Positions 1-64,000 of a stretch of DNA of 64,000 nt are shown here, piece by piece. The position numbers were made by a program, and so were the translations under genes. Positions within the stretch are counted from its first letter, which is position 1. Each line of letters opens with the position of its first letter. The notes beneath the pieces were generated by a model, which was not told where the DNA came from, ran no database searches, and saw nothing but the letters and a program-made list of their open reading frames with translations. The stretch lies in contig NZ_LT605203.1 in the NCBI RefSeq assembly GCF_900089495.1, positions 4,495,944 through 4,559,943 of the forward strand, written 5' to 3'. The stretch comes from Thiomonas sp. X19 (GTDB taxonomy: Bacteria > Pseudomonadota > Gammaproteobacteria > Burkholderiales > Burkholderiaceae_C).

Positions 1-618
1 CGTCAAATTGCCTGCAGTAATCGAGAATGTTCCACCAGCAGCGGTGTAATCACCGGGCGCTAAAGTCAAATTACCAAGTTCACCAGCTCCAGGGCTAGGG
101 CCTGGCGCCAAGGATTGCAGATAATTATAGGCAGTGCGTGCATCCGATTGTGCTTGGGTCGCGATCGCAAGGGTTTGCGTTGTTCCTGGCGCCGGGGGAC
201 CGCAATCAATGGTTCCCGTGACCTGTCCTATATTCAGGGGTGTTTCGGTATAGACGGTACCCGTGCTATCGTGGAAACCAGTGATCAGGGTGCATGCGGC
301 CGTTGTGCCAAGATCGCCAGCAACGATGGTATTAATTCCCTGATTCGTGACTCCAGCCCCACCGCCAAATGCACCGAAAGCTGCAGCGGTTCCAAGTATG
401 CTTGCTGAAGTGGTTGGAGGGGTCGTATTTGTCGGGGTGGTCGTGTTCGTTGGTGTGGTTGCCCCTGGAGCACCAGCGCCGCCACTCGCGGCAGGTTGAA
501 CAGATGCACCTAAAATGGGATCTTTCCCCCCGCCTCCGCCACAACCGGAGAGCAGCGTTGCGAATATCACAACGAAAAGCCATCCGGCGAAATTGAAATT
601 AAAATGAGTCTTAATCAT
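1..618 (-). CDS. Ice-binding-like (DUF3494) lipoprotein, 3' end outside window
   Basis: An open frame of 206 codons runs from ATG at 618 to the window edge without a stop, so the C-terminus is missing. The N-terminus has a basic start (MIKTH), a hydrophobic stretch and a lipobox LLSGC, followed by Gly residues, so it is probably an outer-membrane or surface lipoprotein. A Thr/Pro/Asn-rich linker (about residues 45-72) leads into a domain starting near ILGTAAAFGAFGG. The phrases VTNQGINTIVAGDLGTT, ATQAQSDARTAYNYL and LTLAPGDYT are typical of the DUF3494 ice-binding/adhesin beta-helix family. In that family some members bind ice and others are surface adhesins, so antifreeze activity is not shown. 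No good Shine-Dalgarno precedes the ATG. An AT-rich stretch at about 640-715 is the likely promoter region. Confidence 0.75.
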   Translation of the reverse strand, partial: MIKTHFNFNFAGWLFVVIFATLLSGCGGGGGKDPILGASVQPAASGGAGAPGATTPTNTTTPTNTTPPTTSASILGTAAAFGAFGGGAGVTNQGINTIVAGDLGTTAACTLITGFHDSTGTVYTETPLNIGQVTGTIDCGPPAPGTTQTLAIATQAQSDARTAYNYLQSLAPGPSPGAGELGNLTLAPGDYTAAGGTFSITAGNLT

Positions 619-1135
619 CGCTGTCCACCCAATGTGTTTATTGAAATAAGAAAATATTCATTATTTTCGGTCACATTTTAATTCTATTTGGAAAAAAATA
701 ATCCGTCTGTTCGGTAGAACACATAGCGGATATCGTCAGCTCACAATCATCCAAGCCGCGTTGAGCGCTTTGTCTGCGGCATTTTTGAAACAATAGGCAA
801 TCGTGTTGAATGACGGCATGATGAACTGGGTCGAGCTTGATTTGCGTGAGTTTTGTGACGCCGAGATGCGTTGCTACACGCAATATGGGCGAGCAAGTCG
901 CAATGCAAGTGATTCCTGGCTGTCAGTGGACAGTCGGATTTGTCCCACAGCGGCCCGCTGCGAAAAATCCGCGCGGGCTGGTCAGGCAGCTCGCCGCCGT
1001 GGCATCGGCGGGGGATTTTGGCGGCCGCAAACCTGAACCTGGTCTTTGGCGGCCTTGGCACCACTGGGTGGAGCCGATGAAAAGCTCATGTCGCCACAAT
1101 CGGTTGGGTCGAGGCGAGGTCCATGGCGTTGTGGA
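619..1135. other. Intergenic region, no convincing gene
   Basis: About 500 bases separate the DUF3494 lipoprotein from cadR. Positions 640-715 are strikingly AT-rich for this genome and probably hold the lipoprotein promoter. The rest is GC-rich, and I recognise no protein in its overlapping open frames. Confidence 0.5.
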
Positions 1136-1588
1136 TTACGCCTGTTGGACAGTCTCTGAAACGGGTTCCGCCTGGCATTCGCAGGGCTCGCCAGCCGCAG
1201 CGTGCTGCAGGTTCTGCAGGATGCCGCATGCGCTCGCCGTCTGGTTGGCCTGGCAGGTCTCGCGCAGTGCGTGCAACAGCCGCTCCAGTTGGCGCAGCGA
1301 CTCGGCCTGATGGTGAATGCGGGCGATCTGCTCGTCAATCAGATGGTTGATGGCGTCGCAAGCCGATTCAGGATGCTCCTGAAAGCTGCGCAACACGCGC
1401 ACATCCGGCAGGCCCATGCCCAGCGAGCGACAGTGGCGAATGAAGTTGAGCTGCACCAGGTGGTCGCTGTTGTAGTTGCGATAGCCGTTGCCCTCGCGGG
1501 CGGGCGCGTCCAGCAAGCCTTCGCGCTCGTAAAAACGCACCGTCTCCACGTCGCAGTGGCCGCGCTGCGCCAACTCGCCGATTCGCAT
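1136..1588 (-). CDS. cadR: Cd(II)/Pb(II)-responsive MerR-family regulator
   Basis: 150 aa. The N-terminal MerR winged helix (MRIGELAQR, VETVRFYEREGLL) is followed by the long dimerisation helix and a metal-binding tail. Cys77 (ESACDAI), Cys112 and Cys121 (ETCQ...ACGILQNL) correspond to the metal-binding cysteines of the CadR/PbrR group, and a further CEC pair lies near the C-terminus. The gene diverges from cadA, with an 88-bp gap that contains a MerR-type promoter/operator. In this family the protein twists the overlong promoter spacer when Cd, Pb or Zn is bound and so switches on the adjacent P-type ATPase. The exact metal preference cannot be read from sequence. Confidence 0.88.
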   Translation of the reverse strand: MRIGELAQRGHCDVETVRFYEREGLLDAPAREGNGYRNYNSDHLVQLNFIRHCRSLGMGLPDVRVLRSFQEHPESACDAINHLIDEQIARIHHQAESLRQLERLLHALRETCQANQTASACGILQNLQHAAAGEPCECQAEPVSETVQQA

Positions 1589-1616
1589 GATGCATTCCCC
1601 TGTCGTGTAAAGGCAC

Positions 1617-1647
1617 TTGACCCTGTAGCAGGTACAGGCTGTTCAAT
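1617..1647 (+). promoter_or_regulatory. MerR-type cadA promoter with CadR operator
   Basis: A -35 box TTGACC (1617-1622) is followed after 19 bp by a weak -10-like TTCAAT (1642-1647). The long spacer contains the near-perfect dyad ACCCTGTA-N5-TACAGGCT (1620-1640). A long spacer with a centred dyad is the hallmark of MerR-regulated metal promoters. It lies 30 bp upstream of the cadA ATG and between the two divergent genes. Confidence 0.75.
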
Positions 1648-1676
1648 GATCGCACTGTTCACCGAGATCCGCCGCC

Positions 1677-4046
1677 ATGAGCCCGCACGACCCCACCAGC
1701 ACAGCGTTACGCCTGCCTGTTCAAACACCCGAACATGGCCACGCCTGTGGCCACGATCATGGTCACCACCACGGCCCTGAAGCCCATGCCCATGCCGCGG
1801 CCGATCCCTGCTGCGCCCCGGCGACGCAGGCCGACTGCCCCGCGGGGGCGTGCAAAACCAATCCGCCACCCGAAGGGACGAGCCGGGTTCGCTACCGCAT
1901 CGACAAGATGGACTGCCCCACCGAGGAGCGCCTGATCCGCAACAGGCTGGAGGCCTTGCCCGGTGTCGTGCAGCTCGACTTCGACCTCCTGCAACGGGAA
2001 CTCACGGTGTATCACCGTTTGGACCAGCCGCAGGAGATTGCCGCAGCGCTGAACAAGCTGGACATGGCGCCAAGCCTGCTTGAAGCCAATGCGCCGGCGT
2101 CCGTGCTTCCCCCCGCCCTCAGTCCACGGCAAAAAGGTCTGCTCGCCGTGGCTGGGGCCGCCGCCGTCGCGGCCGAGGTCATCGCCTGGTCGAGCGGACA
2201 AGAGGCCTCGTGGATGGTGATGGCGCTTGCCGCCTTGTCCGTCCTCAGCGCCGGTCTGCCCACCCTCAAAAAGGGCTGGATCGCGCTCAGGAACCTGACC
2301 CTCAACATCGACTTCCTGATGTCCATCGCCGTGGCCGGGGCCGTGGCGTTCGGCAAGTGGCCGGAAGCGGCGATGGTGGTGTTCCTGTTCGCCGCGGCCG
2401 AGGCGATCGAGGCGCTGTCGCTGGAGCGCGCCCGCAACGCGATCAGGGCGCTCACGGCCATGGCGCCGGAAACCGCCGAGGTCAAGGCTGGCGAGGCCTG
2501 GCAGACCAAGCCGGTGGCCGAGGTGGACGTCGGCAGCCGCATCCGGGTGCGCACCGGCGCGCGGGTGCCGCTGGACGCACGCGTCGCGTCCGGCCGCGCG
2601 GCGCTGAACCAGGCGCCGATCACCGGCGAAAGCCTGCCCGTGGACAAGCAAGCGGGCGACCTGCTGTATGCCGGCAGCATCGTTGCCGATGGCGTGGTGG
2701 AAGCCAGCGTCACGGCCTCGGCCGGTGACAGCACCTTGGCCCGCATCGCCCTGGCCATCCAGAGCGCGCAGTCACAGCGCGCGCCGACCCAGCGTTTCGT
2801 CGATCAATTCGCGCGCTGCTACACCCCCGCGGTGGTGGTCTTCGCCATCGCCGTGGCCATTCTCGGCCCGCTGCTGAGCGGTGGCGACTGGAATTCCTGG
2901 CTGTACGAGGCCCTGGTGATGCTGGTCATCGCCTGCCCTTGCGCCTTGGTGGTCTCCACCCCGGTCACGGTGGTCAGCGGCCTCACGGCGGCGGCCCGGC
3001 GGGGCATCCTCATCAAGGGCGGGGTTTATCTGGAAGGCGGTCGGCTGCTCAAAGCCGTGGCGCTCGACAAGACCGGCACGCTGACCCGCGGCAAGCCCGC
3101 GCTGAGCGACGCCATCCCGCTTGGCGCCATGCCCATCGCGCAGGCCTTGCAAATCGCCGCCAGCCTCGACGATCGCAGCACCCATCCGGTCGCCCAGGCG
3201 CTGGTTGCCGGCTGGCGCGAGCAGCAGCCGGGTGCCACAGTCATGCCCGTCGATGATTTCGGCGTGCTGCAAGGGCGCGGCGTCAAGGGCAGCGTCGCCG
3301 GCCAGCTCTGGCATCTGGGCAATCACCGCCTGGCCGAAGACATCGGGGTGTGTTCGGCAGCGCTGGAGGCGCGGCTTGCCATCCTGGAAAATGCCGGCAA
3401 AACCGCCATCGTGCTGTGCGACGCGGCCGGTCCGGTGGCCGTGTTTGGCGTCGCCGACACCCTCAGGCCGGAGAGCGCGCAGGCCGTTGCGGCCCTCAAG
3501 GCGCTGGGTGTCGAACCGGTCATGCTGACTGGCGACAACCCGGCCACGGCACAGGCGATTGCCGCCCAGCTCGGCATCAAGGATGCGCGCGGCAATCTGC
3601 TGCCGCAGGACAAGCAGGCCGCCGTTGCCGAACTGCATGCGCGCTACGGTTCCGTCGGCATGGTCGGCGACGGCGTGAACGATGCGCCGGCGCTGGCACG
3701 CGCGAACATCGGCTTCGCCATGGGGGCGGCCGGCACCGCCACCGCGCTGGAAACCGCCGATGTCGCCATCATGGACGACGACCCGCGCAAGATCGCCGAC
3801 TTCATCCGCTTGAGCCGGCGTACCGCCGCGATTCTCAAGCAGAACATCGCCCTGGCGCTGGGCATCAAGGCGGTGTTCTTTGCCTTGGCCCTGAGCGGCG
3901 TGGCGACCTTGTGGATGGCTGTGTTCGCCGACACCGGGGCCAGCCTGCTGGTGGTGTTCAACGGCATGCGATTGCTGCGCGAGACCTCGCTGCGCCAGAC
4001 GCCGCGAATATGTCCACCTGGCCTCACGGTGGCGCAGCGGTCTTGA
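1677..4046 (+). CDS. cadA: Cd/Zn/Pb-exporting P1B-type ATPase
   Basis: 789 aa, inner-membrane heavy-metal efflux pump. The N-terminus (about residues 18-60) is His/Cys-rich, followed by one heavy-metal-associated domain with MDCPTEE at 78-84, the variant seen in Zn/Cd/Pb pumps. The core motifs occur in the expected order: TGES near 316, the intramembrane CPC (IACPCALV) near 420, the phosphorylation site DKTGTLTRG near 464, the HP motif (STHPVAQ) near 502, and GDGVNDAPAL near 664. It is transcribed away from cadR from the MerR-type promoter upstream and converges with the czc operon, whose last stop codon lies 36 bp away. It probably exports Cd2+, Zn2+ or Pb2+ to the periplasm, where the RND system could take over. 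Confidence 0.93.
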   Translation: MSPHDPTSTALRLPVQTPEHGHACGHDHGHHHGPEAHAHAAADPCCAPATQADCPAGACKTNPPPEGTSRVRYRIDKMDCPTEERLIRNRLEALPGVVQLDFDLLQRELTVYHRLDQPQEIAAALNKLDMAPSLLEANAPASVLPPALSPRQKGLLAVAGAAAVAAEVIAWSSGQEASWMVMALAALSVLSAGLPTLKKGWIALRNLTLNIDFLMSIAVAGAVAFGKWPEAAMVVFLFAAAEAIEALSLERARNAIRALTAMAPETAEVKAGEAWQTKPVAEVDVGSRIRVRTGARVPLDARVASGRAALNQAPITGESLPVDKQAGDLLYAGSIVADGVVEASVTASAGDSTLARIALAIQSAQSQRAPTQRFVDQFARCYTPAVVVFAIAVAILGPLLSGGDWNSWLYEALVMLVIACPCALVVSTPVTVVSGLTAAARRGILIKGGVYLEGGRLLKAVALDKTGTLTRGKPALSDAIPLGAMPIAQALQIAASLDDRSTHPVAQALVAGWREQQPGATVMPVDDFGVLQGRGVKGSVAGQLWHLGNHRLAEDIGVCSAALEARLAILENAGKTAIVLCDAAGPVAVFGVADTLRPESAQAVAALKALGVEPVMLTGDNPATAQAIAAQLGIKDARGNLLPQDKQAAVAELHARYGSVGMVGDGVNDAPALARANIGFAMGAAGTATALETADVAIMDDDPRKIADFIRLSRRTAAILKQNIALALGIKAVFFALALSGVATLWMAVFADTGASLLVVFNGMRLLRETSLRQTPRICPPGLTVAQRS

Positions 4047-4081
4047 CCGGCTGATCCGCATGGAGAACACGTCAATCGGGC

Positions 4082-5488
4082 TCAGTCGGGGTTTGCCGCA
4101 GGCATCACTGCTGCGCTGGATGACGCATCGAACAGCAGCCCGGCCTGCAGCTTGAGCAGCGCCGCCGACTGGGCGGCGTCGAAGCGTGATTGCAGCGCCT
4201 GCCGCACCGCGTCGAGCGCGCTGCGGCGGGCCAGCAGCCAGTCGGAGATGCCCGCTTCGCCCAACTGGTAGGCGCGCAGCATGCGGGCACTGGCCTGAGT
4301 CTGCACCTGCGCGGCCCGATCCATCGCCTTCACGCCCGCAGCCTGCGATTGCGCGGTCGCCAAGAGCCGCTGGAATTCGGCCAGCGTCACGGCCTGGGTG
4401 TCGCGCAAGCGCCATTGCGCGGCATCGACTTCAGCCAGTGCGGCGCGCTCGGTCGAAACCCGCGCCGGGCCGCCGAAGGGCATGGAGAACTGCAGGCCGA
4501 TGATGCGTTCGCGACCGCCGCGATCGGAGCCAACGTAGGCTCCCACCGTTGGCTGCGGGGTGCGCGCGGCGGTGGCCTGCCCAGCCTTTGCCTGCGCCTG
4601 TTGCAGCGCGGCGCGGTTGCGCGCGAGGGTGACGCTGTTTTGTTCGACGAGGGCGCGCAGGGCGTCGGCCGGCTGATCGGGCAGGGCGAGCTGCGCCGTG
4701 CTCCCCGCCTGCCCGCTCAGGGTGGTGTCGCCCGCGAGCGCGGGATAGCGCGCCTCCAGCGCGGCGCGGCTGCTCGACGCCAGCCCTTGCGCCAGCAACA
4801 GCGCCGACTGCGCGCGCGCTTCCTCGGCCTGCATCTGCTCCAGTTCGAGCACGCTGGCGTCGCCCAGCGCCTTGCGGCGCTGCAAGGCCTGCACCTGCCC
4901 CTGCATCAAGCTGAGGTTCTGCTGCGCCAGTGCCGCCTCGGCCTGGGCGCGCTGCGCGGCGAACCAGGCGGCGAGCACATCGGTCAACAGCTGTTGCCGC
5001 GCGCCGACCAACCCGGCGTTGGCCGATGTGGTCAAGGCGTCCGCCAGGCGGATGTCGGCCTGCGCCTGCGAGGGCAGGCGGATCTGACGGTTGAGCAGCA
5101 ACTGCCATTCGGCGTAGTTGCCGTTGTCCGGCGGGGCGTCGACGCGGCGCTGCTGCACCTGCGCCTGGCCGGTGAACTCCTGTGTGCCGGAGCGCAGCAC
5201 CTGGCCGTTTTGCAAGGCGGCCTGCTGCATGGCCTGCGCCTCGTGCAGCAGGGGCGTGTCGGCCAGCAGCCGGTCGAGCTGGGCGAATTGCGGCAGCGTG
5301 GGGCGCGGCAGGGCGCTCAACTGCGGCAGCATGTCCTGCGACATCGTGGCAGGAAGCGTTTGCGCCGACGGCTTGACGGGCGAAGCAGACTGGAGCGTAC
5401 CGGCCAGCGCCGGTGCCGACGTGGTGAACAGCAGCGCCAGCGCGGCCACCAGGGCGCGCAGGGCGAAGGGTTGCGAGGTGAAGTGCAT
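4082..5488 (-). CDS. czcC: CzcC-type outer membrane efflux protein
   Basis: 468 aa. I chose the ATG at 5488 because it overlaps the czcA stop (ATGA) and starts a proper signal peptide (MHFTSQPFALRALVAALA... ending near APALAG). Longer frames upstream are only read-through of the overlapping czcA DNA. The body has two long alpha-helical, Ala/Gln-rich repeats, as expected for TolC/OMF-family channels. This would be the outer-membrane exit duct for the CzcB-CzcA pump and is the last gene of the operon. Confidence 0.85.
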   Translation of the reverse strand: MHFTSQPFALRALVAALALLFTTSAPALAGTLQSASPVKPSAQTLPATMSQDMLPQLSALPRPTLPQFAQLDRLLADTPLLHEAQAMQQAALQNGQVLRSGTQEFTGQAQVQQRRVDAPPDNGNYAEWQLLLNRQIRLPSQAQADIRLADALTTSANAGLVGARQQLLTDVLAAWFAAQRAQAEAALAQQNLSLMQGQVQALQRRKALGDASVLELEQMQAEEARAQSALLLAQGLASSSRAALEARYPALAGDTTLSGQAGSTAQLALPDQPADALRALVEQNSVTLARNRAALQQAQAKAGQATAARTPQPTVGAYVGSDRGGRERIIGLQFSMPFGGPARVSTERAALAEVDAAQWRLRDTQAVTLAEFQRLLATAQSQAAGVKAMDRAAQVQTQASARMLRAYQLGEAGISDWLLARRSALDAVRQALQSRFDAAQSAALLKLQAGLLFDASSSAAVMPAANPD

Positions 5489-8400
5489 CAGACGTTCTCC
5501 GTCGGGTTGGCCGCGACTTCGGCTTCGCGCTCCTTGCGCGGCAGGCCGAAGCGGGCGAACAGCAGGGGCAGCAGCACCAGGGTCAGGGCGGTGGAGCTCA
5601 GCAGCCCGCCGACCACGACGATGGCCAGCGGTTTCTGGATTTCCGAGCCCGGCCCGGTGGCCGACAGCAGTGGGATGAGGCTGAGCGCGGTGATGGTGGC
5701 GGTCATCATCACCGGCCGCAGGCGGCGCATGGAGCCTTCGCGCACCGCCTGCGGCAGTGGCAGGCCGCGCTGCAGCAACTCGTTGAAATGGCTGACCAGC
5801 ACCACGCCGTTGAGCACCGCAATGCCCAGCAGGGCGATGAAGCCGACCGAGGCGGGCACCGACATGTATTGCCCGCTGGCCCACAGCGCGATCACCCCGC
5901 CCACCAGCGCGAACGGGATGTTGGCGAACACCAGCACCGATTGCCGCACCGAGCCGAAGGTGGTCATCAGCAGCACGAAGATGAGCGCCAGCGCCACCGG
6001 CACCACCAGCCCCAGGCGGGCGGCGGCGCGTTGCTGGTTCTCGAACTGGCCGCCCCATTGCAGGCGCACGCCTTCGGGCAGCTTCACCTTGGTGGCGACG
6101 GCCTGCTTGGCGTCGGCGACATAGCTCACCAGGTCGCGCCCGCTGACATTGGCCTGCACCGCGGCGAAGCGGCTGCCGTCCTCATGCGCCACCAGCACCG
6201 GGCCTTGCGTGGGCATCAGCCGGGCCAGTTGCGACAGCGGATAGGCGGTGCCGCTCGGCGCGGTGATCATGACGTGCGAGAAGGCCTGCGGATTGCTGCG
6301 CAAATCGGCGCCGCCGCGCAGCAGCAAGGGCGTGCGGCGCACGCCTTCGAGCACGATGCCCTGCGGTTGGCCCTCCACCAGTGCGCGCAGGTCTTGCTGC
6401 AGGGTGATGACGTCGAAGCCGGCGCGGCCCGCGGCGAGGCGATCGACCTGCACCGTGAGGTATTGCACGCCTTCGGGCCGCGCCGCGAGCACTTCCTGCG
6501 CGCCGGGCACGTTCTTGAGCACCTGCGCGACTTGTTGCGACAAGTCGCCGAGATGGGCGATGTCGGGGCCGAAGATTTTCACCACCAGATCGCCACGGCT
6601 TCCGGTGAGCATTTCCGACACGCGCATTTCAATCGGCTGGGTGAAGCCGAAGTTCACGCCGGGAAAGCGCTCCAGGATCTTGCGCATGGCCGCGATCACG
6701 TCGTTCTTGCTGCCGCGCCACTGCGACGCCGGTTTGAGCACGAGGAAGGTGTCGGTCTCGTTCAGCCCCATCGGGTCGAGGCCGAGGTCGTCCGAGCCGC
6801 TGCGGGCGACGATGGACTTGATCTCGGGTATCTCTTTCAGCAGCGCCTGCTGTACCCGCAGGTCGAGCGCGGCGGTTGCGCCCAGGCTGACCGAGGGCAG
6901 CTTTTGCAACTGCACGATCACGTCACCTTCATCGAGCGTGGGCATGAAGGTCTTGCCGACGCGGGTATAGGCCCAGCCCGCGGCGACCAGCGAGAGCAGC
7001 GACACCACCACCACGATGCGGCTGTGGGCGAAGCTCCAGTTCAGCACGCGCTCATAGCCCGCGGAGAGTTTGCGCACCAGCCAGGGGTCGCTGTGCGGCA
7101 TGGTTTTCAATAAGAGCGACGCCATCACCGGCACGATGGTGAGCGCAATGAGCAGCGACGCGCCCAGCGCGAACACGATGGTCAGCGCCACCGGGCGGAA
7201 CAGCTTGCCCTCCAGCCCTTCAAGGGTGAGCAGGGGCAGGAACACGATGGCGATGATGGCCACGCCCGCCAGCACCGGGCCGGACACTTCCGACACCCCG
7301 CGCATGATGCGTCCCAGGCGGTCGGTGGTCGCGGCGCCGGGGTTGCGGTCAGGCGCTTTTTCCGGGTCGTGGCTCATGTGGTTGACCAGGTTTTCCACCA
7401 CCACCACGGCGGCGTCGACCAGCATGCCCAGCGCAATCGCCAGCCCGCCCAGGCTCATCAGGTTGGCGCTCAAACCCGCCCAGCGCATGAGGATGAACGT
7501 GGCCAGCGCCGACAGCGGCAGCGTGATGGCCACCACCAGCGCCGCGCGCCAGTTGCCGAGGAACAGCAGCAGCATCACCACCACCAGCACCACGGCCTCG
7601 CCCAACGCTTCGAGTACCGTGCCCACGGCGCGCTCGACCAACTGGCTGCGGTCATAGAACACCTGGATTTTCATGCCTTGCGGCAAGCGCGGTTCGAGTT
7701 CGGCGAGGCGCGATTTCACGCCGTGAATCACCTGCTGCGCATTCGCGCCGCGCAGGCCGAGCACGATGCCTTCCACCGCTTCGCCCTTGCCATCGGCAGT
7801 GACGATGCCGTAGCGCGTGCTGCTGTCCACGCTCACCTGCGCCACGTCGCTCACCCGCACGGGCGTGCCGCGCACGTTGGCGACGACGCTGTTGCGAATG
7901 TCGTCGGCATTGGCGAAGGCGCCTTGCACCCGCACGATGCGCGTTTCTTCACCCTCGTCCAGGCGGCCCGCGCCGTCATTGCTGTTGTTGGTCTGCAGCG
8001 CAGTGCGCAACTGGTTGAGCGACAGTCCCCAGGCCGAGAGTCTGGCCGGGTCGGGCTGCACGGCGAAGGCGCGCACGTCGCCGCCGAGCATGTTGACATC
8101 GGCCACGCCGGGCACGGTGCGCAGCGCAGGGCGGATGAGCCATTGCAGCGCGCTGCGCTTTTGCTCCAGCGTCGCATCGCCTGCGATGGTGAACATGAAC
8201 AGGTCCGACAAGGGCGTGGTGATCGGTGCGAGCCCGCCCATCGCCAAGGGCGGCAGGTCGCCACGCACATTGGCCAGCGCCTCGGCCACCTGCTGCCGCG
8301 CCCAGTACACATCGGTGCCTTCGGCGAAGTCCACGGTGATGTCGGCAATGCCGTACTTCGACACCGAGCGCACGATGCGCTTGTTGGCGATGCCCAGCAC

Positions 8401-8619
8401 CTCCTGCTCGATGGGCAGGACGATGCGCGTCTCCACCTCTTCCGGCGTCATGCCCGGCGCCTTCATGATGATCTTCACCTGCGGCGACGAGACATCGGGA
8501 AAGGCGTCGATGGGCAGCGCGCGCCAGGCAAAGATGCCGCCCACCACCAGCGCCAGCGTGGCGCCGATGGTCAGCAGGCGCTGGCGCAGCGCGCCATGCG
8601 TCAATGACATGAGATTCAT
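5488..8619 (-). CDS. czcA: HME-RND heavy-metal efflux transporter, CzcA family
   Basis: 1043 aa, the usual length for the family, with the RND layout of one TM helix, a large periplasmic loop, six TM helices, a second loop and five TM helices. The start MNLMSLTHGALRQR and the phrase PIDAFPDVSSPQV are typical of heavy-metal RND pumps. The TM4 motif reads GLAIALGMLVDAAVVVVEN. The conserved VD..V..EN is present, but the earlier Asp of classical CzcA (DFG..VDG) is replaced, which is closer to the CusA-like pattern. Substrate could therefore be divalent (Co, Zn, Cd) or monovalent (Cu, Ag) cations. The start overlaps the czcB stop by four bases and the stop overlaps czcC, so all three are translationally coupled. 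Confidence 0.9.
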   Translation of the reverse strand: MNLMSLTHGALRQRLLTIGATLALVVGGIFAWRALPIDAFPDVSSPQVKIIMKAPGMTPEEVETRIVLPIEQEVLGIANKRIVRSVSKYGIADITVDFAEGTDVYWARQQVAEALANVRGDLPPLAMGGLAPITTPLSDLFMFTIAGDATLEQKRSALQWLIRPALRTVPGVADVNMLGGDVRAFAVQPDPARLSAWGLSLNQLRTALQTNNSNDGAGRLDEGEETRIVRVQGAFANADDIRNSVVANVRGTPVRVSDVAQVSVDSSTRYGIVTADGKGEAVEGIVLGLRGANAQQVIHGVKSRLAELEPRLPQGMKIQVFYDRSQLVERAVGTVLEALGEAVVLVVVMLLLFLGNWRAALVVAITLPLSALATFILMRWAGLSANLMSLGGLAIALGMLVDAAVVVVENLVNHMSHDPEKAPDRNPGAATTDRLGRIMRGVSEVSGPVLAGVAIIAIVFLPLLTLEGLEGKLFRPVALTIVFALGASLLIALTIVPVMASLLLKTMPHSDPWLVRKLSAGYERVLNWSFAHSRIVVVVSLLSLVAAGWAYTRVGKTFMPTLDEGDVIVQLQKLPSVSLGATAALDLRVQQALLKEIPEIKSIVARSGSDDLGLDPMGLNETDTFLVLKPASQWRGSKNDVIAAMRKILERFPGVNFGFTQPIEMRVSEMLTGSRGDLVVKIFGPDIAHLGDLSQQVAQVLKNVPGAQEVLAARPEGVQYLTVQVDRLAAGRAGFDVITLQQDLRALVEGQPQGIVLEGVRRTPLLLRGGADLRSNPQAFSHVMITAPSGTAYPLSQLARLMPTQGPVLVAHEDGSRFAAVQANVSGRDLVSYVADAKQAVATKVKLPEGVRLQWGGQFENQQRAAARLGLVVPVALALIFVLLMTTFGSVRQSVLVFANIPFALVGGVIALWASGQYMSVPASVGFIALLGIAVLNGVVLVSHFNELLQRGLPLPQAVREGSMRRLRPVMMTATITALSLIPLLSATGPGSEIQKPLAIVVVGGLLSSTALTLVLLPLLFARFGLPRKEREAEVAANPTENV

Positions 8620-9710
8620 GAGGCCACCTCGCCCGCAGCCGCCTTGATCGCCACCACGCCGGTGGCCGCGACCTTGTCGCCCGCCTTGAGCGCGCCGCTG
8701 ACCATCACCGCGTCATTCAAGCGTCCGGCAACGGTGACGGGCACGATGCGAAAGCCCGACTTGTCGGAGACAAGCACGGCGTCACGTCCGTTGATCTGCG
8801 TCACGGCTGCCGGGGGCACGCGCCACACTCCGGCTCGCGCCGGCAGGCTCAGGCGCGCCAGCACCACGGCGCCGGCCTGCAAGCCGCCGGGCTGGGTGAC
8901 GCGCACCCGCAGCAGCACGCTCTGCCCTGCATTCAACGCGGTGGATTTGGCCCGCACCACGCCTTGCGCCTGCAGCTCCGGCACGGTCACCGCCGCGCCG
9001 ACCTGCAGCGCCGCGGCCTGCTGCGGGCTGGCGTCGATCTCCAGCCAGAGCTGGCCTTGCTGAGCGATGCGGAACAGCGGCGCGGCCATGTCCACCCGCT
9101 GCCCGGGCAGTGCGCTGGTTTCGGTGATGACCCCGGTGATGGGCGCGCGCAGCACGGCGACGCCATTCAGCCCGGCGCCACCCGCGGCCAGCTTGAGCGC
9201 CAGATCGCGCTCGGCCAGCATGGCCTGCGCCTCGCGGTTCTGGGCGCGGGCAGTGTCCAGCCGGGCGCTGGGCACGATGCCTTCGTTCACCAGCGCGGTG
9301 TCGCGCTGCAGCTGGCGCTGCGCCAGATCGCGGCGGCTTTGCGCGTCGCTGCGCTCGCGTTGCAACTGGGCGATTTGCGGGCTGCTGAGTTCGGCCAGCG
9401 GCTGGCCGCTTGTCACCGCGTCGCCGGGGTTCACCAGCAGGCGGGTGACCAGCCCGGCGGCGGGCGCGGCCACCACGGCCTGCTGCGACAGCGGCACCGT
9501 CACGCGGGCGGGCAGATCGATCTGTGCGGCGGTGGCGGCCTGCACCAGCGCCAGGCGCACGCCCAGCGCGGTTTGCTGGTCGGCGGAGATGGCGATGACG
9601 CCGGGAGAGGCTGCGGTGGCCGTGGCGGGCAAGGCAGTGAGCGCAAGGCCCAACAGGGCAGCGGACAGGGAGCCCGCAAGCGGCGTGCGCGAAAAGACGA
9701 TGTGAGACAT
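8616..9710 (-). CDS. czcB: CzcB-type periplasmic membrane-fusion protein
   Basis: 364 aa. A signal sequence (residues about 1-33, ending ATATAAS) is followed by the RND adaptor layout: a lipoyl-like half-motif (VVAAPAAGLVTRLLVNPGDAV), a helical hairpin (PQIAQLQRERSDAQSRRDLA), the second half (VLRAPITGVITE), then beta-barrel and membrane-proximal segments. No N- or C-terminal His-rich metal domain of classical CzcB is present. It links czcA in the inner membrane to czcC. It overlaps czcA by four bases. Confidence 0.88.
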   Translation of the reverse strand: MSHIVFSRTPLAGSLSAALLGLALTALPATATAASPGVIAISADQQTALGVRLALVQAATAAQIDLPARVTVPLSQQAVVAAPAAGLVTRLLVNPGDAVTSGQPLAELSSPQIAQLQRERSDAQSRRDLAQRQLQRDTALVNEGIVPSARLDTARAQNREAQAMLAERDLALKLAAGGAGLNGVAVLRAPITGVITETSALPGQRVDMAAPLFRIAQQGQLWLEIDASPQQAAALQVGAAVTVPELQAQGVVRAKSTALNAGQSVLLRVRVTQPGGLQAGAVVLARLSLPARAGVWRVPPAAVTQINGRDAVLVSDKSGFRIVPVTVAGRLNDAVMVSGALKAGDKVAATGVVAIKAAAGEVAS

Positions 9711-9832
9711 TTGTCATCCCGGCGGTGCCGGGCTCCTTCAATGGCTGGATGGCGCAACGTTGGCGTCCACAGGTTTCACCTGTGTTTCACGCCTGTTGTC
9801 ATGCGTTGCGCGGCGGTAGCCGCGCGTAGGCG

Positions 9833-10297
9833 TCAGGCCAGAAGGAGAGGGGGCGCGTGGCCCGGGGGCGGCAGGCCGGCAACGCCGCGCGAGGCTGGCG
9901 TCATGGGCCGCGGGTCGATGTGGACGACGAGCTCGGGTGCCGTTTGCCGGGCCAAAACCAGGGCATGCGCCGGGCCGGCGTGCAACCAGGGTTGAGGCGC
10001 GGGAGCCGGTATGTGCGCCGAGGCGATGCGCAAAACGCGCATCGTGTTCGGGCCGACAAAGACTCCGACCTCCGGCGGCTCGTGCGCAAACAGGCCGCTG
10101 CCGGCCCGCTGCGCGCCGGCAGCGGCCGGCGGTGCATTGCCGCTGCCGCCGACTTCAAGCGGCCCGACATGGATGTGCCAGCCATGCTGCACGGGTTGCC
10201 CCAGATGCCCATGCACGAACGGCGCCAGCGTCAACAGCAGGGCCAGCATGGTCACGGTGACCAGGCGGATGCTGTGGATGATGGCGCGGGCGTTCAT
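9833..10297 (-). CDS. Small exported His-rich protein heading the czc operon
   Basis: 154 aa from the ATG at 10297. A longer frame to 10528 overlaps the recG promoter side and has no signal-like start. The N-terminus MNARAIIHSIRLVTVTMLALLLTLAPFVHG is a clear signal peptide or anchor. It is followed by HGHLGQPVQHGWHIHVG, which gives five His in about 16 residues. No enzyme domain is recognised. Small periplasmic proteins such as CzcI or CnrX-type sensors often precede RND metal genes, and the His cluster fits metal binding or sensing. That role is inferred from position and composition only. It lies 122 bp upstream of czcB and diverges from recG. Confidence 0.55.
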   Translation of the reverse strand: MNARAIIHSIRLVTVTMLALLLTLAPFVHGHLGQPVQHGWHIHVGPLEVGGSGNAPPAAAGAQRAGSGLFAHEPPEVGVFVGPNTMRVLRIASAHIPAPAPQPWLHAGPAHALVLARQTAPELVVHIDPRPMTPASRGVAGLPPPGHAPPLLLA

Positions 10298-10452
10298 GGT
10301 GGGCTGGAGCGAAGTGCAACGAAATCTAACAAAAAGATGGCAATTGTGCAGGTTCGGGGATTTGCCGCTGGCGCCCGGCGCGCCTGTGGCCAGTTGGCCA
10401 GCCCAGCCGAAGGCCGACAAACCCCAAAACAGCCCCTTCCTACAATGCGCCG

Positions 10453-12642
10453 ATGCCTTCCCGCCCGCGCCGCCCAGCAGCAGCCGCCGCCAAAATGGCG
10501 GCGGCTGCCGAGGCTGCGCCAAGCGCATCGCCGGCCTCCCGGCCCAAACTCGAACCCAAACCCACCTCGCCCGGCGAGCGCCTCGGATTGCGCAGCGACT
10601 GGGACTACGCCCTGCACCTGCCGCTGCACTACATCGACGAAACCCGCATCACCGCCATCGCCGCGCTGCGCGAAGGGCATGCTGCCGTGGTGCAGGCGCG
10701 GGTGGTGCTGGCTGAAGTCGCGGGCGGCGCTCGCAAGCAGTTGCGGGTGCAGGTGGAAGACGCCAGCGGCCAACTCGAGCTGCGTTTTTTCCACTTTTAC
10801 GCCAACTGGCCGCGGCAATATGCGACGGGCAAACTGCTGCGCATTCGCGGCGAGCCGCGCGCCGGGCTGTTCGGCATGGAGATGGTGCACCCCACCTGCC
10901 ACGTGGCCCGCCCCGACGAGCCCATGCCCGACCGCCTGACGCCCGTCTACCCGGCGGCGGCCGGCATCAGCCAGGCGTGGCTGCGCAAGGCCATCACCAG
11001 CGCGCGCGCCCGGCTCGATGTGCGCGAATGGCTGCCGGCGGCCTTGCTGGCGCAGCGGCATCTGCCCGACATCGCCAGCACCCTGGATATGCTGCACGCG
11101 CCCACCCCCGAGGTGTCGCTGGCGGCGCTGGAAGACCGCAGCCACCCGGCGTGGCAGCGGGTGAAATTCGACGAACTGCTGGCTCAGCAGCTCGCGCAGC
11201 AACAGGCGCGGGCCAAGCGCGCCACCCTGCGTGCCTGGCCCATGGCGGCGCAGGCCGGCGTGCAAAGCCTCACCCGGCGGCTGCTGGACGTTCTGCCCTT
11301 CACCCTCACGCCGGACCAGCAGTCTTGTGTGGCTGAGATCGCCGCCGACCTGGGGCGCGGACAGCCCATGCACCGCCTGCTGCAGGGTGATGTGGGCAGC
11401 GGCAAGACGGTGGTGGCGGCGCTGGCGGCGACGCAGGCCATCGATGCCGGTTTTCAATGCGCGCTGATGGCGCCCACCGACATCCTCGTCAGCCAGCATC
11501 TGCGCAAGCTGGCCGACTGGCTGGCGCCGCTGGGCGTGCATGTGGCCTGGCTCAGCGGCGCGCAGACCAGGCGCGAGCGCGCCGCCGCGCTGGCCGCTGC
11601 CGCCAGCGCGGCGGCGCAACTGGTGGTGGGCACGCATGCCGTGATTCAGGACAAGGTGCGTTTTGCCCGCCTCGGCCTGGCCATCGTCGATGAGCAGCAC
11701 CGCTTCGGCGTCGCCCAGCGCCTGAGCCTGCGCGCCAAGGGGGCGCAGGGTACGGAGGTGTCGGACGCCGCCAACACCGGCCAGCCCGTGCGCGAGCCGC
11801 ATCTGCTGATGATGAGCGCCACCCCCATTCCCCGCACCCTGGCGATGGCGGTGTTCGGCGATCTCGACGTCTCCACCATCGCCCATCTGCCGCCCGGCCG
11901 CAGCCCGGTGCAGACCCGCGTGTTCAGCGACGCCCGGCGCGACGCGGTGATCGCCCGCGTGCGCGAGCTGGTGGCCGCCGGCCGGCAGGTGTACTGGGTC
12001 TGCCCGCTGGTGGAGGAAAGCGAGGTGCTCGACCTGCGCAACGCCGAAGCCACTTACGCCGAGTTGCAGGCGGCGCTGGCTGGGGTGGGTGCCACGGGCG
12101 AAGGTGCGGACAGCCGCGTCGGCCTGCTGCACGGCCGCATGCCGGCCGCGCAGAAAGCCCTGGTGATGGCCGATTTCGCCAGCGCACGCCTGCGCCTGCT
12201 GGTGGCCACCACCGTCATCGAGGTGGGGGTGGACGTGCCCGCCGCCACGCTGATGGTGATCGAACATGCCGAGCGCTTCGGCCTGTCGCAGCTGCACCAG
12301 TTGCGCGGCCGGGTGGGGCGGGGCGCCGAGGCCTCGGAATGCCTGCTGCTGTTCAGCGCGCCTTTGTCGGAGTTGGCGCGCGCCCGGCTGCAGGCGCTGC
12401 GCGACAGCGGCGACGGTTTCGTGCTGGCGCAGAAAGACCTGGAACTGCGCGGCCCGGGCGAACTGCTCGGCCAGCGCCAGAGCGGCCTGCCGGCGCTGCG
12501 CCATGCCGACCTGCAGACCGACACCGAACTGCTCGAGGCCGCGCGCGACGCCGCCATCTGGCTGCTGCGCCACGATCCGCCAGCGGCGCAGCAGCACCTG
12601 CAGCGCTGGCTGGGCGGGCGGCTGGACTGGCTGGCGGCGTGA
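10453..12642 (+). CDS. recG: ATP-dependent DNA helicase RecG
   Basis: 729 aa, slightly longer than the usual 690 because of an Ala/Pro-rich N-terminal extension (about 45 residues). The N-terminal wedge/OB domain (YIDETRIT, RFFHFY) is followed by the two helicase domains. Walker A GDVGSGKT lies near 312, the DEQH box (IVDEQHRFGV) near 412, then the RecG motif TPIPRTLAM and motif VI QLRGRVGRG. It remodels stalled replication forks and Holliday junctions. An alternative start within the repetitive N-terminus cannot be excluded, as no strong Shine-Dalgarno is visible before the ATG. Confidence 0.94.
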   Translation: MPSRPRRPAAAAAKMAAAAEAAPSASPASRPKLEPKPTSPGERLGLRSDWDYALHLPLHYIDETRITAIAALREGHAAVVQARVVLAEVAGGARKQLRVQVEDASGQLELRFFHFYANWPRQYATGKLLRIRGEPRAGLFGMEMVHPTCHVARPDEPMPDRLTPVYPAAAGISQAWLRKAITSARARLDVREWLPAALLAQRHLPDIASTLDMLHAPTPEVSLAALEDRSHPAWQRVKFDELLAQQLAQQQARAKRATLRAWPMAAQAGVQSLTRRLLDVLPFTLTPDQQSCVAEIAADLGRGQPMHRLLQGDVGSGKTVVAALAATQAIDAGFQCALMAPTDILVSQHLRKLADWLAPLGVHVAWLSGAQTRRERAAALAAAASAAAQLVVGTHAVIQDKVRFARLGLAIVDEQHRFGVAQRLSLRAKGAQGTEVSDAANTGQPVREPHLLMMSATPIPRTLAMAVFGDLDVSTIAHLPPGRSPVQTRVFSDARRDAVIARVRELVAAGRQVYWVCPLVEESEVLDLRNAEATYAELQAALAGVGATGEGADSRVGLLHGRMPAAQKALVMADFASARLRLLVATTVIEVGVDVPAATLMVIEHAERFGLSQLHQLRGRVGRGAEASECLLLFSAPLSELARARLQALRDSGDGFVLAQKDLELRGPGELLGQRQSGLPALRHADLQTDTELLEAARDAAIWLLRHDPPAAQQHLQRWLGGRLDWLAA

Positions 12643-12751
12643 GGGTTGGGTTCGCGCAGGACCCAACCATTGGGCCGGTGAATGCCGAGGATGAACCCCG
12701 GCGATCCATAGCGCCGAACCATGCCTTTGATAATCTGCTTCAATCGAAGCT

Positions 12752-13720
12752 ATGACACTCACTGAACTTCGCTACATCGTCGCCGTCGCCCGCGAGCGCC
12801 ATTTCGGCCGTGCCGCCGAGGCCTGTTTCGTCAGCCAGCCCACGCTGTCGGTGGCAATCAAGAAACTGGAAGACGAGCTCGACATGAAAATCTTCGAGCG
12901 CGGCGGCACCGAGGTCAGCATCACGCCCATCGGCAGTGAAATCATCGAGCAGGCGCAGCGCGTGCTGGAGCAGTCGGCGGCGATCAAGGAAATCGCCAAG
13001 CGCGGCAAAGACCCGCTGGCTGGTCCCTTGCGCCTGGGCGTGATCTACACCGTGGCGCCTTATCTGCTGCCGCCGCTGGTCAGGCGCATCATCCGCGACG
13101 CGCCGCAAATGCCGCTCCTGCTGCAGGAGCAACTGACGGTGAAGCTGCTGGACATGCTGCGCAACGGCGAGCTGGACGTCGCCATTCTGGCCGAGCCCTT
13201 CCCCGAGCATGGCCTGGCGATTGCCCCGCTCTACGACGAGCCCTTTCTCGTCGCCGTGCCGCACGGTCACCGCCTGGCGCATGGCAAGCCGGTGAGCAGC
13301 GAAGCCATCAAGGAAGAGACCATGCTGCTGCTGGGCACGGGCCATTGCTTCCGCGACCATGTGCTGGAGGTGTGCCCCGAGTTCGCGCGCTTCTCGCCGG
13401 GCTCGGAGGGCATCCGCAAGACGTTCGAGGGCTCGTCGCTGGAAACCATCAAACACATGGTGGCCTCGGGCATGGGCATCACCATCCTGCCCAAGCTGTC
13501 GGTGCCGTTCGAGCCAGGCAGGGCGCCGCCCGAAGGGCCGGGGCAGATTTGCTATGTGCCGTTTTGCGAGCCGGTGCCCACGCGCCGCGTGGTGCTGGTG
13601 TGGCGCAAGAGCTTCACGCGGCTGGAAGCGGTCGAGACATTGCGCCGCGCCGTGCTCGACTGCGATCTGCCCGGCGTGATCAAGCTGCATCAGACGCAAG
13701 CGGCCGCCCAGGCGGCCTGA
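12752..13720 (+). CDS. oxyR: Hydrogen-peroxide-sensing LysR regulator OxyR
   Basis: 322 aa. A LysR-type HTH (residues 1-60, HFGRAAEACFVSQPTLSVAIKKLE) is followed by the effector domain. Cys199 (GTGHCF) and Cys208 (LEVCPE) fall exactly at the two redox cysteines of E. coli OxyR, which form the peroxide-induced disulfide. It controls catalase/peroxidase genes in related bacteria, though no such target is adjacent here. It lies 109 bp after recG on the same strand, an arrangement seen in other beta-proteobacteria, and is followed by a strong terminator. Confidence 0.93.
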   Translation: MTLTELRYIVAVARERHFGRAAEACFVSQPTLSVAIKKLEDELDMKIFERGGTEVSITPIGSEIIEQAQRVLEQSAAIKEIAKRGKDPLAGPLRLGVIYTVAPYLLPPLVRRIIRDAPQMPLLLQEQLTVKLLDMLRNGELDVAILAEPFPEHGLAIAPLYDEPFLVAVPHGHRLAHGKPVSSEAIKEETMLLLGTGHCFRDHVLEVCPEFARFSPGSEGIRKTFEGSSLETIKHMVASGMGITILPKLSVPFEPGRAPPEGPGQICYVPFCEPVPTRRVVLVWRKSFTRLEAVETLRRAVLDCDLPGVIKLHQTQAAAQAA

Positions 13721-13734
13721 GCGGGAAGCGCCGC

Positions 13735-13778
13735 GCAACAACACAAAAGGCGCCCGAGAGCGCCTTTTGTGTTGTTGC
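13735..13778. terminator. Bidirectional Rho-independent terminator
   Basis: A perfect 19-bp inverted repeat, GCAACAACACAAAAGGCGC with its complement, is separated by a 6-base loop (CCGAGA). The arm contains AAAA/TTTT at mid-stem instead of a terminal U-run, so it can work from either side between convergent oxyR and the lrp-type gene. Confidence 0.8.
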
Positions 13779-13849
13779 GGAGCCGAAGTCGCGTCAAAGC
13801 CGCGTCGAAACCGGGAGGCCAAAGTGAACCGCGGCAGACCGCGGCCGCT

Positions 13850-14326
13850 TCACTCCACCTGCAGGGCCTGGGAGTTCTTCACTTCTTCCATCACCGCGTA
13901 GGTGTGGGTTTCGCGCACGCCGGGCAGGCTCAGCAGCACGCTGCCGAGAAACTCGCGGTAGGCCGGCATGTCGGCCACGCGGGTTTTCAGCAGGTAGTCG
14001 AAGCCACCGGCAACCATATGGCATTCCATGATTTCCGGGCGCGCCTGCACGGCGGTCTTGAACTGCTCGAACACATCGGGCGTGGTGCGGTCGAGCACGA
14101 CTTCGATGAACACCAGCAATGCCGCGCTCAGTTTTTGGGGGTTGAGCCTGGCCTCGTAGCCGAGGATGAACTTCTCGCGCACCAGGCGGCGCACGCGTTC
14201 CAGCACGGCCGTGGGCGAAAGGTGCACGGCCTGGGCCAGCGCCAGATTCGACATGCGGCCATCGCCTTGCAGCAAGGCCAGGATGCGCCGATCGACACGG
14301 TCGAGGGCGTTTGCGGGGTCTTTCAT
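13850..14326 (-). CDS. Lrp/AsnC-family transcriptional regulator
   Basis: 158 aa, starting at the ATG at 14326, which has GGAG 8 bases upstream (GGAGGCTCGACC). The N-terminal HTH (LDRVDRRILALLQGDGRMSNLALAQAV) and the C-terminal RAM domain (HMVAGGFDYLLKTRV, PGVRETHTYAVMEEVKN) are complete. In this family the RAM domain binds amino acids and mediates octamer formation. putA lies about 1.3 kb away, and Lrp-type regulators control putA in several proteobacteria, so proline is a plausible ligand. The decarboxylase gene lies between them, so this remains inference. Confidence 0.88.
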   Translation of the reverse strand: MKDPANALDRVDRRILALLQGDGRMSNLALAQAVHLSPTAVLERVRRLVREKFILGYEARLNPQKLSAALLVFIEVVLDRTTPDVFEQFKTAVQARPEIMECHMVAGGFDYLLKTRVADMPAYREFLGSVLLSLPGVRETHTYAVMEEVKNSQALQVE

Positions 14327-14477
14327 GGTCGAGCCTCCGAGCAATCTAGGAATTGGTTTGTCGAATTCAATAGACAAATTAAAACAGGGATGTCAAGAAT
14401 CGTGAACTGAACGAGCGTGCCGATTGTCGTTGAAAAACCGAGCAAGCTTACACAAGCTGCGCGGCTTTGCCCATGAT

Positions 14478-15215
14478 TTATTTGAGATAGTCGTGCACCA
14501 CCCTGCCCAGCCCCAGGGTGAGGTCGGAGACCAGATGCACGCTGCTCAGCACTTCCAGCACCGGCAGGCTGGCCACCGGGGCCAGCGCGTGGGCATGCAG
14601 TTCCAGCGCGGCCGGGCCGGTCCATGCTCCCTTCACCACCACGTCTTCCAGGTTGTAAGTCACCAGTTCGCAAATGCGCGGCGTGCAATCCACATCGGGA
14701 ATGATCTTCAGCAGATAGTTCGCCGCCAGCAGGCTCTTGCGCACTTGTTCGGTGTCCAGCACCTTGTGTTTGTAGCCCATGGTGCCGGACGCCACGCGCA
14801 CCGAGCCGTAGTCCAGCGTGCCCAGCAAGGTGTCGCTCTCCACAACCAGGCGGGGTTTGGCCAGCTTTTTCGGGAAGCCCCAGATTTCACGCCCACCGGC
14901 CAGCGGCGCCTCGTCGTCCAGGAACATGGCGACCTGGTAGGTGCCCGGCTTGCCCTTGTAGGTCACGGGCACCACCTGGCCAGATTCGGTGTAGTCGCCA
15001 AAGCCGGTGGAATCGGGCATGCGGATGAACTCGAACTTGGCCGTATCGCCCGCGGGCTGCAGCGGTTCCGGCACCAGTTCGCGCAGCAGCGCGGGGTCGG
15101 TGCGGTAGGTGATGATGAGGAATTCGCGGTTGATGAAGCGATACGGCCCGCGCGGATAGGCCGGGCTCGACAGCGGCATGGAAAAAGCGGACTTCACGAC
15201 CTGTTTGGCTTGCAT
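14478..15215 (-). CDS. adc: Acetoacetate decarboxylase
   Basis: 245 aa from the ATG at 15215, preceded by the Shine-Dalgarno AAAGGA. The frame opens further upstream but without a ribosome site. The family signature REIWGFPKK (residues 109-117) contains the Schiff-base Lys116, equivalent to Lys115 of the clostridial enzyme, next to a second Lys that lowers its pKa. Length matches the family (about 245). The reaction is acetoacetate to acetone plus CO2, in the cytoplasm. It is transcribed in the same direction as, and upstream of, the Lrp-type gene with a 150-bp gap, so co-regulation is possible. Confidence 0.9.
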
Positions 15216-15595
15216 GGTTGAGATCCTTTCAAGAAAACGATGGGTCATTCTCGAATCTTTCTGACCCCCAATGGACGGGCCCGGCGGCTTGACCCTGGAG
15301 CGATCCAGGAGAGACAGTATTCAGTCTGTGCAGCGCAAAGCTGGAAAGTTCACGGAAATCGTCCGGTTTCAGTTTGGCTTCATCCGGTCATGGCGGCAAA
15401 ATACGACAGCAGCTGATGCCGCTGCGGTTCAGCATGGCATCCAAATAGCAAGGCCTTGGAGCAAAATTAAACGCTAAAAATTATTGGTTAACCAAAGAAT
15501 GATCGGTCAGGCTAGCCCAAATACAACACCCATTTTGGGGGGAGAGGCCTAAAGTTATCGGTGTTGCACAGCCCCCTGCCATCCCCTCAAAAACC
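15216..15595. promoter_or_regulatory. Divergent adc/putA intergenic region with 12-bp palindrome
   Basis: About 380 bases without a convincing gene separate adc (minus) and putA (plus). An AT-rich stretch around 15465-15500 contains the perfect palindrome TTGGTTAACCAA (15484-15495), about 100 bases upstream of putA. It is a candidate operator for the nearby Lrp-type regulator or for a PutA-controlling protein. No clear -10/-35 pair was assigned. Confidence 0.45.
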
Positions 15596-18500
15596 ATGTC
15601 CGCCCTGCCCACCTCGAACGCTCTCCGCTCCCTTGCCTCCTCGCAGGCTTGCTCACCTTCCGCCATCCCGCGTCTGCCGCAGCCCGTGCGTGACGAAGCC
15701 GTGGTGATGCGCCAATTGCTCGCCCGCCTTGCCGGTTTCGACTGGGCCGCAGCCACCGCCGTGGCCGAGCCCTGGGTGACGGCCGTGCGCACCAAGCCCG
15801 CGCCGTTCTGGGCCCTGGAATCGCTGCTGCGCGAATACCCCATCGCCAGCAGCGAGGGCCTGGCCTTGATGCGCCTGGCCGAAGCCCTGCTGCGCGTGCC
15901 CGACACCGGAACGGCGGCCCTGCTCGCGGCCGATCAACTGGGCCAGGCCAAGTTCGACAAGGACGACGACCCATCCACCCTCAAAGCCCTGTCCGGCCGC
16001 CTGCTTGGTTTTTCACGCCGCCTGCTGCCGGAAGACGACTCGGCCACGCGCGGCCTCATCGCCCGCCTGGGCGCTGGCACCGTGGTGGCGGCGGCGGTGC
16101 GCGCCATTGCCTTGCTCGGCAAGCAGTTCGTGCTGGGCGAAAACCTGCAGCTTGCGGCCAAGCGCGCCCAGGCCATGCGGCGCGAGCAGCCCAACCTCAC
16201 CTTCTCGTACGACATGCTGGGCGAGGGCGCACGCACGGCCGACGACGCCGCGCGCTACGCCGCCTCCTACCGCGCCACGCTGGCGGCGCTGGCGCAGCAG
16301 CGCACGCCGGGCGGCCCCGAGCTGCGCGACGGCATGTCCATCAAGCTGTCGGCGCTGCATCCGCGTTTCGAAGAGGCGCAGCGCGCGCGCGTGTTCACGG
16401 AGTTGCTGCCGCTGGTGGAACAACTGGCGCGCGAAGCCGCCGCGGCCGATGTCAATTTCACCCTCGACGCCGAGGAGAGCGAGCGCCTGGAGTTGCAGCT
16501 CGACCTGCTCGACGCCCTCGCTGCCCGCCTGGCGGCCGAGCCAAGCACCGCCACCTGGGGCGGCCTGGGCCTGGCGGTGCAGGCCTACCAGACGCGCGCG
16601 CCCGAGGCCGTATCGGCCGTGATCGCCATCGCCCGGCGCCACCGCATGCGTCTCATGGTGCGGCTGGTGAAAGGCGCGTATTGGGACGCCGAAATCAAGC
16701 GCGCGCAGGAACTCGGCCTGGCCGGCTATCCCGTGTTCAGCCACAAGCATCACACCGATGCCAGCTATCTCGCCTGCGCCCGGATCATGCTCGATGCCGC
16801 CGCGGCCAGTGACCGCCCCCAGGCCGCTGCCTTGCATCAGCCGCCCCCCGAGGGGGATGTGAAAACTTGGGGCGGCCCAGCGTTTTCTCATGACGCCCCC
16901 ATCTACCCCCAGTTCGCCACCCACAACGCCGGCACCATCGCCGCCGTGCTGCATCTGGCGGCGCAGCGGCCCACGGCGCGCTTCGAGCTGCAGCGCCTGC
17001 ACGGCATGGGCGAGGGCATCTACCGCGAGGTGCTGAACAACAAGGCGCTGCGCTGCCGCGTTTACGCCCCCGTGGGCGAGCACCGCGACCTGCTCGCCTA
17101 CCTGGTGCGCCGCCTGCTGGAAAACGGCGCCAACTCCTCCTTCGTGCATCTGCTGGCCGACACCTCCGTGCCCGCGCAAGAGCTGTTGCACGACCCGCTG
17201 TGGCTGGCCGACCGCAGCACGCTGCCCGCCCCGCGCAACCTCTACGGCCTGCTGCATGGCGAGCCGCGCCCCAACCCGCTGGGTTTCGACGTGGCCGACG
17301 CTCCGGCGCGCGAGCCCGTGCTGGCCGCCGCGCGCGCCTTGCCCTTGCCCGCCGTGGCCGAAGCCAGTGCGGAGGCGGTCGAGTCCGCCATGCGCACGCT
17401 GCACGCGGCCTGGCCCGCGTGGAATGCCACGCCCTTGCCCGAGCGCTGCGCCGTCTTGCTGCGCGCCGCCGATCTGCTGGAGCAGCGCCGCGACGCCTTC
17501 ATCGCCCTGATGCAGCGCGAAGCCCACAAGACCCTGGGCGACGCGCTCTCGGAGGTGCGCGAAGCCACCGACTTCTGCCGCTACTACGCGCTGCAAGCGC
17601 GCCACCTGCTGGCCGAGCAGGAACTGCCCGGCCCCACCGGCGAGCGCAACGCCTTGCGCAGCAACGGGCGCGGCGTGTTCGTCTGCATCAGCCCGTGGAA
17701 TTTCCCGCTCGCCATCTTCGCCGGCCAGGTGCTGGCGGCGCTGGTGGCCGGCAACAGCGTCGCGGCCAAGCCCGCCGAGCAAACCCCGGCCACCGCGCAA
17801 GCCTTCGTCAATCTGTTGGTCGAAGCCGGCTTGCCGCGCCGGGTGCTCGCCTTGCTGCACGGCCCCGGCGAAACCGTGGGCGCGGCACTCGTCGCGCACC
17901 CGCTCGCCGCCGGCGTGGCCTTCACCGGCTCCACCGCGGTCGCGCGCAGCATCAACCGCGCGCTGGCCGCCAAGGACGGGCCGATTGCGCCGCTGATTGC
18001 CGAGACCGGCGGCGTCAACGCCATGATCGTCGACTCCACCGCCCTGCCCGAGCAGGTGGTCGACGCCGTGGTCAGTTCCGCCTTCCGCTCCGCCGGCCAG
18101 CGCTGCTCCGCGCTGCGCCTGCTGTGCGTGCAGGACGACGTCGCCGACGCCATGCTCGTCATGCTGGCCGGCGCCATGCACGAACTGCGCATCGGCCAGG
18201 CCTGCGACTTCGCCACCGATGTGCCGCCCGTGATCGACGCCGACGCCTGGAAGGGCTTGCGCGCACAAACCGAGCGCCTGCAGCGCGACGCCCGGCTGCT
18301 GGCGCGCACGCCGTGGCCGGGTGACATGCTGGAAGCCGCACGGACGGCTCCCCCTCCCAACCTCCCCCATGCGATGGGGGAGGAGCAAAACCGCCTTCGC
18401 TCAGCCATGATGGCGGAGGAGTCAAGCACACTACGCACTGACGCGATGAGAACAGAGCTTGGCTCCCTCCCCACTGGTGGGGAGGGCTGGGGTGGGGAGC

Positions 18501-19003
18501 TTGCCAACGCGATACAGGCTGCGCTCGCGCTGCGCATCCCCGAGGACGCGCTGCTCCCCGGCGCACAGCCCGCTGCCCGAACTTTGCACTTCATCGCTCC
18601 CAGCCTGTTCGACATTGGCGGCGTGGTTGGTGTGGCCAAAGCCAAGGACGAAATCTTCGGCCCGGTGCTGCAGGTGGTGCGCTGGAAGGCGGGTGAGCTC
18701 GACGCCCTGGTCGACGCCATCAACGCCCTCGGCTACGGCCTCACGCTCGGCGTGCAGACGCGCATCGACGGCCGCGCCCTGCGCATCGCCGAACGCGCAC
18801 GCTGCGGCAACGTCTACGTCAACCGCAACATGATCGGCGCCGTGGTTGGCGTGCAGCCCTTCGGCGGCGAAGGCCTCTCAGGCACCGGCCCCAAAGCCGG
18901 CGGTCCGCATTACCTGCTGCGCTTTTGCAGCGAACAAACCCTCACCATCAACACCGCAGCCGCTGGCGGCAACGCGGCACTGCTGGCGCAGGCGGCGGTG
19001 TGA
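15596..19003 (+). CDS. putA: Bifunctional proline dehydrogenase / P5C dehydrogenase
   Basis: 1135 aa. It oxidises proline to glutamate in two steps at the inner membrane. There is no N-terminal ribbon-helix-helix, so it should not be its own repressor. PRODH motifs: FSYDMLGEGA, SIKLSALHPRF, RLVKGAYWDAEIK, GYPVFSHKHHTD, PQFATHNAGT and YAPVGEHRDLLAYLVRRLLENG. P5CDH motifs: ISPWNFPLAIF, AFTGSTAVA, AETGGVNAMI, the catalytic Cys in SAGQRCSALR, and KDEIFGPVLQVVR. Two in-frame insertions of about 29 and 55 residues interrupt otherwise conserved sequence, near residues 404-432 and 917-971. Both are made of palindromic repeat DNA. Without them the protein would be close to the 1,000-1,050 aa of minimal PutAs. 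Confidence 0.92.
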   Translation: MSALPTSNALRSLASSQACSPSAIPRLPQPVRDEAVVMRQLLARLAGFDWAAATAVAEPWVTAVRTKPAPFWALESLLREYPIASSEGLALMRLAEALLRVPDTGTAALLAADQLGQAKFDKDDDPSTLKALSGRLLGFSRRLLPEDDSATRGLIARLGAGTVVAAAVRAIALLGKQFVLGENLQLAAKRAQAMRREQPNLTFSYDMLGEGARTADDAARYAASYRATLAALAQQRTPGGPELRDGMSIKLSALHPRFEEAQRARVFTELLPLVEQLAREAAAADVNFTLDAEESERLELQLDLLDALAARLAAEPSTATWGGLGLAVQAYQTRAPEAVSAVIAIARRHRMRLMVRLVKGAYWDAEIKRAQELGLAGYPVFSHKHHTDASYLACARIMLDAAAASDRPQAAALHQPPPEGDVKTWGGPAFSHDAPIYPQFATHNAGTIAAVLHLAAQRPTARFELQRLHGMGEGIYREVLNNKALRCRVYAPVGEHRDLLAYLVRRLLENGANSSFVHLLADTSVPAQELLHDPLWLADRSTLPAPRNLYGLLHGEPRPNPLGFDVADAPAREPVLAAARALPLPAVAEASAEAVESAMRTLHAAWPAWNATPLPERCAVLLRAADLLEQRRDAFIALMQREAHKTLGDALSEVREATDFCRYYALQARHLLAEQELPGPTGERNALRSNGRGVFVCISPWNFPLAIFAGQVLAALVAGNSVAAKPAEQTPATAQAFVNLLVEAGLPRRVLALLHGPGETVGAALVAHPLAAGVAFTGSTAVARSINRALAAKDGPIAPLIAETGGVNAMIVDSTALPEQVVDAVVSSAFRSAGQRCSALRLLCVQDDVADAMLVMLAGAMHELRIGQACDFATDVPPVIDADAWKGLRAQTERLQRDARLLARTPWPGDMLEAARTAPPPNLPHAMGEEQNRLRSAMMAEESSTLRTDAMRTELGSLPTGGEGWGGELANAIQAALALRIPEDALLPGAQPAARTLHFIAPSLFDIGGVVGVAKAKDEIFGPVLQVVRWKAGELDALVDAINALGYGLTLGVQTRIDGRALRIAERARCGNVYVNRNMIGAVVGVQPFGGEGLSGTGPKAGGPHYLLRFCSEQTLTINTAAAGGNAALLAQAAV
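16805..16892 (+). repeat. Palindromic repeat inserted in frame in putA (PRODH part)
   Basis: GCCGCCCC (16840-16847) and GGGGCGGC (16869-16876) form an 8-bp perfect inverted repeat around a G-run. The surrounding 80-90 bases encode Pro/Gly-rich filler (about SDRPQAAALHQPPPEGDVK) just before the conserved IYPQFATHNA. Related PutAs, as I know them, join the two flanking blocks directly. The element length keeps the reading frame open. Confidence 0.6.
18343..18507 (+). repeat. Double-hairpin repeat inserted in frame in putA (P5CDH part)
   Basis: Two perfect hairpins bracket the insert: CCTCCCCCAT-GCG-ATGGGGGAGG (18361-18383) and CCCTCCCCAC-TG-GTGGGGAGGG (18465-18486). The 165-base insert is translated as about 55 residues of non-family sequence between the WPGDML and NAIQAALALR segments. 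A similar but diverged hairpin occurs upstream of proC (26253-26285), which suggests a dispersed repeat family. Confidence 0.65.
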
Positions 19004-19066
19004 GGCGAAGGCCCTGGAATCTCCCCGAGCAGGGGCATTCCAGGGAGGCGCTATCGAACAACGGCA

Positions 19067-22000
19067 TCAATACTGCCGCCAGGCGATGGGCTTGTTCATC
19101 ACGTTGCCGCCGAATTGAATCGGGCTGATCGAGTTCGGTGTCGTCGTATTGGGTGGCGTGCTGCTGCCCGGGTAGATCACCGTTCCCGTGGGCGTGACGT
19201 AAACCGCCGGCGACAGCGGGATGCCCGCACCCAGCGCGATGACTCCATTCAACACGGCGTTGTTCTTGTAGGTGATGGTGATTTTCGGCTTGTTGCCCGT
19301 CAGCAGGTCGAACAAGTCGTAGTAGCCGGTTCCTACGCCGCAGGTGCTGCCCGGAGGTGGCACATACACCGGCACCACCAGCACACCATTCACCAGGACG
19401 GGGGCAGCGGAAATCTGCCCGCCGCTTTGCAAGGGCATGACCGTGGTCGAGGAAACGGCCGTCAACGTTCCACTGCTGTCGGGCTGGTAGCCGCTCGTGC
19501 CGCTGCTGGCCCAGAGAATGTTGGAGCTGCCGCCCGACAGGGCAAACGTGGTGATTTCACTGGTCGTTGCCGCCCAGATATAGGGCAAGCCGCTGATCTC
19601 GGTGTAACCCACATAGTTGATGGCTGCCGCCGGGCTGGTCGTTGCCACCTGTGTGGCATTCCCCGCGTCGCTCGGCGCCGAGCCGGAGATGTTCAGGCTC
19701 CACACCCCGCCATTGTTGTCGCCGAGCCAGAGCGTGCCGGTCGTCGGCACATAGGTCAAAGAACTGTTGACATAGGTGCCTGAAGGCAGTGTGGTGAGCG
19801 AAGACGAAAGCGCCGTGCCGGTGGCCGGTTGTCCGGTCGCCACGTTCACCTCGTACAGCGTGCTCTTGGTCACCGCGGAACTGCCGCTGCCCGTGGTTGT
19901 GTTGACCACGAACACCGCATATTGCATGCCGCCCACGGTGACGATGATGGGCGCCTGTTCCTGCGGCGAACTCCCTCCGGCCACGTTGATGCCCCAAGTC
20001 TGGGCCGAGGGGGTTGGCGCTGTGGTGGTCGTGGAACTGCCGTTGCTGCTCAGCTTCAGTGCATAGTGATACGCCCCGCCGCCAGCCGCGCCCACCACGT
20101 AGCTGGCCCAGTCGCTCGCCTGAGGGCTGGTCGAGGTGTCTGCCGCATCGGTGGTGGTGAAGGCGCCATCGAAATACTGCCCGGTCTGGAAGCTGGTGTA
20201 GTACTGCAAGTTGGCAAGGAAAGACCGCGGCATCCAGCCCCAGACCAGGTTGCCCGTGGTCGCATCCACCGCGTACAGGAAGCCGTCATTGCTGGTGAAC
20301 AACACCAGTTTTTCACGGCCGCTGTTGTTGCGCGCGAAGGATACATAACCGCCGATGCCCAGCAAATTCGCATTGCCCGGGGGGCCGAGATATTGCACAT
20401 GGTCGTTCGGGCTCAAGCTGCCCAGCATCCAGTTCAACTGCCGCCCGGCGAGGTAGGAACAACCCGCAACGCCGCTTGGAAAGCCCAGACCGCTGATGTT
20501 GGGTGTGCTGTCCCCCGCCGTGTTGAACGACGGGTCGAAGGTGTAGGCCAGAATCGTGGAGATATTGGGCACGCAGGTCGTTGCCGAGAGGGCGAACGCG
20601 CTTGGGCTGTAATTCGGGCTGCTGCTGTTGTTGCCGATGTTGTTCAGCGTGTCGATCGTTCCCGAACCAAGCCCGGAGCCGGAAGCAGTGCCCGTGGTGC
20701 TGAACAGTGCGGTTTGCCGCGTAGCGGCTGACATGAGCGAGGGTGCGCCCGCATCCCACACCGCTGGCCCGCTGGCCGTACCCACTGGCGCGCTGGCGCT
20801 CGAACTCGGAAGCGCGACCGTGCCGTAAGCCTGGATGTGGCCGCCGATGGCACCGGGATTGTTGTCGCTGGTGGCGGTGTAAATCAGCGAGCCGCCGGTG
20901 ATGCTGGTGGGCGCCACGGGGGCTGACACCGCGATGCTGCTGAAAATTTGTCCGGCAATGCTGCTCAGCGCGGAATTGAAAGCCGACACATTGTTTGCCG
21001 GATATTCCTGCCCCGTGCCCCCTGCAATAGCCATGGCATTGAGTGCGGCATAGGCAGCCGGGTTGGCGGTGGAGTCAACGCCAGCGCCGAGGCCGATGAC
21101 GTAGGTTTTAATCGGATGCGAGCCACTGTTCAGATTTTGGATGGCGGTGATAGTGTCGATTAGAGCTTGGTCATTGGTGTTGGACGCATCAAGCGTGCCG
21201 ACGGGGCCTCCAGTATTGCCAGAGTCGTTATTGATGCCATAGGCTGCATTACCTGCGACTCCGTAAAAGGCAGCATTAACACCATAACCATTTGGCGTTG
21301 CAGCGCCGGCAGCACTGCCAAGCGGAGGCCATAAGTTATTACTCAAATCTTGCGTTGGTAAACCATCTGTCACAAGAATGAGATACTTCCCCGCACAAGA
21401 TGAGCTTGCGCTTGTGAAACTGGTGGCTGCACCTTGCACCAGACCTGCCAGAGGTGACTGAACGGCTAATGCTTTGATTTCATGTGTATTCAGGCTGCTC
21501 GTTTCTGGAGCCAACGCTGTTTGAAATGGGGCTAATGCCGTGCTAATTTGTGAACTAGTTGGATTGGCCCCAAGTGTCGTCATTGGTACAATGTTATATC
21601 CGTCTGTCGGGATGGCAGATTGATAAAAGCCAAAGCCGCGCTGTGCATACATGACCTGAGTCGAAAACGGCACATAACCAGCATTGGTTGGACCTGTTGT
21701 TCGGGCGCTGCTATTGATTTGGCTGTCGTAGCTGACGGTAATTGTGTTGGGTGTATGATATTGAGATAGTGTGAATGTGGAGTATGGGCTCGCCGGCGCG
21801 TTCCCGCTTGCATTATAGACAATGGATAGTCCGCTCAACTGGCCGCTATTATCATACAGAACATCATTGATGTCGGCATCATCGGATGATGCGCTCACTG
21901 ACATGTATTTATAGGTGGAGATGCTATTGTACGGGTTATATAAACCCGAGCTGTCAACTTGAGAGCATTGATAGTCAAGGGTCGTCGTTGGGTTGCTGTT

Positions 22001-22639
22001 ATTATAGCCATAGCAGGGATTGATAACTGTAGAAGAAGGTGATGTTGTGCTGGCAGGCCCGGTATTCGTGAATGTGAATCCTCCGGGATTCGACATGTAA
22101 TAAACCCACGTGTTGTACAGGGTGCTTGGAAGCTGGTTTTCACCAACATCGTAATCTTCTAAGGCAAAATCCATGCTCGGCAAATATTGATTTAATACCG
22201 AGGTGATCCCAGCCTTAGCAACATTCAGCCGACTCGCGCTGTTATCGACCAAATCAGATCCGCCGTTGGGCCCCGTGAATGGTCGGGTGTAGGGGGCGGT
22301 TGGCGCGCTTGTGGCGGTCACTGGGGGGGTAAAACCAAGCGGAACTGAGTAATTTACAGGGGAACTTGAGTTTTGGAGGCCGCTTAACCCCAGCCCAGCC
22401 CCGACAAGTGAACCTGATCCCGTCATGATGGCTCCACTCAAGTCGCCGTCCATCGACTGCGAATTGCCGATGGCGATGACGATTTGCGGCCGCGGCAGGC
22501 TGGTGCTCGTTGTGCTGCCTGTTCCTGTTCCACCCCTTTTTTTCGCAAAACTCAATGGCGCTAGTGTGAAGCAAGCTCCAAGTAGAAATGCAACAGCCGC
22601 AAGCAGCAGCATGATTCTTGAGGCGTGGACAGTTTTCAT
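19067..22639 (-). CDS. pilY1: Type IV pilus tip adhesin/assembly protein PilY1
   Basis: 1190 aa from the ATG at 22639, which overlaps the pilX stop (ATGA). A hydrophobic export signal (residues 8-22) precedes a von Willebrand A-like part starting PQIVIAIGNSQSMDGD (51-66). The usual MIDAS Asp of D-x-S-x-S is Gly here. The second half is the PilC/PilY1 beta-propeller (KLVLFTSNDGFLYAVDATTGNL, LWLGDNNGGVWSL). In this family the protein sits at the pilus tip with the minor pilins, primes pilus assembly and mediates adhesion and surface sensing. Bases about 21,100-22,400, encoding the N-terminal part, are visibly more AT-rich than the rest of the gene, which suggests a separate history for the tip domain. 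Confidence 0.88.
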   Translation of the reverse strand: MKTVHASRIMLLLAAVAFLLGACFTLAPLSFAKKRGGTGTGSTTSTSLPRPQIVIAIGNSQSMDGDLSGAIMTGSGSLVGAGLGLSGLQNSSSPVNYSVPLGFTPPVTATSAPTAPYTRPFTGPNGGSDLVDNSASRLNVAKAGITSVLNQYLPSMDFALEDYDVGENQLPSTLYNTWVYYMSNPGGFTFTNTGPASTTSPSSTVINPCYGYNNSNPTTTLDYQCSQVDSSGLYNPYNSISTYKYMSVSASSDDADINDVLYDNSGQLSGLSIVYNASGNAPASPYSTFTLSQYHTPNTITVSYDSQINSSARTTGPTNAGYVPFSTQVMYAQRGFGFYQSAIPTDGYNIVPMTTLGANPTSSQISTALAPFQTALAPETSSLNTHEIKALAVQSPLAGLVQGAATSFTSASSSCAGKYLILVTDGLPTQDLSNNLWPPLGSAAGAATPNGYGVNAAFYGVAGNAAYGINNDSGNTGGPVGTLDASNTNDQALIDTITAIQNLNSGSHPIKTYVIGLGAGVDSTANPAAYAALNAMAIAGGTGQEYPANNVSAFNSALSSIAGQIFSSIAVSAPVAPTSITGGSLIYTATSDNNPGAIGGHIQAYGTVALPSSSASAPVGTASGPAVWDAGAPSLMSAATRQTALFSTTGTASGSGLGSGTIDTLNNIGNNSSSPNYSPSAFALSATTCVPNISTILAYTFDPSFNTAGDSTPNISGLGFPSGVAGCSYLAGRQLNWMLGSLSPNDHVQYLGPPGNANLLGIGGYVSFARNNSGREKLVLFTSNDGFLYAVDATTGNLVWGWMPRSFLANLQYYTSFQTGQYFDGAFTTTDAADTSTSPQASDWASYVVGAAGGGAYHYALKLSSNGSSTTTTAPTPSAQTWGINVAGGSSPQEQAPIIVTVGGMQYAVFVVNTTTGSGSSAVTKSTLYEVNVATGQPATGTALSSSLTTLPSGTYVNSSLTYVPTTGTLWLGDNNGGVWSLNISGSAPSDAGNATQVATTSPAAAINYVGYTEISGLPYIWAATTSEITTFALSGGSSNILWASSGTSGYQPDSSGTLTAVSSTTVMPLQSGGQISAAPVLVNGVLVVPVYVPPPGSTCGVGTGYYDLFDLLTGNKPKITITYKNNAVLNGVIALGAGIPLSPAVYVTPTGTVIYPGSSTPPNTTTPNSISPIQFGGNVMNKPIAWRQY

Positions 22640-23247
22640 GATGTTGTCGGGGTGCAGAGTTTGAACACGGTTTCGGTGGTGGCGGCGGTCGTGGCGTTCG
22701 CCTCTTGCGTGTGCAGGAAGATGTCGTAATACGTCGCGGTGAACCCCGTGTTGCCACAGCTGTAGGCATCGGTCGGCTGGTTGGTCGGGACCACGGTGGC
22801 GAGGGCGGTGTAGCCGCCCGGCAGGGCGGGCGGCGCGGGGTTGATGACCGAAGCGACGTTGGCCACCGTGTCGCAGGTGCCGGATGCCTGGCAGGTTTGC
22901 CAATACGTCGCGGGGGCGCCCGTTCCAGTGCCCGGCGCGGGCCAGACGCTGCCGTTGTTCGGCGGGATGTAGAACCAGGCTTTGCCGGTGGCGGCAATTT
23001 CCAGCGGCACGTCACCGGCGTTATTGGCGGTCTGAATGATGGCCTGCTGCACCTGCCGCAGCGCCAGGTCGCTGGCCTGCACGTCTTTCTGGCGTTGCAT
23101 GGTGTTGCCGGTCATGGCGGTTTGCAGCAGCGTGCCGCGCATGGTGAACAGCACGCCGAATAGCAGCACCAGCAGGGTGATGAGGGTGAGCAGCAGCACG
23201 AAGCCCTGCTGGGGCTTGCGCTGCGCGCGGTGGTTCAGTGCGGCCAT
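22636..23247 (-). CDS. pilX: Minor pilin PilX
   Basis: 203 aa. The N-terminus QQGFVLLLTLITLLVLLFGV is a class III signal (cleavage after Gly) plus a helix. It lacks Glu5, as is usual for PilX/GspK-type minor pilins. The C-terminal domain has paired Cys (WQTCQASGTC; YSCGNTG; FKLC). It overlaps pilW by 13 bases and pilY1 by four, so the genes are translationally coupled. It should form part of the tip complex with PilV, PilW, FimT and PilY1. Confidence 0.85.
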   Translation of the reverse strand: MAALNHRAQRKPQQGFVLLLTLITLLVLLFGVLFTMRGTLLQTAMTGNTMQRQKDVQASDLALRQVQQAIIQTANNAGDVPLEIAATGKAWFYIPPNNGSVWPAPGTGTGAPATYWQTCQASGTCDTVANVASVINPAPPALPGGYTALATVVPTNQPTDAYSCGNTGFTATYYDIFLHTQEANATTAATTETVFKLCTPTTS

Positions 23248-24515
23248 ATCTGGTTCCGAATGGCAACTTCGGATTCGAGGACGGAGAAGCGGTTGTTGGC
23301 ATACGCAGCAGGCACGCTGTAGTTGGTGAAGCTGTCCGGGCCGGCAGTCGGGCTGGCCAGGGTGATGGTGCCGGGCGCGTTGTACTTCGGGTCGGTCTGC
23401 AGGGTTTTGGTGACGATGGCGAACAGCACGCTGCGCACGTCAGCGGTGTAGTTGCCCTTCACCACGTCGGGCCAGGTGAGGTAGTTGGTCACGCCGCCGG
23501 AGTTGGTTTCATCCACGCCGAACAGGGCTTGCAGGCTGACCACGCCGGCGGCCACGGGGTTGATGGAGGTGAGCGTGTCGTTCTGCGCGTTGATCACGGC
23601 GCGCATCAGCATGGGGTAACTGCCGGTTGCCGTGCCCGCAGTGCCATAGGTGCCGACGTAATACACCACGGTTTGCTCGACGGTGGCGGCCGCAGGGCCG
23701 AGGTCGGTGAGCCGCGAGCCGATCAGGTTGCTGTTGACCAGTCCCGAGGCTGGCCAGACGCCGGCCGACTGCATCTGTGTTTGAAAGCCCGTGTAGCCAC
23801 TGCCAGGAAAGAGCTGGGTGCTTTTGCTGTCGATTGTCGGCGGGTTGCTGGGGTTGACATGGGCAATGGGTACCCGAAAACACACGAGTTTGCCGTTCAA
23901 AGGCATGCGCAGCAGTGCGCCGTCGCCGGCGTTGATGCCGGTGACGGTCTGTAGCGGCAAAACAGTCGAGCTGATGGCGCCATTCGCGCCGGGCGCGGTG
24001 GTCGTCGACGCTTGCTGAACCACATAGGTGCTCGGGTTGCCGTTGCTCGGCAACTGCAGGGCGCTGGTGGTGCCGGTGAAAAACAGCATGTCGGTGAACT
24101 GCGCGCTGCTGCCGTAGCTGTTTGGATCGGGCGTCGTGCTGGGGTAGGTGGAACTGCCCGCGGCCGTGCTGGTGGGCAACGGCAGCGGTTGCGACGCCGC
24201 GGACACGGGGTATTGGAAGAACGCCGGGTTGGTCAGACTGCTGTCGTAGGCCAGGGTCAGGCTGCAGCGCGACTGCACGCCACCGAGCATGAAGCCGGCA
24301 TTGCTCAGGTCCTGGGTGATGAGGTCGAGCGCGGCGCGGGACTGGTTGTCGCGCTGGCTGACATCGGACATCTGCACGTTTTCCTTGGTCAGCGCGATTT
24401 GCACCAGCAGCACCGAGAGCGAGAAGATGATGGCCGCGACCAGCGCCACCATCAGCTCGACGAGGGTCAGGCCGCGCTGGCGGGGCAGGGTGAGGCGTGC
24501 AGGCGTGGCGTGCAT
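23235..24515 (-). CDS. pilW: Minor pilin PilW
   Basis: 426 aa from the ATG at 24515, one base after the pilV stop. Longer frames upstream only read through pilV. The prepilin motif is QRGLTLVELMVALVAA, with Glu5 present. The body continues with SRAALDLITQDLSNAGFML, a typical PilW segment, and a long beta-rich C-terminal part. It is a structural minor pilin needed to start pilus assembly. Confidence 0.87.
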   Translation of the reverse strand: MHATPARLTLPRQRGLTLVELMVALVAAIIFSLSVLLVQIALTKENVQMSDVSQRDNQSRAALDLITQDLSNAGFMLGGVQSRCSLTLAYDSSLTNPAFFQYPVSAASQPLPLPTSTAAGSSTYPSTTPDPNSYGSSAQFTDMLFFTGTTSALQLPSNGNPSTYVVQQASTTTAPGANGAISSTVLPLQTVTGINAGDGALLRMPLNGKLVCFRVPIAHVNPSNPPTIDSKSTQLFPGSGYTGFQTQMQSAGVWPASGLVNSNLIGSRLTDLGPAAATVEQTVVYYVGTYGTAGTATGSYPMLMRAVINAQNDTLTSINPVAAGVVSLQALFGVDETNSGGVTNYLTWPDVVKGNYTADVRSVLFAIVTKTLQTDPKYNAPGTITLASPTAGPDSFTNYSVPAAYANNRFSVLESEVAIRNQIWPH

Positions 24516-24516
24516 G

Positions 24517-25041
24517 TCAGAACCCCACCTGGTAGTTGTAGGTCTGCGACCGGGTGGTCGTGGAATTGGGCTGCCACTGGATGTTGAGCGTGATGCCGCA
24601 AAGCGTGGTGGTCGGCGTTGCAGCGCTGCAGGCGTTGCCGTCGGCGCCGTTGTTGGCGGTGATGGTGACGCTGGCGTTGGGGAGCATGGTTTGCCCATTG
24701 CTGAAAATATTCGTCAACAGCGGTTGAAGCGAAGTTGGGGCAGCACTTTGGCTCGAAACCTGATACTGCACCTTTGTTCCGCTTGCCGGCGAGGCGCCGA
24801 ACAGTGTGTTGACCAAGCCCGGATTGGCCTGCAGCAGTGCCCAGAACTGGTTGCCGAATGCGGCGGTGTCGGTGGCGGCTTCGTTGGCCGTGACGGCCGG
24901 CACCGCCATGGTGTAGATGGACGCGATGCTGAGCATGCCGAGGCTGAAAATGACGATGGCCACCAACACGCTGATGAGTGACAGCCCGGCCTGAAGGCCG
25001 GCTCGCGCGCGGATTGACGAAGGCGAGAAGGGCAGGCTCAT
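24517..25041 (-). CDS. pilV: Minor pilin PilV (lacking Glu5)
   Basis: 174 aa. A prepilin-type N-terminus is present (QAGLSLISVLVAIVIFSLGM), with cleavage expected after Gly. The residue at mature position 5 is Ser, where PilV normally has Glu. Position in the cluster between pilW and fimT, and the following YTMAVPAVTANEAATDTAAF region, identify it. It overlaps fimT by four bases. Confidence 0.8.
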   Translation of the reverse strand: MSLPFSPSSIRARAGLQAGLSLISVLVAIVIFSLGMLSIASIYTMAVPAVTANEAATDTAAFGNQFWALLQANPGLVNTLFGASPASGTKVQYQVSSQSAAPTSLQPLLTNIFSNGQTMLPNASVTITANNGADGNACSAATPTTTLCGITLNIQWQPNSTTTRSQTYNYQVGF

Positions 25042-25544
25042 GACGCGGTGTTGCTGTTGAGGATGACGCTGCCCGAACTGAGCACCTGCATCGTCCAGGT
25101 TTGCTGACCATTGGCGGTGGTCACGGTGATGGTGGGCGAGATTGGAGGGCCGCCGACGCCGTCCGTGATGAAGCCTTGAGAATTAAAGTCAAGGTTCCCG
25201 GTGGTTGGCGCGTTCGTCGTAATGCTGCAGGTGACGCCGGGGTATTCCGTCGCTGCATTGGTCATGGAATGTTCCGCCACGGTGGGACCGCCATTGACCG
25301 TCGCTACCCATTGGCAGTTGCCGTTGGACAAGGCGATTTGCACAGGCTGCTGCGACGTCACCGCCAGGTTGCGCGCCCAGGCCACGTCCTGTGGAAACTT
25401 GTTGATCAAAACCGAGGTCTTGCCGGACTGCACCATGGTCACCAGGTTCGGCACCACAAGCATGCCGAGCATGGCCGCCACCGCGAGGGTGACCAGCAAC
25501 TCGATGAGGGTGAAGCCGCCTGGGCGGCGGGCCGCGTGGCGCAT
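25038..25544 (-). CDS. fimT: Minor pilin FimT/FimU (GspH family)
   Basis: 168 aa. The prepilin motif GGFTLIELLVTLAVAAML has Glu5, followed by the GspH/FimT region (FPQDVAWARNLAVTSQQPV, GNCQW). The start lies one base past the pilE stop, and the end overlaps pilV (ATGA). FimT of some competent bacteria binds DNA, but that activity cannot be inferred here. Confidence 0.83.
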   Translation of the reverse strand: MRHAARRPGGFTLIELLVTLAVAAMLGMLVVPNLVTMVQSGKTSVLINKFPQDVAWARNLAVTSQQPVQIALSNGNCQWVATVNGGPTVAEHSMTNAATEYPGVTCSITTNAPTTGNLDFNSQGFITDGVGGPPISPTITVTTANGQQTWTMQVLSSGSVILNSNTAS

Positions 25545-25545
25545 T

Positions 25546-26010
25546 TCAGCAGTCCCCGGACTGGTCGCGCACCCAGCAGGTGGAACTGCTGCCGACGTTA
25601 TGGCTGGACCAGCCGCCGGTCGTCGGTACGCTGAGCGTTTGCTTGGTGCCGTTCTGGTTGATGGAGTAAACCATCCCGGTCAGCGTGGGCGTGCTGCCCG
25701 TGGCCGTGATGGTGAACTGCGTGGCAGTTGGCGCCGGGTTGCAGGCAAAGGTGAAGTCCGTTGATGTCGGTGCATTGGCGCTGCCGGTGGTGCAGACATT
25801 GGGGTTGGCCGCGGTGGGAACGTAGGTGCGGTTGTCCTGGTAATACTGCTGCAACGCCACGCTGGCGCCCGACAGCCCCGAAAACGCCTCCGCCAGCTTG
25901 CTGCGCGTGACGTAACTGTTATAGGCCGGCAGGGCGATGGCCGAGAGGATGGCGACGATCGCCACGACGATCATCAACTCGATCAGGGTGAAGCCACGAG
26001 AGGTTTTCAT
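25546..26010 (-). CDS. pilE: PilE/PilA-type pilin
   Basis: 154 aa. The start is the ATG at 26010, with AAGGAG nine bases upstream. Longer upstream frames lack a leader. The leader MKTSRG is followed by FTLIELMIVVAIVAILSAIALPAYNSYVTRSKL, with the canonical Glu5 and a ragged helix. The C-terminal disulfide loop is closed by Cys in STCWVRDQSGDC. In this position, first of the fimT-pilV-pilW-pilX-pilY1 operon, it is more likely the minor pilin PilE than the major subunit, although the two look alike. Confidence 0.85.
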   Translation of the reverse strand: MKTSRGFTLIELMIVVAIVAILSAIALPAYNSYVTRSKLAEAFSGLSGASVALQQYYQDNRTYVPTAANPNVCTTGSANAPTSTDFTFACNPAPTATQFTITATGSTPTLTGMVYSINQNGTKQTLSVPTTGGWSSHNVGSSSTCWVRDQSGDC

Positions 26011-26069
26011 GCGCAAGAACTCCTTGTGCTGCATTCTGGTGGAGAGATCGATGGTGCACGACAAAATCT

Positions 26070-26100
26070 GGATGAACGGTGGTTTTTCGCGGATGAACGG
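26070..26100 (-). repeat. Tandem GGATGAACGG sites in the pilE leader
   Basis: The 10-mer GGATGAACGG occurs at 26070-26079 and again at 26091-26100, a 21-bp period equal to two helical turns. They lie between the predicted promoter and the pilE start, where a regulator site or leader structure would sit. Confidence 0.45.
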
Positions 26101-26105
26101 CGAAT

Positions 26106-26133
26106 AAAATACATTTACTCACCAAAGTAACAA
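26106..26133 (-). promoter_or_regulatory. Predicted promoter of the pilE-pilY1 operon
   Basis: On the minus strand TTGTTA (26128-26133) and TATTTT (26106-26111) are separated by 16 bp, in an AT-rich patch unusual for this region. The spacer holds the small dyad TTACT-N6-AGTAA. I see no sigma-54 -24/-12 element, although many pilA genes use one. Confidence 0.45.
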
Positions 26134-26252
26134 CCGGAAACATGAGCCTTCCAGGCTCAGGCGTCGCTTGACGGCACAGTTCAGATCTCTTCTGCCGGGC
26201 CTCGTGCTTGAGGGGCCGACAGGGACTTCCCCACGTGCACAGCATGTTGTCT

Positions 26253-26285
26253 CCTCCCCCAACCCGCACACAGGTGGGGAGGGGG
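26253..26285. repeat. Diverged hairpin repeat upstream of proC
   Basis: CCTCCCCCAACC...GGTGGGGAGGGGG can fold into an imperfect stem. It resembles the hairpins inserted in putA and occupies the divergent pilE/proC intergenic region. Confidence 0.45.
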
Positions 26286-26353
26286 CCAGATGTGCGCCGT
26301 TCGCGTGGTGCTGCAGAACTTGCCGGCCACCAGCCGCCCGCGATAATCCCGGC

Positions 26354-27166
26354 ATGAACTCCTCAACCCTCGTTTTCATCGGCGGCGGCAATATGGCGGG
26401 CGCGCTCGTTGGCGGGCTGCTCCAGGCCGGGACGCCGGCTGCGTCCATCCTGGTGCTGGAACCTTTCGCCGCACAGCGCGCAAGCCTGCAGCAGCGCTTC
26501 GGCGTGCGCGTCCTGGCCGAGGCCGGGCCGGATTTGCGCGCGGCGCAAGGGGTGGTGTGGGCCGTCAAGCCGCAGAGCTTTGCCGAGGCTGCCGCGGCTT
26601 GCGCCCCGCATCTGGACGACGCCTTGCACCTGAGCGTCATGGCCGGCGTGCGCTGCGGCGCCATTGCGCGCCGGGCGGGGGCGCGGCGCATCGTGCGCGC
26701 CATGCCCAACACCCCCGCGCTCATCGGCCAGGGCATCGCCGGGCTCTACGCCAACGCCGCCTGCACCCCGGCCGACCGCGCCGAGGCCGAGCGCCTGCTG
26801 GCGCCCACCGGCGCCCTGCTGTGGGTCGAGCAGGAAGCCCAGCTCGACGCGGTGACCGCGCTGTCCGGCTCCGGCCCGGCCTATGTGTTCTATCTGGTGG
26901 AGGCCATGACCGCCGCCGGCGTGCGTCTCGGCCTGCCTGCCAACATCGCCAAGCGCCTGGCGCTGGGCACCTTCTCCGGCGCGGCGGCACTCGCCACCCA
27001 GTCGCCGCTCACGCCCACGCAGCTGCGCGAGCAAGTCACCAGCAAAGGCGGCACCACCGCCGCCGCGCTCGACACACTGGCGCAGCACCGCGTCGCCCAA
27101 GCCTTCGACGCCGCACTGCAGGCCGCAGCCCAGCGCGCCACCGAACTGGGCGACCTGCTCGATTGA
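26354..27166 (+). CDS. proC: Pyrroline-5-carboxylate reductase
   Basis: 270 aa from the ATG at 26354. An upstream in-frame extension lies in repeat DNA and is not family-like. The N-terminal Rossmann motif is FIGGGNMAGALVGGLL. The C-terminal dimerisation domain has the signature SGSGPAYVFYLVEAM followed by TSKGGTTAAALDTL. It makes proline from P5C with NAD(P)H in the cytoplasm, the reverse direction to PutA, which is encoded 7 kb away. It lies just upstream of tRNA-Ser and is probably the last backbone gene before the island. Confidence 0.93.
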   Translation: MNSSTLVFIGGGNMAGALVGGLLQAGTPAASILVLEPFAAQRASLQQRFGVRVLAEAGPDLRAAQGVVWAVKPQSFAEAAAACAPHLDDALHLSVMAGVRCGAIARRAGARRIVRAMPNTPALIGQGIAGLYANAACTPADRAEAERLLAPTGALLWVEQEAQLDAVTALSGSGPAYVFYLVEAMTAAGVRLGLPANIAKRLALGTFSGAAALATQSPLTPTQLREQVTSKGGTTAAALDTLAQHRVAQAFDAALQAAAQRATELGDLLD

Positions 27167-27228
27167 GCGCAGCCAGCCGGGAATCGCACACTTCCGCCAA
27201 GCACGCCCTGCTACTATGCCGGGCTCCC

Positions 27229-27319
27229 GGAGAGATGGATGAGCGGTTTAAGTCGCACGCCTGGAAAGCGTGTAAGGGTTAACAGCCCTTCGGGGGTTCG
27301 AATCCCCCTCTCTCCGCCA
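27229..27319 (+). tRNA. tRNA-Ser (anticodon GGA)
   Basis: The 91-base gene has a 7-bp acceptor GGAGAGA/TCTCTCC, discriminator G and an encoded CCA (27317-27319). The anticodon stem is CACGC/GCGTG with loop CTGGAAA (anticodon GGA). A long class II variable arm and the T-loop GTTCGAATC are present. Its 3' end is the probable attachment site of the integrase that follows 160 bases downstream. Confidence 0.95.
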
Positions 27320-27342
27320 GAATTGATCCAAAGCAGTCCCTC

Positions 27343-27376
27343 AAAGCCCCACGCAGTCTCTGCGGTGGGGCTTTTT
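27343..27376 (+). terminator. Rho-independent terminator after tRNA-Ser
   Basis: The stem AAAGCCCCAC-GCAG pairs with CTGC-GGTGGGGCTTT, with one bulge and a TCT loop, and ends in TTTTT. Confidence 0.8.
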
Positions 27377-27417
27377 CATTGGGGAGTGCGTCCATAATCG
27401 TCCCTTTGCATCCGAGG

Positions 27418-27482
27418 CGATACCACGCCAGCCAGCCGCCAATCGTGGTATTTTTCATGGTATCCAGAAGGGCGATACCATG
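27418..27482. repeat. Inverted GATACCA/TGGTATC repeats before the integrase
   Basis: GCGATACCACG (27418-27428), CGTGGTAT (27444-27451), CATGGTATCC (27457-27466) and GCGATACCATG (27472-27482) are alternating direct and inverted copies. The last overlaps the integrase start codon. They may be integrase/excisionase arm sites or an autoregulatory operator. Confidence 0.5.
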
Positions 27483-28658
27483 AGTCTCACCGTAAAGGCT
27501 GTCGACGCAGCCAAGCCGCAGGAGCGGCCCTACAAACTCACCGACGGCGGCGGCCTGTACCTCTTTGTGGCGCCCACCGGGTTGAAAAGCTGGCGTGCCA
27601 ACTACGAGCTGAACGGCAAACAGCGCACGCGGACCTACGGCCGCTACCCGGCCATGACTTTGGCGCAGGCCCGAGAAGCGCATACGCAGGCCAAAAGCAC
27701 ACCGGCCGAGGCGGCGACAGTCACGCCGATCGCGAAGGTCGCACCGACGTTCAAGGCCATCACGGAGCAGTGGCTGAAGATCAAACTTCCCTCCCTGTCC
27801 AACGGAAAGCACCAGGGGCAGGTAGCCGGGACGCTGGAGCGCTTCGCGTACCCAGCGATTGGTAAGCTGCCGATCGATCAGATCCCACGCACAAAACTCG
27901 TGGAAGTCGTGCAGGCCGTGCAGAAGGGCGGCCGTGTGGAAACTGCTCATCGGGTGGCTGGGCGCATCGCGGCGGTATTCGACTACGCGCAGGACGTGGG
28001 CTACATCGAGAGCCACGGTGCCGCTGGTCTGGTGCGAGTGCTGCAGCCGCGCAAGGTGAAAAAACCGATGGCCAGCATCCCGCCCGGCGAAGCTGGCGCT
28101 TTGCTCGCGGCGATCGACGGCTATGAGGAGCCGGTCACCCGCCTGGGGCTGCAGTTACTGGCCTTGACTTTCGTGCGCGTCGGCGAGATGCGCGGTATGC
28201 GGTGGTCAGAGTTGCGCGAGGACGGCACGGTCTGGGTAGTTCCCGCAGACCGCATGAAGGCAGGATTGCCGCACGTAGTACCGTTGTCCCAACAGGCGCG
28301 GGCGGTGCTTGAACAACTTCGGGTGCTCACAGGTGACCGCAATCTGGTGCTGGATTCACCGCTGCGCCCGGGGCATGCGCTGTCGGAGAACACCTTCCTG
28401 TTCGCGCTTTACCGACTGGGCTATCGCGGTCGGATGACGGCGCATGGATTTCGGGCTCTGGCGTCCACCGTGCTCAATGAGCAATCGGGCTTTGCGCACG
28501 ATGTCATCGAGCGCCAGCTCGCGCACCGCGAGACGGATACGGTTCGCGCGGCGTACAACCGGGCGCAATATCTGGACCAGCGCCGGGGGTTGATGCAGTG
28601 GTGGGCGGACTGGTTGGATCGACAGCGCGAATCAGATCGGCCACCCGTCAGCGCGTGA
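27480..28658 (+). CDS. int: P4-type tyrosine-recombinase integrase
   Basis: 392 aa. The N-terminal DUF4102 arm-binding domain (AKPQERPYKLTDGGGLYLFV, RTYGRYPAMTLAQAREAH), the SAM-like core-binding domain and the C-terminal catalytic domain are all present. The catalytic Arg lies in FVRVGEMRGMRW, the HxxR box is HGFRALAST, then HRETDTVRAAYNRAQYL with the nucleophile Tyr. It follows tRNA-Ser in the same orientation, the classic layout of an island integrated into the 3' end of a tRNA gene. The ATG overlaps a repeat (GCGATACCATG), so it may be self-regulated. The last 180 bases are duplicated at 30817. Confidence 0.93.
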   Translation: MSLTVKAVDAAKPQERPYKLTDGGGLYLFVAPTGLKSWRANYELNGKQRTRTYGRYPAMTLAQAREAHTQAKSTPAEAATVTPIAKVAPTFKAITEQWLKIKLPSLSNGKHQGQVAGTLERFAYPAIGKLPIDQIPRTKLVEVVQAVQKGGRVETAHRVAGRIAAVFDYAQDVGYIESHGAAGLVRVLQPRKVKKPMASIPPGEAGALLAAIDGYEEPVTRLGLQLLALTFVRVGEMRGMRWSELREDGTVWVVPADRMKAGLPHVVPLSQQARAVLEQLRVLTGDRNLVLDSPLRPGHALSENTFLFALYRLGYRGRMTAHGFRALASTVLNEQSGFAHDVIERQLAHRETDTVRAAYNRAQYLDQRRGLMQWWADWLDRQRESDRPPVSA

Positions 28659-28761
28659 GGCTGCCGATCCGCACGGGCTGCGGCAGTATGCCGGCGCTGA
28701 CGGCGCGCCAGAACGTGGAGCGGCCCATCGATAGCATGTGAGCGCCTTCGATGGCAGTCAC
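28648..28761 (-). pseudogene. AlpA-family regulator remnant
   Basis: A 37-codon minus-strand frame from a GTG at 28761 encodes IEGAHMLSMGRSTFWRAV, then AGILPQPVRIGSLTR and a stop. This is the helix-turn-helix typical of AlpA/excisionase-like prophage regulators. Intact members usually continue after IGSLTRW, and an in-frame stop occurs just before the region upstream. Both ends therefore look trimmed, or it is an unusually short form. The stop lies inside the integrase 3' end (11-bp tail-to-tail overlap). Confidence 0.45.
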
Positions 28762-29004
28762 GAGAAGCTTGTCAGCCAGGGATTACCTCATGCCAGTTCG
28801 ACAGCGCATGGCGCCGTGACGGTCCGAGTCTGACTTCGACAATTGTTGCGACCATGCCTTAAGTGTCACCGGACTGCCGGACGACCAATGCATAGCCCAG
28901 GACCAAGATGGTTGAGCCCATGTGACAGGCCCCGCCTGCCGGCCTTAACTATGCGAGAATGCTGAACAATTCCTACTGAGGACGAAACTTGGCGGCAAAT
29001 TTTT

Positions 29005-29445
29005 ATGGCACAACGCCCCGGAAATAACCCCAAACGCCGTATCGTCCGGCCAGAGCGCCTGACTGAGGAGGAGAAGGCGCAATTGATGCGGGACGTGCGC
29101 TATGTCGGTAGCGGTCACCATAAACGAAATCCAGCTGATTACGAGCTGCCGCGAGCAAACCCCCGGCCCACAAAGTCGTTGTGTGATCTGGAGCGCACCA
29201 TTAATCTGAGTGAGGCACAGCACCTTGTGGCGACCGGCATCCAATGCGGTTTGTTCAGTGAGCCGCGGGAAGACGGCTTCCCGAAGTTCATTTGGAGCGT
29301 ATCGGAACGTGGCGAGGTGTTTGAAGCCAAAACAGATACTCATGGCACCGGTGAATATCATGGGTACCCGCTGGAAGATGAGGATGTCATGCACGAGTAT
29401 GTGAAGTCCGTCTGGATAGAAAGATGCCAGAGCGCTGGTCAATAA
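29005..29445 (+). CDS. Unassigned 146-aa protein of a two-gene island cassette
   Basis: I do not recognise a named family. The N-terminal 35 residues are basic (RPGNNPKRRIVRPERLTEEEK). They are followed by SGHHKRNPADYELP (36-49), a KSLCD segment (57-61), FPKFIWSVSERGEVFEAKT (92-110) and GEYHGYPLEDED (116-127). The paired His motifs (GHHK, YHGYP) and the compact alpha/beta pattern could form an active or metal site, as in small nucleases, but this is speculation. There is no signal peptide or TM segment, so it is cytoplasmic. It overlaps the next gene by 22 bases, so the two are translationally coupled. Base composition is lower in GC than the backbone. The Shine-Dalgarno is weak. Confidence 0.7.
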   Translation: MAQRPGNNPKRRIVRPERLTEEEKAQLMRDVRYVGSGHHKRNPADYELPRANPRPTKSLCDLERTINLSEAQHLVATGIQCGLFSEPREDGFPKFIWSVSERGEVFEAKTDTHGTGEYHGYPLEDEDVMHEYVKSVWIERCQSAGQ

Positions 29446-30722
29446 CGCCCGAGTGGGCGCAGTTGGAAACTGGGTCGCCAGAAGAGCGAGCGGGTTTTGC
29501 CGCGCTCGGCATTTATGCCTATGATGCCTGCTTGACGGAGGGACATGATCGTCTTTTGCAAAGCATCCGGCGAGATCCGTATCTGTCGGCATACCATTTT
29601 GCCGAATGGCTAGCCTGGAATTGGTGGCGCCTGCGTTGGGAGCCACACAAGAAGTCACCCGAGTGGGAACTCTCACATGCCATGGCGAGCATCGGCGGGG
29701 GCTACATCTGGCCGAACATCCACATCGTTTCCGATGGGCAAGCCGTCACGCTCGTGTCTAAACCCACGCCCGAGCGTGCACGTACCCCTTACCGCTATAT
29801 CACTGACAGCGTGAGTGTCATCACCGCTGCCGACTTTGAAAGCGAAGTGGACTTGTTCATCGAAGCGGTTTTGCAACGATTGCAAACTCGCCAAGTTGCC
29901 GACAGCAATCTGAGCGATATTTGGCAGCACGTGCTCCAGGAGCGACAAGATCCAACTCTGTCCATGCACCGCAAGCTCGAAGCATTGTTGAGCGAAGACC
30001 CTGGCGAAGTGGATGAAGCTCTGCTGAATCGCTTTCTGAGCAATGGCGAGGCTACAGGCCAAACCGCTCTTGAGGAAATCGCCGCCAATCGCATACCGGG
30101 TAAAGCTGTGCCCGACGTCACGCGCCTGCTCGAGCTGGGTCATGAGCGAGGTGCCGTCACAAATCCTCAAGACTGTGTAACCCTGCGCACTCCCATTCCA
30201 GGTGACTTAGACGCCGCCTGGAAGGTTGGTACCCGTACAGCACAACTGTTGCGTGCTCAGGAAAACATGGACCAGGGTGTAGCTATCACGAACGATCGGC
30301 TTGCGGATATGTATGGTGCCCCACGAAATATTTTTAATTCCGCAGAACCACTAGAACCGCAATTCGATCTGTCCTTTGTCTTATCAGAGTCCAAGCAGCG
30401 TAATCGGGTCGTACTACGCTCCAAGTGGGATACCGGTCGTCGTTTCGAGATAGCCCGTCTGCTGGGTGATACCTTGATCCGTGTAACTAACGATCCCATG
30501 CGCCCTGCCACGCGTTCGGATACCTACAGGCAGAAGGTGCAGCGCGCGTTCGCAGCCGAACTCCTTAGCCCCTTTCAAGCTGTGGAAACCATGCTGAATG
30601 GGGACTACTCGATGGAGAACCAGCAGGATGTCGCCCACTACTTCCAAGTCTCGAGCCTGACCATACGCACGCTACTGGTCAACCACAAGCGGATCGACCG
30701 CAGTGAGCTCGATGGGGGGTGA
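29424..30722 (+). CDS. Pseudo-ImmA/IrrE-like protein, HExxH site degenerate
   Basis: 432 aa, soluble. The N-terminal half (1-150) is of unknown fold with strongly patterned Trp/Tyr motifs: FAEWLAWNWWRLRWEP (59-74), IGGGYIWPNI (90-99) and SDGQAVTLVSKP (103-114). The C-terminal part resembles COG2856 ImmA/IrrE metallopeptidases: RRFEIARLLGDTL (339-351), RQKVQRAFAAELLSPF (369-384), then a helix-turn-helix-like VAHYFQVSSLTIRTLL. In active members the first segment reads AHELGH. Here it is ARLLGD, with both His and the Glu lost, so protease activity is unlikely. It is coupled to the preceding gene by a 22-base overlap and followed by a terminator. A sensor or antitoxin role is possible but unproven. 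Confidence 0.65.
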   Translation: MPERWSITPEWAQLETGSPEERAGFAALGIYAYDACLTEGHDRLLQSIRRDPYLSAYHFAEWLAWNWWRLRWEPHKKSPEWELSHAMASIGGGYIWPNIHIVSDGQAVTLVSKPTPERARTPYRYITDSVSVITAADFESEVDLFIEAVLQRLQTRQVADSNLSDIWQHVLQERQDPTLSMHRKLEALLSEDPGEVDEALLNRFLSNGEATGQTALEEIAANRIPGKAVPDVTRLLELGHERGAVTNPQDCVTLRTPIPGDLDAAWKVGTRTAQLLRAQENMDQGVAITNDRLADMYGAPRNIFNSAEPLEPQFDLSFVLSESKQRNRVVLRSKWDTGRRFEIARLLGDTLIRVTNDPMRPATRSDTYRQKVQRAFAAELLSPFQAVETMLNGDYSMENQQDVAHYFQVSSLTIRTLLVNHKRIDRSELDGG

Positions 30723-30764
30723 TTGGGCGCATGCTTGCATAGATTACCTGAATTGCCGTTGCCA

Positions 30765-30792
30765 AAAGCCAACCGTTCTCAGTTGGCTTTTT
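30765..30792 (+). terminator. Rho-independent terminator of the two-gene cassette
   Basis: AAAGCCAAC (30765-30773) pairs with GTTGGCTTT (30782-30790) and is followed by further T residues, 43 bases after the stop codon. Confidence 0.8.
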
Positions 30793-30816
30793 CGCCCTTT
30801 CCCTGCCAGTTTGTGC

Positions 30817-31053
30817 GGATTCCGGGATCTCGCGTCTACAGTGCTCAATGAACAATCGGGTTTTGCCCACGATGTCATCGTGCGCCAGCTTGCGCACCGG
30901 GAGACTGATGCGGTTCGCGCGGCGTACAACCGGGCGCAGTATCTCGAACAGCGCCGGGGGCTGATGCAGTGGTGGGCAGACTGGCTGGATCAACAGTGGC
31001 AAACCGATAAGCCAACCGAAAGCGTAATCACCAACCGCCAGCGTTTGTCATGA
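30817..31053 (+). pseudogene. 3' fragment of a second tyrosine integrase
   Basis: From GFRDLASTVLNEQSG onward this encodes the C-terminal 60 residues of an integrase nearly identical to the one ending at 28658, including HRETDAVRAAYNRAQYL, and then an extra tail (about 20 residues) before a stop. The remainder of the gene is absent. The DNA at 30817-30996 matches 28446-28625 with scattered substitutions. It is the relic of an older or neighbouring element, and it forms a direct repeat around the two-gene cassette. Confidence 0.85.
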
Positions 31054-31137
31054 CTCGGCCCATGTGGAATCCGGGCGGATCGTTGTCCGTCCGGCGATTC
31101 TTGAGCCGGTGAACCGTGTGATTGGAGACTGTTTCTG

Positions 31138-31749
31138 ATGTTGCCAGAAAAAGCGCTGTTCTTCGGCCTAACCTGCCTCGGCTTCGGCTTCATTCCTGGG
31201 CCCGCGCTGCTACAGACCGTATCGTTGACGCTTCAGCACGGGCGGCGTGTCGGCTTCCTGTCCGCGCTCGGCATCCACCTCGGCGCCTTTTTCCAGATCT
31301 GCATCGTCGCGCTCGGTGCGGTCGCGGTGCTGAAGACATCACCGATGCTGTATCACGTGCTCAAGGGGGTCGGTGGAGGCTATCTGATCTGGCTCGGCAT
31401 CCAGCGCATCCGTGCACCCGTAGGGCAGGACGCGGCGATCAAGGTGCCGAACAACGTTGTGTCTTCGAGCGCGTTCATCGAGGCGTCGAATCCGAAATCA
31501 GCGCTGTTCTATTTTTCGTTTCTGCTGCAATTCACGAATCCTGACGCGTCGCTCGGGCTCGGCTGGCAACTGTTCTTGCTCGGCGCTTGCGCCAATCTGC
31601 TGTTTTCCGCCGCCGACGTGTTCTGCATCCTGCTCGCCCATCCGTTGCGTGCCCGCGTGTCACCGGGCGGCCCGGCACTGCGGATCGGCCAAATTCTCGC
31701 CGGCACGCTGTTCGTCGTGCTGGGCGTGATGGCGATCATCAGCAATTAG
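31138..31749 (+). CDS. LysE/RhtB-family amino-acid exporter
   Basis: 203 aa with about six TM segments. The family pattern GFIPGPALLQTVSLTLQHGRRVGFLSALGIHLG occupies the N-terminus, and NPKSALFYFSFLLQF is the conserved middle motif. Inner-membrane efflux of amino acids or derivatives is expected, but the substrate is unknown. It sits alone between the integrase relic and Tn3 debris, so it was probably acquired as a unit. Confidence 0.85.
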   Translation: MLPEKALFFGLTCLGFGFIPGPALLQTVSLTLQHGRRVGFLSALGIHLGAFFQICIVALGAVAVLKTSPMLYHVLKGVGGGYLIWLGIQRIRAPVGQDAAIKVPNNVVSSSAFIEASNPKSALFYFSFLLQFTNPDASLGLGWQLFLLGACANLLFSAADVFCILLAHPLRARVSPGGPALRIGQILAGTLFVVLGVMAIISN

Positions 31750-31846
31750 CGCGGGTATGACCCCATGACGAACGACAGGTGTATCGACGGGGTGAGGCCA
31801 GGCTGCTCAATTGCAAGTCGCCCTCTCGATGCCGATTCCCTCCTTC

Positions 31847-32020
31847 GTGTCAACGCATGTCGCGCAGGACAAAAAGACCTGTTGAATGCGCTCGGCCTGA
31901 TTGTGAACATGATCGTATTGCGGAACACGCGGTACATGGAAGGCGTGCTGATGCGGTTGCGCAGCGAGGGCTACCGGGTGTGGCCCAAGGAGGGGGGCGG
32001 CAGACGCCGTCGACGCAAGA
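31847..32020 (+). pseudogene. Tn3-family transposase C-terminal fragment
   Basis: The frame reads CRAGQKDLLNALGLIVNMIV, then LRNTRYMEGVLMRLRSEGY. This matches the near-C-terminal segment of Tn3-type TnpA (GLVVN.IVLWNT.YM..AL..LR.EGY). The normal ending (HINMLGRYSF) is missing and replaced by Arg/Gly-rich junk. No terminal inverted repeat was recognised nearby. Confidence 0.7.
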
Positions 32021-32126
32021 ACATCAAAATACTCGCGCGCCGTGTCGGCGTCCGACGCGCGTGGAGAGCTACGCCTGTTGTCCACAGGGATTGATTTATG
32101 AAATTTTGCAGATGCGTTCATGGGGT

Positions 32127-32693
32127 TTAACTGACTTCTCTTTCCCATTGCGGTCCAGACCCCCTATTCATTCGATTGCCGATCGCGTCGAGGACCGCGG
32201 GGACAATGACTCGATGCATTGGTTTTACCGGCAGCATATAGATGCGCCCAAGCGAGTTGTGCACATGAACCACTGTGGTGACGGTGATCAGTACCTTGGG
32301 TTCTCCAGGAAGCAAGGCGCGATGAACCGACAGAATGACGTTCAGGTGTTTGTCTTTGTCTCCGAGCAGCGCTTCGTCGAAGGTGTTCTCGAAGAGCGTG
32401 AAGATTCCGACGCGGTCGCCTAGGCGGTACTCTGAGGGCGACTTGCCGGGAATGAGAGCAGACAGGTGGCCAAGGTCCTTGAGCCCCAGCAGGGACGCCG
32501 TTCGGTTGCGCAAGGCCATGCACGCATTGACCCACTTGGGAGTATGTCCAATGGCAGCGATGAAGTGGTCAAGCGCTGGGAGTTCGACTGCGTTGGATTC
32601 AACTGACCAAGAGTCGTGGAAGTCGGAGCCGACGAGCAGACCTGCGACCAGGCTGCTTGGCGGTGCAGTAGTTTCGCGCGGACCTTCATTCAT
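32127..32693 (-). CDS. DUF2867-family protein
   Basis: 188 aa from the ATG at 32693, which overlaps the stop of the DinB gene by eight bases. Typical DUF2867 phrases are GSDFHDSWSVE, ALDHFIAAIGHTPKWVNACMALRN, YRLGDRVGIFTLFENTFDEALLGDKDKHLNV and GRIYMLPVKPMHRVIVPAVL. The family is SRPBCC-like, found alone or fused to oxidoreductases, and has no established reaction. It is co-transcribed with the DinB gene. Confidence 0.78.
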   Translation of the reverse strand: MNEGPRETTAPPSSLVAGLLVGSDFHDSWSVESNAVELPALDHFIAAIGHTPKWVNACMALRNRTASLLGLKDLGHLSALIPGKSPSEYRLGDRVGIFTLFENTFDEALLGDKDKHLNVILSVHRALLPGEPKVLITVTTVVHVHNSLGRIYMLPVKPMHRVIVPAVLDAIGNRMNRGSGPQWEREVS

Positions 32694-33231
32694 GCGGTTT
32701 GACGTGTGAACTGAGGGGTGAGCGTCGGGTTGGAGCCTCCCTTCGTGCGGGCTCGCTCTGGTGGAGGAACTTGGTGTATAGATCGCGAGGCGATGGGGGG
32801 GAGATGGACTTGAGGACTTGACCAACATTACCCCGGTGGTAGCCACCGTGTGCGATGACGTGGAGAAGGATTTCTTCTCGGGACATGCGCCCGCTGTCCC
32901 CGTCGGTAAACTCGAAGTCGATGACTTCGGCGAGATTGGTTGCGCTCAGGCTTGCAGCGTAGTGCTCGTACCAAGCATCGGTGGCCGCCACATCGGACCG
33001 CAATTGAGCAAGGGTGGGCGTGCTCTTGGTGTTCGTGGCGTCGAAGGGCCTTGGCTCGGCGCTCAGGTGGGCCTTGAAGATGCGATCAACGACGTAGATG
33101 TGGTTCAGCGTTCGGATACATGTGTGGAGATGTTCTGCGTGCTCGGCAGGTAGCCCTGCAAGGGTGGCGAATAACTCCTGATTGGCCCAGGACTTGTACC
33201 CGAACAGCGATCGAAGTGTGGTGCTTGACAT
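32686..33231 (-). CDS. DinB-family putative metal-dependent thiol transferase
   Basis: 181 aa. An N-terminal four-helix bundle starts LFGYKSWANQELFATL. The conserved histidines lie in LNHIYVVDRIF and HVIAHGGYHRGNVGQVL, the usual divalent-metal ligands of DinB/YfiT proteins. The last 25 residues (after DLYTKFL) are basic and Pro-rich, unlike the family, and run into the start of the DUF2867 gene. The role may be detoxification or bacillithiol/mycothiol-like chemistry; the substrate is unknown. Confidence 0.8.
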   Translation of the reverse strand: MSSTTLRSLFGYKSWANQELFATLAGLPAEHAEHLHTCIRTLNHIYVVDRIFKAHLSAEPRPFDATNTKSTPTLAQLRSDVAATDAWYEHYAASLSATNLAEVIDFEFTDGDSGRMSREEILLHVIAHGGYHRGNVGQVLKSISPPSPRDLYTKFLHQSEPARREAPTRRSPLSSHVKPHE

Positions 33232-33474
33232 GCGCGCGATTACTCCCTGAGATGCCTAACGCAATGTACGTCGGCGCAGCGAACCATGATTATGCCGAGC
33301 CAAGTCATTGACGGCGAGGTTTTTGCAATTTCTTACTCCGCATATGCTCCGGACAAATCGGAAGGCCTTAGTATTGAACATACGATAGCTGTGGCCCTGG
33401 CGATCGTAGCCACCATCGTGCCAAGGCACTGCTGAGTTCGCATATCGGCTGTGTTGACGGCCCGTGTATGGCGC

Positions 33475-34020
33475 TCAGCCGCGCTCTTCGCCTTGCGCGG
33501 ACTGCTCGATCTGCGTTGCGCGACAACCCACTGGACAAAACGGCCCGTCGCAGACGCCATGGTCACAAAAGCGACAGATATGGCGCGCATCGGCTCGGTT
33601 CTCTACTGCTCCGGCGAGCAGTTTGTCGAGCAGGTTCGTGAACTCCGCTTGTTCTGACTTGGCCAGCGTGCTTAGCATCGCACTTAGGGTCGAAAGGCGC
33701 TGGGTTTGCAGGCGCATGGCTTCAACGCGGCCTGCTGCGAGGATTTCTACCAAAGTCTCGCGGGATCCGCTATGGGATTTCCGGACAAACCCAGAAGCTG
33801 CCAGGCGGTCAATTGCGCGCGAGCAAGCGGGTTGGGAAAGGCTCAGCACCTTGCCAAGTTCGCTCACGCTCATAGGTGGCCAATAGGAGAGCCAAAGCAG
33901 GATTGCCGCGCTGGATGGCGAATAGTCTTCCAACGCCCCGCTAATGGCTCGGTCAAGCACGGCCCACATGGCGCCCAGTTTATTGGCCTGCAGCGCCTGA
34001 TTTCTCTCACGCTTGTTCAT
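33475..34020 (-). CDS. MarR-family regulator with Cys-rich tail
   Basis: 181 aa from the ATG at 34020, overlapping the hexapeptide gene by 14 bases. The winged helix is complete (MSVSELGKVLSLSQPACSRAIDRLAASGFV, SRETLVEI). The C-terminal tail has CRFCDHGVCDGPFCPVGC, a C-x2-C-x4-C-x4-C-x3-C pattern that could bind Zn or an Fe-S cluster or act as a redox switch. It is co-transcribed with the hexapeptide-repeat protein and may sense metal or oxidants. Confidence 0.82.
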   Translation of the reverse strand: MNKRERNQALQANKLGAMWAVLDRAISGALEDYSPSSAAILLWLSYWPPMSVSELGKVLSLSQPACSRAIDRLAASGFVRKSHSGSRETLVEILAAGRVEAMRLQTQRLSTLSAMLSTLAKSEQAEFTNLLDKLLAGAVENRADARHICRFCDHGVCDGPFCPVGCRATQIEQSAQGEERG

Positions 34021-34621
34021 AGAGCCTGTCAGTTGCATGCATGCGCCGAAGCGCGGCTGCATAGCGCGGCATGACCGCGGCCATCATGGATTCCCCCTGC
34101 GGGGGACGTTCCGTGTTGAACACGTAACGCGGGAAGTCGAGCGGCTTCTGAACGGTCCAGATCCTTTCGTGATCCCCAGGAGGAAAAATTTGGGCAGGTG
34201 TCCCCACAGCGACCCAGCCGATGGGGACGGTTGCGTGAGCGGCAAGCTCCGTGCGGATATGCACCACGGCGTGGATTCGCACTTCACTGCCGCGCCGGAG
34301 AATGGCGCCATTGAAAACGGCCGCACCAGTTGCTATGAACACCTCATCTTCCACTGAGCATCCGACGAGGTAGGCGTGCGGCCCCACGAGAACGCAGCTT
34401 CCAATCTGCGTTACGTGCCCCGGCACGCCGCGAATAACCGCAGTGTCCATGATTACGCAGTTGTCGCCGATGCGAATCGGTCCGCCTTCAGAGATGAGTA
34501 CAGCGCCGTGGCCAATGGAGCAATTCGCTCCGATGTGCACGTCGCCTGAGATGACAGCGGTAGATGCGACCCTGGCGCTTGGGTCAACGAATGGATGATC
34601 TTGATCGTTTTGAATCCACAT
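34007..34621 (-). CDS. Hexapeptide-repeat (gamma-carbonic-anhydrase-like) protein
   Basis: 204 aa, starting at the ATG at 34621 because GGAG lies six bases upstream (GGAGACTCATATG). ATGs further upstream lack a ribosome site. Left-handed beta-helix repeats run from about 15 to 135 (ISGDVHIGANCSIGHGAVL, IRIGDNCVIMDTAVI, VFIATGAAVFNGAIL). It resembles PaaY/gamma-carbonic anhydrase or acyltransferase trimers, and His residues occur near the helix, but the zinc triad cannot be assigned by eye. It is the first gene of the operon with the MarR regulator. Confidence 0.75.
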   Translation of the reverse strand: MWIQNDQDHPFVDPSARVASTAVISGDVHIGANCSIGHGAVLISEGGPIRIGDNCVIMDTAVIRGVPGHVTQIGSCVLVGPHAYLVGCSVEDEVFIATGAAVFNGAILRRGSEVRIHAVVHIRTELAAHATVPIGWVAVGTPAQIFPPGDHERIWTVQKPLDFPRYVFNTERPPQGESMMAAVMPRYAAALRRMHATDRLYEQA

Positions 34622-35149
34622 ATGAGTCTCCATATTGCATGCAGCATGCATGAATGATAGATGGGCAAGAGCATCATTGCCAAGCGTTCGAGGCACCGAA
34701 CGTCGGGGCGCGACGCCCGCAGACTATCGGTAACGGGCGCGTTGGATGGAATGCAGACGATGCCCGCTCGCTGACGTATAGCAGTCAGCGTACTGAGGAT
34801 GGGCGACGGCCGCATCGGTCCAGCTACTGTCACTCACGAACTCCGTCTGTAGCTCCACTCCGGCACCGGCCGCCGGGTATTGCTACGCGGCTTGCAATCG
34901 TCGCTAGCTGCCGCCGAGTAGAGAGCGCGCAAGCTGCCATGCGTTTTCCTGGCTCTCGCCAATACGGCGCAGCGCGTAGGGCCACCAGTCGCTGCCGAAT
35001 GAGACGTAGAGGCTACTGCATTGGAGTTCGGACTGAGGATTGCAAGACAAACGCGCCGAGGACGAGCTGCGACCCCGGGGCTCCTTGAGCGGTCCCGATC
35101 AACGCTCAGACATGTCTGCGGTCCAGGAGAGGGCTGGACTGGATCAGGT
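34622..35149. other. Intergenic region, no gene recognised
   Basis: About 530 bases lie between the hexapeptide gene and the FMN reductase gene. Overlapping open frames exist on both strands, but none shows a family resemblance or ribosome site. It probably contains the promoter of the hexapeptide/MarR operon near 34640-34700. Confidence 0.4.
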
Positions 35150-35719
35150 TCATCGTGTCTTGCCCGAGGGGCCGGGCCATTCTGGTGAGAGCAGGTAAAC
35201 CCTCAAGGCTTCGCCAATGTGGCGGATCGACTCCGCGACCTCACCGGAATTCACCATGGCGTCCTCAGTCACACATGCGCCAAGCAGGGCTATGTCGCGC
35301 GATGCGCCCTCGACCATCACGGCTGACATGGTTAGAAGCGTCTCACGCAGCGCATCGTAAGCATGATGGGCCCTGGGGGAGGTGTTGACCAGGGCCACGG
35401 GTTTGCCCACGAACCCTTCGTCACTGACCAGCCAATCCAAGGCGTTTTTCATGATGCCCGATACACCATGAGCGTATTCGGGGCTGGCGATCAACAGAGC
35501 ATCTGCCTGTCGAACCGACTGCCGCAGGTGTCGAACCGAGGGAGGCGGATCGATCTCTCGATCCGGGTTGAACAGGGGGAGGTCGCCCAAGCCCGGATAG
35601 ACCGATATCGACAGATCGGCAGGTGCCAGGCGAGCTGCTGCGCGGCAGAACGCGGCATTGATCGAAGCCGCGCGCAGGCTTCCGGCCATGGCCAGGACGC
35701 GCATGAGATCAGGGGGCAT
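35150..35719 (-). CDS. NADPH-dependent FMN reductase (azoreductase/ChrR-like)
   Basis: 189 aa flavodoxin-like fold. The FMN phosphate loop is GSLRAASINAAFCRAA, and the central signature is ASPEYAHGVSGIMKNALDWLVS. Family members reduce FMN, quinones, azo dyes or chromate with NAD(P)H in the cytoplasm. The gene stands alone with a gap of 180 bases on the upstream ABC permease side. Confidence 0.85.
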   Translation of the reverse strand: MPPDLMRVLAMAGSLRAASINAAFCRAAARLAPADLSISVYPGLGDLPLFNPDREIDPPPSVRHLRQSVRQADALLIASPEYAHGVSGIMKNALDWLVSDEGFVGKPVALVNTSPRAHHAYDALRETLLTMSAVMVEGASRDIALLGACVTEDAMVNSGEVAESIRHIGEALRVYLLSPEWPGPSGKTR

Positions 35720-35899
35720 GCCGGGATTCTACGGTGGTGTTCATCACGTGGGGCGGTACGGACTATCGGAGCGATGGCGCATTCGGTGCGACCAGTTGAC
35801 GCTGCGACAGTCCGTTATCACTTGAACGGGCAGGAGCGATGTTGCAAACAACAAGTCGGTGGATTTTCCCTACTGCTTCGGTCGAAGATCAAAGGCGCT

Positions 35900-37558
35900 C
35901 TATTTTGCAGACGCAGGCGCCTCCGCGGAACGGGTCTTGGACAAACCTTGAACCACGCCGCGCACCGCGATGAGCACAAGCAGCGTCGACGCAATGCCCA
36001 CGACCGCCAAGGCCATGCCGTCGTTGACATTCCCCTGATCGAACTGCGCATAGACATAGGTCGAGATCACCTGAGTGCCAGGCGGCTGTAACAGGATCGA
36101 TGCGGCAAGTTCGCGCATGCAGAACGCAAACAGAACCGCGCCGCCTGCGAGAACATGCGGCCATGCCAGCGGCAGATGGATCTGAGTCAGCACACGGGGT
36201 GGTCGCGCGCCGTGCACGCTCGCTGCCTGGCTCAGCCCGACCGGAACCTGCTGCAAACCACTCGCGGCATAGCGCAGTGCGTAGGGGAGCGTGAGCGCCA
36301 GATAGGCCAGGCCGATGATGGGCACATGACCATAGATCGGCAGCGGGTTGCCCGGAGCGTTCCAGAACAGAATCAGCCCAGTCGCCATCACCACGCCGGG
36401 AATCGCCTGTGGCGCATAGCCCAGCACCTCCAGGAATCTTCGGGTGCGCTCAGGAAGCCGCTGAAGGATGAACAGGCCGGTCACCGCCACCGCCATACCT
36501 GCCACGCTCGTACCGACGGACAGCCCGATGCTGGTTTGCAAGGCCGCGAGCCCGCCATCGCCCGGTGTGAGCACCTGCGCAAAATGCTTCCAGGTCCAAT
36601 TGCCTGAAGCCAAACCGTTGGTGACGGCCTTCTGCAGGGCCGTTACCCCGATGGCCGCCAGCGGCAGCCCTGTGGCGATGACGGCGAACAGCAGCGGCGG
36701 CAAGGCGCACCAGCGCCGCGTCTTCACCGCGCGCCTTTGTGCCGACGTCGCGGTCATCCGGGTCAGGGGCAAGGCGAGCAGCCAGATCATCAGGGCCAGT
36801 GTGCCAAGGAGCAAACCGATGCCCGCAGCCCGAGGCAGGTTGACCGGCCAGACGTCGAGCGCCTGCTCCACCGCCACACTGAGCACCTGAACGCCCGCCA
36901 TATCACCGAGCACCTTAGGCACGCCAAATTCTTCAGTGCTGGCGAGGAACACCAGCAAGGTCGCGGCCAACAACGCAGGAGCCACTCCTGGTCGATAGGC
37001 CATCCAGCGCGCACGCAGTGGCGATGCGCCATGAACCTGGGCCGTCTCGATGAGGCGATGATCGACGCCACGAAGCGCCGCGCTGGCCATGACATAGACC
37101 AGCGGCGTCAAGTGCAGGGCCATGACGATCGCCATGCCAGGCAGGGCGTACAGCAGCTTGGCAAGCGCCAGTCCACCATGACCGAGAACCTGGTTCCACA
37201 GGCCCACCGGCCCTGCGATCAGCGACCACGCCACCGCGGTGAGGTAGGGCGGCATGAGGAAGGAGCCGAGGAGCAGCGGCTCGAGCCCTTGTTGCCAGCG
37301 GACCGGCGTCGCCTCCACCAGTCCTGCAAGCAGGGCACCGGCGATCAGCGACAACCCCGCAGTGAGCGCGGCCAGTTTGAGGGTAGTGAGCAGGTTGGCG
37401 AAAAGGCCATGACCCAGCAGGACATGCCAGCTCTGTCCGTGCGTGAGCGGGGTTGCCGCCTCGAAGAGCAGAGCCGCAACGGGGGCTAGGATCAGCAGGG
37501 CAAACGCGCCGAGCAGCAAGATCTCCCCGGTTCGGCGAAACGATCGTCCGCTCTGCAT
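35900..37558 (-). CDS. Iron(III)-type ABC transporter permease (FbpB-like, fused double unit)
   Basis: 552 aa with about 12 TM segments and two copies of the permease cytoplasmic loop (ALRGVDHRLIETAQVHGASPLRARWM and QQVPVGLSQAASVHGARPPRVLTQIHLPLAWP). This is the fused arrangement of FbpB/ThiP-type permeases. It follows the binding-protein gene with no gap (stop and start adjacent at 37558/37559). It would form the inner-membrane channel for Fe3+ or a related ligand. Confidence 0.85.
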   Translation of the reverse strand: MQSGRSFRRTGEILLLGAFALLILAPVAALLFEAATPLTHGQSWHVLLGHGLFANLLTTLKLAALTAGLSLIAGALLAGLVEATPVRWQQGLEPLLLGSFLMPPYLTAVAWSLIAGPVGLWNQVLGHGGLALAKLLYALPGMAIVMALHLTPLVYVMASAALRGVDHRLIETAQVHGASPLRARWMAYRPGVAPALLAATLLVFLASTEEFGVPKVLGDMAGVQVLSVAVEQALDVWPVNLPRAAGIGLLLGTLALMIWLLALPLTRMTATSAQRRAVKTRRWCALPPLLFAVIATGLPLAAIGVTALQKAVTNGLASGNWTWKHFAQVLTPGDGGLAALQTSIGLSVGTSVAGMAVAVTGLFILQRLPERTRRFLEVLGYAPQAIPGVVMATGLILFWNAPGNPLPIYGHVPIIGLAYLALTLPYALRYAASGLQQVPVGLSQAASVHGARPPRVLTQIHLPLAWPHVLAGGAVLFAFCMRELAASILLQPPGTQVISTYVYAQFDQGNVNDGMALAVVGIASTLLVLIAVRGVVQGLSKTRSAEAPASAK

Positions 37559-38545
37559 TCACCGGCCAAGAATCTGATGACTGAACCGGGCCAGAACGGT
37601 CTTGCGTTGCTGCGTCAATGCGGCCCAGTCCACCGGCAGTACATGGGACAGGGCCGAATCGGGCCAGACCGTCGCGGGCGGCACACTGGAGACTGCGGGG
37701 AGCAGCAGCGCCTTCGCCACATCGGTCTGGCCCGCAGGGGACATCGCGAAGTCGACGAAGCGCTCTGCCGCCGCTGCTTGGTGGCTGCTCTTCATGACGA
37801 TTATTGGTCGGGGAATGAGGAGCACCCCGCTGCTGGGAATGATGAGATCAAGACTGTTGCCCGCGAGCTTGGCCTTGAGGGCGGTATGGCCGACCGCTGC
37901 CACCATGACGCTGCGCTCACCCATTTCCACCGGGCGCAAGGCGCTGGCATTGGGGCCGGGCCAGATGCAACCATTGGCTATGAGGGCATCGAGCCAGGCC
38001 CAGCCTTTTTGGCCCTCATGCGCGGCGTAGGCGATGACAAAGTCAGAGGCGGTGCCCGAGAGCGTGGGGTCGGGCATGGTGAGCTGGCCCTTCCATTTCG
38101 CGTTGGTGAGATCGGACCAATCCTGCGGCGCCTGTTTGTCACCGACCAGATGCGTATTGACGACCAGACCGACGACATCGGCGCCAACCGGCAGGAAGGG
38201 GCCGGGCGCATTCACCTGGTGACGCAGGGTCTTGAGGATCGCGTCGGGCCGGTACGGCAGCACCAGACCTTGATTGGCCAAGGCGAGTCCCGCCGTCCAG
38301 TCCGCGAGAATGACCACATCCGCGTGAGGCTGGGCAGCTTCAGCAGCCAATCGCGCCATGATCTTCCCGGTACTGGCGGTGTAAAGATCCACATGCTGAC
38401 CACTTTGTTTGGCATATCCAGCAGCCAGCGCTTTGGCCAGGGAGGCGGGAGCGCTGCTGTAGACCACAAGGTCGGCGGCGTTCGCCATACGGGCGCACAA
38501 CGCAGCGAGGACGAGGGAGAAGGCAAAAAGGAGTTTGTGTTTCAT
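37559..38545 (-). CDS. Periplasmic ABC solute-binding protein (FbpA/FutA-like)
   Basis: 328 aa with a signal peptide (MKHKLLFAFSLVLAALCARMANA). The mature start ADLVVYSSAPASLAKAL and the segments PHADVVILAD, DWSDLTNAKWKGQLTMPDP and GTASDFV are typical of the iron/2-aminoethylphosphonate/thiamine binding class. A Tyr pair for Fe3+ coordination was not identified, so the ligand is uncertain. The usual upstream gene, the ATPase, is separated from it by an IS630 element inserted only eight bases before this start codon, and no Shine-Dalgarno is visible. Confidence 0.83.
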   Translation of the reverse strand: MKHKLLFAFSLVLAALCARMANAADLVVYSSAPASLAKALAAGYAKQSGQHVDLYTASTGKIMARLAAEAAQPHADVVILADWTAGLALANQGLVLPYRPDAILKTLRHQVNAPGPFLPVGADVVGLVVNTHLVGDKQAPQDWSDLTNAKWKGQLTMPDPTLSGTASDFVIAYAAHEGQKGWAWLDALIANGCIWPGPNASALRPVEMGERSVMVAAVGHTALKAKLAGNSLDLIIPSSGVLLIPRPIIVMKSSHQAAAAERFVDFAMSPAGQTDVAKALLLPAVSSVPPATVWPDSALSHVLPVDWAALTQQRKTVLARFSHQILGR

Positions 38546-38552
38546 GGCTGAC

Positions 38553-39669
38553 TATAGATAAGGCCCAATAAAATATGAACTCTCAGCAAGTTTTTTGATC
38601 CATTGATGGTGGAAAAAGAAAACGCAAGAAAGCAAACACTGGAGCAACTTCACGAGCGACGCAAGCAAGTCGTGAGGTTGCACAAGCGGGGCGTCAAGAT
38701 CATGCAGATCGTGGACATGACGGGGCTGAGTTACCCGCCCGTTCGAGCGGCCATCGACTTGTACGAGGCCGGCGGCTGGAGCGCCATCCGACCGACTCGG
38801 CGGGGACGCGCCAGAGGCGACGGTCGGGTGCTCAGTCAAGCGCAAGAAGAGACGATCCAGCGCATGATCATTGACACACGTCCCGAGCAACTCAAGATGG
38901 ACTTCCATCTGTGGAGCCGCGCTGCGGTGATGCAACTCATTGAACAAGAGTTTGACATCAAACTACAGGTGCGCAGCGTTGGAAAGTACCTCACCCGCTG
39001 GGGCTTTACGCCGCAAAAGCCCATCAAGCGAGCCTATGAGCAAAGCCCTGCGGCGGTGCAGGCTTGGCTGGAGGGGGAATACCCCGCCATCGAGCAGCGC
39101 GCCAGGGCTGAGGGCGCGGAAATTCACTGGGGAGACGAAACCGCGCTGGTCAACACAGACGTGCGCGGCAGAAGCTTTGCCCCTGCGGGCAAAACCCCGG
39201 TGGCGATGGCGGTGGGCGGGACGCGCCAGAAGCTCTCGATGATCGCCACGGTCACGAACCAGGGCAAGACCCGCTGGATGATCATCGACGAGACGTTTGA
39301 CGCCGACAAGCTGATCGAGTTCTTGCAGGCGTTGATCAAGGATGCAGGCAGGAAGGTGTTCCTGATTCTGGACAACCTGAGGGTGCATCACAGCAAGTTG
39401 GTGAAGGCGTGGGTCGCCTTGCACAACGCGCAGATCGAGCTGTTTTACCTGCCCAGTTACAGCCCCCAACTCAACCCTGAGGAGAGGCTCAACGCCGATC
39501 TCAAACAGGAAATGGGCAAACGCGTGCCGGTGCGAACCAAGGCCAAATTACGCGAAGCTGCGAACGACCATATGGCGATGCTGGAACAAAACCCGCAGCG
39601 TGTGATGAGCTACTTCCAGGACCGGCGCGTTCGCTACGCAGCTTAATACTTCACAGGGCCGGAGCAATA
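38553..39669 (+). mobile_element. IS630-family insertion sequence (about 1.12 kb)
   Basis: Imperfect inverted ends share the pattern TAT-G-T--GGCCC--T-AA-TAT (left from 38553; right, complementary, to 39669) and are flanked by TA, the usual IS630 target. It carries one transposase gene. It is inserted between the ATPase and the binding-protein genes of an ABC transporter operon, in the opposite orientation. Ends are approximate to a few bases. Confidence 0.7.
38603..39646 (+). CDS. IS630-family transposase
   Basis: 347 aa. An N-terminal helix-turn-helix (QVVRLHKRGVKIMQIVDMTGLSY, RRGRARGDGR) is followed by the DDE catalytic domain with Asp in HWGDETALVNTD, Asp in FLILDNLRVHHS and Glu in YSPQLNPEERLNADLK. 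The gene is intact, so the element may be active. The ATG at 38606 is an equally good start. Confidence 0.92.
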   Translation: MMVEKENARKQTLEQLHERRKQVVRLHKRGVKIMQIVDMTGLSYPPVRAAIDLYEAGGWSAIRPTRRGRARGDGRVLSQAQEETIQRMIIDTRPEQLKMDFHLWSRAAVMQLIEQEFDIKLQVRSVGKYLTRWGFTPQKPIKRAYEQSPAAVQAWLEGEYPAIEQRARAEGAEIHWGDETALVNTDVRGRSFAPAGKTPVAMAVGGTRQKLSMIATVTNQGKTRWMIIDETFDADKLIEFLQALIKDAGRKVFLILDNLRVHHSKLVKAWVALHNAQIELFYLPSYSPQLNPEERLNADLKQEMGKRVPVRTKAKLREAANDHMAMLEQNPQRVMSYFQDRRVRYAA

Positions 39670-39688
39670 ATGAGAAAGGACGAAAGGC

Positions 39689-40750
39689 TCAGGCGGGATG
39701 GTTGTCGGCGGGGAGGAGCCAGCAGTGCTCCGAAACGAGGTCGATGGACACCGCATCCTGGGACAGATCGTGCGGGCTGGTGCCCTGGATGCGATCGCCG
39801 TTGGGGTGTTCGACTTCAACGTGGAAGAGCCCAGCTTCAAAGCGGCGCTTGTGCACCCGCCAGGCGCCCGCTTGGGCGTGGATGCGAACCGCCTCAGGAC
39901 GAAGCAGCAGGCGCGCAGGCCCGGTTCGGAGCGAGGAGTGGGCGGGGGCTTGCCAAGCCCTGCCGTCGAAGGTGAATCGAGCGAGATCGTTCTGCTCAAG
40001 GAAATCGACGTTGACCGGCACGCTGCGAAAACTGCCGGTCAGTCCGGCCACGACCTCACTGGACGGCTCACGGTACACCGTCGCTGGCGTGCTCCATTGC
40101 ACGATGCGTCCCTGCTCGAGAACGGCCACATGCCGTCCGAGGGCGAACGCCTCGGAGGGGTCGTGCGTGACGTGAAGCGCGGTCGTGCGGGTTTCGCCGA
40201 ACAGGGTCTGCAGATAGCTCTGCAATTCTTCTCGGGTCGGGCCGTCGACTGCAGATAGAGGTTCGTCGAGCAACACCAAGCTGGGCTTAGCCACCAGCGC
40301 GCGGCAAATGGCCACACGTTGCCTTTGGCCTCCAGATAAGGTGGCGGGCTTGCGTCGGCCATACCCGGCCAGACCCACGCGATCCAGCAATTCCTCGGCC
40401 CATCGGTGATCGGCCGGCAGTTTGCGTGCGCGCAAGGGGAACAGGATGTTGTCCATGACGTCGAGATGCGGCCAGAGATTGGCATCCTGAAACACCATGC
40501 CCAGACCGCGCTGGTGCGGCGGGCGGTCGATCGACTGGGTTGGATCGCAGACCGTTTCGCCATCGATTGCGATCTGCCCCGCATGGGGATGGACAAACCC
40601 CGCAACCGCCGCGAGCAGTGTGCTCTTGCCCGATCCGGATCGTCCCAGGAGACAGGCATAGTCGCCCGGCTCCAGATCGAACTGAATGTCACGCAGAACG
40701 GGCTGACCTCCGTAGTCCGCCTGCAGCCCACGGATGCGCAATGCTGTCAT
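39689..40750 (-). CDS. Iron-type ABC transporter ATPase (FbpC-like)
   Basis: 353 aa. Walker A GRSGSGKST lies at 36-44, the Q-loop in MVFQDANLWPHL, signature LSGGQRQR, Walker B LVLLDEPLSAVD and the switch His in LHVTHDPSEA. A C-terminal TOBE-like domain (about 240-353) follows, as in FbpC/PotA. It is the ATPase for the binding protein and permease encoded beyond the IS630 element. It lies 12 bases after the upstream porin gene, so the original operon order was porin, ATPase, binding protein, permease. Confidence 0.87.
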   Translation of the reverse strand: MTALRIRGLQADYGGQPVLRDIQFDLEPGDYACLLGRSGSGKSTLLAAVAGFVHPHAGQIAIDGETVCDPTQSIDRPPHQRGLGMVFQDANLWPHLDVMDNILFPLRARKLPADHRWAEELLDRVGLAGYGRRKPATLSGGQRQRVAICRALVAKPSLVLLDEPLSAVDGPTREELQSYLQTLFGETRTTALHVTHDPSEAFALGRHVAVLEQGRIVQWSTPATVYREPSSEVVAGLTGSFRSVPVNVDFLEQNDLARFTFDGRAWQAPAHSSLRTGPARLLLRPEAVRIHAQAGAWRVHKRRFEAGLFHVEVEHPNGDRIQGTSPHDLSQDAVSIDLVSEHCWLLPADNHPA

Positions 40751-40761
40751 GCCTGCTGCTC

Positions 40762-42081
40762 TCAGAATCGGTATTGCAGCATCAGGCGGTTGTAGACCAG
40801 CGAGCGATAGGCCGCAGAAGACGCCCCATTGCTGATCAACAAGCGCTCACGAATAGACAGCCCTTTGAGCTTGCCGCGCAGGGCATAGGTCGCATCCAAA
40901 TAGACGGCATGCGGATTGCCGCTGTAGGTTGTATGAAACTTCAACGCGGCCACCTTCAGCTTGAGCTGATGGTCGAGGAAGCTTCGGCTATACGCCAACT
41001 CGGTGGCATCTCCCGGTCCGTAGGCCAACAGGTCGACGTGCATGACTGCGGTATACATCGCCGAGGAATCGCGATAGGGCGAAACGATGGAACCTCCGCC
41101 AAAGGAATTGGCGTGATCTTCCAGCTTGTTGTAGGCCAAGGAGACATTGTTGCCCGAGAACTTGACGCCGCCGCGCAAGCCCCAGAGCGTGGAATCGACC
41201 GCTCCGCCTTTGCCAAACAGCGTTGCCTTGTACTTCTGAAACATCGAGCCGCCCGTCTGATGCATGAACTGCGCATCGACGTAGGGGGCGAAAGCGTCGT
41301 GGGCTTTGCCGAAAGCGTAGCCGCCATTCAGATAGGTGCTGCGCGCAAAGTCGGTGTAGTCATAGAACCAGGCCTCCCCATGAATGGGGCCAGAGTGATA
41401 GCGTGCGCCGATCACGCTGGTGCCGCTGGCTTCGGGAAGTACGGTTTTCTTAGGAAACACCGTGGTTGTGCCGTACAGCTCATCGTCTTCGTAGCCGTTG
41501 GGGTAGTAGAGGTTGTCGTGCGTGAAACCATCGGAGGTCCGGCTCTTGAAGGCGTTGATGCGCGTGGCCATCAACTGCAAACCTTTCATGGGCGCGATCG
41601 AGGCCCATACCCCCTGGAAGGTCTGGGGGATCATCCGGGAGTCCCGCGCCCCCATCCAGGGTGTGTTGATGATCTGACGCCCGGCGCGAATCAGTGCGCC
41701 GTCACGCGCGTATTGGACATAGGCCTGTCCGACCGTGGTCAGTGAGGACTTGGCGCCCATCAGTGTGGTCTCGTGCGCCTTGTCTCCAGCCGGGAAGGTT
41801 TCGATGGCATTGGCGTTGTAGACGCTCAGCCCGAGTCCGAAACCCCCGAGAAAGGGATCTGTGGTGATGTTGAGGCCTTCGCCTAGGGCCGAGGATCGCT
41901 GATCCGGCTTGGTCGGTGCGCCGTAGTTCTTGTTGAAACCATAGAGGCGCACAAATCCCGAAACATGAAAGAAGCTCGCTGGTGATGCGGCCTGGGACGG
42001 CGTTGGCAGGCTGAGTACCGAAGCGGCACTGAGGGCCAGAGCCAACAAGGGCTTGCGAAAGGTGAAGGGATGGGTCGTCAT
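40762..42081 (-). CDS. OprD-like outer membrane porin
   Basis: 439 aa from the ATG at 42081, which opens a signal peptide (FRKPLLALALSAASVLSLPTPSQA). The mature part alternates short beta strands with Tyr/Gly-rich loops and ends in LVYNRLMLQYRF, a C-terminal Phe as needed for BAM insertion. Segments such as GYEDDELYGTTTVF and LIRAGRQIINTPWMGARDSRMIPQTFQGV resemble the OprD family. Being first in the ABC operon, it probably admits the same substrate through the outer membrane. Confidence 0.78.
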   Translation of the reverse strand: MTTHPFTFRKPLLALALSAASVLSLPTPSQAASPASFFHVSGFVRLYGFNKNYGAPTKPDQRSSALGEGLNITTDPFLGGFGLGLSVYNANAIETFPAGDKAHETTLMGAKSSLTTVGQAYVQYARDGALIRAGRQIINTPWMGARDSRMIPQTFQGVWASIAPMKGLQLMATRINAFKSRTSDGFTHDNLYYPNGYEDDELYGTTTVFPKKTVLPEASGTSVIGARYHSGPIHGEAWFYDYTDFARSTYLNGGYAFGKAHDAFAPYVDAQFMHQTGGSMFQKYKATLFGKGGAVDSTLWGLRGGVKFSGNNVSLAYNKLEDHANSFGGGSIVSPYRDSSAMYTAVMHVDLLAYGPGDATELAYSRSFLDHQLKLKVAALKFHTTYSGNPHAVYLDATYALRGKLKGLSIRERLLISNGASSAAYRSLVYNRLMLQYRF

Positions 42082-42381
42082 TTCAGGGATGTTGGTGTTA
42101 TGAACCCGGCCGAGCATTCGTGGCTGACCGTAAAGGGTTTCATGCTACTGAACAGAAATGACGAAACGATGAAATTAATTTTTTGTCACTAAACGTTTCG
42201 CTCGGTTGCAGTTATGCCCGTTATTTTCACTCGTATAGTCCTCCAGCAGTTTCGGTGGAAGCGGGGTCACTTCAGCGGTGGCTCGATAGCACCGCTGATC
42301 GTTGGCGCCATGCGGTGGGTCGGCATCAGGGTGTCGTGGGCGTGGCGCTGAAGGCCGCCAGGAACAGCGGCAGCTATAGGA

Positions 42382-42801
42382 TCAAGGGCCGTTGGGGGCG
42401 GAACCCAAGTCCAAGGCCTGATAGTGTCTGTCCTGCGTGACGCCGCCGTAACCATAGGCGGTCGCACGACAGTCGATGACATGGATATTCGAATGCGGGT
42501 GCACATTGCCGATCCAGGTCGAGAGCGCTTGGAATGCCTCGCGCTGAAAGATGGCCTTCTCGTCCCGCGTATTGGTTTCGTCCGTGACGGTCACTTCCAG
42601 GCGGAAGGCATTGCGCCCCAACTCTTGCAGCGACTGATCTGCGATGAACCAATCGGCATGGGGGACGTAGCGCACGAGGACAGAGGTACGCCTCAGATCC
42701 TTGCGCAACAGTTTGCAGGCGAGTGCGCCAATCCTCTTGCTCAGATCGCGGCTCAGTTCAGGGTCAGGGCTTCCAGAAAGATGCAGGGTGATGAAGGGCA
42801 T
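42382..42801 (-). CDS. Tautomerase-superfamily protein
   Basis: 139 aa from the ATG at 42801. Removal of Met leaves Pro1 (MPFITLHLSGSPD), the catalytic base of the 4-oxalocrotonate tautomerase superfamily. It is about twice the size of the 62-aa enzymes and is closer to the long tautomerase-like group (AFQALSTWIGNVHPHSNIHV). The substrate is unknown. It diverges from the LysR gene at 42898, which is its likely regulator. Confidence 0.75.
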   Translation of the reverse strand: MPFITLHLSGSPDPELSRDLSKRIGALACKLLRKDLRRTSVLVRYVPHADWFIADQSLQELGRNAFRLEVTVTDETNTRDEKAIFQREAFQALSTWIGNVHPHSNIHVIDCRATAYGYGGVTQDRHYQALDLGSAPNGP

Positions 42802-42897
42802 GGGGCAGTTCCGAATCGTGAAGGGATGCCCGCAGGTTAGAAGGAATCCATTCACATCAAAAGCGGGAACTTATGATGGCATCCATCGGATAGGCCG

Positions 42898-43836
42898 ATG
42901 GATGCCATGCACCATTTCGACATTACTCTCCTCCAGGCTCTCATTGCAGTTGCAGACGCGGGCAGCCTTACCGCGGCGGCCCCGCGGCTGTGCCGTTCAC
43001 AATCGGCCGTCAGCGAACAAATCCGTAAGTTGGAGGAGCACTGCGGCGCGCTCTTGTTTCATCGGGGCAAGAAGGGAATCTCCCTGACGCCCGCAGGACA
43101 ACGTCTACTCGGGCATGCCCGCCAGCTGGTGGCCCAGCACGAACGTGTTTACCAGGAGATGCGGGGTATCCAGCTGGCAGGCGACCTGCGTCTGGCGATC
43201 ACCGACTACTTCCGCCCCACAGTCATTGCACAGCTGCTGCGCCAGGTTCGCATGCGATACCCGCACCTCCGCTTGCATGTTTCGATCCGAAAGAGCGAAA
43301 TCATCGAAAGCGGACAGGCGGATACGGACTTCGACATCGGTCTATCCATGCGCATACTGGACAGCCACGCGGCGCGCAGGTCGCAAACGTCGAAGGCGAA
43401 ACGTCTGCACGTGCTGCGTGAACCCTTGGCATGGATTGCCGAACCTTCTTGGGTACACGAAGGGGGCAAACCTTTACCCCTGGTCGTTCTCCCCGAGACC
43501 TGTGCCCTTCAGCAATTCATTGTGCGCACGCTGCACGCCAATCGCATGCCCTACTTCATCGCCCATAGTGCCTCCGGCGTTCTTGGCTTGCAGCTCGCTC
43601 TGGCGGCAGGGCTTGGCATCTCCTGTCTGAATGCATCGGCCATTCCAGCCGGAATGCGCCGGATGGACCCATCTGCGGATTGCCCCTTGCCGGATTTGCC
43701 CGATGTCGAGTTCAGCTTGTGCGTGCCCCATGAAAAGGCCGATGCGCTGGTGGAGGGCACGTTGTCCGTCTTGCGGGCCGCGTTTTCGGGGGACGCCTCC
43801 AGCGCGACGGCACAGACCAGTCCGAACTGGACCTGA
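42898..43836 (+). CDS. LysR-family regulator beside the tautomerase gene
   Basis: 312 aa. The HTH (FDITLLQALIAVADAGSLTAAAPRLCRSQSAVSEQI) is complete, with an effector domain to about 295. A second ATG at 42907 (MHHFDI) is an equally likely start. It diverges from the tautomerase gene with a 96-bp gap, the usual LysR arrangement, and converges with the AraC gene. Confidence 0.87.
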   Translation: MDAMHHFDITLLQALIAVADAGSLTAAAPRLCRSQSAVSEQIRKLEEHCGALLFHRGKKGISLTPAGQRLLGHARQLVAQHERVYQEMRGIQLAGDLRLAITDYFRPTVIAQLLRQVRMRYPHLRLHVSIRKSEIIESGQADTDFDIGLSMRILDSHAARRSQTSKAKRLHVLREPLAWIAEPSWVHEGGKPLPLVVLPETCALQQFIVRTLHANRMPYFIAHSASGVLGLQLALAAGLGISCLNASAIPAGMRRMDPSADCPLPDLPDVEFSLCVPHEKADALVEGTLSVLRAAFSGDASSATAQTSPNWT

Positions 43837-43865
43837 TGCAGCCAAAGGCTGCCCGTCCCAGCTCA

Positions 43866-44726
43866 TCACACCAGCGGCACGTAGATATCGGTTTGCCAGT
43901 CTTCCATGGGCGTTTCCGGATAGACGCTCAGGTAGTGGAAGAACAGCGGATGATCGCGCAACTCCTCGCCGCTGCCCGGAAGCCAGTCGCGGTAGATCGG
44001 ATAAATGCTCTCGCCGATATGGTCAGGTGACCCGACATGGCGGATGACCGCACATCGTCCGCCGGGAATGATGTCCTCGCAGACGCCCACACTGTTGGGC
44101 GCGACAGGCTCCTGCATTTCCCCGCAGATCGCAAAGCGAAACGAGTCCGGCGGCGTGGTCTCGGGATTGCTGTAGGGAATGCCGAAGGTGCGACTGGACG
44201 CCACGGGCGATTGCCCGGACTGCATGCGCCACTCAATGAACTGACGCACGCTTGCGTTGAGCAGGCCGGGCGCACCGCGGTGCTCCAGCTTGGCAATGCG
44301 CGTCTCGGGGAAATTGATGATCTGAACTTGCATAGACAGCTTCCTTGAAAGGTGAGGGATGACGAAAGACGCACTCCAGACCTGCCAACTGGGACGACGA
44401 CGGAACTGACTGGGTGTCAGCCCGAATGCCCGCTTGAACGCCCGACTGAAGGCCTCGGGGCTGTCAAACCCGGCATCGAGCGCGGCGTCGAGGACGGTGC
44501 AGCGCTTTTGCGAGGCCAGGCGTCGCGCGGCGCCGCGCAAACGCATCATCTGCACATAGCGCGCGACCGGCACCCCCACATAGCCCGTGAATTGGCGGTG
44601 AAAGTGATAGGCCGAGAAGCTGGCAACCCGACTCAACACCGCCACGGACAGATCGCCGTCCAGATGGGCATCGATGTGGGCGAGCACAGCGTCAAAGCGC
44701 TTCGCGTAGGCGGTGTGGGTTGTCAT
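43866..44726 (-). CDS. AraC-family regulator with GyrI-like effector domain
   Basis: 286 aa from the ATG at 44726. The N-terminal double HTH is of the SoxS/Rob type (DLSVAVLSRVASFSAYHFHRQFTGYVG, VLDAALDAGFDSPEAFSRAFKRAFGLTPSQFRR). The C-terminal GyrI/AraC effector-binding domain starts near VQIINFPETRIAKLEHRGAP and ends DWQTDIYVPL. Such proteins respond to hydrophobic drugs or small ligands. No target is adjacent except itself and efflux genes further on. Confidence 0.87.
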   Translation of the reverse strand: MTTHTAYAKRFDAVLAHIDAHLDGDLSVAVLSRVASFSAYHFHRQFTGYVGVPVARYVQMMRLRGAARRLASQKRCTVLDAALDAGFDSPEAFSRAFKRAFGLTPSQFRRRPSWQVWSASFVIPHLSRKLSMQVQIINFPETRIAKLEHRGAPGLLNASVRQFIEWRMQSGQSPVASSRTFGIPYSNPETTPPDSFRFAICGEMQEPVAPNSVGVCEDIIPGGRCAVIRHVGSPDHIGESIYPIYRDWLPGSGEELRDHPLFFHYLSVYPETPMEDWQTDIYVPLV

Positions 44727-45677
44727 CGCTTGGCTGGAGTGGTGAGCGATATGGTCGCTCGCACCCACGGCTCTGCGCCTAGCCAGCCTTGCGGAATTCA
44801 AATTCTTGATGCGGCACGAACTGCAGACATGATGGCATAACGATTTGCGAGCGCTTGGCTCACGGGGGCAGTTGCCATGAAGGCTCTGCCATAGAGCCCG
44901 CGTGCTCAAGCGGTTGGCACAATTGGACGTGCCGTCATGAGCGTTTAGACGGGTTCACCGTGCTATCTGTTGTCTTTACTGGCGATGCGCATGGGCAGGA
45001 TGGGGTGGCCCCTGATGATTCGTTTACCGATTTATGCAGGTCTATTGGGAAGTGCGACGCCGAATCCAGTTCTGAGCCCGTTGATTCGAAGTGCCGAGTC
45101 TGAGCGTTGTCAGCGAAGCGTCCCCCGTTGGACGGCAATTTTTGTTCATGGAGCGCGCGATGTCGCGCCCGCTCAGCAAGAGCATTGCGCAGCTGTCCGC
45201 CCATTCCAAATCCGGGCCAGATCATGTGTCGCCCCTGACCGGATTGGGAGAGGTGGACGCACACCTCCTCACGGATTTTCGCCACCACGGCAACGCCAAT
45301 TTGCCGGGGCGAGTGGGGTCCTGGCCGCGCTGAGTTCCTGACGCGAACTTCCTTGGCCGCAGCTCTCGAGCGATGATTTTGATGTCCATTCAAGATGTCC
45401 TGGGAGGATGGTGAAGAGTCTCTGGTGATGATCAAGACAAGCACCAGCCTGGGTGAGCTGCAGGCACAATTTATGGAACCATCCCAGCGTTCTCAAATGA
45501 ACAAATCTCTTGCCGGATGAAATGAAATCACCCACCTTTCGGGGCGCATCCGGGCTCCTGATACCTCTACCATTGAGGTCCAAACGGGCCCGGCGAATTT
45601 GCGCCGCTTCTACAGCAGCGAGCGACAGGATGCAGTGAACCGGATCCAAGCGCTTCCTTCGTTTCCTGAATGTCAGC
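44727..45677. other. 950-base stretch without a recognisable gene
   Basis: Open frames occur on both strands (for example 44935-45444 minus and 45091-45333 plus), but none has a convincing family match. A hairpin GAGGTG-N6-CACCTC lies near 45250. The region is probably decayed DNA between two regulator genes. Confidence 0.45.
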
Positions 45678-46598
45678 GTGTTCTCAAAAATTCCCTTGAC
45701 GGCGTTGCGGGCCTTCGAATCCGCGGCGAGATTGGGCAGCTTCAAGACGGCGGCCAGCGAACTTGCCGTCACGCCGACGGCGATCTCGCATCAGATCAAA
45801 ACCCTCGAGACCTGGCTGGGTTTGCTGCTGTTTGAACGCAAGCCGTCAGGCGTAAGCCTGACGCTGAGCGGCCAACAACTCTATGCCGCCAGTCATGAGG
45901 CATTTCGGCGGCTCGGCGATGCGCTCGAAGCCATCCAACCAGTAGCGCCGGGAGAGACTCTGGTGCTGACCACGACGCCGTCATTCGCCGCCGCGTGGCT
46001 GATCCCGCGGTTGGAACGATTCCACGAGCGGTTCCCGCATCTTCATATCGCGGTGGAAACGAGCGACACCGTGGTCGATCTGGAGCGCGAAGCGAGGGTG
46101 GATCTGGCCATTCGCTGCAGTTCCGAGCGCTATCCGGCACTCGTCAATCAGGAGCTTTTTGACGAGTACTTCGGGGCGTTCGCGTCCCCCGATTTCGATG
46201 AAGACCGCCCTAGCGGACGGCTTGAACTGATCGCCGTGCGCTGGGACACCTCGACTCCAAACACTGAATCCGTGACATGGCAAGCCTGGTGCGAGCGGGC
46301 AGGAAAACAGGACTGGTTGCGGCGGTCGGTTTTACGCCACTTTGACGACGAACACTACGCCTTGCAAGCCGTCTTGCATGGGCGGGGTGCCGTACTTGCG
46401 AGCTCCGTGCTTGTGAATGACCAAGTCATGGCGGGAGCGCTTCGACCTGTTCTGCCGTCGGTCCGCCTCCCTGGAGATCGCTACGTGGCTTTGTGCAGGC
46501 CAGGGCGGGAGCGCGTAACGCCCATCCGCGAGTTTCTGGACTGGCTTGAAGAAGAAGCCAGCGCGACGCGCGTCGGGCTTCTCAATAGGGGGAGTTGA
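45678..46598 (+). CDS. LysR-family regulator (GcvA-like)
   Basis: 306 aa from a GTG codon at 45678. The N-terminus IPLTALRAFESAARLGSFKTAASELAVTPTAISHQI is the pattern of the GcvA/AmpR branch. The effector domain is complete (TTTPSFAAAWLIPRLERF). No obvious target gene flanks it. The following gene is another LysR regulator facing it tail to tail. Confidence 0.85.
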   Translation: MFSKIPLTALRAFESAARLGSFKTAASELAVTPTAISHQIKTLETWLGLLLFERKPSGVSLTLSGQQLYAASHEAFRRLGDALEAIQPVAPGETLVLTTTPSFAAAWLIPRLERFHERFPHLHIAVETSDTVVDLEREARVDLAIRCSSERYPALVNQELFDEYFGAFASPDFDEDRPSGRLELIAVRWDTSTPNTESVTWQAWCERAGKQDWLRRSVLRHFDDEHYALQAVLHGRGAVLASSVLVNDQVMAGALRPVLPSVRLPGDRYVALCRPGRERVTPIREFLDWLEEEASATRVGLLNRGS

Positions 46599-46847
46599 AG
46601 GGTGGGTCGGGTGAACAGGGTCCGACTGACACAGTCATGATGCGGCTTCGATCAGCATCTCGCTGCTCGGTGTGAACCCGATGGAATGCGGCATGGTGGA
46701 TTCGCCATTAGTTTCCGGCGCGATCCGCGGCGCACGGACAGAACTGCAACGCGCGGTACTGGCGCTACAGCCCGGATAGGCGCGGGTTTGCCGCGGGCAG
46801 CGCGGCTCGATCCCGCGCAAACCCTGCGAAGCACCGTGCAGCGGCGC

Positions 46848-47729
46848 TCAGGCGGCGCTACTCGCGCCCGCATCGACGCGCAGGGCTTCGACCAGTCGCG
46901 TCAGCGCCGGGGTGTGCAAGGCGCGCGGCGTCACCAGCAGGGTTTGCAGCCGCGCCACGCGCTTGGGCACCGCGGCCACGGCCAGCGCCTCGCGCTGCGG
47001 GTAGATCGCCAGCACCGAGCGCGGGATCAGGCACACGCCGACACCGCTCGCCGCGGCCGCGAGCAAGGCGTGATACGAAGCGAATTCGAGCATGCGCGCC
47101 GGCACCACGCGCAACGTCTGCAGCCACTGCTCGAAACGACGGCGGTAGGCACAGCCCTGGCCATAAAACACCAGCACGGTCTTGCCGTCGAGAAGTTTGG
47201 GACTGGCCAGGGAGGGGTTGTCGCGCGCGCCGACCAGCACCAGTTCCTCGCGATACAGCGGCACGCTCGCGTAGCGTGCAGCGTCCACGGCCTCGCCGAC
47301 GATGACCGCATCCAGCGCGCCGGCTTGCACGCGGGCGATCAATTCGCGCGAGGGCGCGGTCTGCAGTTCGACCATGACCTCGGGATGACGGCGATGGAAC
47401 TCCGCCAGCGGCAACGGCAAGCGGCTCGCGGCCACGCTTTCCATTGCGCCCAGCCGCAGTCGTCCGCCGATGCCGTCCTGGCGCACCGCGGCACGGGCGG
47501 CCTCGGCGAGGTCGAGCAGGCGCCCAGCATAGCCCAGCAGCGCATCGCCGGCCGCAGTCAGACGCAGTACGCGCCCCTCGCGTTCGAACAGCGCCACGCC
47601 CAGCGAGGTTTCCAACTGGCGGATGCGCGCGGTGATGCTCGATTGCGCGCGGTGCAGGCGCAACGCCGCGCGGCCGATTCCGCCGGCGTCGACCACGGCT
47701 TGAAAGGCTTCCAGTTCACGCAAATCCAT
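46848..47729 (-). CDS. LysR-family regulator
   Basis: 293 aa. HTH: MDLRELEAFQAVVDAGGIGRAALRLHRAQSSITARIRQLE. Effector domain: LRLGAMESVAASRLPLPLAEFHRRHPEV and later SGVGVCLIPRSV. It diverges from the SnoaL-like gene at 47841, with an AT-rich 111-bp gap, so that gene and the MFS transporter after it are likely targets. Confidence 0.87.
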   Translation of the reverse strand: MDLRELEAFQAVVDAGGIGRAALRLHRAQSSITARIRQLETSLGVALFEREGRVLRLTAAGDALLGYAGRLLDLAEAARAAVRQDGIGGRLRLGAMESVAASRLPLPLAEFHRRHPEVMVELQTAPSRELIARVQAGALDAVIVGEAVDAARYASVPLYREELVLVGARDNPSLASPKLLDGKTVLVFYGQGCAYRRRFEQWLQTLRVVPARMLEFASYHALLAAAASGVGVCLIPRSVLAIYPQREALAVAAVPKRVARLQTLLVTPRALHTPALTRLVEALRVDAGASSAA

Positions 47730-47840
47730 GATCGCTTTTTCCGATGTGTACGCTCTGAATTATTCGCTTTTATAGCTGAATTCTGGCACCTAATATGGTG
47801 TCAACCCTAAAAGACATCGGGTCAAAGAAAGGAAGCAGCC

Positions 47841-48341
47841 ATGCCAACATCGCAGATGCTGTCGCGAACCTACGGCCGCGGCGCAGCCGACCGTCGAATC
47901 GAGGCGCGTGAGCCATCCCTTGAGGGCGCGCGTGCCGCGCTCGAATGTTTCTACTTCGCCTTCAACCAGCGCTCGCTGGACGCATTGGAGGCCGTATGGG
48001 CGCCAGGTACGCTGATCTCGCTGGACAATCCGCTGGGCGGGATCATGCGCGGGCTCGACGACATCCGCGCGCTGTACCGGCGCATCTTCAGCGGCCCCGC
48101 GCAGGTGTGGGTGGAGCTCCACGATGTCGTCGAATATGTGGGCGATGACACCGTCGTGTTCGCGGGTCGCGAGCGAGGCGAATTCACGCGTGACGGTCGC
48201 ACGGTACCCCTGGCGATACGAACCAGTCGCGTGTTCCAGTATTTCGGTGGCCCACTCGGCTGGCGGCAGGTACACCATCATGGATCGATCGATGACCCCG
48301 AGGCGTTGGCGCGGTACCAGCAGGCTGTCCGGGGGGCATGA
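47841..48341 (+). CDS. SnoaL/NTF2-like protein
   Basis: 166 aa. The cone-shaped NTF2-like fold is suggested by AALECFYFAFNQRSLDALEAVWAPGTLISLDNPLGG and ALYRRIFSGPAQVWVELHDVVEYVGDDTVVFAGRE, then VSF-like RTSRVFQYFGGPLGWRQVHHHGSIDDPEAL. GGIMRGLDDI is the usual polyketide-cyclase-like turn. The function, enzyme or ligand binding, is unknown. It diverges from a LysR gene and precedes an MFS transporter on the same strand. Confidence 0.75.
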   Translation: MPTSQMLSRTYGRGAADRRIEAREPSLEGARAALECFYFAFNQRSLDALEAVWAPGTLISLDNPLGGIMRGLDDIRALYRRIFSGPAQVWVELHDVVEYVGDDTVVFAGRERGEFTRDGRTVPLAIRTSRVFQYFGGPLGWRQVHHHGSIDDPEALARYQQAVRGA

Positions 48342-48466
48342 TCGACGCGCGTGCACCTTGACTCCGCCCTGGCAATGAGCGGACCAACCAACGGGTTGCG
48401 GCGACGGTCCGCTGCGCGGCACGCCGCTGAACCAGAGCATTCTGCAATTCCCCTGTGGACACCTCC

Positions 48467-49642
48467 ATGAACACCCCTCTGCGCAATGCCCTGACCGGCA
48501 TGACCGTGCTCGCCATCGGCATCGGCATCGGCCGGTTTCTGCTCACGCCGCTGCTGCCGATCATGCAGGCCGATGCCGGGCTGAGTCTGGTCGGGGGCGG
48601 CTGGCTGGCCTCGGTGAACAATATCGGCTATCTGGCCGGGGCCTTGCTGTGCACCGTGGTGGCCTTGCCGCAGCGGCAGGTGCTGCGCTGGGGACTGGTG
48701 GCGATTGCGCTGTCCACCGCGGGCATGGGACTTGCCCATGGCATGGTGCCGTGGCTGGCCTGGCGCCTGCTGGCAGGCGTCGCGGCGGCGGTGCTGATGG
48801 TGCACGGCATCGCCTGGAGCATGCGTCGCGTATCCGCACCGGTGGCGCATCCTCTGCTCGAAGCACTGGTGTTCACCGGCCCCGGCGTCGGCATCGTGGC
48901 GAGCGGCGTGGTGGTGGCTGGATTGCAGCCCCTCAGGGTGGGTTCGGCGGCGAGCTGGATCGGCTTCGGTCTGGCCTGCGCCGGGGTGATGGCGCTGCTC
49001 TGGCGCACGCTGGGCCATGCGCCCGAAGCAACCTCGGCACAGGCCGACGCGGCAAGCCCGGCGCAGCCCATGGGGCCGGCCTGGGCACTGATCGCCGCCT
49101 ATGGCCTGTTCGGTTTTGGCTATGTCATCCCCGCCACCTTTCTGCCGGTCATCGCCGGCGAGCATCTGCACCTGCCCGCGCTGCGCGAGTGGTTCTGGCC
49201 GCTGTACGGTGCGGCGACCGTCGTTCTGACCCTGCTGTTACCGCGCCTTCTGCGGCACATCGACAACCGCTCCGTTCTGGCGGGTGCTTTTGTTGCGATG
49301 ATTGCGGGCACCACGCTGATTCTGGTCTGGCCGAGCATTCTCGGCCTTGCGCTGGCGACCGTGTTGACCGGCAGCATGCTCATGCCCATCCCCATGGTGG
49401 TGATGCGCGAGGCGCGGCTGCTGATGCCGCATGACCACACCCGCCTAGTCGCCGCGCTGACCGCCGCGTTCGGCGTCGGGCAGATCGTCGGGCCGCTGAC
49501 GGCGGCATGGCTGGCTGCGCGGCAGCACAGCTTCGATGCGCCGCTGTTGCTGGCGGCGCTGGCGCTCCTCGTCGCGGCCACTCTTGCCCTGGTGCGGACG
49601 CGCGGTGCCAGGATTCCCACGGCCCGCAGTGTGGGCGAGTAA
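48467..49642 (+). CDS. YbfB/YjiJ-family MFS transporter
   Basis: 391 aa from the ATG at 48467. A GTG at 48455 is an alternative start. It has 12 predicted TM segments. The start LTGMTVLAIGIGIGRFLLTPLLPIMQ is the hallmark of the YbfB/YjiJ group of the major facilitator superfamily. The substrate is unknown, with export of small organics most likely. It is probably in an operon with the SnoaL-like gene. Confidence 0.85.
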   Translation: MNTPLRNALTGMTVLAIGIGIGRFLLTPLLPIMQADAGLSLVGGGWLASVNNIGYLAGALLCTVVALPQRQVLRWGLVAIALSTAGMGLAHGMVPWLAWRLLAGVAAAVLMVHGIAWSMRRVSAPVAHPLLEALVFTGPGVGIVASGVVVAGLQPLRVGSAASWIGFGLACAGVMALLWRTLGHAPEATSAQADAASPAQPMGPAWALIAAYGLFGFGYVIPATFLPVIAGEHLHLPALREWFWPLYGAATVVLTLLLPRLLRHIDNRSVLAGAFVAMIAGTTLILVWPSILGLALATVLTGSMLMPIPMVVMREARLLMPHDHTRLVAALTAAFGVGQIVGPLTAAWLAARQHSFDAPLLLAALALLVAATLALVRTRGARIPTARSVGE

Positions 49643-49682
49643 CAGACTCCTGCTGCCGTCGATGCGTGAGCGCCGGCGGCGG

Positions 49683-50420
49683 TCAGCGCGGTGACTCGGG
49701 TCGGGCGCCCGCTCGATGCGTCGACACGGATTCGGCGTCGCCTGGCCAGGTGATTCCAAGCCAGTCGCGCAACCCGCGCCCGCCTGTTTCCGTCACGCTC
49801 ACCGCGCGGCTGTCGAGGTGATGCCGCACCCAGCCGAGTTCCAGGCATCGGCGATAGATCGCCACGCCAACGGGGCCGCTCAAATGATGGCGGCGCTCGC
49901 TCCAGTCGATGCAGGTCTTGCTCACCGGCTGGTGGCGCAGGGCGCGCGTGTCGAGGCCGAAGTCTTCCAGCAAGTGGATGCCACTGGGGCTGAAGCGGGC
50001 GAGGTCGTCTTCGATGTGCAGGCCGTCACGCGCGATCAGCGCATCGCAGATCGAAACCCCCAGCCGCCCGGCGAGGTGGCTGTAGCAGGTGCGCCCGGCC
50101 TGCAGCAGCGGATCGACGCGCGAGCTTGCCGCGCGCGCCGGGTTCTGCGCCGCCACCAGCATCAACGATTCCAGCAGCGCCGCCACCTGCGCCGAGGCCA
50201 GCCGGTAGTAGCGGTGGCGGCCCTGCTGCTTCGCCTCCAGCAGACCCGCCTCGCGCAGCGCGCCGAGATGCCCGCTGGTGGTGGCCGCGCTCACCCCGGC
50301 ACAGGCCGCCAATTCGCCCGCAGGCAGCGCCCGGCCATCGCCCAACGCCAGCAGCATGCTGGCGCGCGCGGGTTCGCCCACCAGCGCGGCGATGCGGGCG
50401 ATGTCGATGTCGTGGGTCAT
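49683..50420 (-). CDS. ArsR-family regulator with extended C-terminus
   Basis: 245 aa from the ATG at 50420. The winged helix is typical (IARIAALVGEPARASMLLALGDGRALPAGELAACAGVSAATTSGHL, QGRHRYYRLA). It is about twice the length of a standard ArsR. The extra domain (RTCYSHLAGRLGVSICDALIARDGL onward) is characteristic of a subgroup often found beside efflux pumps. No classical metal-binding ELCVCDL motif is present. It diverges from the DHA2 transporter gene and probably represses it. Confidence 0.87.
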   Translation of the reverse strand: MTHDIDIARIAALVGEPARASMLLALGDGRALPAGELAACAGVSAATTSGHLGALREAGLLEAKQQGRHRYYRLASAQVAALLESLMLVAAQNPARAASSRVDPLLQAGRTCYSHLAGRLGVSICDALIARDGLHIEDDLARFSPSGIHLLEDFGLDTRALRHQPVSKTCIDWSERRHHLSGPVGVAIYRRCLELGWVRHHLDSRAVSVTETGGRGLRDWLGITWPGDAESVSTHRAGARPESPR

Positions 50421-50555
50421 GGTGTGTCTCCGGCGGCATGCGGTTGGCGATGCCGTGATTGTGGCCGCAACACGCGCGGCACACTTCGGTGCGCGCCGAA
50501 GCATGGCGCATGCGTATCGCCGATGATGGCGGCATCGCCACTCGATTCCGATGCC

Positions 50556-51896
50556 ATGACCAACGCCCATGCTGCACCCACCGATCGCCGCGTCATCCTG
50601 CTCATTCTCTGCCTGGCCGTGCTCATCGCCCAGGTGGACACCTCGGTGGTCAACCTCGCGGTGCATGCCATCGGCGTCGGCCTGCACGCGCCGCTGCCCG
50701 CGCTGCAATGGGTGGTGGACGGCTACAACCTGAGCTATGCCGCGCTGTTGATGACCGGCGGCACCCTGGCCGATCTGCTCGGGCGGCGGCGCGTGCTGAT
50801 GGCGGGCGCGGCGGTGTTCGTGCTGGGTTCCTTGCTCGCTGGGCTGGCGCCGAATATCACCGCGCTGATTGCCGGGCGCGTGCTGGCGGGCATCGGCGCA
50901 GCCATGCTGCTGCCCGCCAGCCTGGCGCTGATCCGCGTGATCTGGGCCGACCCGCACGAGCGCGCCCATGCCATCGGCGTGTGGGCCGGGACCAATGGCG
51001 CGGCGCTGGCCATCGGCCCGACGCTGGGCGGCTGGCTGATCCAGACGGTGGGCTGGCGCAGCGTGTTTCTGCTGATCGTGCCCATCGGCCTGGCGGTGCT
51101 GCTGTGGGCGCCGCGCGCCATCCCCGAGTCGCGCGATGCGCAGGGGCGGCGCGTCGATCTGCCGGGGCAGTGGTTCGGCGGCGTGCTGCTGGCTGCGCTG
51201 GCGGTGGCCGCCATCGTGCACCGTCTGCTGCTGCCCGCCGTGGCGGTGTCACTGCTGGCCGCGCTGCTGTTCGTGCGTGCTGAACGGCGTGCGGGAGCGG
51301 GCGCGATGATTCCGCTGCCGCTGCTGCGCAACACACGGCTGGCCGCGGTGAACGGCGTGGCCGCGGCGATGACCTTCGGCATGTACGGCGTGCTGTTCCT
51401 GCTGCCGCTGAACTGGCTGCGCGGGGGCGTGCTCGACGCCACCGGCGCCGGCCTGGCGCTGCTGCCGATGTCGCTGGCCTTCGTCGCGCTGTCGCACCGC
51501 TCCGGGCCGTGGAGCAAGCGCTACGGCACGCACCGACTGATCGCGGGCGGCATGGCGCTGATCGGCGCGGGCATCGCCGTACTGGCGTGTTCACATGCGG
51601 GACAAAACCTGTGGCTGGCCGAAGCCGGCCTGTTGCTCACCGGCGTGGGCATGGCGCTGAACACCGGCCCGGTGCTGGCCAGCGCCGTGGCGGCGGTGGA
51701 GCCCGCCCGCGCCGGCACCGCCTCGGCCATGATCAACACCGCACGCATGGTCGGCGCCACGCTGGGCGTGGGCGCGCTGGGCAGCGTGTTCGCGATGGGC
51801 GCGACGATGACGACAGGCTTCGCCGTGGCGATGACGCTCGGCGCGGTGGTGGTGTTCGCGGGCGCGCTGCTGGCCGTGTCGGTACGCGCGGGATAG
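50556..51896 (+). CDS. DHA2-type MFS drug efflux transporter
   Basis: 446 aa, with start MTNAHAAPTD at 50556. Motif A is GGTLADLLGRRRV, motif C is GPTLGGWLIQTVGWRSVFLL, and motif D1-like AQVDTSVVNLAVHAI places it in the EmrB/QacA family. It is shorter than most (about 460-510) but the ends look complete. It diverges from the ArsR-type gene and is a likely multidrug or organic-ion exporter of the inner membrane. Confidence 0.87.
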   Translation: MTNAHAAPTDRRVILLILCLAVLIAQVDTSVVNLAVHAIGVGLHAPLPALQWVVDGYNLSYAALLMTGGTLADLLGRRRVLMAGAAVFVLGSLLAGLAPNITALIAGRVLAGIGAAMLLPASLALIRVIWADPHERAHAIGVWAGTNGAALAIGPTLGGWLIQTVGWRSVFLLIVPIGLAVLLWAPRAIPESRDAQGRRVDLPGQWFGGVLLAALAVAAIVHRLLLPAVAVSLLAALLFVRAERRAGAGAMIPLPLLRNTRLAAVNGVAAAMTFGMYGVLFLLPLNWLRGGVLDATGAGLALLPMSLAFVALSHRSGPWSKRYGTHRLIAGGMALIGAGIAVLACSHAGQNLWLAEAGLLLTGVGMALNTGPVLASAVAAVEPARAGTASAMINTARMVGATLGVGALGSVFAMGATMTTGFAVAMTLGAVVVFAGALLAVSVRAG

Positions 51897-51932
51897 AGAC
51901 ACTGGCCCGCATGCGGCCAGTGCCGCCCTGAA

Positions 51933-52349
51933 TCAGACAGCGACCGCACGCGCCGCATCGAGCGCGCTGCTTGGCGCATCGGGCCGCTCAGGCACAACGG
52001 CCGGCGGATTGCCTGCGAGCGCGATGTGCGCATCCCCCCACGCCTTCAGCGCCGCCATCACCGGTTGCAGGCTGCGGCCGCGCGCGGTGAGGCTGTATTC
52101 GACCTTGGGCGGCACCTGCGCATACACCTTGCGCGCGATCAGGCCGTCGGTCTCCAGCTCGCGCAACTGGTTGGTCAGCATGCGCTGGGTGACGTTGGGC
52201 AGACGGCGGCGCAGCTCATTGAAGCGCAGCGTGCCGTCCAGCAAGTGGTGCAGCACCACGCCCTTCCACTTGCCGTCGATCAGGCTAAGCGTGGCTTCCA
52301 CCACGCAGCCAGGGCTGCAATCCAGGCGGCGATGGCGCATGCGCGGCAT
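51933..52349 (-). CDS. HxlR-family regulator
   Basis: 138 aa. Typical HxlR core: IDGKWKGVVLHHLLDGTLRFNELRRRL, then MLTNQLRELETDGLIARKVY and PKVEYSLTARGRSLQPV. The N-terminus has the conserved Cys found in redox/quinone/aldehyde-sensing members (LDCSPGC). It diverges from the alcohol dehydrogenase gene at 52460, its likely target. Confidence 0.9.
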   Translation of the reverse strand: MPRMRHRRLDCSPGCVVEATLSLIDGKWKGVVLHHLLDGTLRFNELRRRLPNVTQRMLTNQLRELETDGLIARKVYAQVPPKVEYSLTARGRSLQPVMAALKAWGDAHIALAGNPPAVVPERPDAPSSALDAARAVAV

Positions 52350-52360
52350 ACAGTATCCTT

Positions 52361-52400
52361 TTCAACACTATGTGCACAATATGTGCGTACTTGTTCAACA
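52361..52400. promoter_or_regulatory. Candidate HxlR operator repeats
   Basis: Between the divergent HxlR and dehydrogenase genes, TATGTGC occurs at 52369-52375 and 52380-52386 (11-bp period). TTCAACA occurs at 52361-52367 and 52394-52400 (33-bp period). Spacing by whole helical turns suggests protein binding. It is inferred only. Confidence 0.45.
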
Positions 52401-52459
52401 GCATGGTAAGCACTACGGTTCTCCTGCGCAATTCGCCGCATTCAAACCAGGAGAAACCC

Positions 52460-53476
52460 ATGCGTGCCATCGGCTATCAAACCCCGCTGCCCATCGACGC
52501 TGCCACGTCGCTCGTCGACATCGAACTGCACGGCCTCCAGCCGAGCGGCCACGATGTGCTGGTGGCCGTCGAAGCCATTTCAGTGAACCCCGTCGACGTG
52601 AAAGTGCGCGCCAGCAGCGCACCACCCGCGGGCGAGTGGAAGGTGCTGGGCTGGGACGCCGCGGGCACCGTGCTGGCCACCGGCCCCGAAGCGACGCGCT
52701 TCCGTCCGGGCGACCGGGTGTACTACGCGGGCGACATCACCCGGCCGGGCAGTTACTCCGCGCTGCACTGCGTGGACGAACGCCTCGTCGGCCACATGCC
52801 CGCCAGCCTCGACTTCGCCCAAGCCGCGGCGCTGCCGCTGACCGCGATCACCGCGTGGGAGGCGCTGTTCGACCGGCTGGACGTGCGTCGCCCCGTGCCC
52901 GGCGCCGCGTCCGCGCTGCTCATCATCGGCGGCGCGGGCGGGGTGGGCTCCATCGCCACGCAACTTGCGCGGCAACTGACCGGACTCACCGTCATCGCCA
53001 CCGCCTCGCGTCCCGAAACGCGCGACTGGGTGCAGCGCATGGGCGCCCATCACATCCTCGATCACAGCCAGCCGCTGGCACCGCAGCTGCAGGCCCTCGG
53101 TCTGGGCGCACCCGCCTTCGTGTTCAGCACCACGCAAACCGCGCGGCACCTGGCCGACATCGCCGAACTGATCGCACCGCAAGGACGCTTCGCGCTGATC
53201 GACGACCCCAAGCAACTCGACATCTTGGCGTTCAAGCGCAAGAGCGTGTCCATCCACTGGGAGTTCATGTTCACCCGCTCGATGTTCGCCACCGCGGACT
53301 TGGCCGAGCAGGGCCGCCTGCTCGACGAGGTGGCGCGGCTCGTGGATGCAGGTCAGCTCAAGACCACGCTCAACACCCGCCTCGGCCCGATCGACGCCGC
53401 CATCCTCAAGCGCGCGCACGCGCTGGTGGAGACGGGCAGCAGCATCGGCAAGGTGGTGGTGGAGGGCTGGGAGTGA
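52460..53476 (+). CDS. Zinc-type alcohol dehydrogenase-like / quinone oxidoreductase
   Basis: 338 aa from the ATG at 52460, with AGGAG upstream. GroES-like domain: GHDVLVAVEAISVNPVDVKVR. Rossmann domain: ALLIIGGAGGVGSIATQLARQL. The GWDAAGTV and GDRVYYAG segments match the zinc-binding alcohol dehydrogenase family (MDR, YogA/ZinB-like), whose members lack catalytic zinc. It probably reduces enones, quinones or aldehydes with NADPH. It is regulated by the divergent HxlR. The last 217 bases recur, diverged, at 56147. Confidence 0.88.
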   Translation: MRAIGYQTPLPIDAATSLVDIELHGLQPSGHDVLVAVEAISVNPVDVKVRASSAPPAGEWKVLGWDAAGTVLATGPEATRFRPGDRVYYAGDITRPGSYSALHCVDERLVGHMPASLDFAQAAALPLTAITAWEALFDRLDVRRPVPGAASALLIIGGAGGVGSIATQLARQLTGLTVIATASRPETRDWVQRMGAHHILDHSQPLAPQLQALGLGAPAFVFSTTQTARHLADIAELIAPQGRFALIDDPKQLDILAFKRKSVSIHWEFMFTRSMFATADLAEQGRLLDEVARLVDAGQLKTTLNTRLGPIDAAILKRAHALVETGSSIGKVVVEGWE

Positions 53477-53615
53477 TCGCAACAGCGTGACGGGGCCTGG
53501 GTGAAGAGTTGCCGCAACGCAAGGCGAACGCGTTGGACGCACAGCGCGATCAGATGTCGCGAGTCGAAGACCGCCCATGGTCGTCATGCCGAAGTCGATG
53601 TGTGGCCCGCCTCGA

Positions 53616-54491
53616 TCAACGTTGGCCCGGCTCAAGCTCGGGGCTGCTCTGAAAAGCTTCACCCAGGTAACCCATGACTGCCCGCACGGTCTCCGAACGC
53701 CTGAGATCCCGGTGAGTGACCAGCCAGATGTCGCGCGAGAAAGGAGCGCCCGATTCATCGAGTCTGACCAATTGCTTGTCGGCATCACCAAGAAAGCAAG
53801 GCAAGCCTGCGACACCAGCGCCTGCGCGAGCTGCGATGAAATGGCCACTGATGTCGCTCAGCTCGCAACTCACGGGACGTTGCCCGGCGATGTTTAGCAG
53901 CCATTTCTGCTGGGGCATGTCAGCAAATTGCTCGTCGTAGGCGATGAAGGTCCAGTGGCTGGGATCGTGCAAGGCCGGGTAATGGTGGCTGGCATACAGC
54001 GCGAACCGCATGCGGCCGATACGGCGGACGACATTACTGGATTCCTTCGGGCGTATCAGCCGCAATGCCACATCTGCTTCCCGGCGGCTCAGTGACACTT
54101 GGCGCGCTTCAGCAGTGACGGAAAGTTGGATGCCTGGATAAGTCGTCTGGAAATCCGCCATGCGGGTTGCCAGAAAATGCGTAGCCAACACGGGCGGCGC
54201 GCTGAGCGTGACCTTGCCACTCAAGGGTGCTTGAGTCGCACGGGTATGCCGTTCGATGGCGAAGGCAGTGCTTTCCATGGCCTTGGCCTGCTCAAAAACC
54301 TGAATGCCGACCGGCGTCAGGCGACAGGCACGCGGCAGACGCTCGACCAAGACGACTTGCAATTCGTCCTCCAGTGCCACCAGCCGCCGGCTGACAGTGG
54401 CGTGGTCCACCCGAAGTGACCGCGCCGCGCCAGACAGTGTTCCAGCGTTGCCCACGGCAAGGAAATGGCGCAGATTCTCCCAATCGAACAT
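53616..54491 (-). CDS. LysR-family regulator of adjacent efflux gene
   Basis: 291 aa. HTH: MFDWENLRHFLAVGNAGTLSGAARSLRVDHATVSRRLVALE. Effector domain: GKVTLSAPPVLATHFLATRMADFQTTYPGIQL. It diverges from the MFS gene at 54558 with a 66-bp AT-rich gap. Both genes lie in the segment bracketed by the duplicated dehydrogenase 3' end. Confidence 0.87.
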   Translation of the reverse strand: MFDWENLRHFLAVGNAGTLSGAARSLRVDHATVSRRLVALEDELQVVLVERLPRACRLTPVGIQVFEQAKAMESTAFAIERHTRATQAPLSGKVTLSAPPVLATHFLATRMADFQTTYPGIQLSVTAEARQVSLSRREADVALRLIRPKESSNVVRRIGRMRFALYASHHYPALHDPSHWTFIAYDEQFADMPQQKWLLNIAGQRPVSCELSDISGHFIAARAGAGVAGLPCFLGDADKQLVRLDESGAPFSRDIWLVTHRDLRRSETVRAVMGYLGEAFQSSPELEPGQR

Positions 54492-54557
54492 ATGTGCGTT
54501 TTCTCAAGTTTGAGTTGCAATTTTAGAGAATTTACGCACAGATTGTCGAGGCCTAGC

Positions 54558-55976
54558 ATGCCTCTTGTTCAAGGCTTCGGATGGCTAAAAATGTCTTCTT
54601 CGTCTTCCCCACGTGGCACGCTGATTGCGGCTGCGCTTGGCTTCGTCGTGGTGTTGTTGGATGTCAGCGCAGTGAATGTGGCGCTTGGTGCATTGCACCG
54701 TGATTTCGCTACCGCCGTGGCGGGGCTGCAATGGGTGGTGAATGCTTACACGTTGGTATTTGCCGCACTGTTGTTGACCAGTGGCTCGCTTGGAGATCGT
54801 TTGGGGTCGCGGAGGGTCTTCCTGTGCGGCTTCACACTGTTCACGCTGGCATCGGCTGCCTGTAGCGTCGCCATCAACTTGCCGATGCTGGTCGTTGCCC
54901 GGCTGGTCGAAGGTCTTGGAGCGTCGCTGCTGGTTCCCAATTCGCTAGCCATACTCAAGCGCGCCTTTCCGGACAAGCTGCAGCGCAGCCGCGCCGTGGG
55001 CTGGTGGGGTGCTATCGGCGGCATATCCCTGGCAGCCGGGCCGGTGCTGGGTGGCTTGCTGGTCACGCATTGGGGTTGGCGCAGCATCTTTCTCATCAAT
55101 CTTCCGATCGGACTTGTGGGTGGCTATCTCACGCTTCAGTACGTCGCTGCCGACGGCTCGCGCCACCCGCGCCACCATGACGATGGCCTGGATTGGCCTG
55201 GACAGCTCGTTGCTATCCTTTCATTAGCTGCATTCACGGCTGCGCTCACGGAAGCGGGACAGCTGGGTTGGGGTAGTGTCTGGGTACAGGGCGGTTTGTT
55301 GCTCGCGGTAGTTGCTGCCGCGGGATTCATCTGGATTGAATCGCGTAGCCGTTCGCCGATGCTGCCGCTTGGGCTATTTCGTGTGTCCGCCTTCACAATC
55401 GCGACGATCTCGGGTGTCATCGTTAATTTTTCCTACTACGGGCTGATCTTCATTTTCAGCCTGTTCTTCCAGATCGAGCAACAGCTTTCACCGCAGCAGA
55501 CTGGAATGGCATTTCTGCCCATGACGATTGTGCTGATGGGGGTCAACGTACTTGCCGGACGCCTCATTAGCCGGATGGGCGCGAAGCGGCTAATGGTTCT
55601 GGGCTTGCTCATTGCTGCATCGGGATACCTGTTGCTTCTACCTGTTCGCGTCGATGGAGCCTATGGTTGGCTGGTGGTGCCGATGCTCATAGCGTCCAGC
55701 GGCATTGCCTTGATGGTCCCGACTATGACCAACGTCACGCTATCTTCGGTGGATGATTCGCGAGCGGGTATCGCATCGGGTGTCCTCAATTCCGCACGCC
55801 AAGTGGGCGGACTCCTCGGTGTTGCTGTTTTTGGCTATCTGGTACGCAATACCGGACAGCGGGCTTTTATGCAGGGTATGCATTGGTCGCTCGGCATGGC
55901 AGTCATACTGCTGTTGGCGGGAAGCGCCATGTGCTGGCTAAGGTTTGGCACAGATACAGAGAAGCAATTGAGCTGA
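54558..55976 (+). CDS. DHA2-type MFS efflux transporter (EmrB/QacA)
   Basis: 472 aa from the ATG at 54558, chosen for GAGG six bases upstream; 54591 is the alternative. It has 14 predicted TM segments. Motifs: VVLLDVSAVNVALGAL, GSLGDRLGSRRVFL and GPVLGGLLVTHWGWRSIFLINLPIG. The last helix ends at LLAGSAMCWLRF. GC content is lower than in the neighbouring DHA2 gene at 50556, so it came separately. It is probably activated by the divergent LysR protein. Confidence 0.88.
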   Translation: MPLVQGFGWLKMSSSSSPRGTLIAAALGFVVVLLDVSAVNVALGALHRDFATAVAGLQWVVNAYTLVFAALLLTSGSLGDRLGSRRVFLCGFTLFTLASAACSVAINLPMLVVARLVEGLGASLLVPNSLAILKRAFPDKLQRSRAVGWWGAIGGISLAAGPVLGGLLVTHWGWRSIFLINLPIGLVGGYLTLQYVAADGSRHPRHHDDGLDWPGQLVAILSLAAFTAALTEAGQLGWGSVWVQGGLLLAVVAAAGFIWIESRSRSPMLPLGLFRVSAFTIATISGVIVNFSYYGLIFIFSLFFQIEQQLSPQQTGMAFLPMTIVLMGVNVLAGRLISRMGAKRLMVLGLLIAASGYLLLLPVRVDGAYGWLVVPMLIASSGIALMVPTMTNVTLSSVDDSRAGIASGVLNSARQVGGLLGVAVFGYLVRNTGQRAFMQGMHWSLGMAVILLLAGSAMCWLRFGTDTEKQLS

Positions 55977-56146
55977 AAATGAGGCTAATCGGGCATGGAG
56001 CTTCGCCACCTCCGACAGCCCATGCACCCGCGCCGTTAACGGTTCCCACGCGCCCACTTGCGTTCGAGAAAACGCTGCACTTCCGCACGATCGGCCGGAA
56101 ATTCAGCGCGATTGCGCCAGCGCGTGTCTTCCGTGTACTTGGGAGT

Positions 56147-56373
56147 TCATGTTCACCCGCTCGATGTTCGCCACCGCGGACTTGGCCGAGCAGGGTCGCC
56201 TGCTCGGCGAGGTGGCACGGCTCGTGGATGCAGGCCAGCTCAAAACCACGCTCAACACCCGCCTCGGCCCGATCGACGCCGCCACGCTCAAGCGCGCGCA
56301 CGCGCTGGTGGAGACGGGCCGCAGCATCGGCAAGGTGGTGGTGGAGGGCTGGGAGTCGATCAGAACGAAGTGA
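56147..56373 (+). pseudogene. Duplicated 3' end of the alcohol dehydrogenase gene
   Basis: From EFMFTRSMFATADLAEQGRLL to the end (VVVEGWE) the sequence repeats 53260-53476 at roughly 95% identity by eye. There is no upstream part of the gene. The frame continues past the old stop for four codons (SIRTK), then stops. It is a direct repeat around the LysR/MFS pair, a relic of insertion or recombination. Confidence 0.85.
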
Positions 56374-57577
56374 TGGAATCAAACGACCGGGCGTACTCCA
56401 CCACCAAACCTAGCCCCGCAAACAGGGCACCGCACAGCACCACGGCCAGCCAGCCGCCCACGTCCCAGGCCAGACTGGCGATCAACGAACCGATGGCGCC
56501 ACCACCAAAGTACGCGCTCATGTACACCGCATTGATGCGGCTGCGGGCTTCACCAGGTAAGGCGTGAATCGTGGCGAGATTGGCAATGTGCGCGCCTTGG
56601 CAGCCTGCATCGATGGCGAGGCAGCCGATGATCAGCCCCCAGACACCCTGCATGGCGAACGCTGCCGCCCCCCATGAAAGCAGCATCGTCACCAGTGCCG
56701 CCAGCCGCACCCGGCGCGCACCGCCCGGGCGATCGGACCAGCGCCCCGCGAATGCGGCGGAGGATGCCCCGGCGATGCCCAGCAAACCGAACGCGCCGAC
56801 TACCGCCGGGCCATAGCCATAGGCCGGGCCTTGCAATACAGGGGTCAGCCCGACCCAGAACACGCTGAAACTGCCGAAGAACAGCGCGCCCGTCAACGCC
56901 GCGAAACGCAGTTCGCGATGCCGGACGAACTGACCCAGCGTCGAGGTCATCAGCGCGACATATCCCTGCGTTTCTTCCACCTGCGCGGGCAGCCGTGGCA
57001 GCACGCGCCACAGCATCATCCACGTCGCGGCGCTTGAGGCGGCACCGAAGGCGAACGCCCACCGCCAGTTCGCCCACTGTGCAATACCGCCTGCAATCAC
57101 CCGTCCACCGAGAATGCCGATCATCAGTCCGCTCATCACAATGCCAATCGCTTTGCCGCGCGAAGGAGTCGGCGTGACATGCGCCACCAACGGAATGATC
57201 TGCTGAATGATCGAGGACAACAGCCCGACGGCCAACATCGCGAAGGCCAGCCAGAGCACGGAAGGTGCGGCAGCGGCGGCCAGCAAGGCCAAAGGCAGCA
57301 GCGCGCCCAGACCCAAAATGAGACGATGCCGGGCATGCCGGTCGCCCAAGGGACCCAGGAACAGCAAACCACCGGCGTATCCGATCTGCACCGCCGACGG
57401 CACCACGCCGACCTCCGCGATGCTTGCATGAAACGTCGCCGCGAACTGCTGCAACAAGGGCTGCGCGTAGTAAAGATTGGCGACCGTGACCGCGCAGGCC
57501 AGGGCCATGAACAGGGCGAAGTGCTTTGACAGCCCACGATGGGTGTCCGGGGCTGGAGCTGAGTGCGCTGTGATCAC
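56360..57577 (-). CDS. MFS transporter (DHA1-like)
   Basis: 405 aa from a GTG at 57577, chosen because GAGG lies five bases upstream. An ATG at 57661 would overlap the preceding gene and adds a non-family tail. It has 12 TM segments: FMALACAVTVANLYYAQPLLQQFAATF, GYAGGLLFLGPLGDRHARHRLIL and GKAIGIVMSGLMIGILGGRVIAG. It is likely an exporter of small molecules in the inner membrane. It follows the carboxymuconolactone-decarboxylase-like gene with a 67-base gap, so they are probably co-transcribed. Confidence 0.85.
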   Translation of the reverse strand: MITAHSAPAPDTHRGLSKHFALFMALACAVTVANLYYAQPLLQQFAATFHASIAEVGVVPSAVQIGYAGGLLFLGPLGDRHARHRLILGLGALLPLALLAAAAAPSVLWLAFAMLAVGLLSSIIQQIIPLVAHVTPTPSRGKAIGIVMSGLMIGILGGRVIAGGIAQWANWRWAFAFGAASSAATWMMLWRVLPRLPAQVEETQGYVALMTSTLGQFVRHRELRFAALTGALFFGSFSVFWVGLTPVLQGPAYGYGPAVVGAFGLLGIAGASSAAFAGRWSDRPGGARRVRLAALVTMLLSWGAAAFAMQGVWGLIIGCLAIDAGCQGAHIANLATIHALPGEARSRINAVYMSAYFGGGAIGSLIASLAWDVGGWLAVVLCGALFAGLGLVVEYARSFDSITSF

Positions 57578-57644
57578 GACATCCTCAAGTGACGGTAAGA
57601 AAGAGAAATAGCGCCCCGATCTGTGATCAGCCAGAAGGCGCTGC

Positions 57645-58043
57645 TCAGGGGGCCAGTCCAATCTGAACGCGCTCGGCCAGAACCTCCTTCAACGCCATGA
57701 TGCCGTTGAGCGCGGCGGGAAATCCGGCATAGACGGCCATCTGAATCAGCACCTCGACCACCTCCTCGCGGCTGCAGCCGACGTTGAGCGCCCCATGCAG
57801 ATGCACCTTGAGTTGCGGCTGCGCGGTGCCGAGCGCGGTGAGCGCGGCGACGGTGGCGATCTCGCGCTCCTTCAAGCTGAGAACGCCCCTTGCATACACA
57901 TCACCGAAGCCGAACTCGATGATGTAGCGCGCCAGATCGGGTGCGACATCCTGCAGGGAGGCGATGACGCGCTCGCCGGCTTCGCCGTCGATGGTCTTGA
58001 GCACATTCCAGCCACGCTCGTAGCGTTCAGAGAATTCAGACAT
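57645..58043 (-). CDS. Carboxymuconolactone decarboxylase-family protein
   Basis: 132 aa from the ATG at 58043 with GGAG eight bases upstream. The core is VLSLKEREIATVAALTALGTAQPQLKVHLHGALNVGCSREEVVEVLIQMAVYAGFPAALNGI. The CxxC pair of the AhpD peroxidase branch is absent, so it fits the lactone decarboxylase/hydrolase branch, with substrate unknown. It diverges from the LysR gene at 58132. Confidence 0.87.
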   Translation of the reverse strand: MSEFSERYERGWNVLKTIDGEAGERVIASLQDVAPDLARYIIEFGFGDVYARGVLSLKEREIATVAALTALGTAQPQLKVHLHGALNVGCSREEVVEVLIQMAVYAGFPAALNGIMALKEVLAERVQIGLAP

Positions 58044-58131
58044 GCCGTGCACTCCGTTGTGAGATGACGGCCATTGTGGCGCTGCGCGCTATGCTCGTGA
58101 AGACAAAACGACGCAAGGTGGTTTTGCATTG

Positions 58132-59034
58132 ATGGAAAACCTGAACTGGGATGATGTGCGCCTGTTGCTGCTGGTGGCGCGCACGCGCAGCCTGTCGGCG
58201 GCGGCGGTGCAGCTCGGAGTGAGTCCCTCCACGGTGGGGCGGCGCATCGCGCTGCTGGAACGTGCGCTGGGCGTGACGCTGTTCATGCGCCACGCCAGCG
58301 GCTACAGACTGACGGAGGACGGCGCCTCACTGCTGCAGGATGCCCGGCGCGTCGAAGATGCCATGGTGCAACTGCAAGGCCGGGCGGCGGATGCAGGCAG
58401 CACTCCCCGAGGGCATGTGCGCCTGGCGACCAACGAGGCGCTGGCGAATCTGCTGATCCTGCCGCGCTGGGCGGCGCTTGCGCCCCGTTATCCGGATCTC
58501 GTGTTGGAACTGGTGACCGGGGCTGCGATCCAGGATCTGTATCGGCGCGACGCCGATCTGGCGCTGAGGCTGGTTCGGCCCGAGGCCGGCGGTCTCACCG
58601 TGCGCAAGCTGGGGGTGCAGGCGTATGCGGTGTACGCCGCCAAGGGGCTGGCGCCGCAGACCCGCAAGCCCGGCAAGGCGGGGCTCGGCAAACTGCCCTG
58701 GATCGGCTGGGATGCCTCCATCCAGCACCTGGTGCAGGCGCGCTGGCAGCGCGAGCAGTTTCCCGAAGCGCGCATCGCGCTGACGGCGAACAGCCTGTTC
58801 ACCCAGCTGCACGCAGCGGAACAGGGCCTGGGGCTGGCCGTGCTCCCGTGCTACATCGCGGATACCCATCCGCAGCTCACGCGCTGCCTTTCACCGGGGC
58901 AATGCGTGTCGCAGGACATCTGGCTGGTGATCCAGCAAGGCCTGCGCGACGCGCCGCGGGTGCGCGTCATCGCGGACATGGTTGCCGCCGTGGTCAGCGA
59001 CAACCGGAAAGCCCTCGAAGGCCTTCCGCCCTGA
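58132..59034 (+). CDS. LysR-family regulator
   Basis: 300 aa from the ATG at 58132. HTH: WDDVRLLLLVARTRSLSAAAVQLGVSPSTVGRRIALLE. Effector: GHVRLATNEALANLLILPRWAALAPRYP. It diverges from the CMD-family/MFS pair with an 88-bp gap and is their likely regulator. Confidence 0.88.
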   Translation: MENLNWDDVRLLLLVARTRSLSAAAVQLGVSPSTVGRRIALLERALGVTLFMRHASGYRLTEDGASLLQDARRVEDAMVQLQGRAADAGSTPRGHVRLATNEALANLLILPRWAALAPRYPDLVLELVTGAAIQDLYRRDADLALRLVRPEAGGLTVRKLGVQAYAVYAAKGLAPQTRKPGKAGLGKLPWIGWDASIQHLVQARWQREQFPEARIALTANSLFTQLHAAEQGLGLAVLPCYIADTHPQLTRCLSPGQCVSQDIWLVIQQGLRDAPRVRVIADMVAAVVSDNRKALEGLPP

Positions 59035-59162
59035 CCGGCCGGACATTCAACGATGCCGTTCGCAAGCCGTCGTTCAGTCGTGAGATTCAGGCACTCCATT
59101 CGCCCTCAGTTCAACCCCCAATAACTCCGCCAGCCGCTCGATCGCATGCCATGGCGTAGGCA

Positions 59163-59489
59163 TCACAGCAAACTGCAAGCCAACATCAGATTGACGGGCA
59201 GGCCGAAGTCCTCGACGAGACCCCCATCGGTCTTGTCGCGTACCCGGCCATCGGCATCACGCCAGACTCTGCGCAGCACGGCGGATCGTTCTCGGGTGTT
59301 CCAGTGGTCACCGATCCAGGCGGCCACGGGCTTGCCGATGGCCAAGGCGAAAGCCGCCTCAAACACAGATCCGCGATCCGGTTCCACACCGCGGAACGGG
59401 CTGAGATTCGCCAGCACCCCGTCGCAATCGCGCAGCAGACGCAACCAAAGGTCAGATCACGGCGCAGTTGGGGTTGTGCAGACCATCCC
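59163..59489 (-). pseudogene. Truncated nucleoside 2-deoxyribosyltransferase-like gene
   Basis: The surviving frame encodes RDCDGVLANLSPFRGVEPDRG, SVFEAAFALAIGKPVAAWIG and VEDFGLPVNLML, conserved blocks of the nucleoside 2-deoxyribosyltransferase family. The 5' half, with the first substrate loop, is missing at the IS630 border (59490). Near the 3' end a stop (CTG TGA) interrupts what a one-base shift would continue as AIERLAELLG. It is therefore truncated and frameshifted, and probably dead. Confidence 0.75.
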
Positions 59490-60580
59490 TAGTGTCCAGT
59501 CCCGCTGATACGTGAGCAAAGTCGATGCAGTTTTTCGAGGATGGAGTCGGCAGTAGCGGTCCACTTGAACGGCTGGCAGTTCATGTTGTGGGCGGCGACG
59601 AAGTGGTCGATGCGTTGCACGAGTTGTTTGACGCTGGTGAACGAGCCGCGGCGAATGGCCTTGTCGGTGATCAGCGCGAAGAAGCGCTCGACCTGATTGA
59701 GCCAGGAGCTGTAGGTGGGGATGAAGTGCATGTGCCAACGCGGTCGTGCTGCCAACCAGGCTTTGATCTTGGGATGGCTGTGGGTGGCGTAGTTGTCGCA
59801 GATGCAGTGGATGTCCAGTTCGGCGGGCACGGCCTCGTCAATCTCGCGCAGGAAGGACAGGAATTCCTGGTGCCGGTGGCGCGGTTTGCACGCCGCCAGC
59901 ACCGCGCCGTTGATCACGTTCAGCGCCGCGAACAACGTGGTCGTACCGTGGCGCTTGTAGTCGTGGGTGACACCCTCGACATAGCCGAACCCCATGGGCA
60001 GCATCGGCTGGGTGCGCTCCAGCGCCTGACACTGGCTCTTCTCGTCCACGCAGATCACCAGCGCGTTGTCCGGCGGGCTCAGGTACAGGCCGACCACGTC
60101 GCGCAGCTTCTCGATGAAGAAGGGGTCGTTGGACAGCTTGAAGCTCTCGGTGCGATGGGGCTGCAGACCGAAGAGTTGGAAGTAGCGCGCGACGCTGCTC
60201 TTGGAGATGCCGGTCTCGGCGGCCACCGAGCGCACGCTCCAATGCGTCGAGCCGTTGGCCGGCTTGGTGTGCAGCGTGGTCTTGATCAGGTGCGCTACGC
60301 GTTCATCGTCGATTGAGCGCGGCTTGCCCGGCCGCACGTCGTCGTACAGCCCGGCGATGCGTCGCTCGATGAACCGCTTGCGCCATTTGCCCACTGTGGC
60401 CTTGGTCAGCTTCAAGCGCTCGGCAATGGCGTTGTTCGGTTCACCGTCCGCACTGCTCAGAACCATGCGGGCCCGCCTGCTCAGAGCCGCGGGCAGCGAG
60501 CGGCTGCGCGCATAGGACTGAAGCTGCGAACGTTCCTCGTCCGACAGCAGCAATTCAACCTTCGGTCTGCCTGTTCTCAT
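59489..60580 (-). CDS. IS630-family transposase
   Basis: 363 aa from the ATG at 60580. N-terminal HTH (NNAIAERLKLTKATVGKWRKRFIE, ISKSSVARYFQLFGLQP). DDE residues lie in VICVDEKSQCQAL, HCICDNYATHSH and YSSWLNQVERFF. The frame is intact. Its TAG stop uses the TA at the edge of the element. Confidence 0.92.
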   Translation of the reverse strand: MRTGRPKVELLLSDEERSQLQSYARSRSLPAALSRRARMVLSSADGEPNNAIAERLKLTKATVGKWRKRFIERRIAGLYDDVRPGKPRSIDDERVAHLIKTTLHTKPANGSTHWSVRSVAAETGISKSSVARYFQLFGLQPHRTESFKLSNDPFFIEKLRDVVGLYLSPPDNALVICVDEKSQCQALERTQPMLPMGFGYVEGVTHDYKRHGTTTLFAALNVINGAVLAACKPRHRHQEFLSFLREIDEAVPAELDIHCICDNYATHSHPKIKAWLAARPRWHMHFIPTYSSWLNQVERFFALITDKAIRRGSFTSVKQLVQRIDHFVAAHNMNCQPFKWTATADSILEKLHRLCSRISGTGH

Positions 60581-60654
60581 CGCGGTATCTCCAGTTCCAA
60601 GATACCGCACTGGTATGCAAGACTAATGCCAGTTAATAACGGGACATGACACTA
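59490..60654 (-). mobile_element. IS630-family insertion sequence (1165 bp)
   Basis: The terminal inverted repeats are clear: TAGTGTC-CA-GTCCCG at the left (from 59490), and the complement of TAGTGTC-AT-GTCCCG at the right (to 60654). TA at both edges fits the IS630 target. It holds one transposase gene, unrelated in detail to the IS630 at 38553. The stop codon of the LysR gene on its right is formed at this TA. Confidence 0.85.
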
Positions 60655-61560
60655 GCGCGTCGCTCCCGAGCCGGCGTAGTACGCATTGCACCAGTCAATG
60701 AAGGCTCGGAGCACCGTCGAGACATGCCTTCTGCTCGGGTAGTACAAGTGAAAGCTCGGGATGAAGGGGCACCAATCGTCCAGGGAGCGGACCAGTTGTC
60801 CGCTATCTAGAAGCGATTTGGCCGTTGATTCATGGACATAGGCGTAGCCGATGCCTCCGGCCGCCGCCTTCACCATCATGTCGTCGTCGTCGAGCACGAG
60901 CGGCCCTACCACGCGAACTGCGATCTTCTCTCCGTCCTTTTCGAACTCCCAGGCGTAGTGCAAGCCGCTCGGGAAACGGCGCCCAATGCATGCGCGCTGT
61001 TTCAGATCTTCTGGGTGCCTAATGGGTCCTGTTTTGCTGACATAAGCGGGAGACGCCACCAGGACCAGGCGCTGAGCGGGGCCAATAGGTACTGCCACCA
61101 TGTCGAGAGCGACACTCTCACCGAACCGAACACCGGCATCGAAGCCCGTTTGGACGATGTCGATGATGCCGTCGTCTGTTATGAGTTCGATTACGGTCTC
61201 GGGATGGTCTCGTAGGAAGCCGTCCATGATCGGCGCCAGGAGCACCCTTCCGGCTGGCCGGGGGACGTTAAGCCTCAAGGTGCCCTTGAGCGAGGAGCCG
61301 AAGGAATGGGCCTGATCGAGGGCTTCAGAGATTCCCGCGAGCATGGGCTCGATGCGAGACAGCAGCTGGGAGCCCGCGTCAGTGAGCACCACGCTTCTCG
61401 TTGTGCGGTTCAGCAATCGGACCCCTAAGCGCTCCTCCAAGCTGCGCATCGTGTGGCTCAGGCTGGATGCGGTCACGTTGCGTTCGTCCGCCGCCTTTCG
61501 AAAGCTACGAAGTCGGGCGATGGCGGCGAAGCAGGCAAGTTCGTTGAAGTCGGCGTGCAT
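60652..61560 (-). CDS. LysR-family regulator next to IS630
   Basis: 302 aa from the ATG at 61560. HTH: FNELACFAAIARLRSFRKAADERNVTASSLSHTMRSLEERLG. The effector domain is typical of the AaeR/DmlR-like group (GTLRLNVPRPAGRVLLAPIMDGFL, SPAYVSKTGPIRHPEDL). The last codons run into the IS630 TA, which supplies the stop, so a short natural C-terminal tail may be lost. It diverges from the aldo/keto reductase gene, which is its likely target. Confidence 0.87.
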   Translation of the reverse strand: MHADFNELACFAAIARLRSFRKAADERNVTASSLSHTMRSLEERLGVRLLNRTTRSVVLTDAGSQLLSRIEPMLAGISEALDQAHSFGSSLKGTLRLNVPRPAGRVLLAPIMDGFLRDHPETVIELITDDGIIDIVQTGFDAGVRFGESVALDMVAVPIGPAQRLVLVASPAYVSKTGPIRHPEDLKQRACIGRRFPSGLHYAWEFEKDGEKIAVRVVGPLVLDDDDMMVKAAAGGIGYAYVHESTAKSLLDSGQLVRSLDDWCPFIPSFHLYYPSRRHVSTVLRAFIDWCNAYYAGSGATR

Positions 61561-61661
61561 GGATTGATGAATCACCCTCACTGAGTCGTCCAGTGTATGC
61601 ACATTGTCGCAGTGCACAAAACTGCCTAAATTGCGCTCATCGACAACAAACGGAGGTCGTC

Positions 61662-62663
<1,002 letters not shown>

Positions 62664-62712
62664 GCCCCCCCACGAACGTCCGATTCGATTTGATCCAACT
62701 TCAGGAGAGGTC

Positions 62713-62877
62713 GTGAGCAAAGAATCATCGAGCAAGAACAGAATGCCGATTGCCATCTGGGCCCTCGCGGCCGGCGCATTCGGCATCGGGACGACAGAGT
62801 TCGTCGTCATGGGGCTCCTCCAAGAGGTCGCGCGAGACTTTGGGATTTCCATCAGCACGGCAGGCTACACGTCGTAG
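62713..62877 (+). pseudogene. 5' fragment of a DHA1-type MFS transporter
   Basis: A GTG start (62713) with AGGAG upstream opens MPIAIWALAAGAFGIGTTEF, then VVMGLLQEVARDFGISISTAGY, which is the first TM segment and loop of AraJ/YdhP-like efflux proteins. It ends after 54 codons in TS-stop at a junction near 62870. The other 350 or so residues are absent from the window. The break marks the border with the conjugative-element DNA. Confidence 0.85.
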
Positions 62878-62935
62878 ATCAAACCTTGTCCCCTTGAGCT
62901 GACGACCATGAGTCCGATGTCCCTCTGCCCCACGC

Positions 62936-63208
62936 CTACTCCACCTCCTCACCGAGCGCCATCACCGCGCCCAGGTTCGCGACCGCCGAAATGCAGGCAT
63001 CCCGATGCGGCAGATGGCCCCAGCGCAAAGAGACCAGCGCCGCACGGGCTGGGTGCAGCGCGACCGCGCTTTGGCCGTTGTTGCGCATGGCATCCTGCGC
63101 CTTGTCGAGGCAGCGGATCGCCGCCTCGATGTCAGCAGGACTAGGGTGCAGGCCGATGCGCGCGAACGCAATGAGCTGTTGCGGGCATACAAGCCATTCC
63201 TTGAGCAT
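62936..63208 (-). CDS. Small protein of conjugative-element gene run
   Basis: 90 aa with a good Shine-Dalgarno (AGGAGGCCACACC-ATG). The sequence (QQLIAFARIGLHPSPADIEAAIRCLDKAQDAMRNN) is helical and soluble; I know no function. It is the last visible gene of a minus-strand run that starts upstream with ssb. Confidence 0.6.
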   Translation of the reverse strand: MLKEWLVCPQQLIAFARIGLHPSPADIEAAIRCLDKAQDAMRNNGQSAVALHPARAALVSLRWGHLPHRDACISAVANLGAVMALGEEVE

Positions 63209-63223
63209 GGTGTGGCCTCCTGT

Positions 63224-63436
63224 TCAATCTGCGACGCGCTGGTTGCGCGCGGCCCTGCGACGACGCTTGATTTCCCAGGCCAGCCGCTTGTAAACGGCCC
63301 ACAAGAGCTTGGCCGTCGCCCACAGCAGAGGAGACAGAAAAAGCAGCTTGATTCCGAGCGGTGCGCGCATGAACAGGTCCGCGAACCACACGAGGGCCAA
63401 GAAGGCGACGATGAACGTCATGCCGACGTATTGCAT
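63224..63436 (-). CDS. Small membrane protein of conjugative-element gene run
   Basis: 70 aa from the ATG at 63436 with AAGGAG eight bases upstream. Two hydrophobic segments (MTFIVAFLALVWFADLF; LGIKLLFLSPLLWATAKLLW) are followed by a basic tail (KRRRRAARNQR). It is an inner-membrane protein of unknown role. Longer frames upstream lack ribosome sites. Confidence 0.65.
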   Translation of the reverse strand: MQYVGMTFIVAFLALVWFADLFMRAPLGIKLLFLSPLLWATAKLLWAVYKRLAWEIKRRRRAARNQRVAD

Positions 63437-63452
63437 GTCGAATACTCCTTCA

Positions 63453-63608
63453 TCAGAAATCGCCCTGGCTGGCCTTGCACCAAGCATTTTCTGCACCGTT
63501 CTGCTTCGGATGGGCAAGCAACCAGGCCTCATCGTGGCTCCTGGCAGCGCTGGGTCCCGCGGCAGTTGAAGGGCCGGTGGATGAGGACACATCGCGGTAG
63601 CGTGTCAC
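63453..63608 (-). CDS. 51-aa protein of conjugative-element gene run
   Basis: A GTG at 63608 overlaps the TGA of the preceding gene (GTGA). The frame runs 51 codons: VTRYRDVSSSTGPSTAAGP, then HDEAWLLAHPKQNGAENAWCKASQGDF and stop. Position, overlap and the Trp/Lys-rich second half make it look real although short. Function unknown. Confidence 0.5.
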   Translation of the reverse strand: MTRYRDVSSSTGPSTAAGPSAARSHDEAWLLAHPKQNGAENAWCKASQGDF

Positions 63609-63811
63609 TGCCGTACCTCCGCGGTCGAACGCCCCGCCACTGGCAACGGCATAGCGCCCTGAGCAATCCGCTCCGCACGAGTGAGCAGGCCCTGCGCGTA
63701 ACCGCGTCGGTAGGCTTCGCGCCGCCAGAGCGCCGGATTCGGGTCGAGCCCGGCGAACCCATCGCGGTCACCGACAAAGGCATCGTTCACGGGGTAGCGT
63801 TTGAACATCAT
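63605..63811 (-). CDS. 68-aa protein of conjugative-element gene run
   Basis: 68 aa, starting MMFKRYPVNDAFVGDRDGFAGL at 63811, with ATGA overlap with the ssb stop. It continues ALWRREAYRRGYAQGLLTRAERIAQGA, a basic helix. It is unassigned, but its place after ssb is typical of integrative conjugative elements. Confidence 0.6.
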   Translation of the reverse strand: MMFKRYPVNDAFVGDRDGFAGLDPNPALWRREAYRRGYAQGLLTRAERIAQGAMPLPVAGRSTAEVRQ

Positions 63812-64000
63812 GACGCGCGCCCCGACGGATCGTCCAGCACAGGCCATTCCAGCCCGCCTGTCGCAGTCGCAGCAGCAGCGGCTGCTTCGGCAGGCTTGTC
63901 CTTCTCCCGTCGGGTCAGCAACAGCAACTCATCGGCAACGACCTCGGTTGTATGCCGTTCCGTCCCATCTTTGTCGGCCCATTTGCGCGTGCGCAACTGG
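63808..64000 (-). CDS. ssb: Single-stranded DNA-binding protein, C-terminal part
   Basis: The frame enters from the right edge as QLRTRKWADKDGTERHTTEVVADELLLLTRRE, which is the end of the SSB OB-fold (W.D..G..R.TTEV.AD...LL). A short Ala-rich linker and WPVLDDPSGRAS follow. The canonical acidic DDDIPF tip is missing, as in many plasmid and ICE SSBs. The N-terminus lies outside the window. Confidence 0.82.
   Translation of the reverse strand, partial: QLRTRKWADKDGTERHTTEVVADELLLLTRREKDKPAEAAAAAATATGGLEWPVLDDPSGRAS

Follow-up and report, generated by a model that had tools for sequence, protein, structure and literature searches.

The locus and its insertion site

The stretch of DNA analysed here (the window, 64,000 nucleotides from Thiomonas sp. 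X19) contains two open reading frames on the plus strand: gene 1 (29005–29445, 146 aa), a candidate toxin gene, and gene 2 (29424–30722, 432 aa), which encodes a candidate antitoxin composed of a Trp-rich N-terminal part and a dead ImmA/IrrE domain. According to the ORF coordinates, the two genes overlap by 22 bases, as the initial annotation of this DNA had described. Before them lie a tRNA-Ser (GGA) gene (27229–27319) and, behind it, a tyrosine integrase gene (27480–28658, plus strand) with three Pfam integrase domains (PF22022, PF13356 and PF00589), which bears out the island integrase reported earlier. The GC content over the gene pair is 0.54–0.56 and that over the integrase is 0.61–0.65, so the lower GC claimed for the pair holds on this side, but on the right-hand side (0.56–0.62) the contrast is small. 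Behind gene 2 there is a terminator-like hairpin with a T-run (30764–30791, plus strand; RNA fold −13.4 kcal/mol, z −3.5), which agrees with the claim of an own terminator, but the hairpin is absent from the list given by a consensus terminator scan of the window. The cassette is bordered on the right by a second, truncated copy of the 3′ end of the integrase gene (30817–31024, plus strand; 86% over 208 nt to 28446–28653), which had been missed before. That is to say, the cassette is flanked by a 208-nt direct repeat, possibly a scar left by successive insertions into one and the same site. Elsewhere in the window, a transposase-like ORF (38603–39646), which we take to be of the IS630 type, is located between two minus-strand ORFs (35900–38545 and 39689–40750) that seem to belong to a single ABC transporter, and to the left of proC and the tRNA there are minus-strand ORFs (19067–26064) that presumably resemble a type IV pilus minor pilin and PilY1 cluster.

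Within the genus, an identical (100%) gene 2 lies on a contig of Thiomonas delicata (L001), and this contig agrees with the window at 98.9% over 4797 bases. Gene 2 is present as a single copy in the genome from which the window comes, and in the genus sample it was found in 2 of 28 genomes, the window's own counted; the right flank is common to the same two genomes, and a third shows only a marginal 40-base match to it. tRNA-Ser was found in 22 genomes, and among the 16 of them with at least 1.2 kb of sequence behind the tRNA, an integrase of the window's type follows it in three (the window, G001 and G005). In two further genomes (L168 and L174), a related integrase (87% and 80%, respectively) comes after a 40-base match to the tRNA end. 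Since the integrase stands behind the tRNA in some genomes and is absent in others, the site is variable within the genus. A far attachment site, sought as a copy of the tRNA 3′ end in 28001–64000, was not found, the matches there being of 14 nt at most.

The two proteins and their families

Gene 1 had been described as having no known family, and this description stands: there was no match at E ≤ 1 in Pfam, NCBIfam or PHROGs, and the single match in PADLOC was weak (0.05). Fold searches (PDB and a viral library) gave no match at E ≤ 0.001, the sequence search of solved structures gave no significant match, and an HTH sought with Pfam in gene 1 and in 33 relatives was not found. The model of gene 1 consists of helices and a three-stranded sheet. 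Homologues of gene 1 make up 303 of 313 scored candidates, or 560 of 1548 with a wide profile, and those of gene 2 make up 1174 of 7997; both numbers are more than chance would give. Gene 1 carries the two motifs reported initially, GHHK and YHGYP, but across the wider family they are kept to a different degree. In an alignment of 46 rows (near-duplicates kept), the Tyr118-His-Gly-Tyr-Pro segment (29356–29370) holds, with Y118 in 46, H119 in 44, G120 in 45 and Y121 in 44 rows, whereas in GHHK conservation is limited to the last two residues (His39-Lys40, 29119–29124, plus strand; 44 rows, the other two being gaps). Further conserved residues are Cys60, Trp97 and Glu107.

Several relationships of gene 1 were considered and discarded. 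Weak matches between its profiles and double-stranded-RNA-binding domains (E 0.02–0.9) were set aside, the idea of a hidden paralogue of the N-terminal part of gene 2 was rejected (hhalign E 0.38), and so was that of a divergent TumE, to which no profile similarity was found (hhalign against 23 TumE-region rows, E about 0.5). At one locus, a second ORF just downstream of gene 2 (L033:11363–11995) also gives a weak match to gene 1 (profile positions 3–45, E 4e-9).

The model of gene 2 has a mean pLDDT of 76, with residues 1–49 below 50. Its residues 258–432 (30195–30719, plus strand) have the ImmA/IrrE fold with HTH-like C-terminal helices, and this domain is homologous to HELGH proteins; PF06114 (Peptidase M78) does not match the gene 2 of the window at E ≤ 1, and matches 11 of 41 relatives at E ≤ 0.1 (best 1e-6). 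Family scans of gene 2 gave only weak matches (NCBIfam 0.044, PHROGs 0.005), no PADLOC model matched at E ≤ 1, and the sequence search of solved structures gave no significant match, one to a transposase HTH (0.075) being set aside. With Pfam, neither an N-terminal HTH nor the HVO_A0114 winged helix was found in the gene 2 of the window.

In place of HELGH, residues 345–349 (30456–30470, plus strand) are Arg-Leu-Leu-Gly-Asp. The AHELGH site thus reads ARLLGD as first noted, and the substitution is kept family-wide: of the 194 rows aligned, 192 have Arg345 and 191 have Asp349; HExxH (HELGH) occurs in one row only, the outgroup L079, so the family lacks the metal site that marks M78 peptidases. 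Gln370 (30531–30533, plus strand) takes the position of the third metal ligand, which is Glu in canonical relatives: counted by hand, the sixth residue before a conserved Phe is Gln in gene 2 and Glu in L079 and L080, but in the profile alignment this column is Gln in 194 of 194 rows, the outgroup L079 included, and the column alone is therefore non-discriminating. The former active site also holds conserved arginines (R345, R374 and mostly R339 and R340). Gene 2 is not an ordinary ImmA with an intact metal site, the finding that would have spoken against the initial annotation, and its peptidase fold is predicted to have become non-catalytic, as had been proposed.

Pairing, partner swap and decay across genomes

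Searches that started from gene 2 gave 47 loci; gene 1 is matched directly upstream in 43 of them, and one of the other four (L027) keeps a gene 1 remnant. In the phylum sample, gene 1 is present in 17 of 398 genomes, and each time the same contig carries a gene 2 match beside it; in the order sample it is present in 3 of 399 genomes, each with an adjoining gene 2, together with one weak, decayed gene 1 match (G220:C14) that lacks a reported partner match to gene 2, only four gene 2 candidates having been scored in that genome. Among 72,556 plasmid records, 8 contain a match to gene 2, and 7 of these were examined; all four plasmids with a tblastn match to gene 1 have an adjoining gene 2, and a gene 1 preceding gene 2 was located by profile search in another two (L050 and L051). 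The initial annotation had asked whether homologues of the two genes co-occur and had counted never-adjacent homologues against itself; in the loci, the phylum genomes and the plasmids they lie side by side.

Apart from the pair itself, each neighbour family was seen in 5 of the 48 loci at most. Of the 77 neighbour genes on the upstream side, five match Phage_integrase, L001 from the window's own species contributing one, so the expectation that the pair generally lies next to integrases failed. The downstream neighbours (75 of 78 genes) include three RepC, two HipA and one SfiI-type restriction enzyme. Since only the two genes are constant while the neighbours change, the pair moves between contexts, and the integrase is not a constant companion. 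Phage records matched neither gene; among viral contigs the gene 1 search gave no match, and gene 2 matched one contig (L178), which carries the whole pair. There (L178:5579–9570), the complete pair is located near an ORF that we take to resemble a large serine recombinase, and transposase-like ORFs lie upstream. The two genes are thus adjacent or overlapping, kept together in changing contexts and found on mobile DNA, as is the case in type II toxin–antitoxin systems. Phage defence by the pair, which had been suggested initially, is possible, and no direct evidence for it was obtained: models of defence systems gave single matches among the neighbours (TIR, DRT, Thoeris, type II restriction-modification, SspD and others), in a scan of 77 upstream and 75 of 78 downstream neighbours (three long ones left out) that has no baseline and was not used as evidence.

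Two distant relatives of gene 2 are linked to another toxin family. With the database size set to 3 million, the gene-2-like protein of L058, a genome of the same order, matches the gene 2 profile at 1e-31 (positions 59–421), and that of L144, a Rhizobium etli plasmid, at 7e-37 (positions 130–423, the alignment beginning only at position 130). At the N-terminus of the L058 protein there is a PF25212 winged helix (8e-12), and the gene of this protein overlaps by 14 bases a gene that scores above the Pfam cut-off for PF20126 (TumE; 1e-6). On the L144 plasmid, the immediately preceding gene carries the annotation DUF6516, as TumE was formerly called, and the gene-2-like protein itself that of an ArsR-family regulator. 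In both stretches (L058:6214–8164 and L144:3600–5563), TumE is followed by a protein in which an N-terminal part (the winged helix in L058) is joined to a gene-2-like dead ImmA region, and the combination, known from these two cases, is apparently an unreported type of TumE partner. L125, L126 and L140, distant relatives found together with L058, have a gene-1-like gene upstream. In one study, TumE toxins stopped the growth of E. coli and were neutralised by their cognate partners, and one of them lowered protein synthesis (PMC10584680). The swap of partner with TumE points to gene 1 as the toxin and to gene 2 as the antitoxin.

The decay of the two genes was surveyed in 80 loci, that is, 76 after the removal of 4 duplicates. 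Both genes are intact in 53 loci, gene 1 is broken beside an intact gene 2 in 10, both are broken in 1, and 4 are cut by contig ends; in the remaining 8 (L058, L144, the outgroup L079, L077, and the decayed L044, L045, L046 and L055) gene 1 is missing and gene 2 is partial or of a different kind. An intact gene 1 beside a broken gene 2 was seen in none, a count to be read with the fact that most of the loci were found through gene 2, by which such cases could be under-seen. Gene 1 is clearly broken in 7 of the 10 (L013, L015, L027, L038, L066, L070 and L076), lacks only its end in L067 and is doubtful in L047 and L125, and the draft genomes contain sequence errors. Because gene 1 makes up about a quarter of the coding length, random lesions would be expected more often in gene 2. 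In the phylum search led by gene 1, the 17 genomes comprise 12 with an intact and 4 with a broken gene 1, gene 2 being intact throughout both groups, and one case cut by a contig end. This one-sided decay again argues for gene 1 on the toxin side. A third line is that ImmA domains are already known as a hub of antitoxins: such a hub domain is described for NetFlax D25 and RosmerTA, with the toxin first in 58% (PMC10440598), and ImmA-type proteins had earlier been linked to RelE and PIN toxins (PMC2701414).

Interpretation and relation to known systems

The near-obligate adjacency, the partner swap with TumE and the one-sided decay favour the toxin–antitoxin pair proposed at the outset, with gene 2 as the antitoxin; the locus is probably a mobile two-gene module with the toxin gene first, in which gene 1 would be the toxin and gene 2 a dead-peptidase antitoxin. 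Points against this reading are the size of gene 2, because classical antitoxins are usually smaller than its 432 aa, the lack of similarity of gene 1 to the TumE profile or to a known fold, and the small number (two) of TumE-linked relatives. As to the working of the module, we infer toxicity, neutralisation, an RNA target and a trigger as follows. Gene 1 would be a small toxin whose family has no name; the polar residues conserved in it (H39, K40, E107, H119 and Y121) suggest an enzyme, which would most likely act on RNA. In gene 2 the metal site seems to have been replaced long ago by the conserved Arg, Asp and Gln, so that cutting of a repressor, as carried out by ImmA, IrrE and CapP, would not be expected; gene 2 would probably neutralise gene 1 through binding, and its HTH-like C-terminal helices may regulate or repress the operon. 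The toxin might be freed by the binding of a ligand to gene 2, by the loss of gene 2 or competition for it, or alternatively by the action of an invader on gene 2. More tentatively, and with perhaps a limited chance of being right, the ImmA/IrrE domain could be a pseudo-peptidase antitoxin hub that works without proteolysis, in which the active site now binds an anion or a ligand, unrelated toxins (the gene 1 family and TumE) are neutralised, and release is triggered by the ligand.

The roles might be reversed, with gene 2 as an effector or sensor whose dead ImmA domain holds a nucleic acid or nucleotide in a basic cavity and responds to a phage or to damage, and with gene 1 as its regulator or antitoxin. 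Gene 2 is indeed larger and more widespread than gene 1, and the arginines at its former active site fit this picture; moreover, related proteins are described in which ssDNA is bound by way of a basic cavity close to the HTH (PprI; PMC10904395) or CoA is bound in the matching cavity (PrpR; PMC6765138). This reversal is nevertheless unlikely, since an intact gene 2 beside the seven clearly broken copies of gene 1 would be unexpected if gene 1 restrained gene 2, and in the TumE-linked relatives the gene-2-like protein stands in the place of the antitoxin. A non-toxic regulatory pair, in which gene 2 controls transcription on the island in the manner of PrpR or ImmR and gene 1 is a co-regulator or accessory, would suit the HTH-like helices of gene 2, the winged helix fused to its relative in L058, the ArsR annotation in L144 and the integrase near the pair in the window. 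The changing neighbours offer no constant regulated target, however, gene 1 matches no HTH family, and the two relatives of gene 2 are paired with a proven toxin family, all of which makes this explanation quite improbable. Some sources name the relatives "ImmA/IrrE family metallo-endopeptidase", but HExxH is missing from every aligned row save the outgroup and Gln stands where canonical relatives carry the Glu ligand, so an active peptidase with other ligands is very hard to credit.

If the toxin–antitoxin reading is true, a toxin family would be added for which no searched library has a model, and an ImmA/IrrE antitoxin could work without proteolysis. In the open-access literature, no paper on the gene pair or on a dead-ImmA antitoxin was found among the matches listed. 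In the pairs that cleave repressors, CapP-CapH and ImmA-ImmR (IrrE-DdrO), the partner is an HTH repressor; gene 1 is no HTH repressor by Pfam, and gene 2, having no metal site, would not be expected to cleave. PrpR-type regulators share a non-catalytic IrrE-like fold, but PrpR itself acts as a transcription factor and carries both CoA and an iron–sulfur cluster, and no partner toxin is described in the part of the literature covered. TumE-TumA (DUF6516) is similar in that the two distant relatives of gene 2 lie directly downstream of TumE, in the place of gene 2. Gene 1 is not recognisably TumE by Pfam (PF20126) or profile comparison, and therefore the pair is not TumE-TumA; the HVO_A0114 winged helix of the TumE-linked relative is likewise absent from the gene 2 of the window. 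The swap of the TumE partner offers a ready comparison for a non-cutting antitoxin role of the ImmA fold.

RosmerTA (RmrT-RmrA) and NetFlax D25, like the pair described here, are two-gene units with an ImmA-fold protein on the antitoxin side; their ImmA antitoxins go with diverse toxins, and the toxin-first order is common (58% for D25; PMC10440598). In the gene 2 family, in contrast, HExxH of the protease site is lost throughout, the small N-terminal HTH that is frequent, though not universal, in RosmerTA/D25 according to the same source is not found by Pfam in the gene 2 of the window, and the toxin partner differs, gene 1 belonging to another, unnamed family. Since the predicted working resembles RosmerTA/D25 and the protease feature is absent, the gene pair is set apart as a variant rather than a member, and it would separate two roles that are blurred in RosmerTA-like systems, namely the cutting of a repressor and the holding of a toxin.
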